Shown one piece after another: positions 1-64,000 of a DNA stretch of 64,000 bases. The first letter of the stretch is position 1. The number at the start of each line of letters is the position of its first letter. The notes under the pieces were generated by a model. The model saw nothing but the letters and a program-made list of their open reading frames with translations. It did not search any database and was not told the origin of the DNA. Source of the stretch: Marisediminicola antarctica (GTDB taxonomy: Bacteria; Actinomycetota; Actinomycetes; Actinomycetales; Microbacteriaceae); NCBI RefSeq assembly GCF_009930795.1, contig NZ_CP017146.1, positions 2,170,001 through 2,234,000 of the forward strand, given 5' to 3'. Position numbers and translations under genes: made by a program.

Positions 1-85
1 CCTTCAATTCGAATGTGGGGTAGTCGATGTCAATGACTTCGACTTTCCCTGGGCCCTTGTAGGCAACGGCTCTGTTTCCCGACAT
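1..85 (-). CDS. fdhA: Glutathione-independent formaldehyde dehydrogenase, N-terminal fragment
   Basis: Only the first 28 codons are in the window; the gene runs off the left edge on the minus strand. The visible N-terminus (MSGNRAVAYKGPGKVEV, then DIDYPTFELK) matches the start of the zinc- and NAD-dependent, glutathione-independent formaldehyde dehydrogenases of the medium-chain alcohol dehydrogenase superfamily, which oxidise formaldehyde to formate in the cytoplasm. The ATG is preceded by GAGAGGAA at a suitable distance. Everything downstream, including the zinc ligands and the NAD-binding fold, is outside the window, so the assignment rests on the N-terminal signature alone. Confidence 0.75.
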   Translation of the reverse strand, partial: MSGNRAVAYKGPGKVEVIDIDYPTFELK

Positions 86-254
86 GGTATTCCTCTCATC
101 GTTTTCTTCAGGGTGACTGAGTGGTGCTGAGGGAGACCCCCCGAACGCTGTGGGTTGTGAGGGGGTTGGGTCGACGCTAACCGCCGAGCACGGAAATAAC
201 CATGGGGTTGCACAAACGGGGGCACCGGCGCGAAAGGGATGGCCCGAGGAAACC

Positions 255-281
255 AAAAAGCCCCTCGGATTACCGAGGGGC
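255..281 (-). terminator. Rho-independent terminator of tRNA-Val(CAC)
   Basis: On the minus strand a perfect 9-bp stem GCCCCTCGG / CCGAGGGGC with a TAAT loop is followed by TTTTT. It starts about nine bases after the tRNA-Val(CAC) 3' end, so it ends that transcript. It also separates the tRNA from the fdhA leader, which extends in the same direction. Confidence 0.9.
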
Positions 282-289
282 CGTGACAG

Positions 290-362
290 TGGGCGATACC
301 GGACTCGAACCGATGACCTCTTCCGTGTGAAGGAAGCGCGCTACCAACTGCGCCAATCGCCC
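290..362 (-). tRNA. tRNA-Val (anticodon CAC)
   Basis: A 73-nt cloverleaf on the minus strand: acceptor GGGCGAT pairs with ATCGCCC, discriminator A, D-arm with GGCGCAGTTGGTAGCGC, anticodon stem CTTCC/GGAAG around TTCACAC (anticodon CAC, reads GTG), T-arm with GGTTCGAGTCC. CCA is not encoded. It is divergent from the other three tRNAs and shares much of its body with tRNA-Val(GAC) at 724-795. Confidence 0.96.
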
Positions 363-363
363 T

Positions 364-378
364 GCAGGATAATCCTGC
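364..378. repeat. Perfect short palindrome at the 5' edge of tRNA-Val(CAC)
   Basis: GCAGGAT-A-ATCCTGC is a perfect inverted repeat with 7-base arms, one base outside the tRNA-Val(CAC) 5' end. On the minus strand it contains GATTAT ending six bases before the mature tRNA 5' end, which could be the -10 element. The palindrome may be incidental to that promoter or may be a regulatory site; nothing else in the sequence decides it. Confidence 0.4.
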
Positions 379-442
379 CACATGCGCCGACCTGACACGG
401 CCACCCGGAGCACATGGCGCGAAGACACTCCTGCCGTCACGA

Positions 443-472
443 TTGGCCCATTCGCATCGCATCGGATAGAGT
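443..472 (+). promoter_or_regulatory. Candidate promoter of the tRNA-Gly-Cys-Val cluster
   Basis: TTGGCC (443-448), an 18-base spacer and TAGAGT (467-472) form a plausible sigma70-type promoter with a start about 20 bases before tRNA-Gly. It is the best match between the divergent tRNA-Val(CAC) and the cluster; the -35 keeps only the TTG core. Confidence 0.4.
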
Positions 473-499
473 TCCAAAGCACGCAGAAATGCGGGCAGT

Positions 500-571
500 G
501 CGGATGTGGCGCAGTGGTAGCGCATCACCTTGCCAAGGTGAGGGTCGCGAGTTCGAATCTCGTCATCCGCT
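500..571 (+). tRNA. tRNA-Gly (anticodon GCC)
   Basis: A 72-nt cloverleaf: acceptor GCGGATG pairs with CATCCGC, discriminator T, D-arm GGCGCAGTGGTAGCGC, anticodon stem TCACC/GGTGA around TTGCCAA (anticodon GCC), T-arm with GAGTTCGAATCTC. First of three tRNAs in a co-oriented cluster. Confidence 0.97.
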
Positions 572-619
572 CGAAATAGTCTCACGTGGCAGTTACACGT
601 GGTGTGGGAAACCACACAT

Positions 620-690
620 GGTGGCGTGGCCGAGAGGCGAGGCAGCGGCCTGCAAAGCCGTCCACACGGGTTCAAATCCCGTCGCCACCT
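620..690 (+). tRNA. tRNA-Cys (anticodon GCA)
   Basis: A 71-nt cloverleaf: acceptor GGTGGCG pairs with CGCCACC, discriminator T, anticodon loop CTGCAAA (anticodon GCA), T-arm CGGGTTCAAATCCCG. Second in the Gly-Cys-Val cluster. Confidence 0.96.
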
Positions 691-723
691 CGGCAGTACA
701 ATAGAAAATACCGAAACAAGCAT

Positions 724-795
724 GAGCGATTGGCGCAGCGGTAGCGCGCTTCCCTGACACGGAAGAGGTCGCTGGTTCGATCCCAGTATCGCTCA
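724..795 (+). tRNA. tRNA-Val (anticodon GAC)
   Basis: A 72-nt cloverleaf: acceptor GAGCGAT pairs with ATCGCTC, discriminator A, anticodon stem CTTCC/GGAAG around CTGACAC (anticodon GAC, reads GTC/GTT), T-arm CTGGTTCGATCCCAG. Last tRNA of the cluster, directly before a strong terminator. With tRNA-Val(CAC) on the other strand this locus encodes two valine isoacceptors. Confidence 0.97.
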
Positions 796-799
796 CAAG

Positions 800-827
800 A
801 AAAACCCCGGTCAGCCGGGGTTTTTTT
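800..827 (+). terminator. Rho-independent terminator of the tRNA cluster (usable in both directions)
   Basis: CCCCGG-TCAG-CCGGGG followed by seven T on the plus strand and flanked by five A upstream, so the minus-strand copy also ends in a U-run. It ends the tRNA cluster and could also end the possible minus-strand gene at 919-1080. Confidence 0.93.
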
Positions 828-918
828 CTGCCCAAAACACGGCATGCGACATGAGGGCAATATCGTTTCCGCTTTGTCTGCAGAATTGGCCCTCCCGAGG
901 TCGGAGCAGCCGGCCCCG

Positions 919-1080
919 CTACATCACCCGGTAGGACAACCGGTCGCTGACGGACGGCGGCGTGCCCGCTATGAGAACCCATCCCAGGCTGCACGGCTGA
1001 CACCACGAGTACGGTCTGTCCTCCTCCGGACGGTCAAGCGGACTCGTGCAGTCGGGACAGCGGTGGCGATATTCATTCAT
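919..1080 (-). CDS. Possible small zinc-ribbon protein
   Basis: An open frame of 53 codons from ATG reads MNEYRHRCPDC, a 15-residue stretch, then WCQPCSLGW. The two CxxC-like knuckles (CPDC and CQPC) have the spacing of a small zinc ribbon. The stop lies about 90 bases from the bidirectional terminator at 800-827, as expected for a convergent short gene. Against it: no clear Shine-Dalgarno, and an in-frame GTG at 1101 would give 60 residues. The function is unknown; short CxxC pairs can occur by chance in GC-rich shadow frames. Confidence 0.35.
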   Translation of the reverse strand: MNEYRHRCPDCTSPLDRPEEDRPYSWCQPCSLGWVLIAGTPPSVSDRLSYRVM

Positions 1081-1420
1081 TCGGGTAATAATGGTCAACA
1101 CGAGTCACGCTGTCTAGGGAATCACGCAAACTGGCGTAATTTAATCGAACGCGCGGCTGCTGACTGTCTGCATGGCTTCCTCGCCACCGACCTCGTGCGA
1201 GCCGAGGATGCGGAGCGCTGCAGAGTCGGCCACGGAATCGTCGCGGTGCGGGATCTCTCCGCGGCCGACCCGATATGCCCCGCGGGAAAGATTCGTGCAC
1301 GTCGTGAGCCGGGATCGCGTGCCGCGCTACTCATTGACACCCGAGGTTGGGGGGAGCAGGATGATCCCCAATCCAGTGCCCTTCAACTCGGCCGGGCACA
1401 CACTCGAGGAGGAGTGGCCA
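1081..1420. other. Region without a firm gene, upstream of the CO dehydrogenase operon
   Basis: No convincing gene fills this stretch. On the minus strand 1141-1333 is open in a frame with GC-biased third positions, ending in RAFD and a stop, but it has no usable start, so it could be the 3' remnant of a lost gene. On the plus strand TTGACA at 1334-1339 and GATGAT at 1360-1365 (20-base spacer) make a weak promoter candidate for coxM. GAGGAGGA at 1406-1413 is the coxM ribosome binding site. No regulator gene is visible next to the operon. Confidence 0.4.
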
Positions 1421-2299
1421 GTGCAGATTCCGGCTCAGTTCGACTACGTCCGCGCCAGCACCGTCGATGACGCCGTGACCCTGCTGGATCGCCATGGACC
1501 CGACGCCCGCGTCGTCGCCGGCGGACACAGCCTGTTGCCGATGATGAAATTACGGCTCGCGAGGCCGGAGTGGCTCGTCGACATCAACGACCTCTACGAA
1601 CTCGACTTCATCCTGCGCGACGGCGACACCCTCCGCGTCGGCGCGCTCACCCGCCACACCGCGCTGCTCGAGTCGCAGGAGATCGCACGCCTCTTTCCCA
1701 TCGTCGGCGACGCCGAGAAGGTCATCGCGGATCCCACCGTGCGCAACCGCGGAACGATCGGCGGGTCGCTCTGTCAGGGTGACCCGGCCGAAGACCTGTC
1801 GACCGTCTGCGACGTGCTCCGCGCGCAGGCGGTCATTCGCGGACCCGGCGGCGAGCGCACACTCACGATGGGGGAGTTCCATCGAGGCCCGTACGAGAGC
1901 GCGGTCGCTCAGAACGAACTCCTGTGCGAGGTTCGCATCCCCATCCGTCCACGTTCCGGAAGCGCCTACGAGAAGGTCGAACGGCGCGTCGGCGACTGGG
2001 CGGTCGTCGCCGCCGGCGCATCGATCTCGCTCGCCGAGGACGGCACGATCGCCGATGTCGGGATCGGGCTGACCGCGGTCGGCCTCGACGGAACGATTCC
2101 GCAGGCTGAGGCGGTTCTTCTGGGCAAGCGCCCCGCTGAGGATCTCTTCGTCGAGGCCGCGCGGATCGCCGCCGCCGCCTGCGACCCGGTCGCCGACCAG
2201 CGGGGCCCGGTCGACTACAAGCGGCATCTCGCCGACGAACTGACCCGCCGGGTGCTGCGACGCGCGGCCGCGCGGGCAGCTGAAGCACAGGAAGGCTGA
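1421..2299 (+). CDS. coxM: Aerobic CO dehydrogenase, medium (FAD) subunit
   Basis: 292 residues with the FAD-binding PCMH fold of molybdenum hydroxylase medium subunits: AGGHS (residues 33-37) and TIGGS (112-116) contact the FAD, and the C-terminal half is the CO dehydrogenase flavoprotein domain. It passes electrons from the iron-sulfur subunit to the quinone pool. The frame is open upstream, but the GTG at 1421 is chosen because GAGGAGGA lies 7 bases before it and family members start with a similar IPxxFDY segment. It opens a nine-gene operon; coxS starts 5 bases after its stop. The form I identity comes from CoxL. Confidence 0.93.
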   Translation: MQIPAQFDYVRASTVDDAVTLLDRHGPDARVVAGGHSLLPMMKLRLARPEWLVDINDLYELDFILRDGDTLRVGALTRHTALLESQEIARLFPIVGDAEKVIADPTVRNRGTIGGSLCQGDPAEDLSTVCDVLRAQAVIRGPGGERTLTMGEFHRGPYESAVAQNELLCEVRIPIRPRSGSAYEKVERRVGDWAVVAAGASISLAEDGTIADVGIGLTAVGLDGTIPQAEAVLLGKRPAEDLFVEAARIAAAACDPVADQRGPVDYKRHLADELTRRVLRRAAARAAEAQEG

Positions 2300-2304
2300 A
2301 GCCA

Positions 2305-2847
2305 ATGCAGATCAGCATGACCGTCAACGGCGAGGACATCACTCGCGACGCAGAGCCGAGGGTTCTCCTCGTGCACTTCATCCGCGACGTCCTTCGCCTC
2401 ACCGGCACGCACTGGGGATGCGACACCTCGAACTGCGGCACCTGCGTCGTGCTGATGGACGGGCAGCCGGTCAAGTCGTGCACCGTGCTCGCGGCGATGG
2501 CCGATGGCCACGCGATCACGACGGTCGAGGGCCTCGCGGCCGGCGGCAAGCTCGACCCCGTGCAGCAGGGGTTCATGGAGGAGCACGGACTGCAGTGCGG
2601 ATTCTGCACACCGGGCATGATGCTCACCGCTCGCGCCCTGCTCGACAACAACCCGCATCCCGACGACGACCAGATCCGCGAGGCGATCTCGGGCCAGATC
2701 TGTCGATGCACGGGCTACGCGACGATCGTGCGATCGGTCAAATGGGCATCCAATCATCCCGCCTTCGTTGTCTCCGAAACCCCCGCTTTCGATGCCGCCT
2801 CGCTCCCCGCCGTCGATAACAGCACTGAAGAAGAGGTGTCCGCATGA
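2305..2847 (+). CDS. coxS: Aerobic CO dehydrogenase, small (2x[2Fe-2S]) subunit
   Basis: 180 residues carrying both iron-sulfur clusters of the CO dehydrogenase relay. The N-terminal plant-type ferredoxin domain has C39, C44, C47 and C59; the helical domain has C98 and C101 (QCGFCTPGM) and C133 and C135 (ICRCTGY). Electrons move from the Mo-Cu site in CoxL through these clusters to FAD in CoxM. The length is near the usual 160-170 residues with a short acidic C-terminal tail. The stop overlaps the coxL start (ATGA), pointing to coupled translation. Confidence 0.97.
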   Translation: MQISMTVNGEDITRDAEPRVLLVHFIRDVLRLTGTHWGCDTSNCGTCVVLMDGQPVKSCTVLAAMADGHAITTVEGLAAGGKLDPVQQGFMEEHGLQCGFCTPGMMLTARALLDNNPHPDDDQIREAISGQICRCTGYATIVRSVKWASNHPAFVVSETPAFDAASLPAVDNSTEEEVSA

Positions 2848-5237
2848 CCATCATCGAGGAGCACGCGCCCAACCCGGCGGCGGGGGATGCCGACCGCCCC
2901 ATCGGGTACGGCCGCATCCAGCGCAAGGAGGACCCGCGTTTCGTCCGCGGCAAGGGCAACTACGTCGACGACATCGTGCTGCCCGGGATGCTGCACGGGG
3001 CGATCCTGCGCTCCCCGGTCGCGCACGCGCGGCTCGTCTCGATCGACACGAGTGCGGCGCTCGCCCACCCCGGGGTCGTCGCCGTCATCACCGGCCAGGA
3101 CCTGCTGGGCCTCAAGCTGGCGTGGGCCCCCACCCTCTCCGCCGACGTGCAGGCGGTGCTCGTTACCGACAAGGTGCGATTCCAGGGCCAGGAGGTCGCG
3201 TTCGTCATTGCGGAGGATCGCTACGCAGCCAGGGACGCGCTCGAACTGATCGAGGTCGACTACGACGTTCTGACTCCGGTCGTCGATGTGCGCACGGCGT
3301 TGGACCCCGGCGCGCCGGTCGTGCGGGACGAACTCGAGGGACGCACCGACAACCACATCTTCGACTGGGAGGCGGGTAACGCCGCCGAGACCGACGCGAT
3401 CTTCGCCTCGGCCGATGTGGTCGTCTCGCAGGAGATCGTCTACCCGCGTTCCCACCCGGCCCCGATGGAGACCTGCGGCGCCGTCGCCGACTTCGAGCCG
3501 ATCGAGGGCGCCCTGACGCTGTACGAGACAAGCCAGGCCCCGCACGCCCACCGCACCCTGTTTGCGATCGTCTCCGGCATCCCGGAGCACAAGATTCGCA
3601 TCGTCTCGCCGGACATCGGCGGCGGGTTCGGCAACAAGGTCGGCATCTACCCCGGATACATTCTCGCCGTGGTCGGCTCGATCGTCACCGGTCGCCCGGT
3701 GAAGTGGGTCGAGGACCGGTCTGAGAACCTCATGTCGACCTCGTTCGCGCGGGACTACATTATGCAGGGCGAGATCGCGGCGACGAAAGACGGCAAGATC
3801 CTCGCGCTGCGGACCAACGTGCTCGCCGACCACGGCGCGTTCAACGCGACGGCGCAGCCGACGAAGTACCCGGCCGGCTTCTTCCACATCTTCACGGGCA
3901 GTTACGACCTGCAGGCCGCTCACTGCAAGGTCACGGGTGTCTACACGAACAAGGCGCCGGGCGGGGTGGCCTATGCCTGCTCATTCCGTGTCACCGAGGC
4001 GGTGTACCTCGTCGAACGGCTCGTCGACATGCTCGCCCAGAAGATCGAGATGGATTCGGCCGAGCTTCGGCTGAAGAACTTCATCAAGCCGGAGCAGTTC
4101 CCTTACATGAACAAGACCGGCTGGGAGTACGACTCGGGCAACTACGAGCGGGCCATGCGCCTGTCAATGGAGATGGCCGGGTACGACGACCTCCGCCGCG
4201 AGCAGGCGGAGAAGCGCGCCAGGGGTGAGCTCATGGGAATCGGGATCTCGTTCTTCACCGAGACGGTGGGAGCGGGGCCTCGCAAGCACATGGACATCGT
4301 CGGTCTCGGAATGGCCGACGGTGCCGAGTTGCGGATCCACCCGACAGGCAAGGCCGTCGTGCGGATCTCGGTGCAGAGCCAGGGGCAGGGCCACGAGACG
4401 ACCTTTGCGCAGATCGTCGCCGAGGAGATCGGCATCCCGCCGGAGGACATCGATGTCGTGCACGGCGACACCGACCAGACCCCGTTCGGCCTCGGCACGT
4501 ACGGCAGCCGGTCGACGCCGGTCAGCGGTGCCGCGGTCGCGCTCGTGGCCCGCAAGGTGCGGGAGAAGGCGAAGTTCATTGCGGCGGCGATGCTCGAGAC
4601 GCGGCCGGAGGACCTGGAGTGGGAGAAGGGCCGCTGGTTCGTCAAGGGCGACCCCAGCGTCGGCAAGACCATGGCGGAGATCGCCATGGGGGCGCACGGC
4701 ACCGTGACGCTGCCAGAGGGAATCGACGGAAACCTCGACGCCGAGGTGACCTACGATCCGCCCAACCTCACCTTCCCGTTCGGCGCCTACATTTGCGTCG
4801 TCGACGTCGACCCGGGAACCGGGCACGTGAAGGTGCGGCGGTTCATCGCGGTGGACGACTGCGGCACGCGCATCAACCCGATGATCATCGAGGGCCAGGT
4901 GCACGGCGGTCTGACCGACGGCGTCGGGATGGCGTTGATGCAGCTCATCGAGTTCGACGACGAGGGAAACTGCCTCGGCGGATCGTTCATGGACTACCTC
5001 ATTCCGACGGCGATGGAGGTGCCGGACTGGGAGACCGGCTTCACCGTGACGCCGTCGCCCCACCACCCCATCGGGGCCAAGGGCATCGGCGAATCCGCGA
5101 CCGTCGGATCGCCACCGGCGATCGTCAACGCGGTCGTCGACGCGCTGCGCCCATTCGGCGTGACCCACATGGATATGCCCTGCACCCCGGCCCGGGTGTG
5201 GGCCGCCATGCAGGGTCGACCGACGCCTCCGATCTAA
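2844..5237 (+). CDS. coxL: Aerobic CO dehydrogenase, large (Mo-Cu) subunit, form I
   Basis: 797 residues with the aldehyde oxidase a/b hammerhead at the N-terminus and the molybdopterin cytosine dinucleotide domain after it. The active-site loop reads AYACSFR at residues 376-382, so C379 is the cysteine that bridges copper to molybdenum in form I enzymes; form II proteins have AYRGAGR instead. GGGFGNK, GQGHET, DDCGTRINPMIIEGQVHGG and IGAKGIGES (with the catalytic glutamate) are all present. The product oxidises CO to CO2. The Arg usually seen before Cys (AYRCSFR in Oligotropha) is Ala here. ATGA overlap with coxS. Confidence 0.97.
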   Translation: MTIIEEHAPNPAAGDADRPIGYGRIQRKEDPRFVRGKGNYVDDIVLPGMLHGAILRSPVAHARLVSIDTSAALAHPGVVAVITGQDLLGLKLAWAPTLSADVQAVLVTDKVRFQGQEVAFVIAEDRYAARDALELIEVDYDVLTPVVDVRTALDPGAPVVRDELEGRTDNHIFDWEAGNAAETDAIFASADVVVSQEIVYPRSHPAPMETCGAVADFEPIEGALTLYETSQAPHAHRTLFAIVSGIPEHKIRIVSPDIGGGFGNKVGIYPGYILAVVGSIVTGRPVKWVEDRSENLMSTSFARDYIMQGEIAATKDGKILALRTNVLADHGAFNATAQPTKYPAGFFHIFTGSYDLQAAHCKVTGVYTNKAPGGVAYACSFRVTEAVYLVERLVDMLAQKIEMDSAELRLKNFIKPEQFPYMNKTGWEYDSGNYERAMRLSMEMAGYDDLRREQAEKRARGELMGIGISFFTETVGAGPRKHMDIVGLGMADGAELRIHPTGKAVVRISVQSQGQGHETTFAQIVAEEIGIPPEDIDVVHGDTDQTPFGLGTYGSRSTPVSGAAVALVARKVREKAKFIAAAMLETRPEDLEWEKGRWFVKGDPSVGKTMAEIAMGAHGTVTLPEGIDGNLDAEVTYDPPNLTFPFGAYICVVDVDPGTGHVKVRRFIAVDDCGTRINPMIIEGQVHGGLTDGVGMALMQLIEFDDEGNCLGGSFMDYLIPTAMEVPDWETGFTVTPSPHHPIGAKGIGESATVGSPPAIVNAVVDALRPFGVTHMDMPCTPARVWAAMQGRPTPPI

Positions 5238-5248
5238 CGGTGACGGCC

Positions 5249-6148
5249 ATGGGGGACACCCTCGCGCGACGGGCACAGGAACTCACCGGACTCCGGGAGT
5301 CGTTCGTCCGCGCCACCGTGGTGCGGGCGCAGCACCCGACGAGCGCATCGGCCGGCGACAGCGCGATCGTGCACCCCGACGGAATCATCGACGGCTTCGT
5401 CGGCGGCAACTGCGTCGAGGCATCCGTTCGGGAGTACGGCCTCATGACCCTGTCGACGGGGGAGCCGCTGCTGTTGCGTGTCGTACCGGGGGAGCCATCG
5501 CACACGCGCGAGGAGGGAGCGGTGGAGGTTGCGAACCCGTGCCTGAGCGGCGGCGCGATCGAGATCTTCCTCGAGCCGCACCTTCCGGCGGCGCGCGTGG
5601 TTGTCGTCGGCAGCACCCCGACCGCGCACGCCCTCGCCGAACTCGGCGCCGGTATCGGGCTGGAGATGCAACTGACCGACGGGCTTTCCGCCGACCCTGC
5701 CGCCGACGACGCCGCTCTCATCGTGGCGTCGCACGGGCGGGACGAGGAGCCGGCGCTCGAGGCCGCCCTCCGTGCCGGGGTGCCCTACGTCGCACTCGTC
5801 GCGAGCGCGACCCGGGGTGCTTCCGTGCGCGCCTCGCTGGATGTCGACGAGGCGCAGCGCGCCCGTCTGCACAGCCCCGCAGGGCTGGATCTGGGCGCCA
5901 GGACCCCTGCCGAGATCGCACTGTCGATCCTGGCGCAGCTCGTGGCGGAGCGCGCCGCACGCAGGAGGGGGGAGTCCTCGCGCGAAAGGGCGGTGGAGAC
6001 GGTGATCGACCCGGTCTGCGGGATGTCCGTCGCGTCGAGCCCCGCGAGCCTGAACGCCGAGATCGAGGGGGTCACGACCTACTTCTGCTCGCCGGGCTGC
6101 CGATCACGCTTCGTCGCCCATCCGGAGCGATATGCCGACGCGTCCTGA
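5249..6148 (+). CDS. XdhC/CoxI-family maturation protein with C-terminal YHS domain
   Basis: 299 residues in three parts. The N-terminal XdhC_CoxI domain (about 10-70) contains GFVGGNCVEASV. A Rossmann-like XdhC C-terminal domain (about 110-235) begins ARVVVVGSTPTAHAL and ends with GLDLGARTPAEIALSI. A YHS/TRASH-type metal-binding domain follows (about 252-297) with IDPVCGMSV and FCSPGC. XdhC-family proteins mature molybdenum hydroxylases by handling the cofactor or its sulfur; YHS domains bind metals such as copper. Since this enzyme needs both Mo and Cu, a role in building the Mo-S-Cu centre is an attractive inference. A GTG at 5240 is an alternative start. It lies 11 bases after coxL. Confidence 0.85.
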   Translation: MGDTLARRAQELTGLRESFVRATVVRAQHPTSASAGDSAIVHPDGIIDGFVGGNCVEASVREYGLMTLSTGEPLLLRVVPGEPSHTREEGAVEVANPCLSGGAIEIFLEPHLPAARVVVVGSTPTAHALAELGAGIGLEMQLTDGLSADPAADDAALIVASHGRDEEPALEAALRAGVPYVALVASATRGASVRASLDVDEAQRARLHSPAGLDLGARTPAEIALSILAQLVAERAARRRGESSRERAVETVIDPVCGMSVASSPASLNAEIEGVTTYFCSPGCRSRFVAHPERYADAS

Positions 6149-6740
6149 ACCCCGCGTCGCCGGGCTCGTGCTCGCCGCCGGCGCCTCCGTCAGGTACGGC
6201 AGCCCCAAGCAATTGCTCCAGTACGGCGACGGTGTGCTGCTCGACGCCGTCCTCGCCACCGCCCGGGCGAGTTCGTTCGAGCAGATCGTCGTCGCCCTCG
6301 GTGGTGCCGCCGCCCAGGTGCGGGAGGCGGTCGACACCGCCGGTTGCGACGTGGTGGTGAACCCCGAATTCGGCTCAGGATGCTCGTCGTCGATAGCGGC
6401 GGCGCTGGCTGCCCTCGATCCGGGCACCGACGTGCTCGTGCTGCTTCTGGGCGATCAGCCGCAGGTGCGCCCGGAGTCGGTCCGCCGACTGCTTGAGGGA
6501 CGCGGCGACGCGGCGATCGCGGTGTGCCGCTACGACGACGGCATCGGGCACCCGTTCGCCTTCTCCCGCTCCACGTTTCCCGATCTCGCCAGCCTGCACG
6601 GCGACAAGGGCGTGTGGAGGCTACTCGACCAGCGCGCCGCCGAGGTGGCCGAGGTGCCCGTCGCGGGCAGCATCCCCGCCGACGTCGATACAGAGGACGA
6701 CTACGACAGGGTTCTCGCCGAGCTCAGGGAGGCGCGATGA
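6132..6740 (+). CDS. mocA: MocA-like molybdopterin nucleotidyltransferase
   Basis: 202 residues of the MobA-like NTP transferase fold. GLVLAAGASVRYGSPKQLL (10-28) is the nucleotide-binding signature, LLLGDQPQ carries the metal-binding Asp, and GHPFAFS and GDKGV are family motifs. The likely reaction adds CMP to molybdopterin to give the cytosine dinucleotide cofactor used by CoxL; that is inferred from context and from MocA-like features. It overlaps the preceding gene by 17 bases, has GGAG before the start, and its stop overlaps coxD (ATGA). Confidence 0.85.
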   Translation: MPTRPEPRVAGLVLAAGASVRYGSPKQLLQYGDGVLLDAVLATARASSFEQIVVALGGAAAQVREAVDTAGCDVVVNPEFGSGCSSSIAAALAALDPGTDVLVLLLGDQPQVRPESVRRLLEGRGDAAIAVCRYDDGIGHPFAFSRSTFPDLASLHGDKGVWRLLDQRAAEVAEVPVAGSIPADVDTEDDYDRVLAELREAR

Positions 6741-7660
6741 CGGGGCCCGCGCGCGGCGGCGCCGAAGATGACGTGCTTCGGCGCATTCCGGATGTCGCCG
6801 CGCTGCAGGCCGCCCTCGAAGACGTCGACTACCTGGCCGACACAGGGCTCGCCACAGCGCTGTTCCTGGCCGTGCGGCTCCCGCAGCCGATCCTGCTCGA
6901 GGGCGAACCGGGCGTCGGCAAGACCGAGGCGGCGAAGGCGCTCGCGCGGGTGCTCGATACCCCCCTGTTCCGGCTGCAGTGCTACGAGGGAATCGACGCT
7001 GGCGAGGCGCTCTACGAGTGGAACTACCCCCGTCAGCTGTTGGGCATCCGGCTCGCGGAGGTACGCGACGCCCACCTGGCCGAGGCGGACCTGTTCGGCC
7101 CGGAGTACCTGCTGCGGCGGCCTCTCCTGAATGCCATCGAGCACACCGGTCCGCGGCCCGCGGTGCTCCTGCTCGACGAGATCGACCGGGCGGATGCCGA
7201 GTTCGAGGCGTTCACCTTTGAGCTGCTCGCCGAATCCGCGGTGACGATCCCCGAACTCGGCACCGTGCGGGCAACGCATCCGCCGATCGTCATCCTGACC
7301 TCCAACCGCACGAGGGACCTGCACGACGCTCTGACCAGGCGCTGCCTGTACCACTGGATCAATTACCCGGCGCCGGAGCGCATCGCTGAGATCGTGCGCC
7401 GGCGCGTGCCGAGCAGCGCCGAACCCATCGCCCTCCAGGCCGCGTCGGCGATCATACGGCTGCGCTCCCTCGACATGGACAAACCGCCCGGCATCGCCGA
7501 GGCGATCGACTGGGTGTCTGCGCTGACGATCCTTGGCGTCGAGCGGCTGGACGTCCCGGCCGTCGACCAGACGTGGGGCGCGATCCTGAAAAACCGGGAC
7601 GACCACGACCTCGCACTCGCGCGGGGAGCCGGTTGGCTGGTCGGTGACGAACATGGCTGA
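6737..7660 (+). CDS. coxD: MoxR-type AAA+ ATPase, CO dehydrogenase maturation
   Basis: 307 residues. Walker A GEPGVGKT (56-63), Walker B VLLLDEIDRAD, sensor LTSNRTRDLHDAL with the following arginine pair, and a C-terminal lid helix region mark a MoxR-like AAA+ ATPase. In Oligotropha CoxD acts as a chaperone-like ATPase in sulfuration and copper insertion at the CoxL active site; the same role is inferred here. It pairs with the VWA protein encoded next, the usual MoxR/VWA partnership. The start overlaps the mocA stop by 4 bases. Confidence 0.93.
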   Translation: MTGPARGGAEDDVLRRIPDVAALQAALEDVDYLADTGLATALFLAVRLPQPILLEGEPGVGKTEAAKALARVLDTPLFRLQCYEGIDAGEALYEWNYPRQLLGIRLAEVRDAHLAEADLFGPEYLLRRPLLNAIEHTGPRPAVLLLDEIDRADAEFEAFTFELLAESAVTIPELGTVRATHPPIVILTSNRTRDLHDALTRRCLYHWINYPAPERIAEIVRRRVPSSAEPIALQAASAIIRLRSLDMDKPPGIAEAIDWVSALTILGVERLDVPAVDQTWGAILKNRDDHDLALARGAGWLVGDEHG

Positions 7661-8891
7661 TCCGGGCAGCCCGCTCGCTCCCATCGTGGAGGCCGCCGGG
7701 CTGGCCGTCGGGGTCAGCACTGCCCTACGCCGTGCCGGGCTCGCGGTTCCGCCCGACCGGGCGGCCCGGCTCGCCGAGGCCATCCGGCTCGTCCCGCCGT
7801 ACGAGCGTGAGGCCCTGTACTGGACAAGCCGGGTCGTACTCGTGTCGCGCCACGAGCAGCTGCCCCTCTTCGATGCGGTCTTCGCCGCGGTGTTCGACGG
7901 GATGCTGGATCCGGCCGACTCGAGGGGCGACAGCGCGGCGCCGCCCCCGATCGGCGGGGAGACCAGGACTCGTCCGACCGCAGAGGACGATCGGCCGAGC
8001 GGCGCGGAGGCCAGTCCGCAGCATCCGACCATGAGTCCCGGCAGCGACTCAGAGCCAGGCGCGGGCCCCGAGCGCGAGGCGATCCTCGCGATGGCCTCGT
8101 CGGACGAGCACCTGCACGACGTGGCCTTCGCTGAGCTCGCCGGCGACGAGATCGCCGAGATGCGCAGTCTCGTGCGCAGGATCGTCCTGGCGACGCCCAC
8201 CCGCCGCAGCCGGCGCACCCGGCGGACACCGCACCGACGTGCGCGGCTCGACCTCCGGCGCACGGTCAGGTCGGCGCACCGCACGGGAGGGGACTCGATC
8301 CGGCTCATCTACTCCCAGCGCCGCACGCGCTCCCGGCGTCTCGTGCTGTTGTGCGACGTCTCCGCTTCGATGGAGCCGTACACGCGGGTCTTCCTGTCGC
8401 TGCTCCAGGGCTCCGTCGTCGGCGCGGGTGCCGAGGCATTCGTGTTCTCGACTCGGCTCACACGGTTGACCCGGCAGCTCGCCGCGCGGAACCCCGACCT
8501 GGCGCTCGCCCGCGCCGCCTCCGCCGCGAGCGACTGGGCCGGCGGCACGCGCCTGGCAGAGAGCATCCGGAGCTTCGTCGACGACCACGGTCGTCGGGGT
8601 CTCGCGCGGGGCGCGGTGATCGTAGTGTTGTCTGACGGATGGGCGCAGGATGCGCCTGAGCTCGTCGGCGAGCAGATGGCGCGCCTGAGCCGGCTCGCCT
8701 ACCGAATCGTGTGGGTGAATCCGAGAAAGGTCGCAGTGGACTACCAGCCGCTCGTCGGCGGCATGGCCGCCGCGCTGCCCTACTGCGACGCCTTCGTGAG
8801 CGGGCACAGCTATACAGCGCTGACCGAAGTGGCGGCGGCAATCCGCGCCGACCGCCCATCGCAATCCGAGAGAAACATGAGGCCCAGATAA
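7653..8891 (+). CDS. coxE: VWA-domain CO dehydrogenase maturation factor
   Basis: 412 residues from the ATG; a GTG nine bases upstream (7644) is an alternative. The N-terminal part is helical with an acidic, low-complexity linker (about 95-145) and an Arg-rich segment before the VWA domain. The MIDAS is intact: DVSAS (about 235-239), Thr in GGTRL and Asp in LSDGW. CoxE proteins work with CoxD in building the Mo-Cu site. It overlaps coxD by 8 bases, and its TAA shares a base with the coxG ATG. Confidence 0.92.
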   Translation: MADPGSPLAPIVEAAGLAVGVSTALRRAGLAVPPDRAARLAEAIRLVPPYEREALYWTSRVVLVSRHEQLPLFDAVFAAVFDGMLDPADSRGDSAAPPPIGGETRTRPTAEDDRPSGAEASPQHPTMSPGSDSEPGAGPEREAILAMASSDEHLHDVAFAELAGDEIAEMRSLVRRIVLATPTRRSRRTRRTPHRRARLDLRRTVRSAHRTGGDSIRLIYSQRRTRSRRLVLLCDVSASMEPYTRVFLSLLQGSVVGAGAEAFVFSTRLTRLTRQLAARNPDLALARAASAASDWAGGTRLAESIRSFVDDHGRRGLARGAVIVVLSDGWAQDAPELVGEQMARLSRLAYRIVWVNPRKVAVDYQPLVGGMAAALPYCDAFVSGHSYTALTEVAAAIRADRPSQSERNMRPR

Positions 8892-9628
8892 TGCAACTCG
8901 ACAGTTCCTTCTCCGTCGTCGCCCCCATCGACGCGGTCTGGCAGACCCTCATGGACTTCGAGCGGGTGGCCGGGTGCGTGCCGGGCGCGCAGATCCTCAA
9001 CAAACTCTCCGACGATGCCTACCAGGTCGGCCTCCAGGTGAAGATGGGCCCGGTGACGATGCAGTACAAGGGCCAGATGACGGTGCTCGAGCGGGACGCG
9101 GATGCTCATCGCGCCGTGTTCGAGGGGAAGGCGCAGGAGATCCGCGGCCAGGGCACCGCGCAGGGATCGGCGACATTGACCCTCGTCGAGGTCGACGGGG
9201 CGACGCAGGGCACGGTCAGCGCGGACATCTCGCTCTCGGGCAAGGTCGCAGCGATGGGCAAGGGCGTCATCGGTAACGTCACCGACCAGATGATGACCCT
9301 GTTCGCAACGAACCTCCAATCGATGGTGGGTGCCCCGGCGGCCTCGGAGGCCCCGGCAGCGTCTGCTATGGCCGCCCCGGGCGAGTCCCCTACTCCCGCA
9401 CAGCCCGCACAGCCGGCCCCGACAGCCCCGACGGCACCTGCCGCGGGGCCGAGCCTCGACGCGATGTCACTCGCGAAGGGCGTCGTCATGGACCAGCTCA
9501 GCAGCCCAGGCAAGCTCATCGGTCTGGTCGTGGCGGTGGCCCTCGTCGCCTACCGGGTCGGCACCTTCGTCTCGACCCGCCGGTGGATCAGGCTGAGCGC
9601 CGCGCGGGGGTCCACCCCCGATGCGTGA
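8891..9628 (+). CDS. coxG: CoxG, SRPBCC-domain membrane anchor protein
   Basis: 245 residues. Residues 1 to about 150 form a START/SRPBCC hydrophobic-cavity domain (VWQTLMDFERVAGCVPGAQ and the DGxxxGxVSADISLSG region). A Pro/Ala-rich linker (about 155-190) leads to a C-terminal hydrophobic helix (LIGLVVAVALVAYRVGTFV) and a basic end. CoxG anchors CO dehydrogenase at the membrane and has been reported to extract menaquinone and hand it to the enzyme. The architecture here, cavity domain on a flexible tether plus membrane helix, fits that. TAATG overlap with coxE. Confidence 0.93.
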   Translation: MQLDSSFSVVAPIDAVWQTLMDFERVAGCVPGAQILNKLSDDAYQVGLQVKMGPVTMQYKGQMTVLERDADAHRAVFEGKAQEIRGQGTAQGSATLTLVEVDGATQGTVSADISLSGKVAAMGKGVIGNVTDQMMTLFATNLQSMVGAPAASEAPAASAMAAPGESPTPAQPAQPAPTAPTAPAAGPSLDAMSLAKGVVMDQLSSPGKLIGLVVAVALVAYRVGTFVSTRRWIRLSAARGSTPDA

Positions 9629-10754
9629 TGTGCTCGGCCCGCTCCTGGCGGGCTGGGGGAGCGGCGGCACCGCGGGCCTTGCCACCGTCGTGCGCACCTT
9701 CAACTCCGCTCCCAGGCCAGCCGGAGCGTCGATGCTCGTCACCTCGGAGGGGGAGGCGGTCGGCTCGGTCTCCGGCGGCTGCGTCGAGGCGGCCGTCTAC
9801 GAGCTCGCCACGGAGGTCGCCGCCGAGGGCCGCCCGCAGCTCGTGCGCTACGGCATCACCGACGACGATGCGTTCGCGGTCGGCCTGACCTGCGGTGGAA
9901 TCCTCGACGTGTTCGTCGAGCCAATCTCCGCCGCGACGTTCCGCGAGCTCGACTCGGTGCGGCAGGACATCGAGGGCTCCGCACCGGTGGCGGTTGCCAC
10001 CGTGATCGAGCATCCCGACGAGAGCCGGCTCGGTCGCCACCTGATCATCCGTCCGCACGGGTTCGAGGGCACCCTCGGCTCCGACCGTGCTGACGGTGCC
10101 GTCAGCGACGATGCTCAGGGGATGCTCGCGGCCGGCCGGAACAGCATCCTGACCTACGGGCCAGAGGGTGAGCGCCTGGGCGAGGGGATGACCGTCTTCA
10201 TCAACAGCTTCGCGCCGCGTCCTCGCATGCTCGTGTTTGGGGCGATCGACTTCGCCGCGGCGCTGGCCCGGCTGGGCACCTTCCTCGGCTACCGGGTCAC
10301 CGTCTGCGACGCCAGGTCGGTGTTCGCCACCGAGAGGAGGTTCCCCGGCGCCGAGGTTGTTGTCGCCTGGCCGCACCGGTACCTCAGCGAACAGATCGCC
10401 GACGGCCTTGTCGACGAGCGCACCGTCGTGTGCGTGCTCACGCACGATCCGAAATTCGACGTGCCTCTTCTCAAGGTGGCGCTCACCGGACCGCGGGTCG
10501 CCTACATCGGCGCGATGGGGTCCAGGCGAACCCACGACGACCGCCTCGCCCGCCTCCGCGAGGTCGGACTGGGCGACGACGAGCTGTTGCTCCTGCATAG
10601 CCCGATCGGCCTCGACCTGGGCTCCAGAACCCCCGAGGAGACAGCCGTCTCCATCGCCGCCGAGATCATCTCACTGCAGTGGGGCGGAAGCGGCACGCCT
10701 CTCAGCGCACTCGCCGCCCGCATCCACCACGACGAGGCGGTCGAACCCGCCTAG
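9621..10754 (+). CDS. coxF: XdhC/CoxF-family maturation protein
   Basis: 377 residues with the full XdhC arrangement: N-terminal XdhC_CoxI domain (GGTAGLATVVRTFNSAPRP, then GSVSGGCVEAAVYE, about residues 15-60), a middle segment with LTCGGILDVFVEP, and the C-terminal Rossmann-like domain (about 195-345) with FGAIDFAAALARLG, YIGAMGSRRTHDDR and GLDLGSRTPEETAVSI. XdhC proteins load or sulfurate the molybdenum cofactor of hydroxylases. It is the second XdhC protein in the operon and lacks the YHS domain of the first. It overlaps coxG by 8 bases and ends the operon; the next gene is convergent and only 14 bases away, with no clear terminator between. Confidence 0.9.
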   Translation: MRDVLGPLLAGWGSGGTAGLATVVRTFNSAPRPAGASMLVTSEGEAVGSVSGGCVEAAVYELATEVAAEGRPQLVRYGITDDDAFAVGLTCGGILDVFVEPISAATFRELDSVRQDIEGSAPVAVATVIEHPDESRLGRHLIIRPHGFEGTLGSDRADGAVSDDAQGMLAAGRNSILTYGPEGERLGEGMTVFINSFAPRPRMLVFGAIDFAAALARLGTFLGYRVTVCDARSVFATERRFPGAEVVVAWPHRYLSEQIADGLVDERTVVCVLTHDPKFDVPLLKVALTGPRVAYIGAMGSRRTHDDRLARLREVGLGDDELLLLHSPIGLDLGSRTPEETAVSIAAEIISLQWGGSGTPLSALAARIHHDEAVEPA

Positions 10755-10768
10755 CCTCGAGATCCTCG

Positions 10769-12238
10769 CTACTGCACGGGCTTCGCGTACTGCGCGCCGA
10801 GAAGGAACAGGTACGGGTCGACTTGCGTGCCGTTGATGCGGATCTCGAGGTGGAGGTGCGGGCCGGTGCTGGCGCCGGTCGTGCCGACGAGCCCAACGAC
10901 CTGCCCCGCACGCACATGCGCGCCAACGGCGAGAGTCGTCGGGTCTTTCATGTGCATCATCTCGCTCTGCACGCGATCGCGGTAGAGGATGCTGATCGAG
11001 TTGCCGACCCAGCCCGCCGAGTTTGGGCTCTTCGCAACGACGACCCCGTCGGCGAGGCTCCGGATCGGCGTGCCCAGAATGCCCGTTTTCGAGTAGTCGG
11101 TGCCGTAGTGCATGGTGACGACCCTGGTGATCGGGTGCACCCGCACGCCGAACGACGACGTAATGGGCACGAACGACTCGAACGGCTGGTTGAAGCCGAG
11201 CATGGCACCGCTTTTCGAGAGGTCTGTCGTGCACTCGACCAGGTTCTCGATGTTTTCGGTGAGCGCACCGCGCCCGCCAAGGAGCACGAGTCTGGTCGTG
11301 CCGAGTTCACGCAGGCTCGTGAGCGTATCCAGCGGCACGCAGTTGCCTGGAACGATGAACAGCGGCGCGGAGTCCCTCGCCGCAAGAGCGGCTCCGGAGA
11401 GCGCATCGGGAAAGTCCGTTCCCATGGCGAGGTAGGCGACCGGGGCGGAATCGTAGGTGCCGCGGTTGACTTCGTTCGAGGTGACGTACCGGTCGTCGCC
11501 GGAGAGCCGCTTCACGCTTCCGGCACCGAGGATCGCGGTGAACGACGTCTCGATGCCCGTCGAGACGCTCGCGGCGCCGCCGGCGATCGAGACGCTCGTG
11601 ACTCCAAGACCAGACATTGCCGTCACTGTTGCGGCATCCACCCGGGAGCTGGCGCCGGGAACGAGGAGCACGGGGATGCGGTCCCCGCCGGCGACCGCCG
11701 AGGAGGTGAGCGCATCGGGGAACATCTCCCCGGTCGCGACGAATGCCGATGCCACGCTCCCGGCCTTGAACGCACCCATCGTGACGGTTCGCGAGGTCTC
11801 GTAGCGGTCCCTGCCCGAGTCGCGCCGGATCTGTGGCGCCAGGAGCGCGAGGGCGTTGTACACCTCGGGGCTAATTGCCGCGGGCCCACCCGCGACGACA
11901 ATGAGTCGCGGGGCGAGTCGGGTGATTTCCTTCCGCACGCTTTCCGTCAGCACCGTCGGCTGGGTGAGCAGCAGCGGCCCGCCCTGCACCGCCGCGGCGG
12001 GCGCAGCGCTCAACGCGTCGGGGAAGTTCTCGCCGGAGGCGATGTAGAGCACGGGCACGCCCGGCGCGTACTTCCCCGACACCGAGACCGATGTCGCGTA
12101 TCGATCGCCACCCTGGAGCCGTTCCCAGGTCGGCGCGGTCGGCGCGGTCGGTGCGGTCGTGTGAGCGGCAGCTGACATCGCGGGCAGCAGCGATGCCGCC
12201 ACGGCGATGGTGAGTGCGGCGCCGAAGATTCTGCGCAT
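10769..12238 (-). CDS. Secreted M23 (LytM-type) peptidase with three cell-wall-binding repeats
   Basis: 489 residues. A signal peptide ([20 protein letters not shown], cut near AAAHTT) is followed by three tandem cell-wall-binding type 2 repeats of about 95 residues, each with a RxxGxDRYxTS start and a GxxFPDALSA-like core. The C-terminal M23 domain (about 365-485) keeps the zinc ligands in MHYGTDYS and HLHLE. It should bind the envelope and cut peptidoglycan cross-links outside the cell. GGGGGA lies just before the ATG. It is divergent from thrS and convergent with the CO dehydrogenase operon. Confidence 0.92.
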
Positions 12239-12346
12239 GGATCCCCCAATCCTGAAACGAACTCTCCAGAGCCTACGTCGGCGTGCGGCCATCCGAACGT
12301 CCCCGTTCGGGCCACACGACGCGCGGGGCGCCAATCGGCGCACCGG

Positions 12347-12382
12347 TACAGTTGTCCCGAACGCACACTGCAAGCTGAGGAG
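12347..12382 (+). promoter_or_regulatory. Candidate -10 and ribosome binding site of thrS
   Basis: TACAGT at 12347-12352 fits a -10 hexamer, and TGAGGAG at 12376-12382 lies 10 bases before the GTG at 12393. No good -35 is visible. The site lies in the 154-base gap divergent from the M23 peptidase gene. Confidence 0.4.
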
Positions 12383-12392
12383 CCCGTCGACC

Positions 12393-14420
12393 GTGTCTGA
12401 AATGCCCGAGAATCCCCCTGCCGTGCTCGAGCCGCACAGGTCCGTGCTCGAGCCGCACAGGGTCGAGACGGCGGCGACGGGATTCGACCTGTTCCCCGAT
12501 CGCAGTGTCGTCGCCGTGCGCGTGAACGGCGAGCTGCGGGATCTCGCGGCGCAGCTCACCGTCGGCGAGATCGCCGAGCCTGTGCTCGTCGAGTCGCCCG
12601 ACGGCCTCAGCATCCTGCGCCACTCTGCGGCGCACGTGCTCGCCCAGGCGGTGCAGTCGATCAATCCCTCGGCGAAGCTGGGCATCGGACCTCCCATCAC
12701 CGACGGCTTCTACTACGACTTCGACGTCGAGACCCCCTTCACCCCGGAGGACGTCAAGGCGGTCGCGAAGGCGATGGATCGCATCATCCGCGCCGGGCAG
12801 CGCTTCGTGCGCCGCGTCGTCACCGAGGACGAGGCGCGCTCCGAACTCGCGGGGGAGCCGTACAAGCTCGAGCTCATCGGTCTCAAGGGCGGCGCTGCCG
12901 ATGGTGCCGATAACGAATCGGTCGAGGTCGGCGGCGCAGAACTCACGATCTACGACAACATCGACCCGAAGACGGGCGAGACGGTGTGGAAGGATCTCTG
13001 TCGCGGACCGCACCTGCCGAGCACCCGCACGATCGGCAACGGCTACGCCCTCATGCGCACCGCAGCCGCGTATTGGCGCGGCTCGGAGAAGAACAAGCAA
13101 CTCCAGCGCATCTACGGCACCGCGTGGGCGACCAAGGACGACCTTCGCGCGTATCAGGGGCGCCTCGAGGAGGCCGCGAAGCGAGACCACCGCAAGCTCG
13201 GACAGGAGCTGGACCTCTTCTCCTTCCCGGACGAGATCGGATCCGGGCTGGCCGTATTCCATCCCAAGGGTGGCATCATCCGCCGCGAGATGGAGGACTA
13301 CTCGCGCCGCAAGCATGAGGACGCCGGCTACGACTTCGTCTATACCCCGCACATCACCAAGGCGAACCTGTTCGAGACGTCCGGCCACCTCGGCTGGTAC
13401 GCCGACGGAATGTTCCCGCCGATGCACCTCGACGAGGGGCGCAACGAGGAGGGTGAGATCACCCGGCAGGGCGCCGACTACTACCTCAAGCCCATGAACT
13501 GCCCGTTCCACATCCTCATTTACCGCTCGAGCGGTCGCTCGTACCGCGACCTGCCGCTGCGGCTGTTCGAGTTCGGCACCGTCTACCGCAACGAGAAATC
13601 CGGCGTCGTGCACGGACTCACTCGGGTTCGCGGGCTGACGATGGACGACGCCCACATCTTCACGACCAGGGAGTCGATGAAGGCGGAACTCACGAGCACG
13701 CTGAACTTCGTGCTCGCGCTGCTGCGCGACTACGGTCTCACCGACTTCTACCTCGAACTCTCGACCAAGGATCCGGAGAAGTCTGTCGGCGACGACGACA
13801 TCTGGGTGGAGGCGACAGCGACGCTTGCCGAGGTCGCCGCCGAGTCCGGCCTTGAACTTGTGCCCGACCCGGGCGGCGCCGCGTTCTACGGCCCCAAGAT
13901 CTCGGTGCAGGCGCGCGACGCGATCGGCCGCACCTGGCAAATGTCGACCGTGCAGCTCGACTTCAACCTGCCCGAGAGGTTCGACCTCGAGTACACGGCC
14001 GCCGACGGAACCCGGAAGCGTCCGGTCATGATCCACCGCGCGCTGTTCGGCTCGATCGAGAGGTTCTTCGGGGTGCTCACCGAGCACTACGCCGGCGCCT
14101 TCCCCGTCTGGCTTGCGCCCGTTCAGGTCGTCGGCATCCCTGTCGCGGAGGAATACGGCGACTATCTCGACGAGGTCATCTCGAAGCTCAAGGCGAAGCG
14201 GGTTCGGGCTGAGGTCGATCACTCGAGCGACCGGATGCCGAAGAAGATCCGCACCCACACGAAGGCCAAGGTGCCGTTCCAGCTGATCGCGGGCGAAGAG
14301 GACCGCGCCGCAGGAGCCGTCAGCTTCCGCTATCGCGACGGCACCCAGGAGAACGGGGTTCCCGTCGACGAGGCGATCCGCCGGATCACTGAGGCGATCG
14401 ACTCGAAGGCGCAGGTCTGA
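12393..14420 (+). CDS. thrS: Threonyl-tRNA synthetase
   Basis: 675 residues: TGS domain (about 30-70), second additional (editing) domain with HSAAH (77-81), class II catalytic core and C-terminal anticodon-binding domain. Zinc ligands include C370 in MNCPFH and the histidines of MDDAHIF and MIHRALFGS. It charges tRNA-Thr. The GTG at 12393 has TGAGGAG 10 bases upstream; an ATG at 12402 is the alternative. An in-frame 7-codon tandem duplication (LEPHR twice) near the N-terminus lies before the TGS domain and should be harmless. The HIT gene follows after 3 bases. Confidence 0.97.
12421..12461 (+). repeat. 21-bp tandem duplication inside thrS
   Basis: Two adjacent copies of a 21-bp unit, the second complete to 20 bases, encode [14 protein letters not shown] in the N-terminal extension of ThrS. 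Being a multiple of three it keeps the frame. It looks like a recent slippage product. Confidence 0.85.
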
Positions 14421-14423
14421 GCG

Positions 14424-15005
14424 ATGACGATCGACGACTCCGAATTGCACGGGATCACCATCGACGGCTCGTATGAGCTCGCCGGGGTGCCCGACGAGTT
14501 CCAGCGCCTGTGGACCCCGCACCGCATGGTGTACATGCAGAACGGCCAGCAGCCACCGGAGCACGAGTGCCCGTTCTGCATCGCCCCGCGGATGGACGAC
14601 GAAAAGGCCCTGATCGTGGCTCGCGGCACCCACGCCTACGTGCTCCTCAACCTGTTCCCCTACAACAGCGGACACCTGCTGGTCTGCCCCTACCGCCACG
14701 TTGCCCTGTACGACGAGGCGACAGCGGAGGAGACCGCGGAGATCGCGGCTCTGACCCAAACGGCCATGCGGGTCATCAAGAAGGTCTCGCGCAACGAGGG
14801 CTTCAACATCGGCATGAACCAGGGAAGGATCGCGGGAGCCGGCATCGCCGACCACCTGCACCAGCACATCGTTCCGCGCTGGGCCCTCGACTCGAACTTC
14901 TTCCCCATCATCGCCAAGACCAAAGCACTGCCTCAGCTTCTCGGCGACGTGCGGCGATCCATCGCCGAGGCCTGGCCGACCGAATCCACAGAATCCGCGG
15001 AGTAG
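14424..15005 (+). CDS. HIT-family protein, probable Ap4A phosphorylase
   Basis: 193 residues. A CPFC knuckle near residue 50 precedes the HIT fold, and HLHQH (144-148) carries the catalytic histidine triad. Its order after thrS and its layout match Mycobacterium tuberculosis Rv2613c, which has diadenosine tetraphosphate phosphorylase activity. The same reaction is likely here, removing Ap4A made as a by-product of aminoacyl-tRNA synthetases. The gene starts 3 bases after thrS and must be co-transcribed. Confidence 0.88.
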   Translation: MTIDDSELHGITIDGSYELAGVPDEFQRLWTPHRMVYMQNGQQPPEHECPFCIAPRMDDEKALIVARGTHAYVLLNLFPYNSGHLLVCPYRHVALYDEATAEETAEIAALTQTAMRVIKKVSRNEGFNIGMNQGRIAGAGIADHLHQHIVPRWALDSNFFPIIAKTKALPQLLGDVRRSIAEAWPTESTESAE

Positions 15006-15017
15006 AGTACACACACA

Positions 15018-15920
15018 ATGAACGACACAAATTCGAACGAACAAGTCGGCACGAGCCGAGTCAAGCGCGGCCTCGCCGAAATGCTCAAGGGCGGCGTCAT
15101 CATGGACGTCGTTAACGCCGATCAGGCACGTATTGCCGAGGACTCCGGGGCCGTCGCCGTTATGGCCCTGGAGCGCATTCCGGCCGACATCCGCGCCGAG
15201 GGCGGCGTCTCTCGCATGAGCGACCCCGACCTCATCGACGGGATCCGCGACGTCGTCTCGATCCCGGTGATGGCGAAGGCGCGCATCGGTCACTTCGTCG
15301 AGGCGCAGATCCTGCAGGCCCTCAGCGTCGACTTCATCGACGAGTCAGAGGTGCTGAGCCCCGCCGACTACGTCAACCACATCGACAAGTGGAACTTCAC
15401 CGTTCCCTTCGTCTGCGGCGCTACCAATCTCGGTGAGGCGCTGCGACGCATCAATGAGGGTGCCGCGATGATCCGCTCGAAGGGCGAGGCCGGAACCGGC
15501 GACGTCTCCGAGGCGACCAAGCACATCCGCACCGTCAACCGGGAGATCGCGCGCCTCAGCTCGATGACCCGAGATGAACTGTACGTCGCCGCGAAGGAGC
15601 TGCAGGCACCGTACGACCTGGTCGTCGAGGTCGCCCGCACGGGCAAGCTCCCCGTCGTAATGTTCACCGCCGGAGGCGTGGCCACCCCGGCCGACGCCGC
15701 GATGATGATGCAGCTCGGCGCTGACGGTGTCTTCGTGGGATCGGGCATCTTCAAGTCCGGCAACCCCGTCGCCCGCGCGGCCGCGATCGTCAAGGCGACC
15801 ACGTTCTTCGACGACCCCGCCGTCATCGCCGAGGCATCGCGCGGACTGGGCGAGGCGATCGTCGGAATCAATGTCTCCGACCTCCCCGCACCGCACCGCC
15901 TCGCCGAACGTGGCTGGTAG
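15018..15920 (+). CDS. pdxS: Pyridoxal 5'-phosphate synthase subunit PdxS
   Basis: 300 residues, a TIM barrel that makes pyridoxal phosphate from ribose 5-phosphate, glyceraldehyde 3-phosphate and ammonia. [23 protein letters not shown] (with the ribose-binding lysine), KGEAGTG and [14 protein letters not shown] are hallmark segments. Twelve PdxS subunits dock with twelve PdxT glutaminases. GGAGTAGAG lies upstream of the ATG. It overlaps pdxT by 11 bases, which couples the two subunits. Confidence 0.98.
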
Positions 15921-16506
15921 GCCCGCTCGAGTCGGGGTACTTGCCCTTCAGGGCGACTTCCGGGAGCACCTCGCGGTGCTCGCTTCTCTTGGCGCCGACG
16001 CGCGGCCGGTCCGCCGCGCGTCGGAGCTGGATGAGCTCGACGGTCTCGTGATTCCCGGAGGGGAGTCGACCGTCATGGACAAGCTGTCTCGCGCTTTCGG
16101 CATCGCCGGGCCGCTCAAGGCCGCGATCGCGTCAGGGTTGCCGGTCTACGGCACCTGCGCCGGCCTCATCATGCTCGCGGATCGCGTGTCGAATAGGATC
16201 GCCGGTCAGCAGACCCTCGGCGGTGTCGACATCACGGTGCAGCGCAACGCGTTCGGGTCTCAGAACGAATCGTTCGAGGTCGACCTCGACATCCCCGAGC
16301 TCGGCGCCGTTCCCGTGCACGCGGTCTTCATCCGCGCGCCCGTGATCGACCAGTACGGACCCGCGGTCACGCCGCTCGCCGCGCTGCCCGACGGCCGGGT
16401 CGTCGCCGCCAGCCAGGGCAACCTGCTCGTGACCTCATTCCATCCCGAGATCATGGGCGACACCCGCTTCCACGCGTACTTCCTCGCCGGGCTCCACCGG
16501 TCCTGA
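15910..16506 (+). CDS. pdxT: Pyridoxal 5'-phosphate synthase glutaminase subunit PdxT
   Basis: 198 residues of a class I glutamine amidotransferase that supplies ammonia to Pdx[14 protein letters not shown] begins the fold, GGESTVM binds glutamine, [10 protein letters not shown] holds the nucleophile cysteine, and FHPEIMGD holds the His-Glu pair. The GTG at 15910 overlaps the end of pdxS and leaves only a short extension before the conserved start. Confidence 0.96.
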
Positions 16507-16538
16507 CGTTACAGCCCGGCCAGCCGCTGCCCGCTGGG

Positions 16539-16544
16539 TAGAAT
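16539..16544 (+). promoter_or_regulatory. -10 element of a leaderless yebC promoter
   Basis: TAGAAT ends exactly six bases before the yebC ATG, so transcription should begin at or next to the start codon; there is no Shine-Dalgarno. The same spacing recurs before eight other genes in the window. Confidence 0.6.
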
Positions 16545-16550
16545 GGCAGC

Positions 16551-17309
16551 ATGTCAGGTCACTCCAAGTGGGCAACCACCAAGCACAAGAAGGCGATCAT
16601 CGATTCGCGTCGCGCGAAGTCGTTCGCGAAGCTCATCAAGAACATCGAGGTCGCGGCGAAAATGGGGGGCGCTGACCTCTCGGGCAATCCGACGCTGGTC
16701 GATGCGATCCAGAAGGCGAAGAAGACCTCCGTCCCGATCGACAACATCAACCGCGCCGTCAAGCGCGGGTCCGGGCAGCTCGGCGAGGCCGTCGACTACC
16801 AGACCATCATCTATGAGGCCTACGCGCAGGGCGGCGTCGCCCTCCTCGTCGAGTGCCTCACCGACAACCGCAACCGCGCCGCCGCCGACGTGCGCGCGAT
16901 CATGACCCGTAACGGTGGAACCCTCGCCGACCCGGGCAGCGTCGCCTACAACTTCCACCGCAAGGGTGTGATCGGCGTGCGCAAGACCGACGGCGTCACC
17001 GAGGACGACATCCTCGCCGCTGTGCTCGACGCCGGCGTGGAGGAGGTCAACGACCGCGGCGAGGGCTTCGACATCATCACCGAACCGGGCACGCTCGTCG
17101 CCGCCCGGACCGCACTGCAGGAGGCCGGAATCGACTACGAATCGGCGGACGTCGAGTTCGTACCGCAGGTTCTCGTCGAGGCCGACGCCGACACCGCGCG
17201 CAAGGTGTTCCGGCTCGTCGACGCGCTCGAGGACAACGACGACGTGCAGAACGTGTACGGCAACTACGACGTGCACGCCGATGTGCTCGCCGAACTCGAG
17301 AACGACTAG
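16551..17309 (+). CDS. yebC: YebC/PmpR family (TACO1-type) protein
   Basis: 252 residues. [20 protein letters not shown] is the family N-terminus; the three-domain YebC layout continues with [20 protein letters not shown] and DFxP-like VEFVPQ segments. Members have been described as DNA-binding regulators and more recently as factors that help ribosomes on difficult proline stretches. The gene sits in its usual place before ruvC, with an 8-base gap. The start is probably leaderless. Confidence 0.95.
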
Positions 17310-17317
17310 CCAGCTTC

Positions 17318-17902
17318 GTGACAATTCGGGTGCTCGGCATCGATCCGGGACTCACCCGCTGCGGCGTGGGAATCGTGGATGTCGACGCGAACCGGGTCGC
17401 GCGACTTGTCGAGGTGACCGTCATCCGAACCCCATCGGACATGCCGCTCGAACAACGCCTTCTCGCGGTGGGCGCCGGGATCGAGGAGCTCCTCGACCGA
17501 TTGGCGCCCGATGCGGTGTCGCTCGAGCGGGTCTTCGCGCAGCAGAACCTCAGCACCGTGATGGGCACCGCCCAAGTGAGCGGAGTTGCGCTGCACGCGG
17601 CCGCGAAACGCGGGCTCGCCGTCGGGCTGCACACACCGTCGGAGGTCAAGGCCGCCATCACCGGTTACGGCTCGGCCGACAAGAAGCAGGTGCAGGCGAT
17701 GGTCGCGCGAGTGCTGGGCCTCGCCGAGGCGCCAAAGCCGGCCGACGCTGCTGATGCGCTTGCGATTGCGATCTGCCACGCGTGGAAACGCGGAGGCGCC
17801 TCGACACCGATCGCCAATGGGCACACCCCCGCGCAGGATGCATGGCTCGCCGCCGAGCGTGCGGCGGCGAAGCCGGTGGCCAACCGTAGGCTTGCACCAT
17901 GA
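17318..17902 (+). CDS. ruvC: Holliday junction endonuclease RuvC
   Basis: 194 residues with an RNase H-like fold. VLGIDPGLTRCG carries the first catalytic Asp, SLERVFAQQN the Glu, and KPADAADALAIAICH the C-terminal acidic pair. It nicks Holliday junctions symmetrically, guided by RuvAB. The GTG start has no strong ribosome binding site and lies 8 bases after yebC. The TGA overlaps ruvA (ATGA). Confidence 0.96.
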   Translation: MTIRVLGIDPGLTRCGVGIVDVDANRVARLVEVTVIRTPSDMPLEQRLLAVGAGIEELLDRLAPDAVSLERVFAQQNLSTVMGTAQVSGVALHAAAKRGLAVGLHTPSEVKAAITGYGSADKKQVQAMVARVLGLAEAPKPADAADALAIAICHAWKRGGASTPIANGHTPAQDAWLAAERAAAKPVANRRLAP

Positions 17903-18534
17903 TCTCCTCTGTGCGCGGCACTGTCATCGCCGTGGCCGGGACCACCGCCATCATCGAGGTCGGGGGAGTGGGCCTTGCCGTCAGCGTGACACCCCAGTTG
18001 GTCCTCTCTCTCCGGATCGGAACCGAGGCGCGCCTTCACACCGCGCTCATCGTGCGCGAAGACGACCTCGCCCTGTTCGGGTTCCAGGAGGCGGATGAAC
18101 TCGCCGTCTTCGACCTGCTTCGCGGGGTGACGGGCGTCGGCCCGAAGTCGGCGATCGGGGTGCTTGCCGCGATCAGCCCCGCCGAAATCGCCACCGCCGT
18201 CGCCACCGAGAACGACGGGGCATTCCGCAAGGTCTCCGGGATCGGCCCGAAGACGGCGAAGCTCATAGTGCTGTCGCTCGCCGGCAAGATGCTGCCGTTC
18301 GCCGCCACGGCACCGAGCGCGCCGACGAGCGCTAATCCCGTCAGCAAGAATGTGCTCGTCGCTCTCGTCGGGCTGGGCTGGTCGGAGCGGGTCGCCGCGC
18401 AGGCCGTCGACGAGGCCGTCGCCGAGGCATCCGCCACGGAGGCCGCGAGCGTGCCCGCCCTGCTGCGAGTCGCTCTCACCCGCCTCGGTCCGCGCCAGGC
18501 GAGCGCCGCCCGCAGCGAAGGAGTGCCCTCATGA
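17899..18534 (+). CDS. ruvA: Holliday junction DNA helicase subunit RuvA
   Basis: 211 residues: N-terminal OB fold ([21 protein letters not shown]), two helix-hairpin-helix motifs ([14 protein letters not shown] and [19 protein letters not shown]) and a C-terminal domain III that contacts RuvB. It holds the junction in square-planar form. ATGA overlaps on both sides (ruvC, ruvB) fix its place in the resolvasome operon. Confidence 0.97.
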
Positions 18535-19586
18535 TCGACCCGGCCGACCCGTCGATGGCAATCGTGCGTCCTACCCCGGAATCGGATGCCGAGCTGGCCT
18601 TCGAAGGCGCCCTGCGCCCCAAGTCCCTTGCCGAGTTCGTCGGACAGGCGAAGGTGCGCGCGCAACTGCAGCTGCTCCTTCAGGCCGCGACGCTGCAAAA
18701 CCGCACCCCCGATCACATCCTGCTCGCCGGCCCGCCGGGTCTCGGCAAAACGACGCTCGCGATGATCGTCGCGGAGGAGAGCGGACGGCCCCTGCGGATG
18801 TCGAGCGGGCCGGCGATCCAGCACGCCGGCGACCTCGCCGCTGTGCTGTCGTCGCTCGTGCCGGGCGAGATCCTCTTCATCGACGAGATTCACCGCATGG
18901 CCAGGCCCGCCGAAGAGATGCTCTATCTCGCGATGGAGGACTTCCGCATCGACATCATGGTCGGCAAGGGGGCGGGGGCGACCTCGATCCCGCTCGACCT
19001 GGCGCCGTTCACCCTCGTTGGCGCAACCACGAGATCGGGCCTGCTGCCCAACCCGCTGAGGGACAGGTTCGGGTTCACCGCGCATCTCGAGTTCTACGCC
19101 GAATCGGAGCTCGAGCAGGTTCTCGTGCGGGCGGCGGCGCTGCTCGACCTTCCGATCGACCGGTCCGCCCTGGCCGAGATCGCCGGCCGTTGCCGGGGCA
19201 CCCCGCGCATCGCGAACCGGCTGCTCCGCCGGGTGCGGGACTATGCCCTTGTGTACGGCGGAGGTGCCGGGCTCGGAGCGGTTCATGGCGCACTCGACCT
19301 GTACGACGTTGACGAACTCGGGCTCGACCGGCTCGACCGCGAGGTCATGACGACGATCCTCACCCGGTTCGACGGGGGACCCGTCGGCCTCAGCACCCTC
19401 GCGGTGTCGGTCGGCGAGGAGGCGGAGACGGTCGAGTCGGTCGTCGAGCCGTTCCTCGTGCGGATCGGCCTGCTGACCCGCACCCCGCGTGGCCGGGTCG
19501 CCACGAGGCTGGCATGGAAGCACTTCGGGTTGCAGTCCGCCGCCCCCGGCACGGTGAGCCTCGGCCTCGATATCGATGGCCTATAA
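18531..19586 (+). CDS. ruvB: Holliday junction branch-migration ATPase RuvB
   Basis: 351 residues. Walker A GPPGLGKT (67-74), Walker [11 protein letters not shown], sensor [19 protein letters not shown] and the C-terminal winged helix ([10 protein letters not shown]-like, here [16 protein letters not shown]) define RuvB, the hexameric motor of branch migration. The stop codon overlaps a TATAAT box that likely drives the yajC-secDF transcript. Confidence 0.97.
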
Positions 19587-19587
19587 T
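19582..19587 (+). promoter_or_regulatory. Consensus -10 for yajC-secDF
   Basis: A perfect TATAAT spans the ruvB stop codon and lies 80 bases before the yajC start. It is the only full -10 consensus seen at this locus; the -35 position is poor, so the promoter may need an activator or depend mainly on the -10. Confidence 0.5.
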
Positions 19588-19667
19588 TCAAGCTGGCCTT
19601 ATCGGGCTTTGACCTGGGCTCGTCGCAGCCCGCACATTACACAAGCCGCGGAAGGCTCGTTCATCAC

Positions 19668-20102
19668 ATGGACCCCACACTAATTCTTCTCGTTGTCGCG
19701 CTTGGCGCCTTCATCGTCTTCCAGGTGTTCCAGGGCAGAAAGCGCAAGCGCGAGACCGAGGAACGCCAGACGAAGTTCGTTCCCGGCGTCGAGGTCATGA
19801 CGAACTACGGCCTCTACGGCACCATCCTCACGATGGATGAGGAGACCAACGTCGTCGAGATCGAGTCGGCACCCGGAACGGTCCTCAGGATCCACCGCCA
19901 GACGATCCTCAAGGTCGCTGACTATGCCGTCGTCGCCGAGCCCGAGGAGGCGACCGACGTACTCGAGAACGATGAGTCGGCCGTCATCGACGAGAACGAC
20001 GTGGACGGATCACGCGTCGTTGCCCCCGAGTTCGGCGAGCGGGTCGAGCGGGTCGAGCCCGAAGCTACCCCCGCCGATCAGCCCAAGAAGTCGGACGACT
20101 AG
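19668..20102 (+). CDS. yajC: Preprotein translocase accessory subunit YajC
   Basis: 144 residues: one N-terminal membrane helix (LILLVVALGAFIVFQVFQGR), the cytoplasmic YajC core (FVPGVEVMTNYGLYGTILTM ... VLRIHRQTILKVA), and a long acidic tail. It associates with SecD and SecF in the membrane. The gene is followed by secD after 99 bases that show no other gene. Confidence 0.94.
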   Translation: MDPTLILLVVALGAFIVFQVFQGRKRKRETEERQTKFVPGVEVMTNYGLYGTILTMDEETNVVEIESAPGTVLRIHRQTILKVADYAVVAEPEEATDVLENDESAVIDENDVDGSRVVAPEFGERVERVEPEATPADQPKKSDD

Positions 20103-20201
20103 CACCAAACCTGTTCCGCAGTCCCGCGTGTTCGCGCGGCGGCCCACCTCAAGGATGCGCGAATGACACTCCGTACATCCGAATAGAAAGCTGAGTTCCC
20201 G

Positions 20202-21932
20202 GTGGCAAGATCCACTCCGGCCAAGAAGGCCTGGCGTTCACTGACCTGGCTCCTGGTCCTCATCGCCACACTGACGGCGGTGAACGCCGGGGGTGTGCTC
20301 TTCTCCAACGGCTCCTGGACCCCGAAACTGGCGCTCGACCTGGAGGGCGGAACCCAGATCGTGCTCCAGCCGCAGCTCGGCGAGGGCGAGACCGTCTCGG
20401 GTGAACAGCTGACTCAGGCCGTGAGCATCATCCGCCAGCGCATCGACGCTGGCGGTGTCTCCGAGGCGGAGATCAGCACCCAGGGCACCCAGAACATCGT
20501 CGTGTCGATCCCGGGTGTGCCTGACCAGCAGACGCTCGACCGGATCGAGTCCTCCGCGAAGCTCGAGTTCCGCCCGGTTCTCGTCACCGACGCCGCAGCC
20601 ACCAGCTCCACCGGGGAGGACGGTGCGGATGCCAGTGCAGCTCCGAGCGACCCGGCCGCGGCGCCGCTCGAGTCGACACCGAGCATTAGCCCGACCGACC
20701 CGAGCGACCTCAACTACGTGACCCCGGCGCTACTCGACCAGTTCACGAACTTCAACTGCGACGACGTGGATGCCCTGGGGCTCAACACCGCACCCTCCGA
20801 CCAGCCCATCGTCACCTGTGACGACACTGATTCGGTCAAGTACATCCTCGGCCCGGTGGAGATCACCGGGGAGAACATCTCCGACGCGAGCGCCGGACTC
20901 TCGACGAACAGCCAGGGGGCAACCACCAACGAGTGGGGCGTCAACCTCGAGTTCGACGCCACCGGCACCGAGCAGTTCGCCGCGGTCTCGGAGCGCCTGT
21001 TCGCGCTCGAGGGCGCGCGTAACCAGTTCGCTGTGGTGCTCGACGGCCGGGTCATCACCGCCCCGACCACCGGAGGGGTGTTCACCAACGGCGAGGCGCG
21101 CATCACCGGTTCGTTCACTCAGGAATCGTCCCAGGCCCTTGCCGACCAGCTCAAGTTCGGTGCCCTCCCGATCGGCTTCGAGGTGCAGAGCCGCGACACG
21201 ATCTCGGCGACTCTCGGGTCGAGCCAACTGACCAGTGGCATCATCGCCGGATTCATCGGCCTCATCCTCGTCGTGATCTACTCCCTTTTCCAGTACCGGC
21301 TCCTCGGCTTCGTGACCGTCGCCTCGCTCATCGTCGCCGGCGTTCTCACCTATCTGGTCCTCGCGATCCTGTCGTGGAGGCAGGGATTCCGGCTCTCCCT
21401 CGCCGGCGTCGCAGGGCTCATCGTGGCCATCGGGTTCACCGCCGACTCCTTCATCGTCTACTTCGAGCGCATCCGGGACGAGCTGCGCGACGGGCGGAGC
21501 CTCGAGGCGGCCGTCGAGGCCGGCTGGACGCGCGCGCTGCGCACGATCCTCGCGGCGAAGGGCGTCAACATGCTCTCTGCCGTGGTGCTCTTCGTGCTCG
21601 CGATCGGCAACGTGCGCGGCTTCGCCATCACGTTCGGGATCACTGTGATCATCGACGTGCTCGTGGTCGTGCTCTTCACACACCCGATCATGCAGCTTCT
21701 GGCAACGACACAGTTCTACGCGAACGGCCACCGCCTCAGCGGACTCGATCCGCAGGCCCTCGGCGCCGTTTACCGAGGCCGAGCCCAGTTCCGCGCACCG
21801 GCGGCGGTCGCACCGGGCAAGAAGGCGGCTGGCGGTAAAGAGACCGTCCGACGCCAGACCATCGCCGAACGGAAGGCCGCCGAGGCCGAGAAATCGTTCG
21901 AGGACGCATCGACCAAGGGAAAGAAGTCCTGA
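20202..21932 (+). CDS. secD: Protein translocase subunit SecD
   Basis: 576 residues. An N-terminal membrane helix is followed by the large periplasmic-type P1 region with LDLEGGTQIVLQP, a low-complexity Ser/Pro/Ala insert (about 135-170), and the five-helix C-terminal bundle with GFTADSFIVYFERIRDELR. SecD and SecF use the proton gradient to pull proteins out of SecYEG. A charged Lys/Ala/Glu tail of about 50 residues lies after the last helix. The start is GTG. The stop shares a base with the secF ATG. Confidence 0.96.
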   Translation: MARSTPAKKAWRSLTWLLVLIATLTAVNAGGVLFSNGSWTPKLALDLEGGTQIVLQPQLGEGETVSGEQLTQAVSIIRQRIDAGGVSEAEISTQGTQNIVVSIPGVPDQQTLDRIESSAKLEFRPVLVTDAAATSSTGEDGADASAAPSDPAAAPLESTPSISPTDPSDLNYVTPALLDQFTNFNCDDVDALGLNTAPSDQPIVTCDDTDSVKYILGPVEITGENISDASAGLSTNSQGATTNEWGVNLEFDATGTEQFAAVSERLFALEGARNQFAVVLDGRVITAPTTGGVFTNGEARITGSFTQESSQALADQLKFGALPIGFEVQSRDTISATLGSSQLTSGIIAGFIGLILVVIYSLFQYRLLGFVTVASLIVAGVLTYLVLAILSWRQGFRLSLAGVAGLIVAIGFTADSFIVYFERIRDELRDGRSLEAAVEAGWTRALRTILAAKGVNMLSAVVLFVLAIGNVRGFAITFGITVIIDVLVVVLFTHPIMQLLATTQFYANGHRLSGLDPQALGAVYRGRAQFRAPAAVAPGKKAAGGKETVRRQTIAERKAAEAEKSFEDASTKGKKS

Positions 21933-22918
21933 TGGCCAACCTCACGCAGTTCGGAAACAACCTCTACACCGGCAAGACATCGGTCAACTTCGTCGGCAAG
22001 CGCCGCCTCTGGTACTCCATCGCGGTCGTGCTGATGGCCATCTCGGTGATGATCCCGCTCGTGGGCGGAGGATTCAACTTCGGTATCGAGTTCCGGGGCG
22101 GTTCCCAATTCCAGATCACCGGTGCGTCGACGGTGGAGCAGCAGCCGGCGATCGACGCAGTGCAGCAGGTCGTGCCGGGTGAGGTCACCCGGGTGACGAC
22201 GGTGGGTACCGACGGCGTGCGGGTGCAGACCGACCAGCTCAGCGACGACGAGACCCGGGAGGTTGCCGCGTTTCTCGCGGACGCCTATGGGGTGCCGGTC
22301 GACGACGTCACCGCCTCGTTCATCGGCCCGAGCTGGGGTGCCGACATCACCGAGCAGGCGGTCCGGGGCCTCCTCGTGTTCCTCGCGCTCGCCTCGATCA
22401 TCATGGCCCTCTACTTCCGAACCTGGAAGATGTCGGTCGCCGCGATGGTCGCACTGCTTCACGACCTCGTTATCACCGCCGGCGTCTACGCCGCCACCGG
22501 CTTCGAAGTCACGCCCGCCGCGATCATCGGGTTCCTGACGATCCTCGGATTCTCCCTGTACGACACCGTCGTGGTCTTCGACAAGGTGCGGGAGAATACG
22601 GGAGAGCTCGGGCAGCAGTCGCGGTACACCTTCGCCGAGGCCGTCAACCTCGCGGTGAACCAGACCCTCGTGCGATCCATCAACACGGGCGTCGTCGCCG
22701 CACTGCCCGTCGCCGCGATCCTGTTCATCGGATCGTTCGTACTCGGCGCGGACACGCTGCGCGACATCTCCCTCGCGCTGCTCGTGGGCATCATCGTCGG
22801 CACCTACTCGACGATCTTCATCGCCGCGCCGCTCTACGCCCAGATGCGCGAGGGAGAACCCGAGATCCGCACGACCGACGAGCGCACCCGCATTGCCCGC
22901 GGCGAAGCCGCGGCCTAG
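21932..22918 (+). CDS. secF: Protein translocase subunit SecF
   Basis: 328 residues with six predicted membrane helices. GIEFRGGSQFQI opens the extracytoplasmic domain, and GFSLYDTVVVFDKVREN is the conserved SecF motif in the bundle. It forms the SecDF motor with the preceding gene product (TGATG overlap). A rhodanese gene follows after 13 bases, where Mycobacterium has apt further along. Confidence 0.96.
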   Translation: MANLTQFGNNLYTGKTSVNFVGKRRLWYSIAVVLMAISVMIPLVGGGFNFGIEFRGGSQFQITGASTVEQQPAIDAVQQVVPGEVTRVTTVGTDGVRVQTDQLSDDETREVAAFLADAYGVPVDDVTASFIGPSWGADITEQAVRGLLVFLALASIIMALYFRTWKMSVAAMVALLHDLVITAGVYAATGFEVTPAAIIGFLTILGFSLYDTVVVFDKVRENTGELGQQSRYTFAEAVNLAVNQTLVRSINTGVVAALPVAAILFIGSFVLGADTLRDISLALLVGIIVGTYSTIFIAAPLYAQMREGEPEIRTTDERTRIARGEAAA

Positions 22919-22931
22919 AGGAAGTCGACCC

Positions 22932-23288
22932 ATGACAATGGCGGGCAACAGCGGGCCGGACTCGGTGGCGGCGGACGATGCCATCGCCGACGTGAGCGCG
23001 CAGCGGGCCGTGCTGCTCGACGTGCGCGAGCAGCACGAGTGGGACCTCGGTCATTCACCGCTGGCCACCCTCATCCCCATGTCGCAACTGCAGGGAAGAA
23101 TCGACGAGTTGCCGATCGGACGCCGCCTGCTCGTGGTCTGCCACTCCGGCCAGCGCTCCGCCCGTGTGCAGGCCGCGCTTGTCGAGATCGGGTATGACGC
23201 ACTCAACGTGGCAGGCGGCATGATCGCCTGGCAGCTGGCCGGTGGCGAGATCGTCGCAGAGGGCCCAGGGCCCGCCCGCGTGGACTGA
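22932..23288 (+). CDS. Rhodanese-like domain protein
   Basis: 118 residues forming a single rhodanese domain: AVLLDVREQHEWDLGHS at the start and the active loop VVCHSGQRSAR with the persulfide cysteine. The enzyme likely transfers sulfane sulfur, but its acceptor is unknown. AGAGGAAG lies 8 bases before the ATG chosen; an in-frame ATG two codons later is possible. It follows secF closely and is probably co-transcribed. Confidence 0.88.
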   Translation: MTMAGNSGPDSVAADDAIADVSAQRAVLLDVREQHEWDLGHSPLATLIPMSQLQGRIDELPIGRRLLVVCHSGQRSARVQAALVEIGYDALNVAGGMIAWQLAGGEIVAEGPGPARVD

Positions 23289-23355
23289 ATGGTGCCGAGC
23301 GGATGGGCGGCTGACGCCCCGAGCGAACAGCACCACCAGCACGCCTCGCCGATGC

Positions 23356-23361
23356 TATTTT
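23356..23361 (+). promoter_or_regulatory. Candidate -10 of relA
   Basis: TATTTT lies 19 bases before the relA ATG, giving a leader of about 13 bases that holds GGGGAGAGGTAGG as ribosome binding site. The -35 is unclear. Confidence 0.4.
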
Positions 23362-23380
23362 TGCGGGGAGAGGTAGGACC

Positions 23381-25657
23381 ATGAGCGAGATCACGACGTC
23401 GAACCTCTCATCGCTGCGCACGCTCCTGCCCCGCCTGTTCTCGAAGGCGCAGCCGGTCGGGGCCGTTGACCGCCTCATCCGCACCGCGCGCACCAATCAT
23501 CCGAAGGCCGACATCTCGGTCATCGAACGTGCCTACGTGACAGCCGAGAAGGCCCACCGGGGCCAGATGCGCAAGAGCGGCGAGGCGTACATCACGCACC
23601 CCGTCGCTGTCGCGCAGATCCTTGCCGACCTCGGCATCGGCCCGAAGACACTCGCCGCGGCGATTCTGCACGACACCGTCGAGGACACCGGCTACAGCCT
23701 CGACCTGCTGCGCCAGGAGTACGGCGACGAGATCGCGATGCTCGTCGACGGTGTCACGAAGCTCGACAAGCTCAAGTACGGCGACAGCGCCCAGGCCGAG
23801 ACGGTGCGCAAGATGGTCGTGGCGATGTCGAAGGACATCCGCGTGCTCGTGATCAAGCTCGCCGACCGTCTCCACAACGCCCGCACCTGGGGCTTTGTGG
23901 AATCGGAGTCGGCCCGGCGCAAAGCGCAGGAGACCCTCGAGATCTACGCGCCGCTCGCGCACCGCCTGGGAATCCAGACGATCAAGTGGGAACTCGAGGA
24001 TCTCTCGTTCGCGGTGCTCTACCCCAAGCTGTACGTCGAGATCGAGAGCCTGGTGCGGCAGCGCACCCCACAGCGTGAGGAATTCGTGCAGGAGGTCATC
24101 GACGCCGTCGGCGAGGACCTCAAGGTCAACCGGGTCAAGGGCAAGGTCGCCGGGCGACCCAAGCAGTACTACTCGATCTACCAGAAGATGGTCGTCCGCG
24201 GCCGGGAGTTCGACGAGATCTACGACCTCGTCGGCATCCGCGTCCTCGTCACGTCGCTGCGCGACTGCTACGCCGTGCTGGGCGCGATCCACGCTCGCTG
24301 GACACCGATTCCCGGCCGGTTCAAGGACTACATCGCCACACCGAAGTTCAACCTCTACCAGTCGTTGCACACGACTGTCATCGGACCGCACGGCCGCCCT
24401 GTCGAGATCCAGATCCGCACGGAGGAGATGCACCGCCGGGCCGAATTCGGCGTCGCGGCGCACTGGAAGTACAAGGACCGCATGAACGGCGGCAAAGCCG
24501 CCGCCGCCGGCATGGCCGGAGCGGGCGCGAGCCTCACCGACGAGGGCGATATGGCGTGGCTCGCCCACATCACCGATTGGCAGGCTGAAACGGTCGACCC
24601 GAGCGAGTTCCTCGACTCACTCCGTTTCGAGATCGGCGCGAAGGAGGTCTACGTTTTCACCCCGCAGGGGAAGGTCATCGGCCTTCCCGCCGGGGCGACA
24701 CCCGTCGACTTCGCCTACGCCGTGCACACCGAAGTCGGCCACCGCACCATGGGGTCCAAGGTGAACGGGCGCCTCGTTCCGCTCGAGACGACCCTCACCA
24801 GCGGTGACGTCGTCGAAGTCTTCACGTCGAAGAACCCCGACTCGGGTCCCAGCCAGGACTGGCTGACGTTCGTCAAGAGCCCCCGCGCACGCAACAAGAT
24901 CAAGCAATGGTTCACCAAGGAACGCCGCGACGAGGCCATCGAGCAGGGCAGGGACGCCATCGCGCGCGCGATGCGAAAGCAGAACCTCCCGCTCCAGCGC
25001 CTGATGAGTCAGGACTCGCTGAGCGAGGTCGCGGCTCAGCTCCGTTACGACGATGTGTCGTCGCTCTACGCCGCCGTCGGCGAGGGCCACGTGTCGACCC
25101 AGTCGGTGCTCGAGAAGGTGCTTGCCACGATCAACACCGACGCCGAGACGGAGGACGCCGAGCTGACCCTGCCGAGCCGCGGCAAGTCGAAGCAGCTGCG
25201 CAACAGCGACTCCGGCGTTCTCGTGCGCGGCGCGCCGGACATCCTCGTCAAGCTGGCCAAGTGCTGCACCCCGGTGCCCGGCGACCCGATCGTCGGGTTC
25301 GTCACCCGCGGCGCGGGAGTTTCCGTGCACCAAGCCGACTGCCACAACGTCTCGTCGCTGCAGAATGAGCCTGAGCGGATGATCGAGGTCGAGTGGGCTC
25401 CATCGTCGAAGAGCATCTTCCTCGTCCAGATCCAGGTCGAGGCGCTCGACCGCTCCGGGCTGCTGTCGGACGTGACACGGGTGCTGTCCGAGCACCACGT
25501 CAACATCCTCTCCGCGACCGTGACCACCTCGAGCGATCGCCTCGCTCTCAGCCGCTTCGTCTTCGAGATGGGCGACACCACCCACCTCGACCGCGTGCTC
25601 AACGCGGTGCGCCGCATTGATGCCGTGTACGACGTCTACCGGGTCAGCGCCGGCTGA
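23381..25657 (+). CDS. relA: Bifunctional (p)ppGpp synthetase/hydrolase (Rel)
   Basis: 758 residues with all domains of a long RSH protein: HD hydrolase (H97-D98 in ILHDTVEDTGYS), synthetase (GRPKQYYSIYQKM ... YDLVGIRVLV, then YQSLHTTVIGP), TGS (VYVFTPQGKVIGLPAGATPVDFAYAVHTEVG), the zinc-finger/CC region (KLAKCCTPVPGD) and a C-terminal ACT domain (LLSDVTRVLSEHHVNIL). It makes and degrades the alarmone on the ribosome. The 3' end overlaps by 14 bases the convergent gene on the minus strand. Confidence 0.97.
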   Translation: MSEITTSNLSSLRTLLPRLFSKAQPVGAVDRLIRTARTNHPKADISVIERAYVTAEKAHRGQMRKSGEAYITHPVAVAQILADLGIGPKTLAAAILHDTVEDTGYSLDLLRQEYGDEIAMLVDGVTKLDKLKYGDSAQAETVRKMVVAMSKDIRVLVIKLADRLHNARTWGFVESESARRKAQETLEIYAPLAHRLGIQTIKWELEDLSFAVLYPKLYVEIESLVRQRTPQREEFVQEVIDAVGEDLKVNRVKGKVAGRPKQYYSIYQKMVVRGREFDEIYDLVGIRVLVTSLRDCYAVLGAIHARWTPIPGRFKDYIATPKFNLYQSLHTTVIGPHGRPVEIQIRTEEMHRRAEFGVAAHWKYKDRMNGGKAAAAGMAGAGASLTDEGDMAWLAHITDWQAETVDPSEFLDSLRFEIGAKEVYVFTPQGKVIGLPAGATPVDFAYAVHTEVGHRTMGSKVNGRLVPLETTLTSGDVVEVFTSKNPDSGPSQDWLTFVKSPRARNKIKQWFTKERRDEAIEQGRDAIARAMRKQNLPLQRLMSQDSLSEVAAQLRYDDVSSLYAAVGEGHVSTQSVLEKVLATINTDAETEDAELTLPSRGKSKQLRNSDSGVLVRGAPDILVKLAKCCTPVPGDPIVGFVTRGAGVSVHQADCHNVSSLQNEPERMIEVEWAPSSKSIFLVQIQVEALDRSGLLSDVTRVLSEHHVNILSATVTTSSDRLALSRFVFEMGDTTHLDRVLNAVRRIDAVYDVYRVSAG

Positions 25658-26216
25658 CACCCGACGCGGGCAGTAGTGCCGCCCGCAAGCGCTGTGCCGC
25701 GCGCACCTTGCCCGGCAGGTGCCGGCGCCGCTCGAGACCCGCGATTGCGGCGGGCAGGTCGAACCGCCCGATTCGCGCGAGCCCCGCGACGATCTCCTCC
25801 TCGGCCGCGCCGAACTCCGCGCAGAATCGGGTGAGGTCGATCGCGGTCCGCAGCGGGGTCGTGACGCGAAGCCCTCCGAGCACGGCCGTGTCGTCGGAGT
25901 CGAGCACCACCTCACGCACGGTGAACCGGGCCGCGCCGGCGAACCGGTAGCGCGCTGCCGCGTCGGCGCAGACCTGGTGCTGCGCGGGCGGATCGAGCAA
26001 CGCGCCCAGCACCCACGCGGCCGTGCGCTGCTCCGCGATGAGCCGGGCGGGCAGGATCGCCGCGAGAGACGCCGCACGCAGACTCGCGTGAGGCGCGAGG
26101 TCGATCGGGCCGAAGCACTCGTCAATGGCGAACAGCTCGCCGTCGAGCCTGGCCGCGTGCAGCTCCGCCTCCGGCAGGTCGAAACGCGAGAGCACGAGGG
26201 GGAGCAGCCGAGTCAT
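25644..26216 (-). CDS. AbiEi-like (type IV antitoxin family) protein
   Basis: 190 residues. The middle and C-terminal parts (LRAASLAAILPARLIAEQRTAAWVLG, and later LRVTTPLRTAIDLTRF) resemble the C-terminal region of AbiEi-family antitoxins and of related actinobacterial proteins often found alone. No AbiEii nucleotidyltransferase toxin gene is adjacent, so a toxin-antitoxin role is not supported here. The ATG has no Shine-Dalgarno; CATGAT lies six bases upstream, suggesting a leaderless transcript. The 3' end overlaps relA by 14 bases tail to tail. Confidence 0.65.
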   Translation of the reverse strand: MTRLLPLVLSRFDLPEAELHAARLDGELFAIDECFGPIDLAPHASLRAASLAAILPARLIAEQRTAAWVLGALLDPPAQHQVCADAAARYRFAGAARFTVREVVLDSDDTAVLGGLRVTTPLRTAIDLTRFCAEFGAAEEEIVAGLARIGRFDLPAAIAGLERRRHLPGKVRAAQRLRAALLPASGVSRR

Positions 26217-26222
26217 CCCTCA

Positions 26223-26228
26223 ATCATG
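26223..26228 (-). promoter_or_regulatory. -10 element of a leaderless promoter for the AbiEi-like gene
   Basis: On the minus strand CATGAT is followed by six bases and then the ATG at 26216. Four of six bases match TATAAT, and the spacing equals that of the other leaderless starts in the window. Confidence 0.4.
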
Positions 26229-26297
26229 GAGGGGAGGCACAGCTGGCAGGCCGGGGCGCGAGCGGTTGTGCACTCCCGCCCCCGTGCTGGTGTGGTG

Positions 26298-27536
26298 TCA
26301 GCCGAGTGCGTCGAGCCAGACCTTCCGGGCGTCGAGCGCTTCCCGCGCGTCAGCGACCTTGCGCTTGTCACCGGACGCCTCCGCGTCGGCCAGCTCGCGT
26401 TCGAGCTTCGCGATCGCATCCTGAAGCTGGCTCGCGAGGCCCTCGGACCGGGCCTTCCGCTCGGGGTTGTTCTTCTCCCAGTGCTCCTCGTCGAGTTTGC
26501 GCACGGCGGTCTCGACCTTGCGCAGCCGATCCTCGACGACCTTGACCTTGTCGCGGGGGACCTTGCCAACAGCATCCCAGCGTCGCTGAACCTGGGCGAG
26601 GGTCTCTTTCGCCTTCACCCGGTCAGTCTCGGTGAGCAATGGCTCCGCCTCGGCGAGGAGGACGAGCTTCTGCTCGTAGTTCGCGGTGAACTCCTCGTCG
26701 TCGTGCGCGTCGACCTCGGCCTTCGCACCGTAGAGCACGTCACCGGCGGCCTTGAACTTGGCCCAGAGCGCGTCGTCGAACTTCTTGCCTGCGCGCCCGG
26801 CGAGCTTCCACTGGTCCAGGAGCGAGCGGTAACCGGGGATTCCGTCGGCCCCCTTCGGGATGAGCGCCTCGGCCTTCTCGACGAGCTCCTGCTTCTTGCC
26901 CCTCGCGTCGCGGTGCACCGAGTCGAGCTCGGCGAAGAACGCCTTGCGGTGCGTCTCGATCGTCGTGCGGGCGGCGCGGAATCGCTTCCACAGCTCGTTG
27001 CTCTCGTTCTTGGGCAGGCGCGGGCCGTCCTGCTGGTGCTTCTGCCACTTGGCGAAGATCTCGTCGAGGGCGGCGCTGACCTGCTTCCACTGCACCTTCG
27101 ACGGGTCCTGGGCGGCGAGCTGCTCCGCCTCCTCCACGAGGGCGGCGCGCTCGGCGACAGCGGCTTCGATCTGTGCCTTCTGCTCGGCGGACTGCTTCTC
27201 GACGATCTCTCCCACGGCACCCCCGAGCGCCTCGAGGCGCCGCGTCAGCATCGCGAGGTCGCCAACCGCGTTCGCGGTCGTAATCGTGGTCGTGAGCGTG
27301 GAGATCGTCTTGGCTACGTCGGCGACGGCCGTGCCGCGCTTGATGCGCTGCTCGAGAAGGGTCACCTGGCCCGCGAGCTCGGTGTACTTGCGCTCGAAGT
27401 AGGCGAGTGCCTCTTCCGCCGTTCCGTCGGGATACTGACCGACGGCGCGTTCGCCGTCCGCATCGCGGACGAACACGGTGCCGGTCTCGTCGACGCGTCC
27501 CCACGGTGCCTGATCGTTGGTCGCCACAAGCTTCAC
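26298..27536 (-). CDS. DUF349 repeat protein
   Basis: 412 residues, highly charged and almost wholly helical, built from several DUF349 repeats (segments such as LWKRFRAARTTIETHRKAFF and LWAKFKAAGDVLY). The N-terminal 60 residues (WGRVDETGTVFVRDADGERAVGQYP) form a small beta-rich module typical of actinobacterial members. The function is not established; no enzyme motif is visible. The GTG at 27536 is chosen because CGGAG lies 7 bases upstream. It is downstream of the cyclophilin gene in the same direction. Confidence 0.85.
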   Translation of the reverse strand: MKLVATNDQAPWGRVDETGTVFVRDADGERAVGQYPDGTAEEALAYFERKYTELAGQVTLLEQRIKRGTAVADVAKTISTLTTTITTANAVGDLAMLTRRLEALGGAVGEIVEKQSAEQKAQIEAAVAERAALVEEAEQLAAQDPSKVQWKQVSAALDEIFAKWQKHQQDGPRLPKNESNELWKRFRAARTTIETHRKAFFAELDSVHRDARGKKQELVEKAEALIPKGADGIPGYRSLLDQWKLAGRAGKKFDDALWAKFKAAGDVLYGAKAEVDAHDDEEFTANYEQKLVLLAEAEPLLTETDRVKAKETLAQVQRRWDAVGKVPRDKVKVVEDRLRKVETAVRKLDEEHWEKNNPERKARSEGLASQLQDAIAKLERELADAEASGDKRKVADAREALDARKVWLDALG

Positions 27537-27620
27537 CTTAATACTCCGGGTCGCTCCGGACGGAACGGCCGGGATCAAGCCTATTGCACGCACGCATGCC
27601 CGAATGCAGGGGTGCCCCGA

Positions 27621-28412
27621 CTACTCGAGCGTGATCGAGGAGATGACGGCGGGAATGGCGGGCTGCCCGTCGGTCGGGGAGGCGCCACCCTCGGCGACCC
27701 CGCCGCTCGCGATCTCGGCGATGAACTCGTCGAGGCCGTCGGTGACGGCACCGAAGACCGTGTACCCGCCACCGCTCGGATCGAGGTAGGAGTCCTCGTA
27801 GGTGATGAAGAACTGGGTGGACTGGCTCTCGGGGGTATCGGCTCTGGCCATGGCGATGGTGCCGGCCGGGTAGATGCCGTCCGCCGGCACGTTCTCGAGC
27901 GGGCCAAATGTGAAGCCGGGGTCATCCGAGCCGGTGAGGTTCGGCTGCCCGCACTGGATGACCTTGAGCTGATCCGCGCTCGTGAGGCGCTGGCAGGCGT
28001 TCTCGTCGTAGTAGCCGTCCTGGGCGAGGGAGATGAACACCGAGGCGGCCTGCGGGGCGAGATCGCCGTCGATGCGGATGCCGAGGTCGACCTCGTTCAT
28101 CTCGAGCAGCCCGGTCCAGGTGCGGTTCTCGGCGATGTCGGCGGAGGGCACATCGCCGAGGCTGCCGGTCTCGGTCTCCGGCACGTCGCTGGCGCTCGGG
28201 GTAGGCTCCGGCATTCCTGGCCCCGAGGTGAAGTAGACCACCTGGCTGATCGTGGCGATCGTGACGACGGCGAACACGCCGATGGCGGCGACCAGATTGT
28301 CGCGCGTGCGGCGGCGCAGCTTGGTCTCGTGCGCGGCCTGCCGGGCCTTGTAGTTGCGCAGGCGATCGCGGGCCTCGCGTTGTTCGCGCTCGGCGTTCTT
28401 GCTCGGTGCCAC
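27621..28412 (-). CDS. Membrane-anchored cyclophilin-type peptidyl-prolyl isomerase
   Basis: 263 residues. A charged cytoplasmic N-terminus (1-38) is followed by one membrane helix (NLVAAIGVFAVVTIATISQVV), a Pro/Thr/Glu linker, and an extracytoplasmic cyclophilin domain (about 95-263) with SVFISLAQDGYYDENACQRL, GTIAMARAD, STQFFITYED and YTVFGAVTDGLD. The substrate loop departs from the FHR signature of typical cyclophilins (CQR here), so activity may differ. It should help fold exported proteins. The GTG start has GGAGG upstream, and the gene is divergent from rarA. Confidence 0.9.
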   Translation of the reverse strand: MAPSKNAEREQREARDRLRNYKARQAAHETKLRRRTRDNLVAAIGVFAVVTIATISQVVYFTSGPGMPEPTPSASDVPETETGSLGDVPSADIAENRTWTGLLEMNEVDLGIRIDGDLAPQAASVFISLAQDGYYDENACQRLTSADQLKVIQCGQPNLTGSDDPGFTFGPLENVPADGIYPAGTIAMARADTPESQSTQFFITYEDSYLDPSGGGYTVFGAVTDGLDEFIAEIASGGVAEGGASPTDGQPAIPAVISSITLE

Positions 28413-28449
28413 GTGATCCTCCGTCGGTGTTGCCGGGTTGCCACCAAGA

Positions 28450-28455
28450 ACTTTA
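28450..28455 (-). promoter_or_regulatory. Candidate -10 of the cyclophilin gene
   Basis: TAAAGT on the minus strand lies 37 bases before the GTG at 28412, leaving a leader with GGAGG. It sits in the 70-base divergent gap with rarA. Confidence 0.35.
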
Positions 28456-28470
28456 GTCGGCGGGCGTGGC

Positions 28471-28476
28471 TACGAT
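28471..28476 (+). promoter_or_regulatory. -10 element of a leaderless rarA promoter
   Basis: TACGAT is followed by exactly six bases and the rarA ATG; no Shine-Dalgarno is present in the interval. Confidence 0.55.
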
Positions 28477-28482
28477 TGCCCA

Positions 28483-29820
28483 ATGGTTGATGCTCAGCTC
28501 GGTCTGCGCGGGGGAGCGACCCCGCTGGCGGTGCGGATGCGCCCGACCTCCCTCGACGAGGTCGCCGGTCAGAAGCACCTGCTGACGCCCGGATCGCCGC
28601 TCGTCAGCCTCGCCTCAGACACACTGGGCGAACGCGGCTCGGTATCGGTCATCCTTTGGGGCCCCCCGGGCACCGGCAAGACGACCCTCGCCCAGGCGAT
28701 CGCCCACACCTCCGGCCGCAAGTTCGTCGAGCTCTCCGCCGTGAACGCCGGAGTGCGCGACGTGCGCCAGGTGATGGAGCAGGCGATGTCGGCCCGAGAC
28801 CTCTACGGCGTCTCGACGATGCTGTTCCTCGACGAGATTCACCGGTTCTCGAAGGCCCAGCAGGACGCGCTGCTGCCCGGCGTCGAGAACGGCTGGGTGA
28901 TCCTCGTCGCGGCGACCACCGAGAACCCGTCGTTCTCGGTCATCTCCCCGCTGTTGTCCCGCTCCCTCCTTCTCACCCTCGAACCGCTCTCCGACGACGA
29001 CCTCGGCACGCTCGTCGACCGCGCCGTGACCGACCAGCGCGGACTCGGCGGGCGGGTGAGCCTCGACGATGGGGCGCGGGCGACGATCATCCGCCTCGCC
29101 TCGGGCGACGCCCGCCGCGCCCTGACCGCGCTCGAGGCGGCGGCGCAGACCGCGGTGTCGACGCTCTCCTCCACCGACGAGGTGCCCGTCGTCACGGCGG
29201 AGATCGTCGCGAGCGCCGTGGACCGCGCTCTCCTGCGCTACGACCGCAACGGCGACGAGCACTACGACGTGATCAGCGCGTTCATCAAGTCGGTGCGCGG
29301 GTCGGACGTGGATGCCGCGATCCACTACCTCGCCCGGATGATCGAGGCGGGGGAGGACCCCCGATTCATCGCCAGGCGGATCATCGTGAGCGCGGCGGAG
29401 GACATCGGCATGGCCGACCCGCAGGCGCTCGTGATCGCCGTCGCCGCCGCCGACGCGGTGCAGTTGATCGGGATGCCGGAGGGGCGAATCCCCCTCGCCG
29501 AGGCGGTGACCTATCTCGCGACGGCCCCCAAGTCGAACCGCTCCTACCTCGCGATCGACCGGGCCATAGAAGACGTGCGGGCCGGCAGATTCGGCCGCGT
29601 GCCGAAGCCGTTGCGCGACGCCCACTATCCCGGCGCCACGCGGCTCGGGCATGGCAAGGGATACCGTTATCCACACGACTCCCCGCTCGGCGTCGTGGCC
29701 CAGGACTACCTGCCGAGCGAGCTGCGTGGCACCGTGTACTACCAGCCCACCGAGCACGGACACGAGCGCGACGTCGCCGCGCGCCTCGAGAAGCTGCGGC
29801 GCATCATCCGGGGCGATTAG
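28483..29820 (+). CDS. rarA: Replication-associated recombination ATPase RarA (MgsA)
   Basis: 445 residues of a clamp-loader-like AAA+ ATPase. Walker A GPPGTGKT, Walker [21 protein letters not shown], sensor [19 protein letters not shown] and the C-terminal tetramerisation region with [11 protein letters not shown] and [10 protein letters not shown] are all present. It acts at stalled forks. The ATG at 28483 gives the usual N-terminus ([17 protein letters not shown]) and sits at the expected leaderless distance from TACGAT. Confidence 0.95.
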
Positions 29821-29828
29821 ATCCGTGC

Positions 29829-29834
29829 TAATCT
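29829..29834 (+). promoter_or_regulatory. Candidate -10 of rpsD
   Basis: TAATCT just after the rarA stop would give rpsD a leader of about 185 bases, unusually long for this compact genome. The leader holds the hairpin at 29940-29980. Confidence 0.4.
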
Positions 29835-29939
29835 TGTGCCCGCCTACAGGGCTCGATTGCGCACGGCTGCTGCTCTCGAATTCCTGAAGGGAACCGTCCA
29901 GTAGCCGGACCGCTCCCGCGGCACATCCCTCTTCTAATG

Positions 29940-29980
29940 TTCGGATCGTTCGATGGTGTTCGCCATCGTCCCCGTCCGAA
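29940..29980 (+). promoter_or_regulatory. Structured rpsD leader, candidate S4 autoregulatory site
   Basis: Nested inverted repeats: outer arms TTCGGA (29940-29945) and TCCGAA (29975-29980) enclose CGATGG (29951-29956) and CCATCG (29963-29968) around a 6-base loop. It ends about 30 bases before the AAAGGAA ribosome binding site. Ribosomal protein S4 represses its own mRNA in other bacteria; a similar role here is inference. Confidence 0.4.
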
Positions 29981-30021
29981 GCCCTGTTGAAGACCGATGA
30001 TCTCTGTACCGAAAGGAACCC

Positions 30022-30651
30022 GTGTCTACTAAGTCACGTACTCGTAGCAAGACCCGCCTGTCGCGCGCGCTGGGCATCGCCCTCACGCCGAAGGCCGCCA
30101 AGTACCTCGAGAAGCGTCCGTACGCTCCCGGCGAGCACGGCCGCACCAAGCGCAAGACCGACTCCGACTACGCCGTGCGCCTTCGCGAGAAGCAGCGCCT
30201 GCGTGCCCAGTACGGTATCCGCGAAGCCCAGCTGAAGATCATCTTCGAAGAGGCCCGTCGCGCCCCCGGACTGACCGGTGAGAACCTTGTCGAGCTGCTC
30301 GAGATGCGTCTCGACGCTCTCGTGGTCCGCGCCGGCATCGCGCGCACCACGGCCCAGGCTCGCCAGCTCATCGTGCACCGCCACATCCTCGTCGATGGAG
30401 CGCGCGTCGACCGCCCGTCGTTCCGCGTCAAGGAGGGCCAGCTCATTCACGTCCACGCGAAGAGCGAGGGCCTCGAGCCGTTCCAGGTTGCCGCGGCCGG
30501 CGGTCACGTCGACCTGCTGCCCAAGCTTCCTCCCTACCTCGAGGTCGAGATCGACAAGCTCCAGGCGCGCCTCCTGCGCCGCCCGAAGCGCGTCGAGGTC
30601 CCCGTGACCTGTGAAGTTCAGCTCGTCGTGGAGTACTACGCCGCCCGCTGA
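30022..30651 (+). CDS. rpsD: 30S ribosomal protein S4
   Basis: 209 residues. The S4 RNA-binding domain (ENLVELLEMRLDALVVRAGIA ... ARQLIVHRHILVDGARVDRPS) is intact. The N-terminal region contains no cysteines, so this is the zinc-free (C-minus) form of S4. It starts 16S rRNA folding in the body of the 30S subunit and may repress its own mRNA. The GTG start follows GAAAGGAA. Confidence 0.97.
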   Translation: MSTKSRTRSKTRLSRALGIALTPKAAKYLEKRPYAPGEHGRTKRKTDSDYAVRLREKQRLRAQYGIREAQLKIIFEEARRAPGLTGENLVELLEMRLDALVVRAGIARTTAQARQLIVHRHILVDGARVDRPSFRVKEGQLIHVHAKSEGLEPFQVAAAGGHVDLLPKLPPYLEVEIDKLQARLLRRPKRVEVPVTCEVQLVVEYYAAR

Positions 30652-30694
30652 TTCACCGCACGTCGATTCACCGCACGTCGATTCACCGCACGTC
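30650..30694 (+). repeat. 15-bp perfect triplicate repeat at the rpsD stop
   Basis: Three perfect copies of gattcaccgcacgtc, the first starting inside the rpsD TGA. They lie just before a strong hairpin. They are non-coding. Confidence 0.95.
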
Positions 30695-30699
30695 GCCTC

Positions 30700-30727
30700 G
30701 GAGCGGGCCCCCTCGGGGGTCCGCTCC
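30700..30727 (+). terminator. Terminator-like hairpin after rpsD
   Basis: GGAGCGG and CCGCTCC pair around an inner CCCCC-TCG-GGGGG stem with a small internal offset. It is very stable but followed by only a weak T content, so it may act as a U-poor actinobacterial terminator or as an mRNA 3' stabiliser. Confidence 0.5.
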
Positions 30728-30757
30728 GCAGTCGTTAAGGGCGTCGATAACCCGAAC

Positions 30758-30763
30758 TAAGCT
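30758..30763 (+). promoter_or_regulatory. Candidate -10 of the small membrane protein gene and alaS
   Basis: TAAGCT lies 37 bases before the ATG at 30801, after the hairpin at 30700-30727. TTAAGG 17 bases upstream is a weak -35. The downstream run alaS-ruvX-mltG-aroE is tightly packed and may use it. Confidence 0.4.
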
Positions 30764-30800
30764 GGTAGACGGGCATCATCCGCTTTCCGGAGGAGAAATC

Positions 30801-30995
30801 ATGAAGAACGTACTATGGCTCGTCGTCGGCATCGGCGCCGGCTTCCTCGCCGCGCACCAGGTGAACCGCACCGAGGGCGGGCGTGCCTTCTTCCAGGAGC
30901 TCGACGCGCGCATCCAGGAATTCAACGCCGCCGTCGCCTCCGGCTACCGTTCGCGCGACTCCGAACTCCGCGGCGCACCCGACAACGACCGCTGA
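30801..30995 (+). CDS. Small membrane protein between rpsD and alaS
   Basis: 64 residues: an N-terminal hydrophobic helix (VLWLVVGIGAGFLAAHQV) and a charged cytoplasmic tail with EGGRAFFQELDARIQEFNAAV, which may form a short amphipathic helix. A strong GGAGGAG ribosome binding site lies before the ATG. I do not recognise a characterised family; its place directly before alaS suggests co-transcription. Function unknown. Confidence 0.75.
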   Translation: MKNVLWLVVGIGAGFLAAHQVNRTEGGRAFFQELDARIQEFNAAVASGYRSRDSELRGAPDNDR

Positions 30996-31056
30996 CCTCC
31001 AGCCCTCCACCCCGCGGCGGGATGCGCTCCCGCCTCACCAGCCCTGTTTGGACATC

Positions 31057-33711
31057 ATGCAGACCGCCGAAATCCGCCGCCGCTGGCTCGACTTCTTCGC
31101 CGAGCGAGGCCACACCGTCGTGCCGTCCGCATCCCTCGTGAGCGACGACCCGACCCTCATGTTCACCGTCGCCGGGATGGTGCCGTTCGTTCCGTATCTC
31201 ACCGGGCTGGTCCCGTCGCCGTTCCCGCGCGCGACGAGCGTGCAGAAATGCATCCGCACGCTCGACATCGAAGAGGTCGGCAAGACCACCAGACACGGCA
31301 CCTTCTTCCAGATGAACGGCAACTTCTCCTTCGGCGACTACTTCAAAGAAACGGCGATCCAGTACGCTTGGGAGCTGCTCACGACCCCGGAGGCCGACGG
31401 CGGCCTCGGCTTCGAGAAGAAGGACCTCTGGGTCACGGTCTACGAAAACGACGACGAGGCCGTCACGCTGTGGAAGAAGATCGCCGACCTTCCCGACGAA
31501 CGCATCCAGCGGCTCGGAATGGACAGCAACTACTGGTCCACCGGGCAATCGGGACCGGCCGGGCCCTGCTCCGAGATCTTCTTCGACCGTGGGCCCGCCT
31601 ACGGCAAGGAGGGCGGCCCCGCCGCCGACGACGACCGCTACATCGAGATCTGGAACCTCGTCTTCATGCAGTACCTCCGCGGGGAGGGCTCCGGCAAGGA
31701 CTTCCAGATCCTCGGCGAGCTTCCGCAGAAGAACATCGACACCGGGATGGGTCTCGAGCGCGTCGCCTTCATCAAACAGGGCGTCGAGAACCTCTACGAG
31801 ATCGACCAGGTGCGGCCGGTTCTCGACAAAGCGGCCGAGCTGTCCGGGCGCCGCTACGGCGCCGTGCACGAGGACGACGTGCGGATGCGGGTCGTCGCCG
31901 ACCACGTGCGGAGCGCGCTCATGCTCATGAGCGACGGTGTCACGCCGTCGAACGAGGGGCGCGGCTACATCCTGCGCCGACTGCTGCGCCGCACGGTTCG
32001 CGCCATGCGCCTGCTCGGTGTCGAGTCCGCGACATTCCCCGCGCTCTTCCCTGAGTCGAGAGACGCCATGAAGTCGGCCTATCCCGAGGTCGAGGCCGAC
32101 TACGACCGCATCGCCCGCCTCGCGTACGCCGAGGAGGAGACGTTCCTGCGCACGCTCGCGAGCGGCACGAACATCCTCGACGTCGCGGTGACGACGACCA
32201 AGAAGTCCGGTGCCCAGCAGCTTGCCGGGGACACCGCGTTCCTGCTGCACGACACCTTCGGGTTCCCGATCGACCTGACCCTCGAGATGGCCGAGGAGGC
32301 CGGACTCAGCGTCGACCGCGCCGCGTTCGACACGCTCATGCTTGAGCAGCGCACCATGGCGAAGGCCGACGCGAAGGCGAAGAAGACCCTGCTCGCCGAC
32401 CTGTCGGTGTACAGCGCGTTCCGGGCCGTGGGGGAGACCGTCTTCACCGGCTACGAATTCCTCGAAACCGACTCCCGCGTGCTTGGCCTCATCGTCGATG
32501 GCGTCGCGGTCAACAGGGCCGCCGCCGGCGATATCGCCGAGGTCATCCTCGCCGAGACCTCGCTCTACCCGGAGTCCGGCGGCCAGGAGGCCGACGCCGG
32601 CAGCATCGTCGGAAACGGCTTCGACCTCGAGGTGCTCGACGTGCAGAGGCCCGTCAAGGGGCTCGTGAGCCACAAGGTGCAGGTGCGCTCGGGAGAGGTC
32701 GGGGTCGGCGACGCCGCCACGAGCGTCGTTGACGCGGAATGGCGCCGCGGCGCCACCCAGGCCCACTCGGCGACACACCTCATCCACGCGGCCCTGCGGG
32801 AAACCCTCGGCGCCGATGCCCACCAGGCCGGCTCCTACAACCGCGCGGGCTACATGCGGCTGGACTTCAACTGGAACCAGGCGCTCTCCCCGGCGACCCG
32901 GAGCGAGATCGAGGAGATCGCGAACGCTGCGATCCGCAACAACCTCGACGTCGAGACGCGCGTGATGCCCCTCGACGAAGCCCGGGCGCTCGGTGCGATG
33001 GCGCTGTTCGGCGAGAAGTACGGCGAGACCGTGCGCGTCGTCGACATCGGCGGCCCCTGGTCCCGGGAGCTCTGCGCCGGAACCCACGTCGCTCGCAGCT
33101 CCGAGATCGGGCTCATCAACCTCGTGAGCGAGACCTCGGTCGGCTCGAGCAACCGACGGATCGAGTCGCTCGTCGGCATCGACGCCTTCCGAGACCTCGC
33201 GACCGAGCGCGCCATCGTCGGGCAGCTCACCTCGACACTCAAGACGCCGCGGGAGCACCTGCCCGACCGCATCGGCGAGCTGATCCAGAGCCTCAAGGCA
33301 GCTGAGAAGAAGATCGCCCAGTTCGAGGCGGCCGCCCTGTCGCAGCGGGTGCCCGCGATCATCGACGCATCCACCCGCGTCGGCGAACTCACGGTCGTGA
33401 ACGAGAACGTCGGCACGGTCGCCACGTCGGATGACCTACGCTCCCTCGTGCAGTCGGTGCGCGCGCGCCTCGGCAGCGACGCGGCAGTCGTCTCCCTCGC
33501 GGCGGATGTCGGGGGCAAGCCAGCCGTGATCGTCGCGACGAACGACGCCGCCCGCGCGCGCGGTGCGAAGGCGGGCGCGCTGGCCAAGATCGCCGCTGCA
33601 GTGCTCGGCGGCGGCGGCGGCGGCAAGGACGACCTCGCTCAGGGCGGCGGCTCCGACGTGGGCGCGATCCCCGCGGCGCTCGAGGCCATTTCGAACGCCC
33701 TGCCGAGGTAG
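31057..33711 (+). CDS. alaS: Alanyl-tRNA synthetase
   Basis: 884 residues: class II core at the N-terminus (RRRWLDFFAERGHTVVPSASL, then TTRHGTFFQMNGNFSFGDYFK), the editing domain with HSATH and CAGTHV that together bind zinc and hydrolyse mischarged Ser- or Gly-tRNA, and a C-terminal DHHA1/oligomerisation part with a Gly-rich GGGGGGKDD stretch. The frame is open upstream, but the ATG at 31057 begins the conserved MQTAEIRRRW start. The gap to ruvX is 2 bases. Confidence 0.97.
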   Translation: MQTAEIRRRWLDFFAERGHTVVPSASLVSDDPTLMFTVAGMVPFVPYLTGLVPSPFPRATSVQKCIRTLDIEEVGKTTRHGTFFQMNGNFSFGDYFKETAIQYAWELLTTPEADGGLGFEKKDLWVTVYENDDEAVTLWKKIADLPDERIQRLGMDSNYWSTGQSGPAGPCSEIFFDRGPAYGKEGGPAADDDRYIEIWNLVFMQYLRGEGSGKDFQILGELPQKNIDTGMGLERVAFIKQGVENLYEIDQVRPVLDKAAELSGRRYGAVHEDDVRMRVVADHVRSALMLMSDGVTPSNEGRGYILRRLLRRTVRAMRLLGVESATFPALFPESRDAMKSAYPEVEADYDRIARLAYAEEETFLRTLASGTNILDVAVTTTKKSGAQQLAGDTAFLLHDTFGFPIDLTLEMAEEAGLSVDRAAFDTLMLEQRTMAKADAKAKKTLLADLSVYSAFRAVGETVFTGYEFLETDSRVLGLIVDGVAVNRAAAGDIAEVILAETSLYPESGGQEADAGSIVGNGFDLEVLDVQRPVKGLVSHKVQVRSGEVGVGDAATSVVDAEWRRGATQAHSATHLIHAALRETLGADAHQAGSYNRAGYMRLDFNWNQALSPATRSEIEEIANAAIRNNLDVETRVMPLDEARALGAMALFGEKYGETVRVVDIGGPWSRELCAGTHVARSSEIGLINLVSETSVGSSNRRIESLVGIDAFRDLATERAIVGQLTSTLKTPREHLPDRIGELIQSLKAAEKKIAQFEAAALSQRVPAIIDASTRVGELTVVNENVGTVATSDDLRSLVQSVRARLGSDAAVVSLAADVGGKPAVIVATNDAARARGAKAGALAKIAAAVLGGGGGGKDDLAQGGGSDVGAIPAALEAISNALPR

Positions 33712-33713
33712 CT

Positions 33714-34166
33714 GTGCGTGCGGGAGTCCGGATCGGCGTCGACGTCGGCAAGGCGAGGATCGGGGTCGCGAGGAGCGACTTCCACGGCATGCTCGCGATG
33801 CCGGTCGAGACGGTGCCCCGCGGGGCCGGCGACGTGCGCACGATCGTCGCGCACGCGCGGGAGCACTCGGCGACCGAGATCGTCGTCGGCCTGCCGATCG
33901 CCCTCAGCGGCGGAGAGACCGCGTCGACGCAGGATGCCCGTGACTTCGCAGCGCTGATCGCCGCGTCGAGCCCCGACGCCCCGGTGCGCCTCGTCGACGA
34001 GCGCCTCTCCACAGTCTCCGCCCAGCAGGCCCTGCGAGCCGCCGGCCGCACGACGAAGAACTCGCGAAATGTGATCGACCAAGTCGCGGCCGTTATAATT
34101 CTGCAACATGCCCTCGACTTCGAGCGGGCCAGCGGAACCCCGCCGGGCACCCTCGTGGTTCCCTGA
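33714..34166 (+). CDS. ruvX: Holliday junction resolvase-like RuvX (YqgF)
   Basis: 150 residues with an RNase H-like fold: GVDVGKARIGVARSD at the start, VVGLPIALSGGE in the middle, LVDERLSTVSAQQAL and a final DQVAAVIILQHAL. YqgF/RuvX proteins process 16S pre-rRNA in Escherichia coli, and a resolvase role has been proposed. The GTG start is 2 bases after alaS; mltG follows after 11 bases. Confidence 0.93.
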   Translation: MRAGVRIGVDVGKARIGVARSDFHGMLAMPVETVPRGAGDVRTIVAHAREHSATEIVVGLPIALSGGETASTQDARDFAALIAASSPDAPVRLVDERLSTVSAQQALRAAGRTTKNSRNVIDQVAAVIILQHALDFERASGTPPGTLVVP

Positions 34167-34177
34167 CGCAAGGACCT

Positions 34178-35383
34178 ATGACCGTGTCGAATGATCCGAG
34201 CTGGGACGACCTGTTAGCGTCGCAGCCCGCCACGACAGACACCCGCACCGCGACCGACGGGCTCGACGCGAGCGCGTCGGCCGACCGGGCGAAGCGCACG
34301 CGCCGCCGCCGTCGTCGCGCTGTGCTCGTCAGCGCCCTCGTCCTGGTCGCCGCGCTCGGCATCGGTACCGCCGGCATCTTCTTCACCTTCGAGGACCGCA
34401 TCCGCAGCGTCCTCGGTTGGGAGGGGCCGATCGACTACGAGGGCGAGGGGACCGGCGAGGTCGTCGTCACCATCACCAGTGGCCAGGTCGGGGGCGACAT
34501 CGCGACCCTTCTCGCCGAGCAGGACGTCGTCATGACTTACAAGGCCTTCTATTCGCTCCTGCTTCAGAATCCCGAGGTCACCTTCCAGCCCGGCAATTAC
34601 GCGCTCCGCACTCAGATGAGCGCGAGGGCGGCCCTCGACGCACTCCAGAACCCCGCGAACCGGGTGGAGCTGTCAATCGGGTTCAACGAGGGGCTGAGCA
34701 TCGACCAGGTTCTCGAATCGTTGAGCGATTCCTCCGGCATCCCGCTCACCGAGTTGGAGGCCGCGGCCGCCGACCCGACCGTGTACGGCGTCGGCGCGGA
34801 GGCCCCCAGCCTCGAGGGGTACCTGTTCCCGGCCCGCTACACGCTCGACCCGAGCGTCGACGCCGCCTCCATCCTGCAGACGCTCGTCGACCGCACCTTC
34901 GAGTCGCTCGACGCGGCGGGCGTCGCCCCCGAGGACCGGCACCGGATACTCACCATCGCCGCACTCATCCAGCGGGAGGCGGGGTCGAACCCGGACGACT
35001 TCTACAAGGTGTCGCGGGTGATCCAGAACCGCCTCGAGACCGGCATGCCCCTCCAGATGGACTCCACCGCGCACTACGGCTACGCCTGGCGCTACGGCGA
35101 GCGGCTCGACCAGTCCGTGTTCAGCACCCAGGCCGAGCTCGACGACGACAACGCCTACAACACCTATCAGATCCAGGGACTGCCGCTCGGGCCGATCGGC
35201 GCCGCCGGCGACCTCGCGATCGACGCCGCGGTGAACCCGGCCGACGGCAACTGGCTGTTCTTCGTGACGGTGAACCTCGACACCGGCGAGACGGCGTTCA
35301 CCGCCACGGGCGAGGAACACAACGCAGCGGTGCGCCGCCTGCAGGCCTGGTGCGAGGAGACGAAGAGCCCGAACTGTGCCTGA
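34178..35383 (+). CDS. mltG: Endolytic peptidoglycan transglycosylase MltG
   Basis: 401 residues: an Arg-rich cytoplasmic head (about 36-49), one membrane helix (VLVSALVLVAALGIGTAGIFF), a LysM-like extracytoplasmic part and the YceG catalytic domain with IAALIQREAG (catalytic Glu), FYKVSRVIQNRL, LQMDSTAHYG, NTYQIQGLPLGPI and a final NWLFFV. It cuts nascent glycan strands. The position between ruvX and aroE is the usual actinobacterial one. Confidence 0.95.
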   Translation: MTVSNDPSWDDLLASQPATTDTRTATDGLDASASADRAKRTRRRRRRAVLVSALVLVAALGIGTAGIFFTFEDRIRSVLGWEGPIDYEGEGTGEVVVTITSGQVGGDIATLLAEQDVVMTYKAFYSLLLQNPEVTFQPGNYALRTQMSARAALDALQNPANRVELSIGFNEGLSIDQVLESLSDSSGIPLTELEAAAADPTVYGVGAEAPSLEGYLFPARYTLDPSVDAASILQTLVDRTFESLDAAGVAPEDRHRILTIAALIQREAGSNPDDFYKVSRVIQNRLETGMPLQMDSTAHYGYAWRYGERLDQSVFSTQAELDDDNAYNTYQIQGLPLGPIGAAGDLAIDAAVNPADGNWLFFVTVNLDTGETAFTATGEEHNAAVRRLQAWCEETKSPNCA

Positions 35384-36230
35384 CGCGAGGCAGACACGCC
35401 TCGCCGTGCTGGGCAGCCCGATCGCGCACTCGAAATCCCCGCTGCTGCACCGCGCGGCCTATCGCGAACTCGGTCTCGGCTGGAGCTACGAGGCGATCGA
35501 GGTGACGGGAGAGACGCTGCCCGGTTTCATGCGCGACGTCGGCGCCGAGTGGCGCGGGCTGTCGCTCACGATGCCGCTCAAGCGGGACGTGCTTCCCCTC
35601 CTGACCCGGCGGGACGACCTGGTCGAGCTCACCGGCGGGGCGAACACCGTGCTCATCACGCAGAGCGGTCTCGCGGGCTTCAACACCGACGTGTACGGCG
35701 TGGTCGAGGCCCTTCGCGGCAGCGGTGTGGTGCGGGTCAGCGCCGTTCACCTCATCGGGGCGGGCGCGACCGCGGCCTCCGTGCTTGCCGCCGTCGCCTC
35801 CCTCGGCGCCATGGAGGTGCTCATCACGACGCGGTCGCCGGAGAAGGCGACCCCACTGCTCGCGCTCGCGACGACCCTCGGCATGTCGGCGACCACGAGC
35901 GGCCTGTCCGGGAAGCGGGGCGATTTCGTCGCGGACCTCGTCGTGAGCACCCTGCCGGGCGGGACAGATGTCGACCTGCCACTGCCCGCCGAGGTCCTCT
36001 CGGGCCGGGTGCTCCTCGACGTCGCCTACGACCCGTGGCCGACACCCCTCGCGGCGCGGTTCCTCGACGCAGGAGGCCGCGTGATCTCGGGGCTCGAAAT
36101 GCTCGTGAACCAGGCGCTCGCGCAGGTGCGGATCTTCGTCACCGGAACCGCGGACGCCCCGCTCGACGGCGAGGCCCGCGTACTCGAGGCGATGCGCGCG
36201 AGTATCGGCCTTGGCCCCCCGGCCCACTGA
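35376..36230 (+). CDS. aroE: Shikimate dehydrogenase
   Basis: 284 residues. LGSPIAHSKSPLLH binds shikimate, LTMPLK carries the catalytic Lys, GGANTVL and GFNTDVYG follow, and IGAGATAASVLAAV is the NADP-binding loop. GLEMLVNQALAQ closes the active site. It reduces 3-dehydroshikimate. The GTG start overlaps mltG by 8 bases. Confidence 0.95.
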   Translation: MPDARQTRLAVLGSPIAHSKSPLLHRAAYRELGLGWSYEAIEVTGETLPGFMRDVGAEWRGLSLTMPLKRDVLPLLTRRDDLVELTGGANTVLITQSGLAGFNTDVYGVVEALRGSGVVRVSAVHLIGAGATAASVLAAVASLGAMEVLITTRSPEKATPLLALATTLGMSATTSGLSGKRGDFVADLVVSTLPGGTDVDLPLPAEVLSGRVLLDVAYDPWPTPLAARFLDAGGRVISGLEMLVNQALAQVRIFVTGTADAPLDGEARVLEAMRASIGLGPPAH

Positions 36231-36266
36231 CCGTTCGGCCTTCGCTCCTGTGGGAGGATTCTTAAC

Positions 36267-37481
36267 ATGCTTCGATGGTTGACCGCAGGCGAATCACACG
36301 GCCCGGAACTGGTGGCGATCCTCGAGGGTCTCCCGGCCGGAGTCCCCATCTCGATCGACGGGATCCGTGCCGATCTCGCGCGACGCAAACTCGGCTACGG
36401 GCGCGGCGCCCGCATGAAGTTCGAGGAGGACCAGCTCGACATCTCGGGCGGCATCCGCTTCGGGCTGAGCATGGGCAGCCCGATCGCCCTGCGCATCGGC
36501 AACACCGAGTGGCCGCGCTGGGTCGACGTGATGAGCGCGTCGCCCGTCGACCTCGACACCCTTCCGAAGGGACGCGGAGCGGCCCTCACCCGCCCCCGTC
36601 CCGGCCACGCCGACCTCGTCGGCATGCAGAAGTACGACTTCGCCGAGGCCCGCAACGTACTCGAGCGGGCCAGTGCGCGGGAGACCGCCGCGCGGGTCGC
36701 CCTCGGCGCCGTCGCCCGAGCGTTCCTCGACGGACTCGGCATCCAGCTCCTGAGCCACACCATCGCCATCGGGCCAGTGCGCGTGCCGGAGAACAGCCTG
36801 CTGCCGGGGCCCGGCGACGTCGCGATGCTCGACGCCGACCCGCTGCGCTGCTTCGACCCGGAGACCTCCGCGCGGATGGTCGCCGAGGTCGACAAGGCCC
36901 ACGAGGACGGTGACACTCTCGGCGGCGTCGTCGAGGTTCTCGCCTACGGCCTCCCGCCCGGGCTGGGGTCTTACACGCACTGGGACCGGCGCCTCGACTC
37001 GCGGCTCGCGGGCGCGCTCATGGGCATCCAGGCCATCAAGGGGGTCGAGGTCGGCGACGGCTTCCTCACGACCACGAGGCGCGGGTCGGTCGCGCACGAC
37101 GAACTCGTGCAGACCGATACGGGGATCACCCGCCTCAGCGATCGTGCCGGCGGCACCGAGGGCGGAATGAGCACGGGCACGGTGCTGCGGGTGAGCGCCG
37201 GAATGAAGCCCATCGCCACGGTTCCGCACGCGCTCCGCACCGTTGATGTCGCCACCGGCGGAGCAGCCGAGGCGCACCACCAGCGCTCCGACGTCTGCGC
37301 CGTCCCGGCATCCGGCGTCGTCGCGGAGGCCATGGTCGCACTCGTGCTCGCGGACTCCGTCATCGAGAAGTTCGGAGGGGACTCGCTCGGCGAGCCCCGC
37401 CGCAACCTCGACTCGTACCTCGCGGCCATCCCGACGACACTCGCGACGTCGGGCGCGAGCGACCCGACGGCCAGCGCTTAG
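36267..37481 (+). CDS. aroC: Chorismate synthase
   Basis: 404 residues. [15 protein letters not shown] is the classic N-terminus; RARPGHADL-like [27 protein letters not shown] and [10 protein letters not shown] are FMN and substrate motifs. It removes phosphate from EPSP to give chorismate. GGAGGA lies before the ATG. The stop shares a base with the aroK GTG. Confidence 0.97.
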
Positions 37482-38029
37482 TGGGCACCGCCCCGGTGGA
37501 GAGCGGGCGCCCCCATGTCGTCATGATCGGTGCGCCCGGCGCCGGCAAGTCGCGCGCCGGCAAGCGCGTCGCGCGCCTGCTCAAGGTGCCATTCGTCGAC
37601 ACCGACCGGCGCATCGTGCTCCGCCACGGCCCGATCGCCCAGGTCTTCGCCACCCGCGGGGAGGAGTACTTCCGCATGATCGAGCGCATCGAGGTCGCTC
37701 GTGCGCTGAAGGAGCGCGCGGTCGTCGCCCTCGGCGGAGGCGCGGTGCTCGACCCCGAGACCCAAATCGAGCTCGGCAGCCTGCCGATCGCTCTCCTGAC
37801 GGTGAGCGCCGAGGCCGTCGCCGATCGCATCGGTGACAAGCGCCCTCTGCTGCGCGACGGGGGAGTCGAGGCGTGGGAGAAGCTCGTGGCTGCGCGCCGC
37901 TCCACCTACGAACGACTCGCGACCCGCAGCTGGGACAGCTCCACCCGGCCGATCGATGCCATCGCGCAGGAGATCGCCGACTGGGTGACCTCCGGCGCGG
38001 GGCCAGAACCAGAACAGGAACTGCCATGA
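37481..38029 (+). CDS. aroK: Shikimate kinase
   Basis: 182 residues: P-loop IGAPGAGKSRAGKRVA, FVDTDRRI, ALGGGAVL, a lid with RPLLRDG and the adenine loop near the C-terminus (ATRSWDSS). It phosphorylates shikimate at O3. A GTG start overlaps aroC by 1 base, and the stop overlaps aroB (ATGA). Confidence 0.94.
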   Translation: MGTAPVESGRPHVVMIGAPGAGKSRAGKRVARLLKVPFVDTDRRIVLRHGPIAQVFATRGEEYFRMIERIEVARALKERAVVALGGGAVLDPETQIELGSLPIALLTVSAEAVADRIGDKRPLLRDGGVEAWEKLVAARRSTYERLATRSWDSSTRPIDAIAQEIADWVTSGAGPEPEQELP

Positions 38030-39102
38030 GCACCAGCACCACGATCGCCGTCACCGGCACCAACCCCTACGACGTGGTGATCGGCCGCGACATTCTCGGC
38101 ACCGTCGCCGGCCAGCTCGGCCCCGACGTGAACAAGGTGCTCATCGTGCACCCCGCAACGCTCGCGGCCCGCGCCGCCGAGCTGCGGGAGAGCCTGCTCG
38201 GGCAGTACGAGGTGCTCCTGGCCGAGATTCCGGATGCCGAGACGGGCAAGCGCGTCGAGGTCGCCGCGTTCTGCTGGGGCGTGCTCGGCAAGGCCGACTT
38301 CACCCGCACCGACGCCGTGATCGGCTTCGGCGGCGGCTCGGTCACCGACCTCGCCGGGTTCGTCGCCGCGACCTGGCTGCGCGGGGTAAAGCTCGTGCAG
38401 GTTCCGACGACCCTGCTCGGTATGGTCGACGCGGCGATCGGCGGCAAGACGGGCATCAACACGGCCGAGGGCAAGAACCTCGTCGGGGCGTTCTACGCTC
38501 CCGCCGCGGTGGTCATCGACCTCGATGTGCTGCAGGGCCTGAACCAGATGGAGATCCTCGCCGGGTTCGGCGAGGTCGTGAAGTGCGGATTCATCGCCGA
38601 GCCGGAGATCCTCGACATCATCGAGGCCGACGTCGACACCGCAACCGACTCGACGAGCCCGCAGTTCCGCCGCCTTGTCGAGCTCTCTGTCGGCCTCAAG
38701 GCGCGGGTCGTGAGCGAGGACTTCAAGGAGGCCGGACTGCGCGAGATCCTCAACTACGGGCACACGCTCGGGCACGCCGTCGAGTACGCCGAGCGTTTCC
38801 AGTGGAGGCACGGCGCGGCCGTCGCGGTCGGCATGGTCTACGCCGCCGAGCTCGCCAGGCTTACCGGCCGGCTCGGCGACAGCGTCGTCGACCGGCACCG
38901 CAGCATCCTTAGCTCACTGCAGCTGCCGATCGACTACCCGGCGGGCCGCTGGAACACGCTGCTCGCTGCGATGAAGCGCGACAAGAAGGCCCGCGGCGCG
39001 ATGCTGCGTTTCATCGTGCTCGACGACATCGCCAAGCCGACGGTGCTCACCGGGCCCGACGAGAGCCTGCTCTTCGCCGCGTACCAGGAGATCGGCGTCT
39101 AG
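38026..39102 (+). CDS. aroB: 3-Dehydroquinate synthase
   Basis: 358 residues. GFGGGSVTDLAGFVAATW and VPTTLLGMVDAAIGGKTGIN bind NAD and substrate, GFGEVVKCGFI and NYGHTLGHAVEY carry zinc ligands, and the C-terminal MKRDKKARG segment is conserved. It turns DAHP into 3-dehydroquinate, the first cyclic shikimate intermediate. Part of the aroC-K-B run with ATGA overlap. Confidence 0.96.
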   Translation: MSTSTTIAVTGTNPYDVVIGRDILGTVAGQLGPDVNKVLIVHPATLAARAAELRESLLGQYEVLLAEIPDAETGKRVEVAAFCWGVLGKADFTRTDAVIGFGGGSVTDLAGFVAATWLRGVKLVQVPTTLLGMVDAAIGGKTGINTAEGKNLVGAFYAPAAVVIDLDVLQGLNQMEILAGFGEVVKCGFIAEPEILDIIEADVDTATDSTSPQFRRLVELSVGLKARVVSEDFKEAGLREILNYGHTLGHAVEYAERFQWRHGAAVAVGMVYAAELARLTGRLGDSVVDRHRSILSSLQLPIDYPAGRWNTLLAAMKRDKKARGAMLRFIVLDDIAKPTVLTGPDESLLFAAYQEIGV

Positions 39103-39125
39103 CAGGCCTGGCGGCCGCGCGCCGA

Positions 39126-39131
39126 TAGGCT
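39126..39131 (+). promoter_or_regulatory. -10 element of a leaderless aroQ promoter
   Basis: TAGGCT is followed by six bases and the aroQ ATG. It lets aroQ be made apart from the upstream aro genes. Confidence 0.55.
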
Positions 39132-39137
39132 GGGCGG

Positions 39138-39572
39138 ATGCCTCGCGTGCTCGTCCTCAACGGACCCAACCTCAACCGCCTCGGCAGTCGCGAGCCCGAC
39201 ATCTACGGAAACGGCACCCTCGACGACCTGCGGGCGGCGCTCGTGACCGAGAGCCGCTTCGAAATCGACCTGCGGCAGACCAACGACGAGTCGGAACTCA
39301 TCGGCTGGCTGCACGAGGCCGTCGATACCCGCACGCCCGTCATCCTCAACCCGGCCGCGTTCACCCACTACTCCTACGGGCTGCGGGACGCCGCCGCACT
39401 CCTCACCTCGACCGGATTGCTGCTTATCGAGGTACACATCTCGAACCCGCACGCGCGTGAGGAGTTCCGCCACACGAGCGTGATCTCGGGCGTGGCGACG
39501 GGCGTGATCGCCGGCTTCGGATTCGATTCGTACCACCTCGCACTCGACCTCATTCGCCGCCGGCTCGGATAG
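39138..39572 (+). CDS. aroQ: Type II 3-dehydroquinate dehydratase
   Basis: 144 residues with the flavodoxin-like fold: VLNGPNLNRLGSREPDIYG (with the catalytic Tyr), NPAAFTHYS, EVHISNPHAREEFRHTSV and a C-terminal GFGFDSYHLAL. It dehydrates 3-dehydroquinate to 3-dehydroshikimate. It forms a dodecamer in this family. The start appears leaderless. Confidence 0.95.
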   Translation: MPRVLVLNGPNLNRLGSREPDIYGNGTLDDLRAALVTESRFEIDLRQTNDESELIGWLHEAVDTRTPVILNPAAFTHYSYGLRDAAALLTSTGLLLIEVHISNPHAREEFRHTSVISGVATGVIAGFGFDSYHLALDLIRRRLG

Positions 39573-39577
39573 ACCGG

Positions 39578-39583
39578 TAAACT
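39578..39583 (+). promoter_or_regulatory. Candidate -10 of efp
   Basis: TAAACT follows the aroQ stop by 5 bases and would give efp a leader of about 82 bases containing the triplicate repeat at 39614-39653. Confidence 0.4.
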
Positions 39584-39613
39584 CTTATTCTTTGGGTGCC
39601 GACGCACGCGCTT

Positions 39614-39653
39614 CGCACCACAATCTCCGCACCACAATCTCCGCACCACAATC
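39614..39653 (+). repeat. 14-bp triplicate repeat in the efp leader
   Basis: cgcaccacaatctc occurs twice in full and a third time to 12 bases, ending 18 bases before the efp ATG. Non-coding. Confidence 0.93.
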
Positions 39654-39671
39654 GAATGGAACCGCACACCC

Positions 39672-40235
39672 ATGGCTTCAACCGCTGACATCAGGAACGG
39701 CGTCGTTCTCAACATGGACGGCCAGCTCTGGACCGTGATCGAGTTCCAGCACGTCAAGCCCGGCAAGGGCGGCGCGTTCGTCCGCACCAAGGTCAAGAAC
39801 GTCATGACGGGCAAGACCGTCGACCGCACCTTCAACGCCGGCGCGAAGATCGAGACCGAGACGGTCGATCGGCGCGAATTCCAGTATCTCTACCGTGACG
39901 GCGACGGTTTCGTCTTCATGGACGTGTCCGACTACGACCAGATCACGCTGCCGACGACGGTCGTCGGCGACGCCGCGAACTACCTTCTCGAGAATCAGAA
40001 CGCCACTGTCGCGTTGCACAACGGCAACCCGCTCTACGTCGAGCTGCCGGCATCCGTCGTGCTCGAGATCACCTACACAGAGCCGGGCCTGCAGGGCGAC
40101 CGCTCGACCGGCGGCACCAAGCCGGCGACCGTCGAGACCGGGTTCCAGATTCAGGTTCCGCTGTTCCTCGAGCAGGGCACCAAGGTCAAGGTCGACACGA
40201 GGGACGGCTCCTACCTCGGTCGCGTGAACGACTAA
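39672..40235 (+). CDS. efp: Translation elongation factor P
   Basis: 187 residues in three beta-barrel domains. The N-terminal tip loop [12 protein letters not shown] carries the lysine that reaches the peptidyl-transferase centre; domain III ends [28 protein letters not shown]. It relieves stalling on proline runs. The stop shares a base with the nusB ATG. Its leader lacks a strong Shine-Dalgarno. Confidence 0.97.
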
Positions 40236-40648
40236 TGAGCGCACGCACGAAGGCGCGCAAGCGCGCCGTCGACATGCTCTATGGCGCCGACCTGCGCGGC
40301 ACGAGCATCAACGAGGCCATCTCCGAGGCGGCCACTCGCGCCCTCACCGAGTCCGGCCGCGAGGAATCGTGGAACTACGCGCGCGAGATCGTGGTAGGGA
40401 TCGCGGAGCACGGCGACGAGATCGACGAGCTCATCGAGACCTACGCGCTCGGCTGGACGATCGAGCGGATGCCCGTCGTCGACCGCGCGATCATCCGCAT
40501 CGGCATCTGGGAGCTGCTTTTCAACGAGCAGGTTCCCGACACCGTCGCGATCGCCGAGGCCGTGTCGATGGCGAACGAGTTGAGCACGGACGATTCCGGC
40601 AAGTTCGTGAACGGCCTGCTCGCGCGCATCGCCCAGACCCGGGTCTAA
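40235..40648 (+). CDS. nusB: Transcription antitermination factor NusB
   Basis: 137 residues, all helical: [20 protein letters not shown] at the start, RMPVVDRAIIRIGIWELLF and TVAIAEAVSMANELSTDDSGKFVNGLLARI later. It binds boxA RNA with S10 for rRNA antitermination. It closes the efp-nusB pair; in many actinobacteria pyrR follows, but here an accessory block intervenes. Confidence 0.95.
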   Translation: MSARTKARKRAVDMLYGADLRGTSINEAISEAATRALTESGREESWNYAREIVVGIAEHGDEIDELIETYALGWTIERMPVVDRAIIRIGIWELLFNEQVPDTVAIAEAVSMANELSTDDSGKFVNGLLARIAQTRV

Positions 40649-40701
40649 TCGCAACATTTCGTCGCGTTACGCGGCCGCCAACAGGCGGTGGAGCGGCGGT
40701 T

Positions 40702-40707
40702 TAGCGT
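40702..40707 (+). promoter_or_regulatory. -10 element of a leaderless promoter for the ABC importer operon
   Basis: TAGCGT, six bases, then ATG at 40714. No ribosome binding site lies between. Confidence 0.5.
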
Positions 40708-40713
40708 GGTGTC

Positions 40714-41562
40714 ATGTCCATCACCTCCACTGTTCGCGAGAGAGCGGCGCCGCTCGCGGTGTCGGTGCGGGGCGTCGGCCGGAGCTTCGCCGGCGCCACA
40801 CGGCACGAGCCTGAGCGGGTAGTGCTGCGCGGCATTGACCTCGAGGTTGCCGCTGGCGAGATCGTGGCCCTCATCGGACCATCCGGATGCGGCAAGTCGA
40901 CGCTTCTGCGCGAGGTCAGCGGTCTCGACGCGCCAACCGTCGGCACCGTGAGCATCGGCGCACGCCCGGTCACGGGAATCGACCTGCGCTGCGCGGTCGC
41001 CTTTCAGGAGCCCCGGCTGCTTCCGTGGCGCACGATCGAGAAGAACGTGTCGCTCGGCCTTCCGCGGGGGACCGACAGTGTCGCTGGTGCCCGCCGCGTC
41101 GCCGAGCTGCTCAAGCTCGTCGGCCTGTCTGAATCCACGGCACTTCGTCCCCGACAGGTGTCCGGCGGAATGGCGCAGCGCGTCTCGCTCGCCCGCGCCC
41201 TCTCCCGCGGTCCGGGGGTGCTCGTGCTCGACGAGCCGTTCGGCGCCCTCGACGCCCTGACCCGGTTGCGTATGCAGGACCTGCTCCTCGATGTGCACTC
41301 CGCCGAGCCCGCGACCATCCTGCTCGTCACTCACGATGTGGACGAGGCCCTCTATCTCGCCGACCGCGTCGTGCTGCTCGGTCAGGACCCCGACGGGCCG
41401 AGCGGATCGAGCATCCGCCGCATCATCCGCGTGCCGGGCAGCCGCCCACGCGATCGCGGCGACGCCGACCTCGCGCACCTGCGCGCCGAGCTTCTCGACG
41501 GCCTCGGCGTCAACAGCCATCACCAGACCACCACCGCATCCACAGCAAGGGATTTCCGATGA
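40714..41562 (+). CDS. ABC importer ATPase, sulfonate/nitrate/taurine type
   Basis: 282 residues. Walker A GPSGCGKST (55-63), Q-loop AFQEPRLLPW, signature VSGGMAQR, Walker B VLVLDEPFGALDALTR and switch His in VTHDVDEAL define an SsuB/TauB/NrtD-like ATPase. It energises uptake with the lipoprotein and permease encoded next. The substrate (aliphatic sulfonate, nitrate, taurine or another small compound) cannot be told from the sequence. ATGA overlap with the next gene. Confidence 0.9.
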   Translation: MSITSTVRERAAPLAVSVRGVGRSFAGATRHEPERVVLRGIDLEVAAGEIVALIGPSGCGKSTLLREVSGLDAPTVGTVSIGARPVTGIDLRCAVAFQEPRLLPWRTIEKNVSLGLPRGTDSVAGARRVAELLKLVGLSESTALRPRQVSGGMAQRVSLARALSRGPGVLVLDEPFGALDALTRLRMQDLLLDVHSAEPATILLVTHDVDEALYLADRVVLLGQDPDGPSGSSIRRIIRVPGSRPRDRGDADLAHLRAELLDGLGVNSHHQTTTASTARDFR

Positions 41563-42596
41563 CTCTCCGTTCACGATTTACCCGCGCGGCCGCCGTCGCG
41601 GCCACTGCGGCACTGCTCCTCAGCGGCTGCGTTGCCGGGGAGGGCTCCGCCGTCGCCGAGCCCGCCGCTGAGACCGAGGCTGGCTGGTCGAGCGACACCC
41701 TCAACATCGACTACGCCACCTATAACCCGTTGAGCCTGATCATCAAGGACCAGGGCTGGCTCGAAACCGAGCTCGGCGCCGACGTCTCCGTCAACTGGGT
41801 GCAGTCGGCCGGATCGAACAAGGCCAACGAGGCCCTGCGTGCGGGCGCCGTCGACGTCGGGTCCACGGCTGGTTCCGCGGCGCTGCTCGCGAAGTCGAAC
41901 GGCGCTCCGATCCAGACGATCGATATCTACTCCCAGCCAAACTGGGCGGCGATTCTCGTTCCGTCGGGCAGCGCGATCACGGACGTGGGCGAGCTCGCGG
42001 GCAAGTCGATCGCCGCGACCAAGGGCACCGACCCTTACTTCTTCCTTCTGCAGGCGCTCGAAGAAGCCGGGCTGTCCCTCGCCGACGTCGACGTGCAGAA
42101 CCTCCAACACGCCGATGGAAAGGCCGCGCTCGAGAGCGGCACCGTCGACGCGTGGGCAGGACTCGACCCGCTGCTGTCGACGAGCGTCGCGGTCGCGGGC
42201 TCGAGAATCATTTACGACAACATCGACTTCAACAGCTACGGGTTCCTCAACGCGACGGATGACTTCATCCAGAACCACCCGGACCTCGCCCAGCTCGTCG
42301 TGAACGCCTACGAGAAGGCCCGCGGCTGGGCCATCGACAACCCCGACAAGACCGCCGAGATCCTCGCCGAGGTCGCCGGGATCGACGTGGCCATCGCCAC
42401 CACCCAGCTGACCGACCGCACCAACTTCGACCTCAATCCCGCCCCGGGAGACGCTCAGCGCGACGTGCTCGCGATTATCGGCCCGATCTTCGTCGACTCC
42501 GGCGATGTTCCGAGCCAGGAGCTCATCGACGACGCCCTCGACAACCTGTTCGAGCCGAGCTTCGCCGAGAAGTCCGACCCGACCGCCCTCGGCTGA
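41559..42596 (+). CDS. ABC importer substrate-binding lipoprotein, SsuA-like
   Basis: 345 residues. The signal peptide ends in a lipobox LLLSGC with Cys near residue 23, so the protein is lipid-anchored outside the membrane. The mature part is an NMT1/SsuA-type periplasmic-binding fold (IDYATYNPLSLIIKDQGWLE, then VGSTAGSAALLAKSNGAPI and ATKGTDPYFFLLQALEEAG). It captures the unknown substrate for the permease that follows. Confidence 0.9.
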   Translation: MTLRSRFTRAAAVAATAALLLSGCVAGEGSAVAEPAAETEAGWSSDTLNIDYATYNPLSLIIKDQGWLETELGADVSVNWVQSAGSNKANEALRAGAVDVGSTAGSAALLAKSNGAPIQTIDIYSQPNWAAILVPSGSAITDVGELAGKSIAATKGTDPYFFLLQALEEAGLSLADVDVQNLQHADGKAALESGTVDAWAGLDPLLSTSVAVAGSRIIYDNIDFNSYGFLNATDDFIQNHPDLAQLVVNAYEKARGWAIDNPDKTAEILAEVAGIDVAIATTQLTDRTNFDLNPAPGDAQRDVLAIIGPIFVDSGDVPSQELIDDALDNLFEPSFAEKSDPTALG

Positions 42597-42598
42597 GC

Positions 42599-43495
42599 AT
42601 GACACGCGCCCTCGACACGATGACCCACGACAACGAGCCGCAGGGCCCGGCCACCGGCCCGTCCGCCTCCCTCGTGCAGCATTCGTCCTCACGCGGATAC
42701 TCCGCCGCGGGCAACGCCACGTTGGGGTCTGGCGTGCGGGGGCCGAAGCGCTCGGGAATCGTGCTCTTCGGGGCCATTCTACCGATCGCGCTGCTCGCGG
42801 CGTGGTGGGGAATCGCGGCATCCGGCGTGGTTCCCGCCTACCGCCTGCCCTCGCCCGTCGCAGTCTGGCAGGCCGGGGTCGACCTCGCAGCGACCGGGCA
42901 GCTCGCCCAGTACTCGGCCATCTCGACCCAGCGGGTCATCCTCGGCTTCGTCGCGGGATCGGCGATCGGCCTCGTGCTGGGGTCGATTGTGGGGCTGTCC
43001 CGCTGGGCATCCGCGTTCCTCGCGCCGACTATCGGCGGCTTCCGCGCGGTGCCCTCTCTCGCCTGGGTTCCGTTGCTGGTGCTCTATATCGGCATCAACG
43101 AGGACTCGAAAGTCACGCTCATCGCGGTCGGCGCGCTGTTCCCCGTTTATACGACGGTCGCCGGCGCCTTACGGCACGTCGATCCGCAGCTCGTCGAGCT
43201 TGGACGTGCCTATGGCCTCGGCCGTTGGGCCCTTCTGACCCGTGTGCAGCTGCCCGCAGTGATCCCGACGATCGTGTCGGGGCTGCGTCTCGCGCTGGCG
43301 CAGGCGTGGCTGTTCCTCGTCGCCGCGGAGCTCATCGCGAGCTCGATGGGCCTGGGGTTCCTGCTCATCGACTCGCAGAACAACGGCCGGCTTGACCGCA
43401 TCTTCCTCGCCATCATCGTGCTCGCGATCATCGGCAAGACGACGGATGCGCTTATTGGGCTGCTCGAGCGGTACCTGCTGCGCCGCTGGGGCTAG
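42599..43495 (+). CDS. ABC importer permease, SsuC-like
   Basis: 298 residues with about six membrane helices and the EAA loop ELGRAYGLGRWALLTRVQLP, typical of SsuC/TauC/NrtB permeases. A hydrophilic N-terminal segment of about 50 residues precedes the first helix. It starts 2 bases after the lipoprotein gene and ends the operon. Confidence 0.9.
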   Translation: MTRALDTMTHDNEPQGPATGPSASLVQHSSSRGYSAAGNATLGSGVRGPKRSGIVLFGAILPIALLAAWWGIAASGVVPAYRLPSPVAVWQAGVDLAATGQLAQYSAISTQRVILGFVAGSAIGLVLGSIVGLSRWASAFLAPTIGGFRAVPSLAWVPLLVLYIGINEDSKVTLIAVGALFPVYTTVAGALRHVDPQLVELGRAYGLGRWALLTRVQLPAVIPTIVSGLRLALAQAWLFLVAAELIASSMGLGFLLIDSQNNGRLDRIFLAIIVLAIIGKTTDALIGLLERYLLRRWG

Positions 43496-43526
43496 GCCAG
43501 CCCTCTCGGGTTCCGCCCGCGTCCCG

Positions 43527-43532
43527 TAGCCT
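43527..43532 (+). promoter_or_regulatory. -10 element of a leaderless promoter for the LysR-like HTH gene
   Basis: TAGCCT, six bases, then GTG at 43539. Confidence 0.5.
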
Positions 43533-43538
43533 ATTCGG

Positions 43539-43940
43539 GTGGCCGCGACTCGCGCGGCTTCGATGAAAGAGCTCTACGTGGACATCTCCCTGCTTCGCCA
43601 CTTCGTCCAGGTCGTCGACACGCTCGACTTCGAGCGGGCCGCGGCGGCGCTCGCAATTCCGCGCTCGAGCCTCAACGCGTCGATCAGGCAGCTCGAGGCC
43701 GAAGTCGGAACGCCCCTGTTCATTCGCGTCGACGGCTCGGTGACCCTCACTCCCGCTGGCGAGGCAATCGTCGACGATGCCCGTGCCGAGCTCGCGAACC
43801 CGACTCCCAAGTTGCCTGGCTCCGTGCGCAAGGCCTCGAAGCCCAGCGCCGGTGGCAAGGCCAAAGCCTCGAAGGGCAAGGGCCGGGCGCCAGCTGTGAA
43901 GGGGCAGTCTGCTCCGGGCAAGCGTCGCCAGTCGCGGTGA
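43539..43940 (+). CDS. HTH-only LysR-type DNA-binding protein with basic tail
   Basis: 133 residues. Residues 15-80 are a LysR-family winged helix-turn-helix (LLRHFVQVVDTLDFERAAAAL, SSLNASIRQLEAEVGTPLFI, VTLTPAGEAIV). The effector-binding domain is absent; instead a Lys/Ala/Gly/Ser-rich tail of about 45 residues follows, like those of histone-like proteins. It may be a truncated regulator or a stable small DNA-binding protein. The GTG start fits a leaderless transcript; ATG at 43563 is an alternative. Directly downstream lies the 227-bp repeat array. Confidence 0.75.
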   Translation: MAATRAASMKELYVDISLLRHFVQVVDTLDFERAAAALAIPRSSLNASIRQLEAEVGTPLFIRVDGSVTLTPAGEAIVDDARAELANPTPKLPGSVRKASKPSAGGKAKASKGKGRAPAVKGQSAPGKRRQSR

Positions 43941-43979
43941 GGGTGGTACCCCCGCGGACCGGCTGTGATCGTGAACCTG

Positions 43980-44815
43980 CTGGTTGGCAGGTCGCACAGC
44001 GACCGTGCGGAAACCCGCCCGACTCGCTCAGAGACACGGTCATGCGGGTCGCGTGCGGGCAGAAGTTCGCCGAGTACGGACTCGTGGTCGCTGCCCGACA
44101 GCTGTGAGCGGCCACTACTCCGTACTCGACGCGTCCTTCACCCCGTCTCGCCCCGGGCGGGTTTCACTACGCGCGCCAGAGCACACTGCTCAACCGACCC
44201 AAACCGCTGGTTGGCAGGTCGCACAGCGACCGTGCGGAAACCCGCCCGACTCGCTCAGAGACACGGTCATGCGGGTCGCGTGCGGGCAGAAGTTCGCCGA
44301 GTACGGACTCGTGGTCGCTGCCCGACAGCTGTGAGCGGCCACTACTCCGTACTCGACGCGTCCTTCACCCCGTCTCGCCCCGGACGGGTTTCACTACGCG
44401 CGCCAGAGCACACTGCTCAACCGACCCAAACCGCTGGTTGGCAGGTCGCGCAGCGACCGTGCCGAAACCCGCCCGACTCGCTCAGAGACACGGTCATGCG
44501 GGTCGCGTGCGGGAAGAAGTTCGCCGAGTACGGACTCGTGGTCGCTGCCCGACAGCTGTGAGCGGCCACTACTCCGTACTCGACGCGTCCTTCACCCCGT
44601 CTCGCCCCGGGCGGGTTTCACTACGCGCGCCAGAGCGCACTGCTCAACCGACCCAAACCGCTGGTTGGCAGGTCGCACAGCGACCGTGCGGAAACCCGCC
44701 CGACTCGCTCAGAGACACGGTCATGCGGGTCGCGTGCGGGCAGAAGTTCGCCGAGTACGGACTCGTGGTCGCTGCCCGACAGCTGTGAGCGGCCACTACT
44801 CCGTACTCGACGCGC
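43980..44815. repeat. 227-bp tandem repeat array, 3.7 copies, with nested inverted repeats
   Basis: Copies begin at 43981, 44208, 44435 and 44662, an exact 227-bp period; the last breaks off near 44815. They differ by only a few bases each. In copy 1: a small hairpin GGTCGC-ACA-GCGACC (43990-44004), perfect 12-bp arms GAAACCCGCCCG (44010-44021) and CGGGCGGGTTTC (44154-44165), and inside them a long hairpin with 10-bp arms CGAGTACGGA (44071-44080) and TCCGTACTCG (44119-44128) plus an inner 9-bp stem. 227 is not a multiple of 3 and the open frames shift between copies, so it is not protein coding. Confidence 0.97.
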
Positions 44816-44832
44816 CCGGTGCTGTTCACCGT

Positions 44833-44919
44833 TCACGCGACGTTCCACTCGGTGTCGTCTTCAGGGGAGAGGACGACGCCACCCCGACCGCTCAACAACG
44901 CGGTGGCGAATTCGCGCAC
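44833..44919 (-). pseudogene. Possible 3' remnant of a lost gene
   Basis: Just downstream of lysE on the minus strand, 28 codons from a GTG read MREFATALLSGRGG and end SPEDDTEWNVA-stop, with strongly GC-biased third positions like a true C-terminus. No ribosome binding site and no full-length gene. It may be the tail of a gene cut when the repeat array or the lysE block arrived. Weakly supported. Confidence 0.3.
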
Positions 44920-44930
44920 CCCGCATCCGC

Positions 44931-45560
44931 CTACTGCCCCACGGCAAGCCGCACCCCCAGAGCGATCATGACGACGGCGATGGATGCGTCCAGCACCCGC
45001 CACGCGCGGGGCCGGGCGAACAACGGCCGCAGCAGTCTGGCACCGAACCCGAGCGCGCCGAACCACAGGAAGCTCGCGAGCACGGCGCCTCCCGTCCACC
45101 ACCAGCGTTCCGCGGGCTCCTGCTGGGAAGCGACCGCCCCGAGCAGCAGAACAGTGTCGAGGTAGACGTGCGGGTTCAGCCACGTCAGCGCGAGAACGGT
45201 CGTCACGGCCAGCCGTATGCCGATCTGCTTGCCCGCACCACCCGCGATCAGCGCCGCAGGGCGGACGGCGCGGCGCGCGGCGAGCAGCCCGTAGACAATC
45301 AGGAATCCGGCGCCGAGTACCCGCACGACGACGAGCGCGACCGGTGCCGTCTCGACGATCGCTCCCAGGCCGACGACCCCCGCGAGAATGAGGACGGCGT
45401 CAGAGAGCGCGCAGATGGCGACCACGGGCGCGATGATTCGAGTGCGGCCGTCGATTCCGAGCCGGAGCACGAACGCATTCTGTGCGCCGATCGCGACGAT
45501 GAGCGACAACCCGGTTACGAGCCCCAGCAGGGCGGGAAGCAGGGTCGCAGAGAGAGTCAC
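44931..45560 (-). CDS. lysE: LysE/ArgO-family amino acid exporter
   Basis: 209 residues with about six membrane helices. VTGLSLIVAIGAQNAFVLRLG is the LysE signature near the N-terminus and TWLNPHVYLDTVLLLG the conserved mid motif. Members export lysine or arginine. The gene is divergent from a LysG-type regulator, the standard pairing. The GTG start has TAACGT six bases upstream, so it is probably leaderless, and a perfect TTACGGCCGTAA palindrome overlaps that box. Confidence 0.93.
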   Translation of the reverse strand: MTLSATLLPALLGLVTGLSLIVAIGAQNAFVLRLGIDGRTRIIAPVVAICALSDAVLILAGVVGLGAIVETAPVALVVVRVLGAGFLIVYGLLAARRAVRPAALIAGGAGKQIGIRLAVTTVLALTWLNPHVYLDTVLLLGAVASQQEPAERWWWTGGAVLASFLWFGALGFGARLLRPLFARPRAWRVLDASIAVVMIALGVRLAVGQ

Positions 45561-45566
45561 CCACTC

Positions 45567-45572
45567 ACGTTA
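45567..45572 (-). promoter_or_regulatory. -10 element of a leaderless lysE promoter
   Basis: On the minus strand TAACGT, six bases, then GTG at 45560. It overlaps the palindrome at 45570-45581. Confidence 0.5.
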
Positions 45573-45581
45573 CGGCCGTAA
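45570..45581. promoter_or_regulatory. Perfect palindrome, candidate LysG operator at lysE
   Basis: TTACGGCCGTAA is a 12-bp perfect palindrome overlapping the lysE -10 box. A second inverted repeat, CATAAG-CTGAA-CTTATG (45616-45632), covers the lysG -10 and start codon. Together they fit binding of the regulator in the shared 68-bp intergenic region; inference. Confidence 0.4.
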
Positions 45582-45616
45582 GAGAATTCAGCCCAGCTAT
45601 GGTTTCTTGGCAGTCA

Positions 45617-45622
45617 TAAGCT
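45617..45622 (+). promoter_or_regulatory. -10 element of a leaderless lysG promoter
   Basis: TAAGCT, six bases, then the ATG at 45629, inside the inverted repeat 45616-45632, a natural autoregulation site. Confidence 0.5.
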
Positions 45623-45628
45623 GAACTT

Positions 45629-46525
45629 ATGCACCGCTTCACGCTCGACCAACTCGCCACCCTCCGCACCGTGATCGATGAGGGCACATTCGAGGCGGCG
45701 GCGGGGCGGATGCACGTGACCGCATCGGCCATCTCGCAGCGGATGAAGGCCATGGAACAGGCTGCCGGCCAGGTGCTCGTGCGACGCACCACCCCGGTCA
45801 CGCTCACCCCGGCGGGGGATGTGCTGCTTCGCTACGCCCGCCAACTCGAGCTGCTCGAGGCCGACACCCGGCGCGAGCTCGACGGCGATGCCAGCGGCGC
45901 GCCTCACCCCCTGATCCCTCTCGCGGTCAACGCAGACAGCCTCGCAACCTGGTTTCTCGACTCCCTCGTCGGGCTCGGCGAGGAGCTGGGCGCGACCTTC
46001 GACCTGCACCGTGAGGACCAGGATCACACGATTTCACTGCTCCGGGCCGGTGCCGTGATGGCCGCGGTGACCTCTACGCGGGCAACCATCCAGGGCTGCG
46101 TGACCGAGCCGCTCGGGCTCATGCGCTATCGCGCGGTGGCCGCGCCGGCGTTGGTCGCGCGGTGGATGCCACGGCACCCCGATCTCGCGGACCTGACGGA
46201 GGCACCCGTCGTTACCTTCGACCGCAGCGACGAGCTCCAGCGTGCCTTTGTGCTCGCCCGCACGGGCGGTGAGGGTGGCCCGAGCCATTACGTTCCGGCG
46301 TCCCACGACTTCGCCCGCGCCGTGGTGCTGGGCCTCGGCTGGGCGCTGCTCCCCGAGCAGCAGTGCCTCGCCGAGATCGCCAGCGGCGCGCTCGTGGAAC
46401 TCGCCCCACTCCATCCGGTCGACGTCGCGCTGTACTGGCAGCGCTGGAACCTCACCTCCCCGCTGCTCGACTCGGTGTCGCGCGCGGTACGGGACGCCGC
46501 GGCACACGCGCTGCACCCGTTCTGA
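45629..46525 (+). CDS. lysG: LysR-type regulator of amino acid export (LysG/ArgP family)
   Basis: 298 residues: N-terminal winged helix (LDQLATLRTVIDEGTFEAAAG, VTASAISQRMKAMEQAAGQVLV) and a complete effector-binding domain to the C-terminus (YVPASHDFARAVVLGLGWALLP). The sequence style (MHRFTLDQLATL) and the divergent lysE gene fit the LysG/ArgP branch, which activates the exporter when lysine, arginine or histidine builds up. Confidence 0.92.
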   Translation: MHRFTLDQLATLRTVIDEGTFEAAAGRMHVTASAISQRMKAMEQAAGQVLVRRTTPVTLTPAGDVLLRYARQLELLEADTRRELDGDASGAPHPLIPLAVNADSLATWFLDSLVGLGEELGATFDLHREDQDHTISLLRAGAVMAAVTSTRATIQGCVTEPLGLMRYRAVAAPALVARWMPRHPDLADLTEAPVVTFDRSDELQRAFVLARTGGEGGPSHYVPASHDFARAVVLGLGWALLPEQQCLAEIASGALVELAPLHPVDVALYWQRWNLTSPLLDSVSRAVRDAAAHALHPF

Positions 46526-46549
46526 GCCGGGGCGCCCCACCGGCCCTGC

Positions 46550-46555
46550 TAGGCT
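46550..46555 (+). promoter_or_regulatory. Candidate -10 of the pyr operon
   Basis: TAGGCT would start a transcript near 46562 with a leader of about 50 bases that contains the PyrR-binding hairpin. The -35 is poor. Confidence 0.5.
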
Positions 46556-46582
46556 CAACACACACCAGACATCCTTTAACCA

Positions 46583-46598
46583 CCGTCCAGAGAGACGG
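46583..46598 (+). promoter_or_regulatory. PyrR-binding hairpin next to the pyrR ribosome binding site
   Basis: A 5-bp stem CCGTC/GACGG with the loop CAGAGA reproduces the core of the PyrR binding loop (TCCAGAGAGRC type). Its 3' arm ends two bases before AAGGAGG (46601-46607), which is 5 bases before the TTG start. PyrR-UMP bound here would block ribosomes. This is the translational version of PyrR control described for mycobacteria; there is no attenuator terminator. Confidence 0.75.
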
Positions 46599-46612
46599 GG
46601 AAGGAGGTCAGA

Positions 46613-47176
46613 TTGCCTTTCAGAATCGTTCTGCAGCAAGCTGATATCGCCCGAGCGTTGACTCGGATCTCGCACGAGATCCTCGAGTCCAATCGCGGCC
46701 CCGACGATCTCGTCATACTCGGCATCCCCACGCGCGGGGTGATCCTCGCCGAGCGAATCGCCCGGCTGATCTCCGACATCTCCGGGCGGCCCGTCGCCTC
46801 GGGATCACTCGATGTAACGATGTACCGCGACGACCTCTCTCGCAACCCGACGAGGGCGCCCTCGCCGACGCGGGTGCCCGCGACCGGCATCGACGGCTCC
46901 GTCGTCGTGCTCGTCGACGACGTGCTCTACTCCGGCCGCACGATCCGCGCAGCCCTCGATGCGCTCGGCGACATCGGGCGGCCGCGCGTCGTGCGCCTCG
47001 CAACCCTCATCGACCGCGGGCATCGGGAGCTGCCGATCCGGCCCGACTTCGTTGGCAAGAACCTGCCGTCCGCCCAGGGTGAGCGCATCTACGTGCGACT
47101 GCACGAGAGCGACGGCGACGAGTTCGTCAGCATCGACGGCGGCGAGAGCCCCGGCCAGAACGGGGCACAGAAGTGA
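46613..47176 (+). CDS. pyrR: Pyrimidine operon regulator / uracil phosphoribosyltransferase PyrR
   Basis: 187 residues of a type I phosphoribosyltransferase: [27 protein letters not shown] and the PRPP loop [21 protein letters not shown]. It binds the leader RNA when UMP is high and has uracil phosphoribosyltransferase activity in relatives. The TTG start has an AAGGAGG Shine-Dalgarno and the PyrR loop just upstream, so it likely represses itself. The stop overlaps the pyrB GTG. Confidence 0.95.
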
Positions 47177-48129
47177 AGCACCTGCTGAGCACCCGCGACC
47201 TGACGCGCGATGAGGCCATCGGTATCCTCGATGTCGCCGAGGACATGGCCGACGTGCAGTCCAGGGAGGTGCGCAAGCTGCCGACCCTGCGCGGACGCAC
47301 CGTCGTCAACCTCTTCTTCGAGGACTCCACCCGCACCCGCATCTCGTTCGAGGCGGCCGCGAAGCGGCTGAGCGCCGACGTCATCAATTTCAGCGCCAAA
47401 GGCTCAAGCGTCTCGAAGGGCGAGAGCCTCAAAGACACGGCGCAGACCCTCGCCGCGATCGGAGCGGATGCCGTCGTGATCCGGCATCCGGCATCCGGCG
47501 CCCCCCAGGTGCTCGCGCAGAGCAACTGGATCGAGGCCGGCATCATCAACGCCGGCGACGGCACCCACGAGCATCCGACCCAGGGCCTGCTCGACGCGTT
47601 CACCATCAGGAGGCGCCTGCACGGCACCGCCTCGCGCGGCAGATCGCTCGACGGCGTGCGCGTCACGATCGTCGGCGACATCCTGCACTCGCGCGTCGCC
47701 CGCTCCAACGTCTGGCTGCTCACGAGCCTGGGCGCCCAGGTACACCTCGTCGCCCCGGCGACGCTGCTGCCGGTCGGTATCGCGAACTGGCCCGTCACGG
47801 TCGGCTACGACTTCGACGAGGCCATCGACGCCGGGACCGATGTCGTGATGATGCTGCGGATCCAGGCCGAGCGGATGATGTCGGGCGGGTTCTTCCCGAA
47901 CGCACGGGAGTACTCGAAGCGCTGGGGCCTCGATGACGCGCGGGTCGACCGTCTCCACGCCGCTACCATGGTGATGCACCCAGGTCCCATGAATCGCGGC
48001 CTCGAGATCTCCTCCCGCGCCGCCGACTCACCCCGGTCGACTGTGCTGGAGCAGGTCGCAAACGGGGTTTCGGTGAGGATGGCAGTGCTGTACCTCGTCT
48101 TGTCTGGGGAACGCGGAGAACTTTCATGA
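47173..48129 (+). CDS. pyrB: Aspartate carbamoyltransferase catalytic subunit
   Basis: 318 residues. [19 protein letters not shown] binds carbamoyl phosphate, [12 protein letters not shown] is the 80s loop, and [12 protein letters not shown] and [12 protein letters not shown] are later motifs. It makes N-carbamoyl-aspartate. No pyrI is seen, as is usual for actinobacteria. The GTG start overlaps pyrR and the stop overlaps pyrC (ATGA). Confidence 0.97.
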
Positions 48130-49469
48130 CAACCACCCTTCTCGTCACCGGCGCGACCCTCGCCGACGGAACCCGCACCGACCTAGTCGTGCGCGACGGT
48201 CGCATCAGCGAGGTCGGCACCGGCCTCAGCGCCACCGGCGCACGGGTCATCGACGCCGACGGACTCACCGCCCTGCCCGGCCTCGTCGACCTGCACACCC
48301 ACTTGCGTGAGCCCGGGTTCGAGCACAGCGAGACCGTGCTGACCGGATCGCGCGCGGCGGCGATCGGCGGATTCACCGCGGTGCACGCCATGGCCAACAC
48401 CTCGCCCGTCGCCGACACCGCCGGCGTCGTCGAGCAGGTCGAGTCGCTCGGCCGTCGCGCCGGGTACGTCACCGTGCGCCCGATCGGCGCCGTCACCGTG
48501 GGCTTGGCCGGCCAGCAGCTCTCCGAGATCGGGGCCATGGCGAATAGCCGCGCGCGGGTGCGGGTCTTCTCCGACGATGGCAAGTGCGTCTCGGACGCCC
48601 TCCTGATGCGCCGCGCCCTCGAATACGTGAAGACCTTCGACGGCGTTGTCGCACAACACGCTCAGGAGCCCCGGCTCACCGAGGGCGCCCAGATGAACGA
48701 GGGAGTCGTGAGCGGCGAACTCGGCCTCGCCGGCTGGCCCGCCGTCGCCGAGGAGGCGATCATCGCCCGTGATGTGCTTCTCGCGCAGCACGTCGGCGCC
48801 CGCGTGCACATCTGCCACCTGTCCACCGCCGGATCCGTCGAGGTTGTGCGCTGGGCGAAGGCGAGGGGCATCCGCGTCACCGCCGAGGTGACCCCACACC
48901 ACCTGATGCTCACCGAGGAGCTCGTCCGCAGCTACGACGCGCGCTACAAGGTCAACCCGCCGCTGCGCCGCCAGGAGGACGTGCTCGCTCTGCGCGCCGG
49001 ACTCGCCGACGGTACCATCGACATCATCGCGACCGACCACGCGCCGCATCCGTCCGAGTCGAAGGATTGTGAGTGGACCGCCGCGTCGATGGGCATGGTC
49101 GGCCTCGAGTCCGCCCTCTCCGTCGTGCAGGCCTCCGTCGTCGACAACGGGATGCTCGACTGGAACGACATCGCCCGGGTGCTCTCGAGCCCCCCCGCCG
49201 CGATCGGCCGCCTCGACGGCTACGGCGACGGGATCGCGGTCGGCGCGCCCGCCGAGTTCACCCTCTACGACTCCTCCGCGAGCCGCGTCTTCGACACCGA
49301 CGCTCTCGCGGGACAAGGCCGCAACTCGCCGTTCCTGCAGCTGAGACTGCCGGGCCGTGTCGTCGCGACGGTGCACCAGGGTTACCCGACCGTGCTCGAC
49401 GGGCAACTTATCGCCGAGGAGACCGTCTCGGCGGCCGCCGCCAGGGCCGCTGGGGGTACCCATGGATAA
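48126..49469 (+). CDS. pyrC: Dihydroorotase
   Basis: 447 residues, class I type: metal ligands in [13 protein letters not shown], in [10 protein letters not shown] and in ATDHAPH, and substrate contacts in NPPLR. It closes N-carbamoyl-aspartate to dihydroorotate. The ATGA overlap with pyrB and the 8-base overlap with the next gene place it in the operon. Confidence 0.96.
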
Positions 49470-49980
49470 CCGGGTCATCTCGGGCGCCATCGTGCTGGCG
49501 GTGCTCGTGCTCCTCCTCGCGCTCATGTACGCGGGGTGGCGGCGACGCCAGCGGCGCCAGTCCGGCATCCCGCGGCCGCAGGGCCTTCCCGAGCTGACCG
49601 GGCGCGAACTCGTCACGGTCGAGGCCTTCTACGTCGCCTCGACGATGACAGACGAGCCGCTCAACCGCATCGCCGTCGCCGGCCTCGGATACCGCGCCCG
49701 CGCCCGCGTGCAGGTCTTCGAGTCGGGGATCTCGCTCGGCATCGCGGGGGAGCCGGATGCCTTCATCCCGCGCTCCGACCTCGTGGCCGTCGAGCGCGCC
49801 ACCTGGACCATCGACCGCGTCGTCGAGACCGGCGGCCTCGTGCGTATCGTCTGGCGACTCGGCGACACCACCATCGACAGCTACCTCCGCGTGCCGGAGC
49901 CCACCGATCCGTCGGCGCTCATCGGCGCGATCGAGTCAATCATCACGGCGCCGACCCGCGCCAGGAACGAGGAACAGTGA
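49462..49980 (+). CDS. Membrane protein of the pyr operon (Rv1382-like position)
   Basis: 172 residues: a single N-terminal membrane helix ([21 protein letters not shown]) followed by Arg-rich WRRRQRRQ and a soluble beta-rich domain of about 130 residues. The same slot, between pyrC and carA, holds a membrane/export protein in Mycobacterium (Rv1382). Function unknown; the position suggests co-regulation with pyrimidine synthesis rather than an enzyme step. Confidence 0.85.
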
Positions 49981-49985
49981 CGAGC

Positions 49986-51136
49986 ATGGATCCAGCAGTG
50001 CTGGTGCTCGAAGACGGCACCCGATACGTCGGACGCGCCTGGGGCGCGCGCGGGCGCACATTTGGCGAGGCCGTGTTCTCGACGGGGATGACGGGCTACC
50101 AGGAGACCCTCACCGACCCGAGCTACGCCGGGCAGATCGTGCTGATGACGGCCCCGCACATTGGCATCACCGGGGTGAATGACGAAGACCCGGAGTCCCG
50201 CCGCATCTGGGTCAACGGCTTCGTCGCGCGCGACCCCTCCCGCGTGGTGTCGAACTTCCGCGCGAACGGCAGCCTCGACGACCAGCTCGTCGCCGACGGC
50301 GTCGTCGGCATCAGCGGCGTCGACACGCGCGCGGTCACCCGCAGGCTGCGCGACGCCGGCGTCATGCGCTCCGGCATCTTCTCGGGCGCGGATGCCGCGC
50401 TCGACCCGGCCGAGCAGCTGCGGCTCGTGCGGTCCGGCGAGGACATGCGCGGACTCAACCTCTCCGACCGGGTGTCGGTCATCGCGCAGTACCGGATCGC
50501 GCCGGAGGGGGAGCGGATCGGACTGGTCGCGGTTCTCGACCTCGGCGTCAAGGAATCCACCCTGCGCTACCTCGCCGCGCGCGGCTTCGAGGTGATGGTG
50601 CTGCCGCAGTCGGTGAGCGCCGAGCAGCTGCGCGACCTCGACCCCGACGCGCTCTTCTTCTCCAACGGCCCGGGCGACCCGAGCGCATCCGACGCCCACG
50701 TCGCCCTGCTGCAGGGCGCCCTGCGCGACGGCGTGCCGTTCTTCGGCATCTGCTTCGGCAACCAGCTCCTCGGCCGGGCCCTCGGCTTCGGCACCTACAA
50801 GCTGCCGTTCGGCCACCGCGGCATCAACCAGCCCGTCGTCGACAAGACGACCGGGCGGGTCGAAATCACCTCCCACAATCACGGCTTCGCGGTCGACGCG
50901 CCCATCGGCGCACCCACCCGGTCGCCGGCCGGGTTCGGCCTGGTCGAGGTGAGCCACGTCAACCTCAACGACAACGTCGTCGAGGGCCTCAACGCCCTCG
51001 AAATCCCCGCCTTCTCGGTGCAGTACCACCCCGAGGCCGCCGCGGGGCCACACGACGCCAACTACCTCTTCGACCGGTTCCGCGACATGGTGCTCACCAC
51101 CGTCGCAGCCCGCGCCAACAAGAAAGACGACAAGTA

Positions 51137-51137
<1 letters not shown>
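49986..51137 (+). CDS. carA: Carbamoyl-phosphate synthase small subunit
   Basis: 383 residues from ATG; a GTG at 49977 overlapping the previous stop, with GAGGAA close upstream, is an alternative. The N-terminal CPSase domain has [18 protein letters not shown]; the C-terminal class I glutaminase has [19 protein letters not shown] (nucleophile Cys), SHNHGFAV and [11 protein letters not shown]. It feeds ammonia to CarB for pyrimidine and arginine synthesis. Confidence 0.96.
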
Positions 51138-54426
<3,289 letters not shown>

Positions 54427-54430
<4 letters not shown>

Positions 54431-55278
54431 TCGGCTTCGGCACACGCCTCGAGCAGGCCATCGACGGCCCCGGCCGCCTGTGCGTCGGCATCGACCCGCA
54501 CCCCTACCTCCTGCACCAGTGGGGCCTCGGAGACGACGCGGCGGGCTTGCGCGACTTCGGCCTGCGCGTCGTCGAGGCGAGCGCCGGCCGCGCGGGCATC
54601 GTGAAGCCGCAGGTGGCGTTCTTCGAGCGTCACGGCTCCGCGGGCTTCGCCGCTCTCGAAGAGGTGCTCCGCCAGGCCCGCGCAGCGGGCCTGATCGTCA
54701 TCGCCGACTCCAAGCGCGGCGACGTCGGCTCGAGCGTCGAGGCGTACGGCCAGGCGTGGCTGACCCCCGGCTCCCCACTCGAAGCGGACGCGATGACCGT
54801 CAGCGCCTTTCAGGGCGTCGGGTCGATCACCGCGCCGCTCGAACTCGCGGCCCGGCACGGCAAGGGGCTCTTCGTGCTCGCCGCGACCTCGAATCCCGAG
54901 GCGGCGGCCGTTCAGACCGCGATCATCGGGTCGGGCGCGCGTAGCGGACTGACGGTGGCTGCGGGTATTGTCGCCGACGTGACCGACTGGAATCGAGGCG
55001 ACCCCTCCGCCCGCATCGCGGGCGTCGGGGTCGTGCTCGGAGCCACGGTCGACTTCGCCGCGTACGGCATCGACACCGCGGCAGCGGACGAGGGACCGGG
55101 CACACCCATCCTCGCGCCGGGCTTCGGACACCAGGGCGCCCGGTTCGACCAGGTCAACGCAATCTACGGCGCTGCCGCAAGCCGCACCATCGTGGCCGCG
55201 TCGCGCAGCATCCTCACCGCCGGGCCGTCCGGGCTCGCCGCGGCCATCACCTCCCACGCGAACGAGGTCGGCGCATGA
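54427..55278 (+). CDS. pyrF: Orotidine 5'-phosphate decarboxylase (group 2)
   Basis: 283 residues. [11 protein letters not shown] at the start, [15 protein letters not shown] and the catalytic [12 protein letters not shown] identify the longer group 2 type found in actinobacteria. It forms UMP from OMP. No pyrD or pyrE lies in the window. GTGA overlap with carB and ATGA overlap with the next gene. Confidence 0.96.
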
Positions 55279-56198
55279 CGCAGTCAGGTCCACCGCCCGT
55301 CGACCGGGTCGCCGCATCCCGCGCCGCCGTGGCCGCGAGACGCCGCCGCGCGGTCGTGAAGCACGCCGTCGCGACGCGGCAGAGAAGCGCCGTCGACGTG
55401 CTCGACACCGCGTGGAGCGATCCGGATGCCGCCGCCGAGGCGACGCTGCGGGTGCGGGAGCTGCTGACCAGCGTTCCCACGCTCGGACCCACACGCACCG
55501 CCAAGGTCATGGCCGAGCTGCAGATCGCCGATTCAAAGCGGGTCGGCGGGCTCGGCTCCCGCCAGCGGGACCGGCTCCGGGACTGGCTCGTCGTGCGGGA
55601 GAGCCGGGGCACAGACACCGCGAAGGCCAAGCTCGTCGTCCTGGCCGGTCCGACCGCGGTCGGAAAGGGCACCGTCTCGACCTTCATCCGCGAGAACTAC
55701 CCCGACGTGCACCTCTCCGTGTCCGCAACCACGAGGGCCCCGCGGCCCGGCGAGGTCGAGGGGGTCAACTACTTCTTCGTGAGCGACGAGGAGTTCGACC
55801 GCCTCGTCGAGCGGGGCGACATGCTCGAGTGGGCGAAGGTGCACAACGCGTTCCGCTACGGCACGCCGCGGCGCCCCGTCGATGACAATCTTGCCAACGG
55901 AAGCAGTGTGCTGCTCGAGATCGACATCCAGGGCGCGCGGCAGGTGAAGGCGGCGATGCCGCAGGCCGTTCTCGTGTTCCTGCTGCCCCCGACCTGGGAC
56001 GAGCTGGTGCGCCGCCTCATCGGTCGCGGCACCGAAGGCCTCGCCGAACAGCAGCGCCGACTCGAGACCGCGAGGGTCGAGCTCGCCGCGCAGCACGAGT
56101 TCGACTACCGCGTCGTGAACGGTGACGTCGCCGAGGCGGCTGAGGAGGTCGTAGACTTGATGAGATTGCGCCCTCACGCGTCCCACGACTCCAGCTGA
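55275..56198 (+). CDS. gmk: Guanylate kinase with N-terminal integration host factor (mIHF) domain
   Basis: 307 residues in two parts. Residues 10 to about 105 match actinobacterial integration host factor: a basic helix ([19 protein letters not shown]), then [40 protein letters not shown] and RDRLRDWL, the helix-two-turn-helix DNA-binding core. Residues 118-300 are guanylate kinase: P-loop GPTAVGKG (125-132), [34 protein letters not shown] and [10 protein letters not shown]. In Mycobacterium mihF and gmk are separate neighbours; here they are one frame. The ATGA start overlaps pyrF, and no internal start precedes the kinase with a good ribosome binding site. Confidence 0.93.
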
Positions 56199-56222
56199 CT
56201 CAGCTGCATCCGCTTTCACTCG

Positions 56223-56250
56223 CACGCTTTCATTCACACGCTTTCATTCA
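56223..56250 (+). repeat. 14-bp tandem repeat in the rpoZ leader
   Basis: Two perfect copies of cacgctttcattca, preceded by a degenerate third (from about 56211), end 15 bases before the rpoZ ATG and just before its AGAAGGAG ribosome binding site. Confidence 0.9.
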
Positions 56251-56265
56251 CAGAAGGAGCACCAC

Positions 56266-56523
56266 ATGGTTGACAAGGCAAAGGGCATCATCGATCCGCC
56301 GATCGACGAGCTGCTGACGAAGGTCGACTCGAAGTACGCGCTCGTCATCTTCGCCTCCAAGCGTGCTCGCCAGATCAACGACTACTACGCCGACCTCCAC
56401 GAGGGAAGCCTGTTCGACAACGTCGGACCGCTCGTCGACTCCACGATCGAGGACAAGCCCCTTTCGGTCGCGCTGCACGAGATCAACGAGAACAAGCTCG
56501 TCGCAAAGCCCCTCGCCGAGTAG
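56266..56523 (+). CDS. rpoZ: RNA polymerase omega subunit
   Basis: 85 residues: [34 protein letters not shown] in segments typical of omega (RpoZ/RPB6), ending [20 protein letters not shown]. It helps the beta-prime subunit fold and assemble. AGAAGGAG precedes the ATG. It lies between gmk and coaBC as in Mycobacterium. Confidence 0.97.
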
Positions 56524-56546
56524 CACCGACCCTCGATCCCGACGCC

Positions 56547-57767
56547 ATGACCGACCCCGGCGTGCCGCGGAAACTCGCCAGCCGCCCGCTGAACATCGTG
56601 GTGGGGATCACCGGGGGAATAGCGGCCTACAAGGCCGTCGGCGTCATCCGCGCCTTCGTGCTCCTCGGGCACGACGTGCACGTCGTGGCGACGGATGCCG
56701 CGCTTCGATTCGTCGGGCGGCCGACGCTCGAGGCGATCAGCCGCAACCCCGTGCACACCGACCTCTACGAGGGCGTCGCGCAGGTGAGGCATGTCGCGAT
56801 CGGCCAGGCCGCCGATCTCATCGTGGTCGCACCGGCGACGGCGAGTTCGATCGCGAAGCTCGCGATCGGGCTCGCCGACGACCTGCTGGGCACCACGATC
56901 CTCGCCAGTAGCGCCCCCGTCGTCGTCGCTCCTGCCATGCATACCGAGATGTGGGTCAACGCAGCGACGGCCGCGAACGTCGCGACGCTCCAGTCGCGGG
57001 GTATCCGCGTCGTCGGCCCGGGAACCGGGCAGCTGACCGGCTCGGATGCCGGGGTCGGGCGCATGGTCGAACCCGACGAGATCGTCGCGGCGGCCCTGGC
57101 CGCGCTGCGCCCGCGGGACCTCAGCGGTCGGCGGGTGCTCGTCACCGCCGGCGGCACGCGCGAACCGATCGACCCGGTCCGGTACATCGGCAACCGCTCG
57201 AGCGGCAGGCAGGGCGTCGCGATCGCAGGAGCCGCCGCTCTGCGGGGTGCCACCGTCGAGCTGATCGGCGCAAACCTCGAGGTGTCGCCGCCCCCCGGCG
57301 TTCGACTGACCGAAGTGAGCTCGGCAGCCGAGCTGGCCGCCGCCGCCGCCACCTCCGCCGCCAGCGCCGACATCATCATCATGGCCGCGGCCGTCGCAGA
57401 CTACCGCCCGGAGATCACGACTCAGTCGAAGATCAAGAAGGAGACGCAGGGCGACAGACTGCGGATCGACCTCGTCAAGAATCCCGATATTCTGGCCGGC
57501 CTCGCGTCCACGAGGCACCGCGGTCAGGTGATCGTCGGGTTCGCCGCAGAGACCGAACCGGACGACTCCGCGCTGCTCGCCCTCGGACGGTCGAAGATCG
57601 TGCGGAAGGGTGCCGACTATCTCGTCCTCAACAGGGTGGGCTGGACGGAGGGCTTCGCGGTTCCTGACAACCGGGTCCTGGTCATCGATCTGGCCGGGGA
57701 TATAGTGATGGAGGCCTCCGGGAGCAAGTTGTCGGTGGCCGATCGCATACTCGACCTGCTGGCCTGA
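56547..57767 (+). CDS. coaBC: Bifunctional phosphopantothenoylcysteine synthetase/decarboxylase
   Basis: 406 residues. The N-terminal CoaC flavoprotein ([34 protein letters not shown] with the catalytic His, PAMHTEMW) decarboxylates PPC; the C-terminal CoaB ([42 protein letters not shown]) joins phosphopantothenate to cysteine. The flexible lid reads [13 protein letters not shown], without the Cys of E. coli; in my recollection other actinobacteria share this. It starts 23 bases after rpoZ. Confidence 0.95.
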
Positions 57768-57879
57768 CCGTACCTGGTTGGCCGGCGGCCCGACCCGCTC
57801 GGGTCTGCGCCCCCGATTCGCACGGCACTGCCGACGGAGTGGATCCGCCCGCCCGCCAACTTCCAGCTACGAGGCACAC

Positions 57880-59082
57880 ATGAGTACGTCACCGTCCGGC
57901 CTGCGCCAGTTCAGCTCCGAATCCGTCACCGAGGGACACCCCGATAAGATCTGCGACCAGATCTCCGACGGGATCCTCGACGCGCTGCTCGCCGACGATC
58001 CGCACAGCCGGGTCGCGGTGGAGACCCTCGTCACGACCGGCCTCGTGCATGTCGCCGGCGAGGTCACGACCACCGGCTACGTCGACATCCCCACCCTCGT
58101 GCGCGACACGATCACGGCGATCGGCTACAACTCCTCCGAAGTGAGCTTCGACGGAAGCAACTGCGGGGTGACAGTCTCGATCGGGTCGCAGTCGCCGGAG
58201 ATCGCTCAGGGCGTCGACAGGGCTCTCGAGGCCCGCAGCGGCGACAACGACCTCCTCAACGCGCAGGGCGCCGGCGACCAGGGCATCATGTTCGGATTCG
58301 CCACCCGCGAGACCCCCGAGTTCATGCCGCTGCCGATCTGGCTCGCCCACCGCCTCGCCGAACGTCTCGCCGCAGTGCGCAAGGAGGGGCTCGTCGACTA
58401 CCTCCGGCCCGACGGCAAGACCCAGGTGACGATCGGCTACGACGGACTCGTTCCGCGCACCGTCGAGACCGTCGTGATCTCGGCCCAGCACGCGCCCAGC
58501 GTGTCAGACGCGACCCTCACCCGCGAGATCGAAGAACTGGTGATCAGGCCCGTCCTCGAGCTCGCCGGCCTCGACTTCTCGTCGGCGGCCATGCTCATCA
58601 ACCCGACCGGCCGGTTCGAGATCGGCGGCCCCAAGGGCGACGCCGGCCTCACCGGGCGCAAGATCATCGTCGACACCTACGGCGGCGCCAGCCGACACGG
58701 CGGCGGCGCGTTCAGCGGCAAGGACCCGTCGAAGGTCGACCGCTCCGCCGCCTATGCGATGCGCTGGGTCGCCAAGAACGCCGTCGCGGCCGGCCTCGCC
58801 GACCGGCTCGAGGTGCAGGTCGCCTACGCGATCGGCAAGGCATCCCCGGTGAGCCTGTACGTGGAGAGCTTCGGCACCGGCCACATCGACGACGCCGCGA
58901 TCGGTCGGGCCATCCGCGACGTGTTCGACCTGCGCCCCGCCGCGATCATCCGCGATCTCGACCTGCTCCGCCCGATCTACTCGGCCACCTCGACCTACGG
59001 CCACTTCGGCCGCGAGCTTCCCGACTTCACCTGGGAGAAGCTCGACCGGACCTCGTCGCTGCGCAGCGCCGCCGGGCTGTAA
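57880..59082 (+). CDS. metK: S-adenosylmethionine synthetase
   Basis: 400 residues. [49 protein letters not shown] and the C-terminal YGHFGRE are methionine adenosyltransferase motifs. The frame is open upstream through a non-coding GC-rich leader, but ATG at 57880 gives the family start. The 112-base gap after coaBC shows no riboswitch fold that I can recognise and no clear ribosome binding site. Confidence 0.97.
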
Positions 59083-59084
59083 CC

Positions 59085-61070
59085 ATGACGACCCCCGCTC
59101 CGATCGCGCGGGTGATGGTCGATTCACCGCTGCCCCAGCTCGACCGGCTGTTCGACTACGCCGTGCCCGCCGCGATGGCGTCCGATGTCGCGCCCGGGGT
59201 GCGTGTTCGGGTGCCGCTCAGGTCAGCGGGGCGTATCGCCGACGGATTCGTGATCGAGGTCGTCACCGAGATCGACTACACCGGTGTGCTCAGCGAACTC
59301 GAGGCCGTGGTGTCGACCGCGTCCGTGCTCGCCCCCGAGGTCGTGGCGCTTGCGCGGGCCGTCGCCGACCGTGCCGCCGGCACGGCCAACGACGTGATCA
59401 GGCTCGCTGTGCCGAAACGCCAGGTGCGGGTCGAGAAGGTCTGGCTCGCGGGGCAGGCCGACGGCACCTCGGCTGCCGCCGAGGCCGATCCGGTCACACC
59501 CGCGGACGTCGCCGCGTACCCTGCCGACCGGCTCGCCCGGGCGATCGCCGGCGGCGAAAAGCACGCGGTCGATGCCGTACCGAGGGTCGTCGCCCTGCCT
59601 GACGGCCGGCAGGTGGGCCACTGGGCGACGACGATGGCCGCCGCCGCGACCCACGCGCTCGCGAGCGGCGGCAGCGCGATCCTCTCGGTACCCGACTACC
59701 GCGACCAGGAGCAGCTCATCGCGGCACTCGAGGCCGTGCTGCCCGCGTCCCGCATCGTGCACCTCGACGCCCGGCAGTCCAATCCCGACCGGTACCGTGC
59801 CCACCTCGACTGCCTGGGGGAGACCCCGCTCGCGATCGTCGGCAACCGCTCTGTCGTCTACGCGCCGGCAGCGCGGCTCGCGCTCATCGCCCTGTGGGAC
59901 GACGGCGACCCGCTGCACGCGGAGCCCCTCAGCCCCTACGTGCACACCAGGGACGCCGCACTCGTGCGGCAGCAGCAGCAGGGCTGCGCCCTCTTCTTCC
60001 TCGGCCATTCCCGCAGCACCGAGGTCGAGCGGCTCGTCGAGATCGGCTACCTCGGAACCCTCGGTCCGGCGCGTAACTACTCGCCGAAGATTGTCCCCAC
60101 TGCGCAGCAAGCCCCACAAGACCGGTACGCGGCGATCGCCCGCATCCCCTCCACGGCCTGGCGGGAGGCGAAGACGGCCCTGGAGACCGGCCCGGTGCTC
60201 GTGCAGGTCGCGCGCCCCGGCTTCGCACCGCGCCTCGCCTGCGACTCCTGCGGGCAGTCCGCCAGGTGCGGGCACTGCGACGGGCCGCTCGGCACGAAGA
60301 CGTCGGGCTCGGTGCCCGCGTGCACGTGGTGCGGCAAACCCGCCGCGGCCTGGACCTGCGGCAACTGCGAGGGCACCCGGCTGCGGCAGGTCGGGCAGGG
60401 CACCGTTCGCACCGCGGAGGACCTCGGGCGAGCCTTCCCTGGTGTGCGAGTGATCATCGCCGACGGCGACCGGCCGCTGCTGCACGTCGACGACGCGCCG
60501 GCCCTCGTCGTCGCCACCAGGGGAGCGGAGCCCCTCGCCGCGGGCGGCTACCATGCCGTGCTGCTGCTCGACGGGGAGCGGATGCTGGCCAGGGAGAGCC
60601 TGCGCGTCGGCGAGGACTGCCTGCGCTGGTGGGCGAACGCCGCCGCACTCGCGAAGCCGGGCGCTCCGGTCGTGCTCGTCGGGGTCGGCGGCGCCCTCGC
60701 GACGGCTCTGGCGACCTGGCGGCCGCAGTCCTACGCCGCCGCGGAACTCGTTGACCGACGACGGCTGAGGTTCCCGCCGGCGATCAGGGTCGCAACCGTC
60801 ACGGGCACCGCCGACACGGTCGAAAAGGCGCTGGCGAGCATCGCCGGCCTTACCGGCGCCGACGTTCTCGGCCCCCTCGACACCGACGCTGGCGTGCGCG
60901 CTATCGTGCGATTCGACTATTCCCAGGGCGCTGCCGTCGCCACGGCGCTGCGGGCCGAGATCATCCGGGCGGCCACAGTCCGCCGCAAGCGCGTCCCCGG
61001 CAAGAGCATCCCGCTCGCGCTGCCTACACTGAAAGTGCGGTTCGACGACATCGAGCCGTTCATCGAGTAA
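59085..61070 (+). CDS. priA: Primosomal protein N' (PriA), helicase-motif-degenerate actinobacterial form
   Basis: 661 residues. The 3' DNA-binding domain (VMVDSPLPQLDRLFDYAVP, GVRVRVPL) and the paired zinc knuckles (CDSCGQSARCGHC ... CTWCGKPAAAWTCGNC) are kept. The Walker A site is absent (LASGGSAILSVPD in its place) and the DEAH box is replaced by LWDDGD, so ATP-driven unwinding is unlikely. Actinobacterial PriA proteins are often annotated as probable N' for this reason. It starts 2 bases after metK, and fmt follows after 8 bases. Confidence 0.93.
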   Translation: MTTPAPIARVMVDSPLPQLDRLFDYAVPAAMASDVAPGVRVRVPLRSAGRIADGFVIEVVTEIDYTGVLSELEAVVSTASVLAPEVVALARAVADRAAGTANDVIRLAVPKRQVRVEKVWLAGQADGTSAAAEADPVTPADVAAYPADRLARAIAGGEKHAVDAVPRVVALPDGRQVGHWATTMAAAATHALASGGSAILSVPDYRDQEQLIAALEAVLPASRIVHLDARQSNPDRYRAHLDCLGETPLAIVGNRSVVYAPAARLALIALWDDGDPLHAEPLSPYVHTRDAALVRQQQQGCALFFLGHSRSTEVERLVEIGYLGTLGPARNYSPKIVPTAQQAPQDRYAAIARIPSTAWREAKTALETGPVLVQVARPGFAPRLACDSCGQSARCGHCDGPLGTKTSGSVPACTWCGKPAAAWTCGNCEGTRLRQVGQGTVRTAEDLGRAFPGVRVIIADGDRPLLHVDDAPALVVATRGAEPLAAGGYHAVLLLDGERMLARESLRVGEDCLRWWANAAALAKPGAPVVLVGVGGALATALATWRPQSYAAAELVDRRRLRFPPAIRVATVTGTADTVEKALASIAGLTGADVLGPLDTDAGVRAIVRFDYSQGAAVATALRAEIIRAATVRRKRVPGKSIPLALPTLKVRFDDIEPFIE

Positions 61071-61078
61071 AGAGCCAC

Positions 61079-62008
61079 GTGACCCACCTCAGAATCGTCT
61101 TCGCCGGCAGCCCCGGCGCCGCCGTCCCCAGCCTTCGCGCGATCGCCGCAACCGACCACGACGTCGCGGCGGTGCTCACCCGACTCGACTCGCCCAAGGG
61201 CCGCACACGCGTGCCCACCCCGACCGAAGTGGGGGCAGCGGCGGCCGAGCTCGGCCTCCCGACCATCAAGTCGAACCGGCCGGGGGACGAGGTCACCGAG
61301 CAGATCACCGCGCTCACCGCCGACCTCGGTGTCATCGTGGCCTACGGCGCGATCCTGCGCGAACCGCTCCTCTCTGCTCCTCGGCTCGGCTGGATCAACC
61401 TGCACTTCTCGCTCCTCCCGCGCTGGCGCGGCGCCGCCCCCGTGCAGCGGGCGATCATCGCCGGTGATCAGCTCACCGGCGCCAGCGTGTTCCAGCTCGT
61501 GCCAGAACTGGACGCGGGCGAGATCTACGGCCAGTTCACCCAGCCGATCGGCGGCAACGAGACCGCCGGGCACCTTCTCGACTCCCTCGCCGGCGGCGGA
61601 GCCGAGCTTCTCGCGCGCGTCATCGATGCGATCGCCGACGGCAGTGCGCGGGGCGAGCCCCAGTCCGGCGACGTGACGCTTGCCCCGAAGCTCACCCTCG
61701 TCGACGGCCGCATCGACTGGACCTCGCACGCGAGTACCGTGCACGACCTTATCCGCGGCGTGACACCCGAACCTGGCGCGTTCACGACCCTCGACGGCGC
61801 CAGGCTCAAGGTGCTCGACGCGGCCATCGCGCGGGACGCCGCCCGGGTGCCCTCCGGGCAACTCCGGCTCGACGGACGCCGCCTCCTCGCCGGTACCGCG
61901 AGCGACCCGATCGAGCTCGTCTCTGTGCAGCCGGCAGGCAAGAACGCCATGGCCGCCGCCGACTGGTGGCGCGGCAGGCCCGACGATGCGGGGATGATTG
62001 TCGAATGA
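61079..62008 (+). CDS. fmt: Methionyl-tRNA formyltransferase
   Basis: 309 residues. IVFAGSPGAAVPSLRAI starts the Rossmann domain; INLHFSLLPRWRGAAPVQ holds the catalytic Asn and His and the formyl-donor loop; the C-terminal OB fold (about 205-305) binds tRNA. It formylates initiator Met-tRNA. The GTG start follows priA by 8 bases, and its stop overlaps rsmB (ATGA). Confidence 0.96.
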   Translation: MTHLRIVFAGSPGAAVPSLRAIAATDHDVAAVLTRLDSPKGRTRVPTPTEVGAAAAELGLPTIKSNRPGDEVTEQITALTADLGVIVAYGAILREPLLSAPRLGWINLHFSLLPRWRGAAPVQRAIIAGDQLTGASVFQLVPELDAGEIYGQFTQPIGGNETAGHLLDSLAGGGAELLARVIDAIADGSARGEPQSGDVTLAPKLTLVDGRIDWTSHASTVHDLIRGVTPEPGAFTTLDGARLKVLDAAIARDAARVPSGQLRLDGRRLLAGTASDPIELVSVQPAGKNAMAAADWWRGRPDDAGMIVE

Positions 62009-63471
62009 CCAGTGACGCAAGGCCGCCCCGCCACGAGAAGCGGCGCCCGCCGCAGCGCCCCGCCGAAGTCCAGCGCCCCGCCAAGGCCCAGCGCGTGCAG
62101 CCGGCCCGCCGTGTCGCATTCGACGTGATCCGCGCGGTGACCGAATCGGACGCCTACGCGAACCTGCTGCTTCCCACCCGGCTCGAGCGGGCCGGACTGA
62201 GCGGAGCGGATGCCGGACTCGCGACCGAGCTGACCTACGGCACCCTTCGAATGCAGGGCTACTACGACGCCGTCATCCGGATCGCGGCCGGGCGCGACAC
62301 CGACAGGATCGACCCACCCATTCTCGATGTGCTGCGCCTTGCGACCCACCAGCTGCTGTCGATGCGCACCGCGCACCACGCCGTCGTCGACGAGGCCGTG
62401 TCGCTCGCCCGCGAGGTCGGCTCCCAGTCGGCCACCGGTTTCGTCAACGGCGTGCTGCGCACGATCACCCGGACCGAGCCCGCCGACTGGCACGAGAAGG
62501 TCATGGCCCAGCCGCGGTCCGACGACGAGCGCCTCGCCATCGAGTACTCCCACCCGGTCTGGATCGTGCGTGCCTTCCGCCGGGCGCTGGCCGCCGAGGG
62601 GCGCGAGATCGAGCTCGAAGACCTCCTCGACGCCGACAACCTCGCTCCTCGGGTGAGTCTTGTGGCTCTGCCGGGCCTGTCGAGCACCGACGACCTGCCC
62701 CGGTCGCGCCCCGCACGCTACTCGCCGCTCGGCGTCGTGAGCGAGGGCGGCGATCCGGCCCGGTGGCCCGTCGTGCAAACCGGCCACGCCCGTGTGCAGG
62801 ACGAGGGTTCCCAACTCGCCGCACTCGCCCTCAGCCGGGCCCGCCCGGCCGCCGCCGGCGAACGCTGGCTCGACATGTGCGCCGGTCCCGGGGGCAAGGC
62901 CGCGCTGCTCGCCGCCGAGGCCGCCGCCGTCGGCGTCACCCTCGTCGCCAACGAGATCCTCCCGGTTCGCGCCGAGCTGGTCCGCGCGGCACTCGCGGCC
63001 ATCCCGAACCCCCCGCAGGTGCTCGTGCAGGACGGCACGACGATCGGCCAGAGCCTCCCGGAGCAGTTCGACCGTATCCTCATCGACGCGCCCTGCACGG
63101 GTCTCGGCGCGCTCCGCCGCCGCCCGGAGGCACGCTGGCGCAAGCAGCCGAAGGACGTCGCCGAGCTGCAGAAGCTGCAGGCCAGTCTTCTCGAGTCCGG
63201 GATCGACGCGCTCAAGCCCGGCGGCATTCTCGCCTACGTCACCTGCTCGCCCCACCTCGCAGAGACCACCGGCGTCGTCGAGGGCGTTCTGAAGCGCCAG
63301 GGCGGGCGCATCGAGCGGCTCGACACCGCGGCGGTGCTCGCCGGTGTGACGGTGGAACCGCTCGAGCTCGGCGAGCAGGGCGAGCGCGCGTCCGGGCATG
63401 TGCAGCTCTGGCCGCATCGGCACGGCACCGACGCGATGTTCATCTGCCTGCTGCAGAAGGTCGCGGGCTAG
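62005..63471 (+). CDS. rsmB: 16S rRNA m5C967 methyltransferase RsmB
   Basis: 488 residues. A basic Pro/Arg-rich head (1-32) precedes a NusB-like RNA-binding domain (ARRVAFDVIRAVTESDAYANL), then a Rossmann methyltransferase with MCAGPGGKAALLAAEA (SAM loop), IDAPCTGLGALRRRPEARW (motif IV Cys) and VTCSPH (motif VI catalytic Cys). It methylates 16S rRNA C967 (E. coli numbering) in relatives. ATGA overlap with fmt. Confidence 0.94.
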   Translation: MTSDARPPRHEKRRPPQRPAEVQRPAKAQRVQPARRVAFDVIRAVTESDAYANLLLPTRLERAGLSGADAGLATELTYGTLRMQGYYDAVIRIAAGRDTDRIDPPILDVLRLATHQLLSMRTAHHAVVDEAVSLAREVGSQSATGFVNGVLRTITRTEPADWHEKVMAQPRSDDERLAIEYSHPVWIVRAFRRALAAEGREIELEDLLDADNLAPRVSLVALPGLSSTDDLPRSRPARYSPLGVVSEGGDPARWPVVQTGHARVQDEGSQLAALALSRARPAAAGERWLDMCAGPGGKAALLAAEAAAVGVTLVANEILPVRAELVRAALAAIPNPPQVLVQDGTTIGQSLPEQFDRILIDAPCTGLGALRRRPEARWRKQPKDVAELQKLQASLLESGIDALKPGGILAYVTCSPHLAETTGVVEGVLKRQGGRIERLDTAAVLAGVTVEPLELGEQGERASGHVQLWPHRHGTDAMFICLLQKVAG

Positions 63472-63485
63472 GGCCGCTGGCCCAA

Positions 63486-63491
63486 TAGGCT
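63486..63491 (+). promoter_or_regulatory. -10 element of a leaderless rpe promoter
   Basis: TAGGCT, six bases, then the ATG at 63498, the same hexamer and spacing as at aroQ. Confidence 0.5.
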
Positions 63492-63497
63492 CCCCCC

Positions 63498-64000
63498 ATG
63501 GACATGCGCCTGAATCCCAGCATCCTCGCGGCCGATTTCGCGAATCTCGAACGCGACCTCGCCCGGATCTCGAGCGCGGACTTCGCCCACGTCGACATCA
63601 TGGACAACCACTTCGTGCCGAACCTCACCTTCGGGCTCGGCATGGTCGAGCGGCTGCAGCAGGTGTCGCCGATTCCGCTCGACGTGCACCTCATGATCGA
63701 CGATCCCGACCGCTGGGCGCCGGGCTACGCGGAGGTCGGGGCCGCGTCGGTCACCTTTCACGCCGAGGCCGCCACGGATGCCGTCGCCCTCGCGCGCAGG
63801 CTGCGCGACATGGGTGCGAGGGCCGGCATCGCCCTCAAGCCGGGCACCCCGGTCGAGCCGTACCTCGAACTGCTCCAGGAGTTCGACCAGGTGCTCGTGA
63901 TGACCGTCGAGCCGGGATTCGGCGGGCAGTCGTTCATAGCGGAGACACTTCCGAAGATCGAACTGCTGCGTTCCGCAATACGGCGATCCGGGCACGACAT
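63498..64000 (+). CDS. rpe: Ribulose-phosphate 3-epimerase, 5' part
   Basis: The first 167 residues of a TIM-barrel epimerase that interconverts ribulose 5-phosphate and xylulose 5-phosphate; the gene runs off the right edge. LNPSILAADFANLERDL, HVDIMDNHFVPNLTFG (metal ligands His and Asp), LDVHLMI and VMTVEPGFGGQSF are diagnostic. About 50 residues are missing. Confidence 0.97.
   Translation, partial: MDMRLNPSILAADFANLERDLARISSADFAHVDIMDNHFVPNLTFGLGMVERLQQVSPIPLDVHLMIDDPDRWAPGYAEVGAASVTFHAEAATDAVALARRLRDMGARAGIALKPGTPVEPYLELLQEFDQVLVMTVEPGFGGQSFIAETLPKIELLRSAIRRSGHD

Follow-up and report, generated by a model that had tools for sequence, protein, structure and literature searches.

The window that we analyzed, a 64,000-nucleotide stretch of the Marisediminicola antarctica genome, contains a single open reading frame on the forward strand (55275..56198, 307 amino acids) that joins an actinobacterial integration host factor (mIHF) to guanylate kinase (GMK). 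Its upstream neighbor on the same strand is pyrF, encoding orotidine-5'-phosphate decarboxylase (54427..55278; TIGR02127, 243 bits), and its downstream neighbor, also on the forward strand, is rpoZ, encoding RNA polymerase omega (56266..56523; TIGR00690, 68 bits). Based on the ORF coordinates, and in agreement with a spacing pattern found across the family, the stop codon of pyrF overlaps the start codon of the fusion gene in an ATGA tetranucleotide (55275..55278), which suggests that translation of these two genes is coupled. The surrounding region (46739-59082) is densely packed on one strand with pyrR (start uncertain), pyrB, pyrC, a gene for a PH-like protein, carA, carB, pyrF, the mIHF-gmk fusion, rpoZ, coaBC and metK. 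The longest carA ORF (49536-51137) contains ~150 residues ahead of the CarA match, which begins at residue 154. We rejected this ORF as a second fusion in the operon, as it probably has a wrong upstream start, and an out-of-frame ORF (49462-49980) with a PH-like domain (PF25362) covers the stretch.

The original prediction had read mIHF and guanylate kinase in one frame, and profile searches confirmed both assignments. The actinobacterial IHF (H2TH) domain spans residues 10-102 (55302..55580, forward strand) and matched NF041260 at 73.7 bits (curated domain cut-off 60), establishing mIHF similarity in the N-terminal half; it is followed by a complete guanylate kinase at residues about 118-300 (55626..56174, forward strand), which matched TIGR03263 at 213 bits (curated cut-off 160). 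The kinase sequence contains the P-loop GPTAVGKG at residues 125-132 (55647..55670), and in an alignment of 33 fused proteins the P-loop columns G125, P126, V129, G130 and K131 are invariant. Between the domains lies a short linker (residues 103-117; 55581..55625) whose length differs among relatives. A predicted structure of the fusion protein has both folds intact, with low confidence at residues ~111-120, and its pTM of 0.68 suggests that the orientation of the two domains is loose.

By sequence and fold, the C-terminal half is a guanylate kinase with an intact P-loop, and the N-terminal half belongs to the actinobacterial IHF family (sIHF/mIHF fold). Two features of that family are missing. 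First, the mIHF half is not a stand-alone small protein with its own leader, being fused and overlapping pyrF. Second, the RRxR motif ahead of GLG is replaced by KRVG, within a KRVGGLG loop at residues 88-94 (55536..55556) where most separate mIHFs have RR-x-R-GLG. A domain search of the fusion protein found no match to Bac_DNA_binding (PF00216), the domain of HU and E. coli-type IHF. NCBIfam types NF041260 as a domain model, and longer proteins may therefore be known to its curators.

In the closed 3.35-Mb genome of Marisediminicola antarctica, the fusion is the one IHF match above cut-off and the single guanylate kinase match at an E-value of 0.01 or better. A search for a second, stand-alone mihF found none; the sole other match (E = 0.104) is ribosomal protein S13. 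The same genome contains a single HU-type (PF00216) gene outside the fusion (L250; G000:C1:452685-452951) and has no match to Lsr2. No more than ~10 residues follow the HU domain in the product of this gene, which thus lacks the long basic tail of mycobacterial HupB.

We found the fusion across nearly all of the Microbacteriaceae, bacteria of soil and plants. Among 150 genomes of the family, 148 had a match, and the two without one are metagenome-assembled genomes (MAGs) that are 75% and 66% complete. In 137 of the 148 both halves share one frame; the remaining 11 comprise nine with the kinase only (five genera), one in which the gene is split across two contig ends and one with a frameshift. 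In this last genome (G403, locus L074), which we set aside, the fusion is frameshifted and pyrF is broken too, and the double break is likely a sequencing error. Of 80 named loci, 77 have the halves fused (74 from Microbacteriaceae and three from MAGs); the other three are from Micrococcaceae (Rothia twice, Pseudarthrobacter) and have a stop codon separating the halves.

Two broader samples of 396 genomes each, one from the order and one from the phylum, place the fusion within this family. In the order sample, all 34 family members matched both halves (one match being cut by a contig end), and outside the family at least one stop codon separated the halves in all 34 two-domain rows among the matches listed. 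In the phylum sample, a stop was present in 62 of 63 two-domain rows outside the family, again among the matches listed, and the 63rd (G825), a candidate for an independent fusion in another family, lies in a MAG and is joined only across N bases, an assembly gap. No fusion outside Microbacteriaceae was therefore present among the matches listed for either sample, from which poorly scoring fusions could be missing. Conversely, within the family, rows flagged as containing a stop proved to have both halves in one open frame in nine genomes of the family sample and seven of the order sample. The arrangement expected from Mycobacterium, two separate adjacent genes, was thus seen in related families, in both samples and in the Micrococcaceae loci. 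In one other family (code f4) of a sample from the order, mIHF is also missing, with 14 genomes lacking an mIHF match and none having one among those listed.

To place the fusion on a phylogeny, we concatenated five protein pieces and built a tree for 73 of 90 loci, after removal of 17 near-duplicates or poor rows, the frameshifted locus among them. Fused and gmk-only loci fall together on one side of a branch with an SH-aLRT support of 100, where the 21 separate rows come from the best-scoring mIHF loci and do not include the named Micrococcaceae. Fusion states require three changes in all on this tree. On this quick tree with long branches, the gmk-only rows split into a nested group and a basal one; the six basal rows, from three genera, may always have lacked the fusion. 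The likely, though not proved, history is a single fusion that was later lost once or twice.

The five gmk-only genera, in which the mIHF half is absent, are mostly small-genome. Their nine genomes contain only weak, partial IHF matches below cut-off, and in seven of the nine the weak match was ribosomal protein S13, in a check that covered all but G462 and G521. The distance between the pyrF and gmk matches is at most 70 nt in eight of the nine loci and ~310 nt in the ninth (L068, genome G462). In this locus a ~60-residue stretch rich in Pro, Ala and Thr, which is probably disordered, heads the kinase frame where mIHF would be. As purifying selection maintains the domain in most genera whereas these five keep gmk without it, we infer that the kinase benefits from mIHF but can do without it.

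Fused and separate loci also differ in the DNA between pyrF and the IHF start. By our start-codon rule, on which these spacings depend, the gap between the pyrF stop and the start of IHF has a median of -4 nt in fused loci (48 of 50 usable, two having no usable pair; no more than 20 nt in 45) and of 154.5 nt in separate loci (40 of 49 usable, nine having no usable pair; more than 20 nt in all). A first scan with generic TTGACA/TATAAT elements gave p = 0.057 for separate versus fused loci. A promoter-like element, TTG-N19..22-TAnnTT, was present upstream of mihF in 41 of 74 separate loci, where shuffled sequences predict 2.4, and mostly lies 77-112 nt from the gene; none of 48 fused loci contains it (0.6 expected). 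The motif was defined after viewing the best matches of the separate set, so these counts are descriptive, and it is missing from 33 of the 74, a set that holds at least three genomes twice with one such pair among the 41 matches. In loci L004-L033, L232-L242 and others of the order, the element often reads TTGCCG-N17-TAGGTT or TACTTT. In M. tuberculosis, three potential transcription starts are reported to have been mapped for mihF itself (PMC6155035). Fused loci may have a diverged promoter within pyrF. Codon choice for Arg, Gly and Val was the same in the IHF and GMK halves of both 37 fused and 36 separate loci, and is uninformative for expression.

The mIHF half itself has been remodeled. 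A basic residue occupies 13 positions in 80% or more of 71 separate mIHFs; in 50 fused proteins, eight of these stay basic and five do not, and two basic positions are gained. The RRxR ahead of GLG has become KRxG, its third position (91) being G in 47 of 50 fused proteins compared with R in 60 of 71 separate ones, and position 72 has changed from K to P in 31 of 50. Eight columns switch their conserved residue with fusion in the IHF half versus one in the kinase. Other features are retained: the invariant RxxRAxxK helix is kept, and the net charge of the IHF half is +8.0 in fused proteins versus +5.8 in 27 separate loci. Of the three arginines needed for DNA binding by mIHF, two are kept, as K and R.

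This half also diverges faster. The ratio of IHF to GMK distances is 2.07 in fused loci versus 1.10 and 0.67 in two separate sets, one of which (27 loci) is biased toward the best-scoring, most conserved mIHFs and the other of which (44/45 loci) contains gene pairs mainly picked for good fused-model scores, with two genomes present twice. When GMK distance was matched by binning, divergence of the IHF half in fused loci was only 1.1 to 1.9 times that in the broader separate set. Across 54 close, non-independent pairs, which replaced 4676 wider pairs in which the measure was saturated, the IHF half has a dN/dS of 0.157 and the kinase one of 0.098. From the dN/dS of 0.157, the switched columns and the faster divergence in these alignments, we conclude that the mIHF half is under purifying selection, with a constraint that is both altered and weaker.

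To account for these observations, we propose that a mihF gene joined the downstream gmk once, in or near the ancestor of Microbacteriaceae, likely through loss of the stop codon between two genes that were often already in a shared frame. The mihF leader and its promoter-like element would then have vanished as the reading frame came to overlap pyrF. As both are gone and the gene overlaps pyrF, the fusion protein is probably made as a product of the pyrimidine operon, and its copy number would be set by the need for Gmk rather than for a bulk nucleoid protein. In its product, sequence and predicted fold both indicate an entire guanylate kinase, to which a short flexible linker attaches a full-length mIHF/H2TH domain. 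The remodeled basic surface of this domain most likely tethers the kinase to DNA or a different nucleic acid, and the protein is most likely not an abundant nucleoid protein like mycobacterial mIHF. A cell with this fusion seems no longer able to make mIHF and the kinase separately. We consider the whole explanation, in which a single fusion, the lost leader and the remodeled mIHF half gave rise to a low-copy, tethered guanylate kinase, to be moderately probable. That the kinase binds DNA, as the original prediction had offered as one outcome, is possible given the full-length mIHF fold and the net positive charge in the alignment and the model.

An alternative is that the fusion is passive, such that the protein still acts as a full bulk nucleoid protein, guanylate kinase rides along and the two activities are independent. 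Consistent with this, the fusion is the only mIHF of a genome with a single HU gene and no Lsr2 match, and the fold, the invariant helix and the net charge are retained. However, the leader and promoter-like motif are lost, the mIHF domain evolves faster, five of 13 conserved basic positions are gone and nine gmk-only loci lack the domain. We consider this reading unlikely.

We judge equally improbable a reading in which the mIHF half has ceased to bind DNA and serves the kinase as a regulatory or structural accessory, affecting dimer geometry, lid opening or (p)ppGpp sensitivity, or as an RNA or protein binder. The substitutions at positions 91 and 72 point in this direction, as does a published report that, in B. 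subtilis and E. coli, contacts between subunits set the response of GMK to (p)ppGpp (PMC6783271). Nevertheless, the eight retained basic positions and the net positive charge argue against loss of DNA binding, the single switched kinase column versus eight in the IHF half gives no sign of a new kinase interface, and the pTM of the model suggests loose packing.

The original prediction had also raised release of the domains by cleavage or internal initiation. An in-frame GTG is present in the 28 codons ahead of the kinase in 105 of 127 fused ORFs, and the low-confidence linker could be cleavable; both would allow separation of the halves during or after translation into free mIHF and free Gmk. 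Against this, only nine of the 127 ORFs have an in-frame ATG in those codons, and a start with a Shine-Dalgarno match of at least 5 nt occurs in three of 127 versus eight of 34 separate gmk loci (17 of 127 versus 13 of 34 for at least 4 nt), where the fused set holds some genomes twice and the scan of the separate control took in more sequence (45 codons). We found no conserved internal start with a Shine-Dalgarno match across the 127 fused ORFs, and, in the 33 aligned fused proteins, no sequence support for cleavage of a linker that is short and variable in length and sequence. Separation of the halves is therefore very unlikely. The original interpretation is partly supported: the fusion is real, its parts are neighboring separate genes in related families and the genome has no second mihF, but release by internal initiation is not supported. 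A sequencing or annotation artefact, of the kind that G403 does have, is refuted by the shared frame, seen in 137 of 148 matched genomes of the family and in 77 of 80 named loci, and we dismiss it.

The original prediction further linked the fusion to (p)ppGpp, and the window does contain a RelA/SpoT gene (23381-25657), ~30 kb from the fusion. Inhibition of guanylate kinase by (p)ppGpp is described for several phyla in two papers, and the summary in one of them includes most actinobacteria but not M. tuberculosis (PMC6783271, PMC5686395). A link of the fused kinase to the stringent response is thus possible. A bolder proposal, which we regard as doubtful, is that Gmk is chromosome-associated across the family and that occupancy of DNA and occupancy of the kinase site, by GMP or inhibitory (p)ppGpp, affect each other; if true, guanine nucleotide state would be read directly by chromosome structure.

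In these genera, the only mIHF is hidden in a protein to which annotation would give the name guanylate kinase. A literature search by title and start of abstract, which reached few subscription papers, found no published description of an mIHF-Gmk fusion, and gmk goes unmentioned in the sIHF passages of an actinobacterial review (PMC4255298). In M. tuberculosis, mIHF is reported to be essential and to rank with the ten most abundant proteins (PMC6155035). Nearly an entire family ties this protein one-to-one to an enzyme and has dropped its leader, and some members are without it, providing a natural experiment on what the actinobacterial nucleoid protein is for and on whether an enzyme of central metabolism can operate from a position on the chromosome. 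Unlike mIHF (Rv1388) of Mycobacterium and sIHF (SCO1480) of Streptomyces, which are free proteins of ~105 amino acids, the protein described here is fused to Gmk and has no leader of its own, its RRxR-GLG has mostly become KRxG-GLG and its domain evolves faster. In comparison with actinobacterial guanylate kinase (M. tuberculosis Rv1389, 1znw/1s4q), the fusion adds an N-terminal DNA-binding-type domain of ~105 residues, and in placing a guanylate kinase fold within a multidomain protein it resembles the guanylate-kinase-like domains of animal MAGUK proteins.
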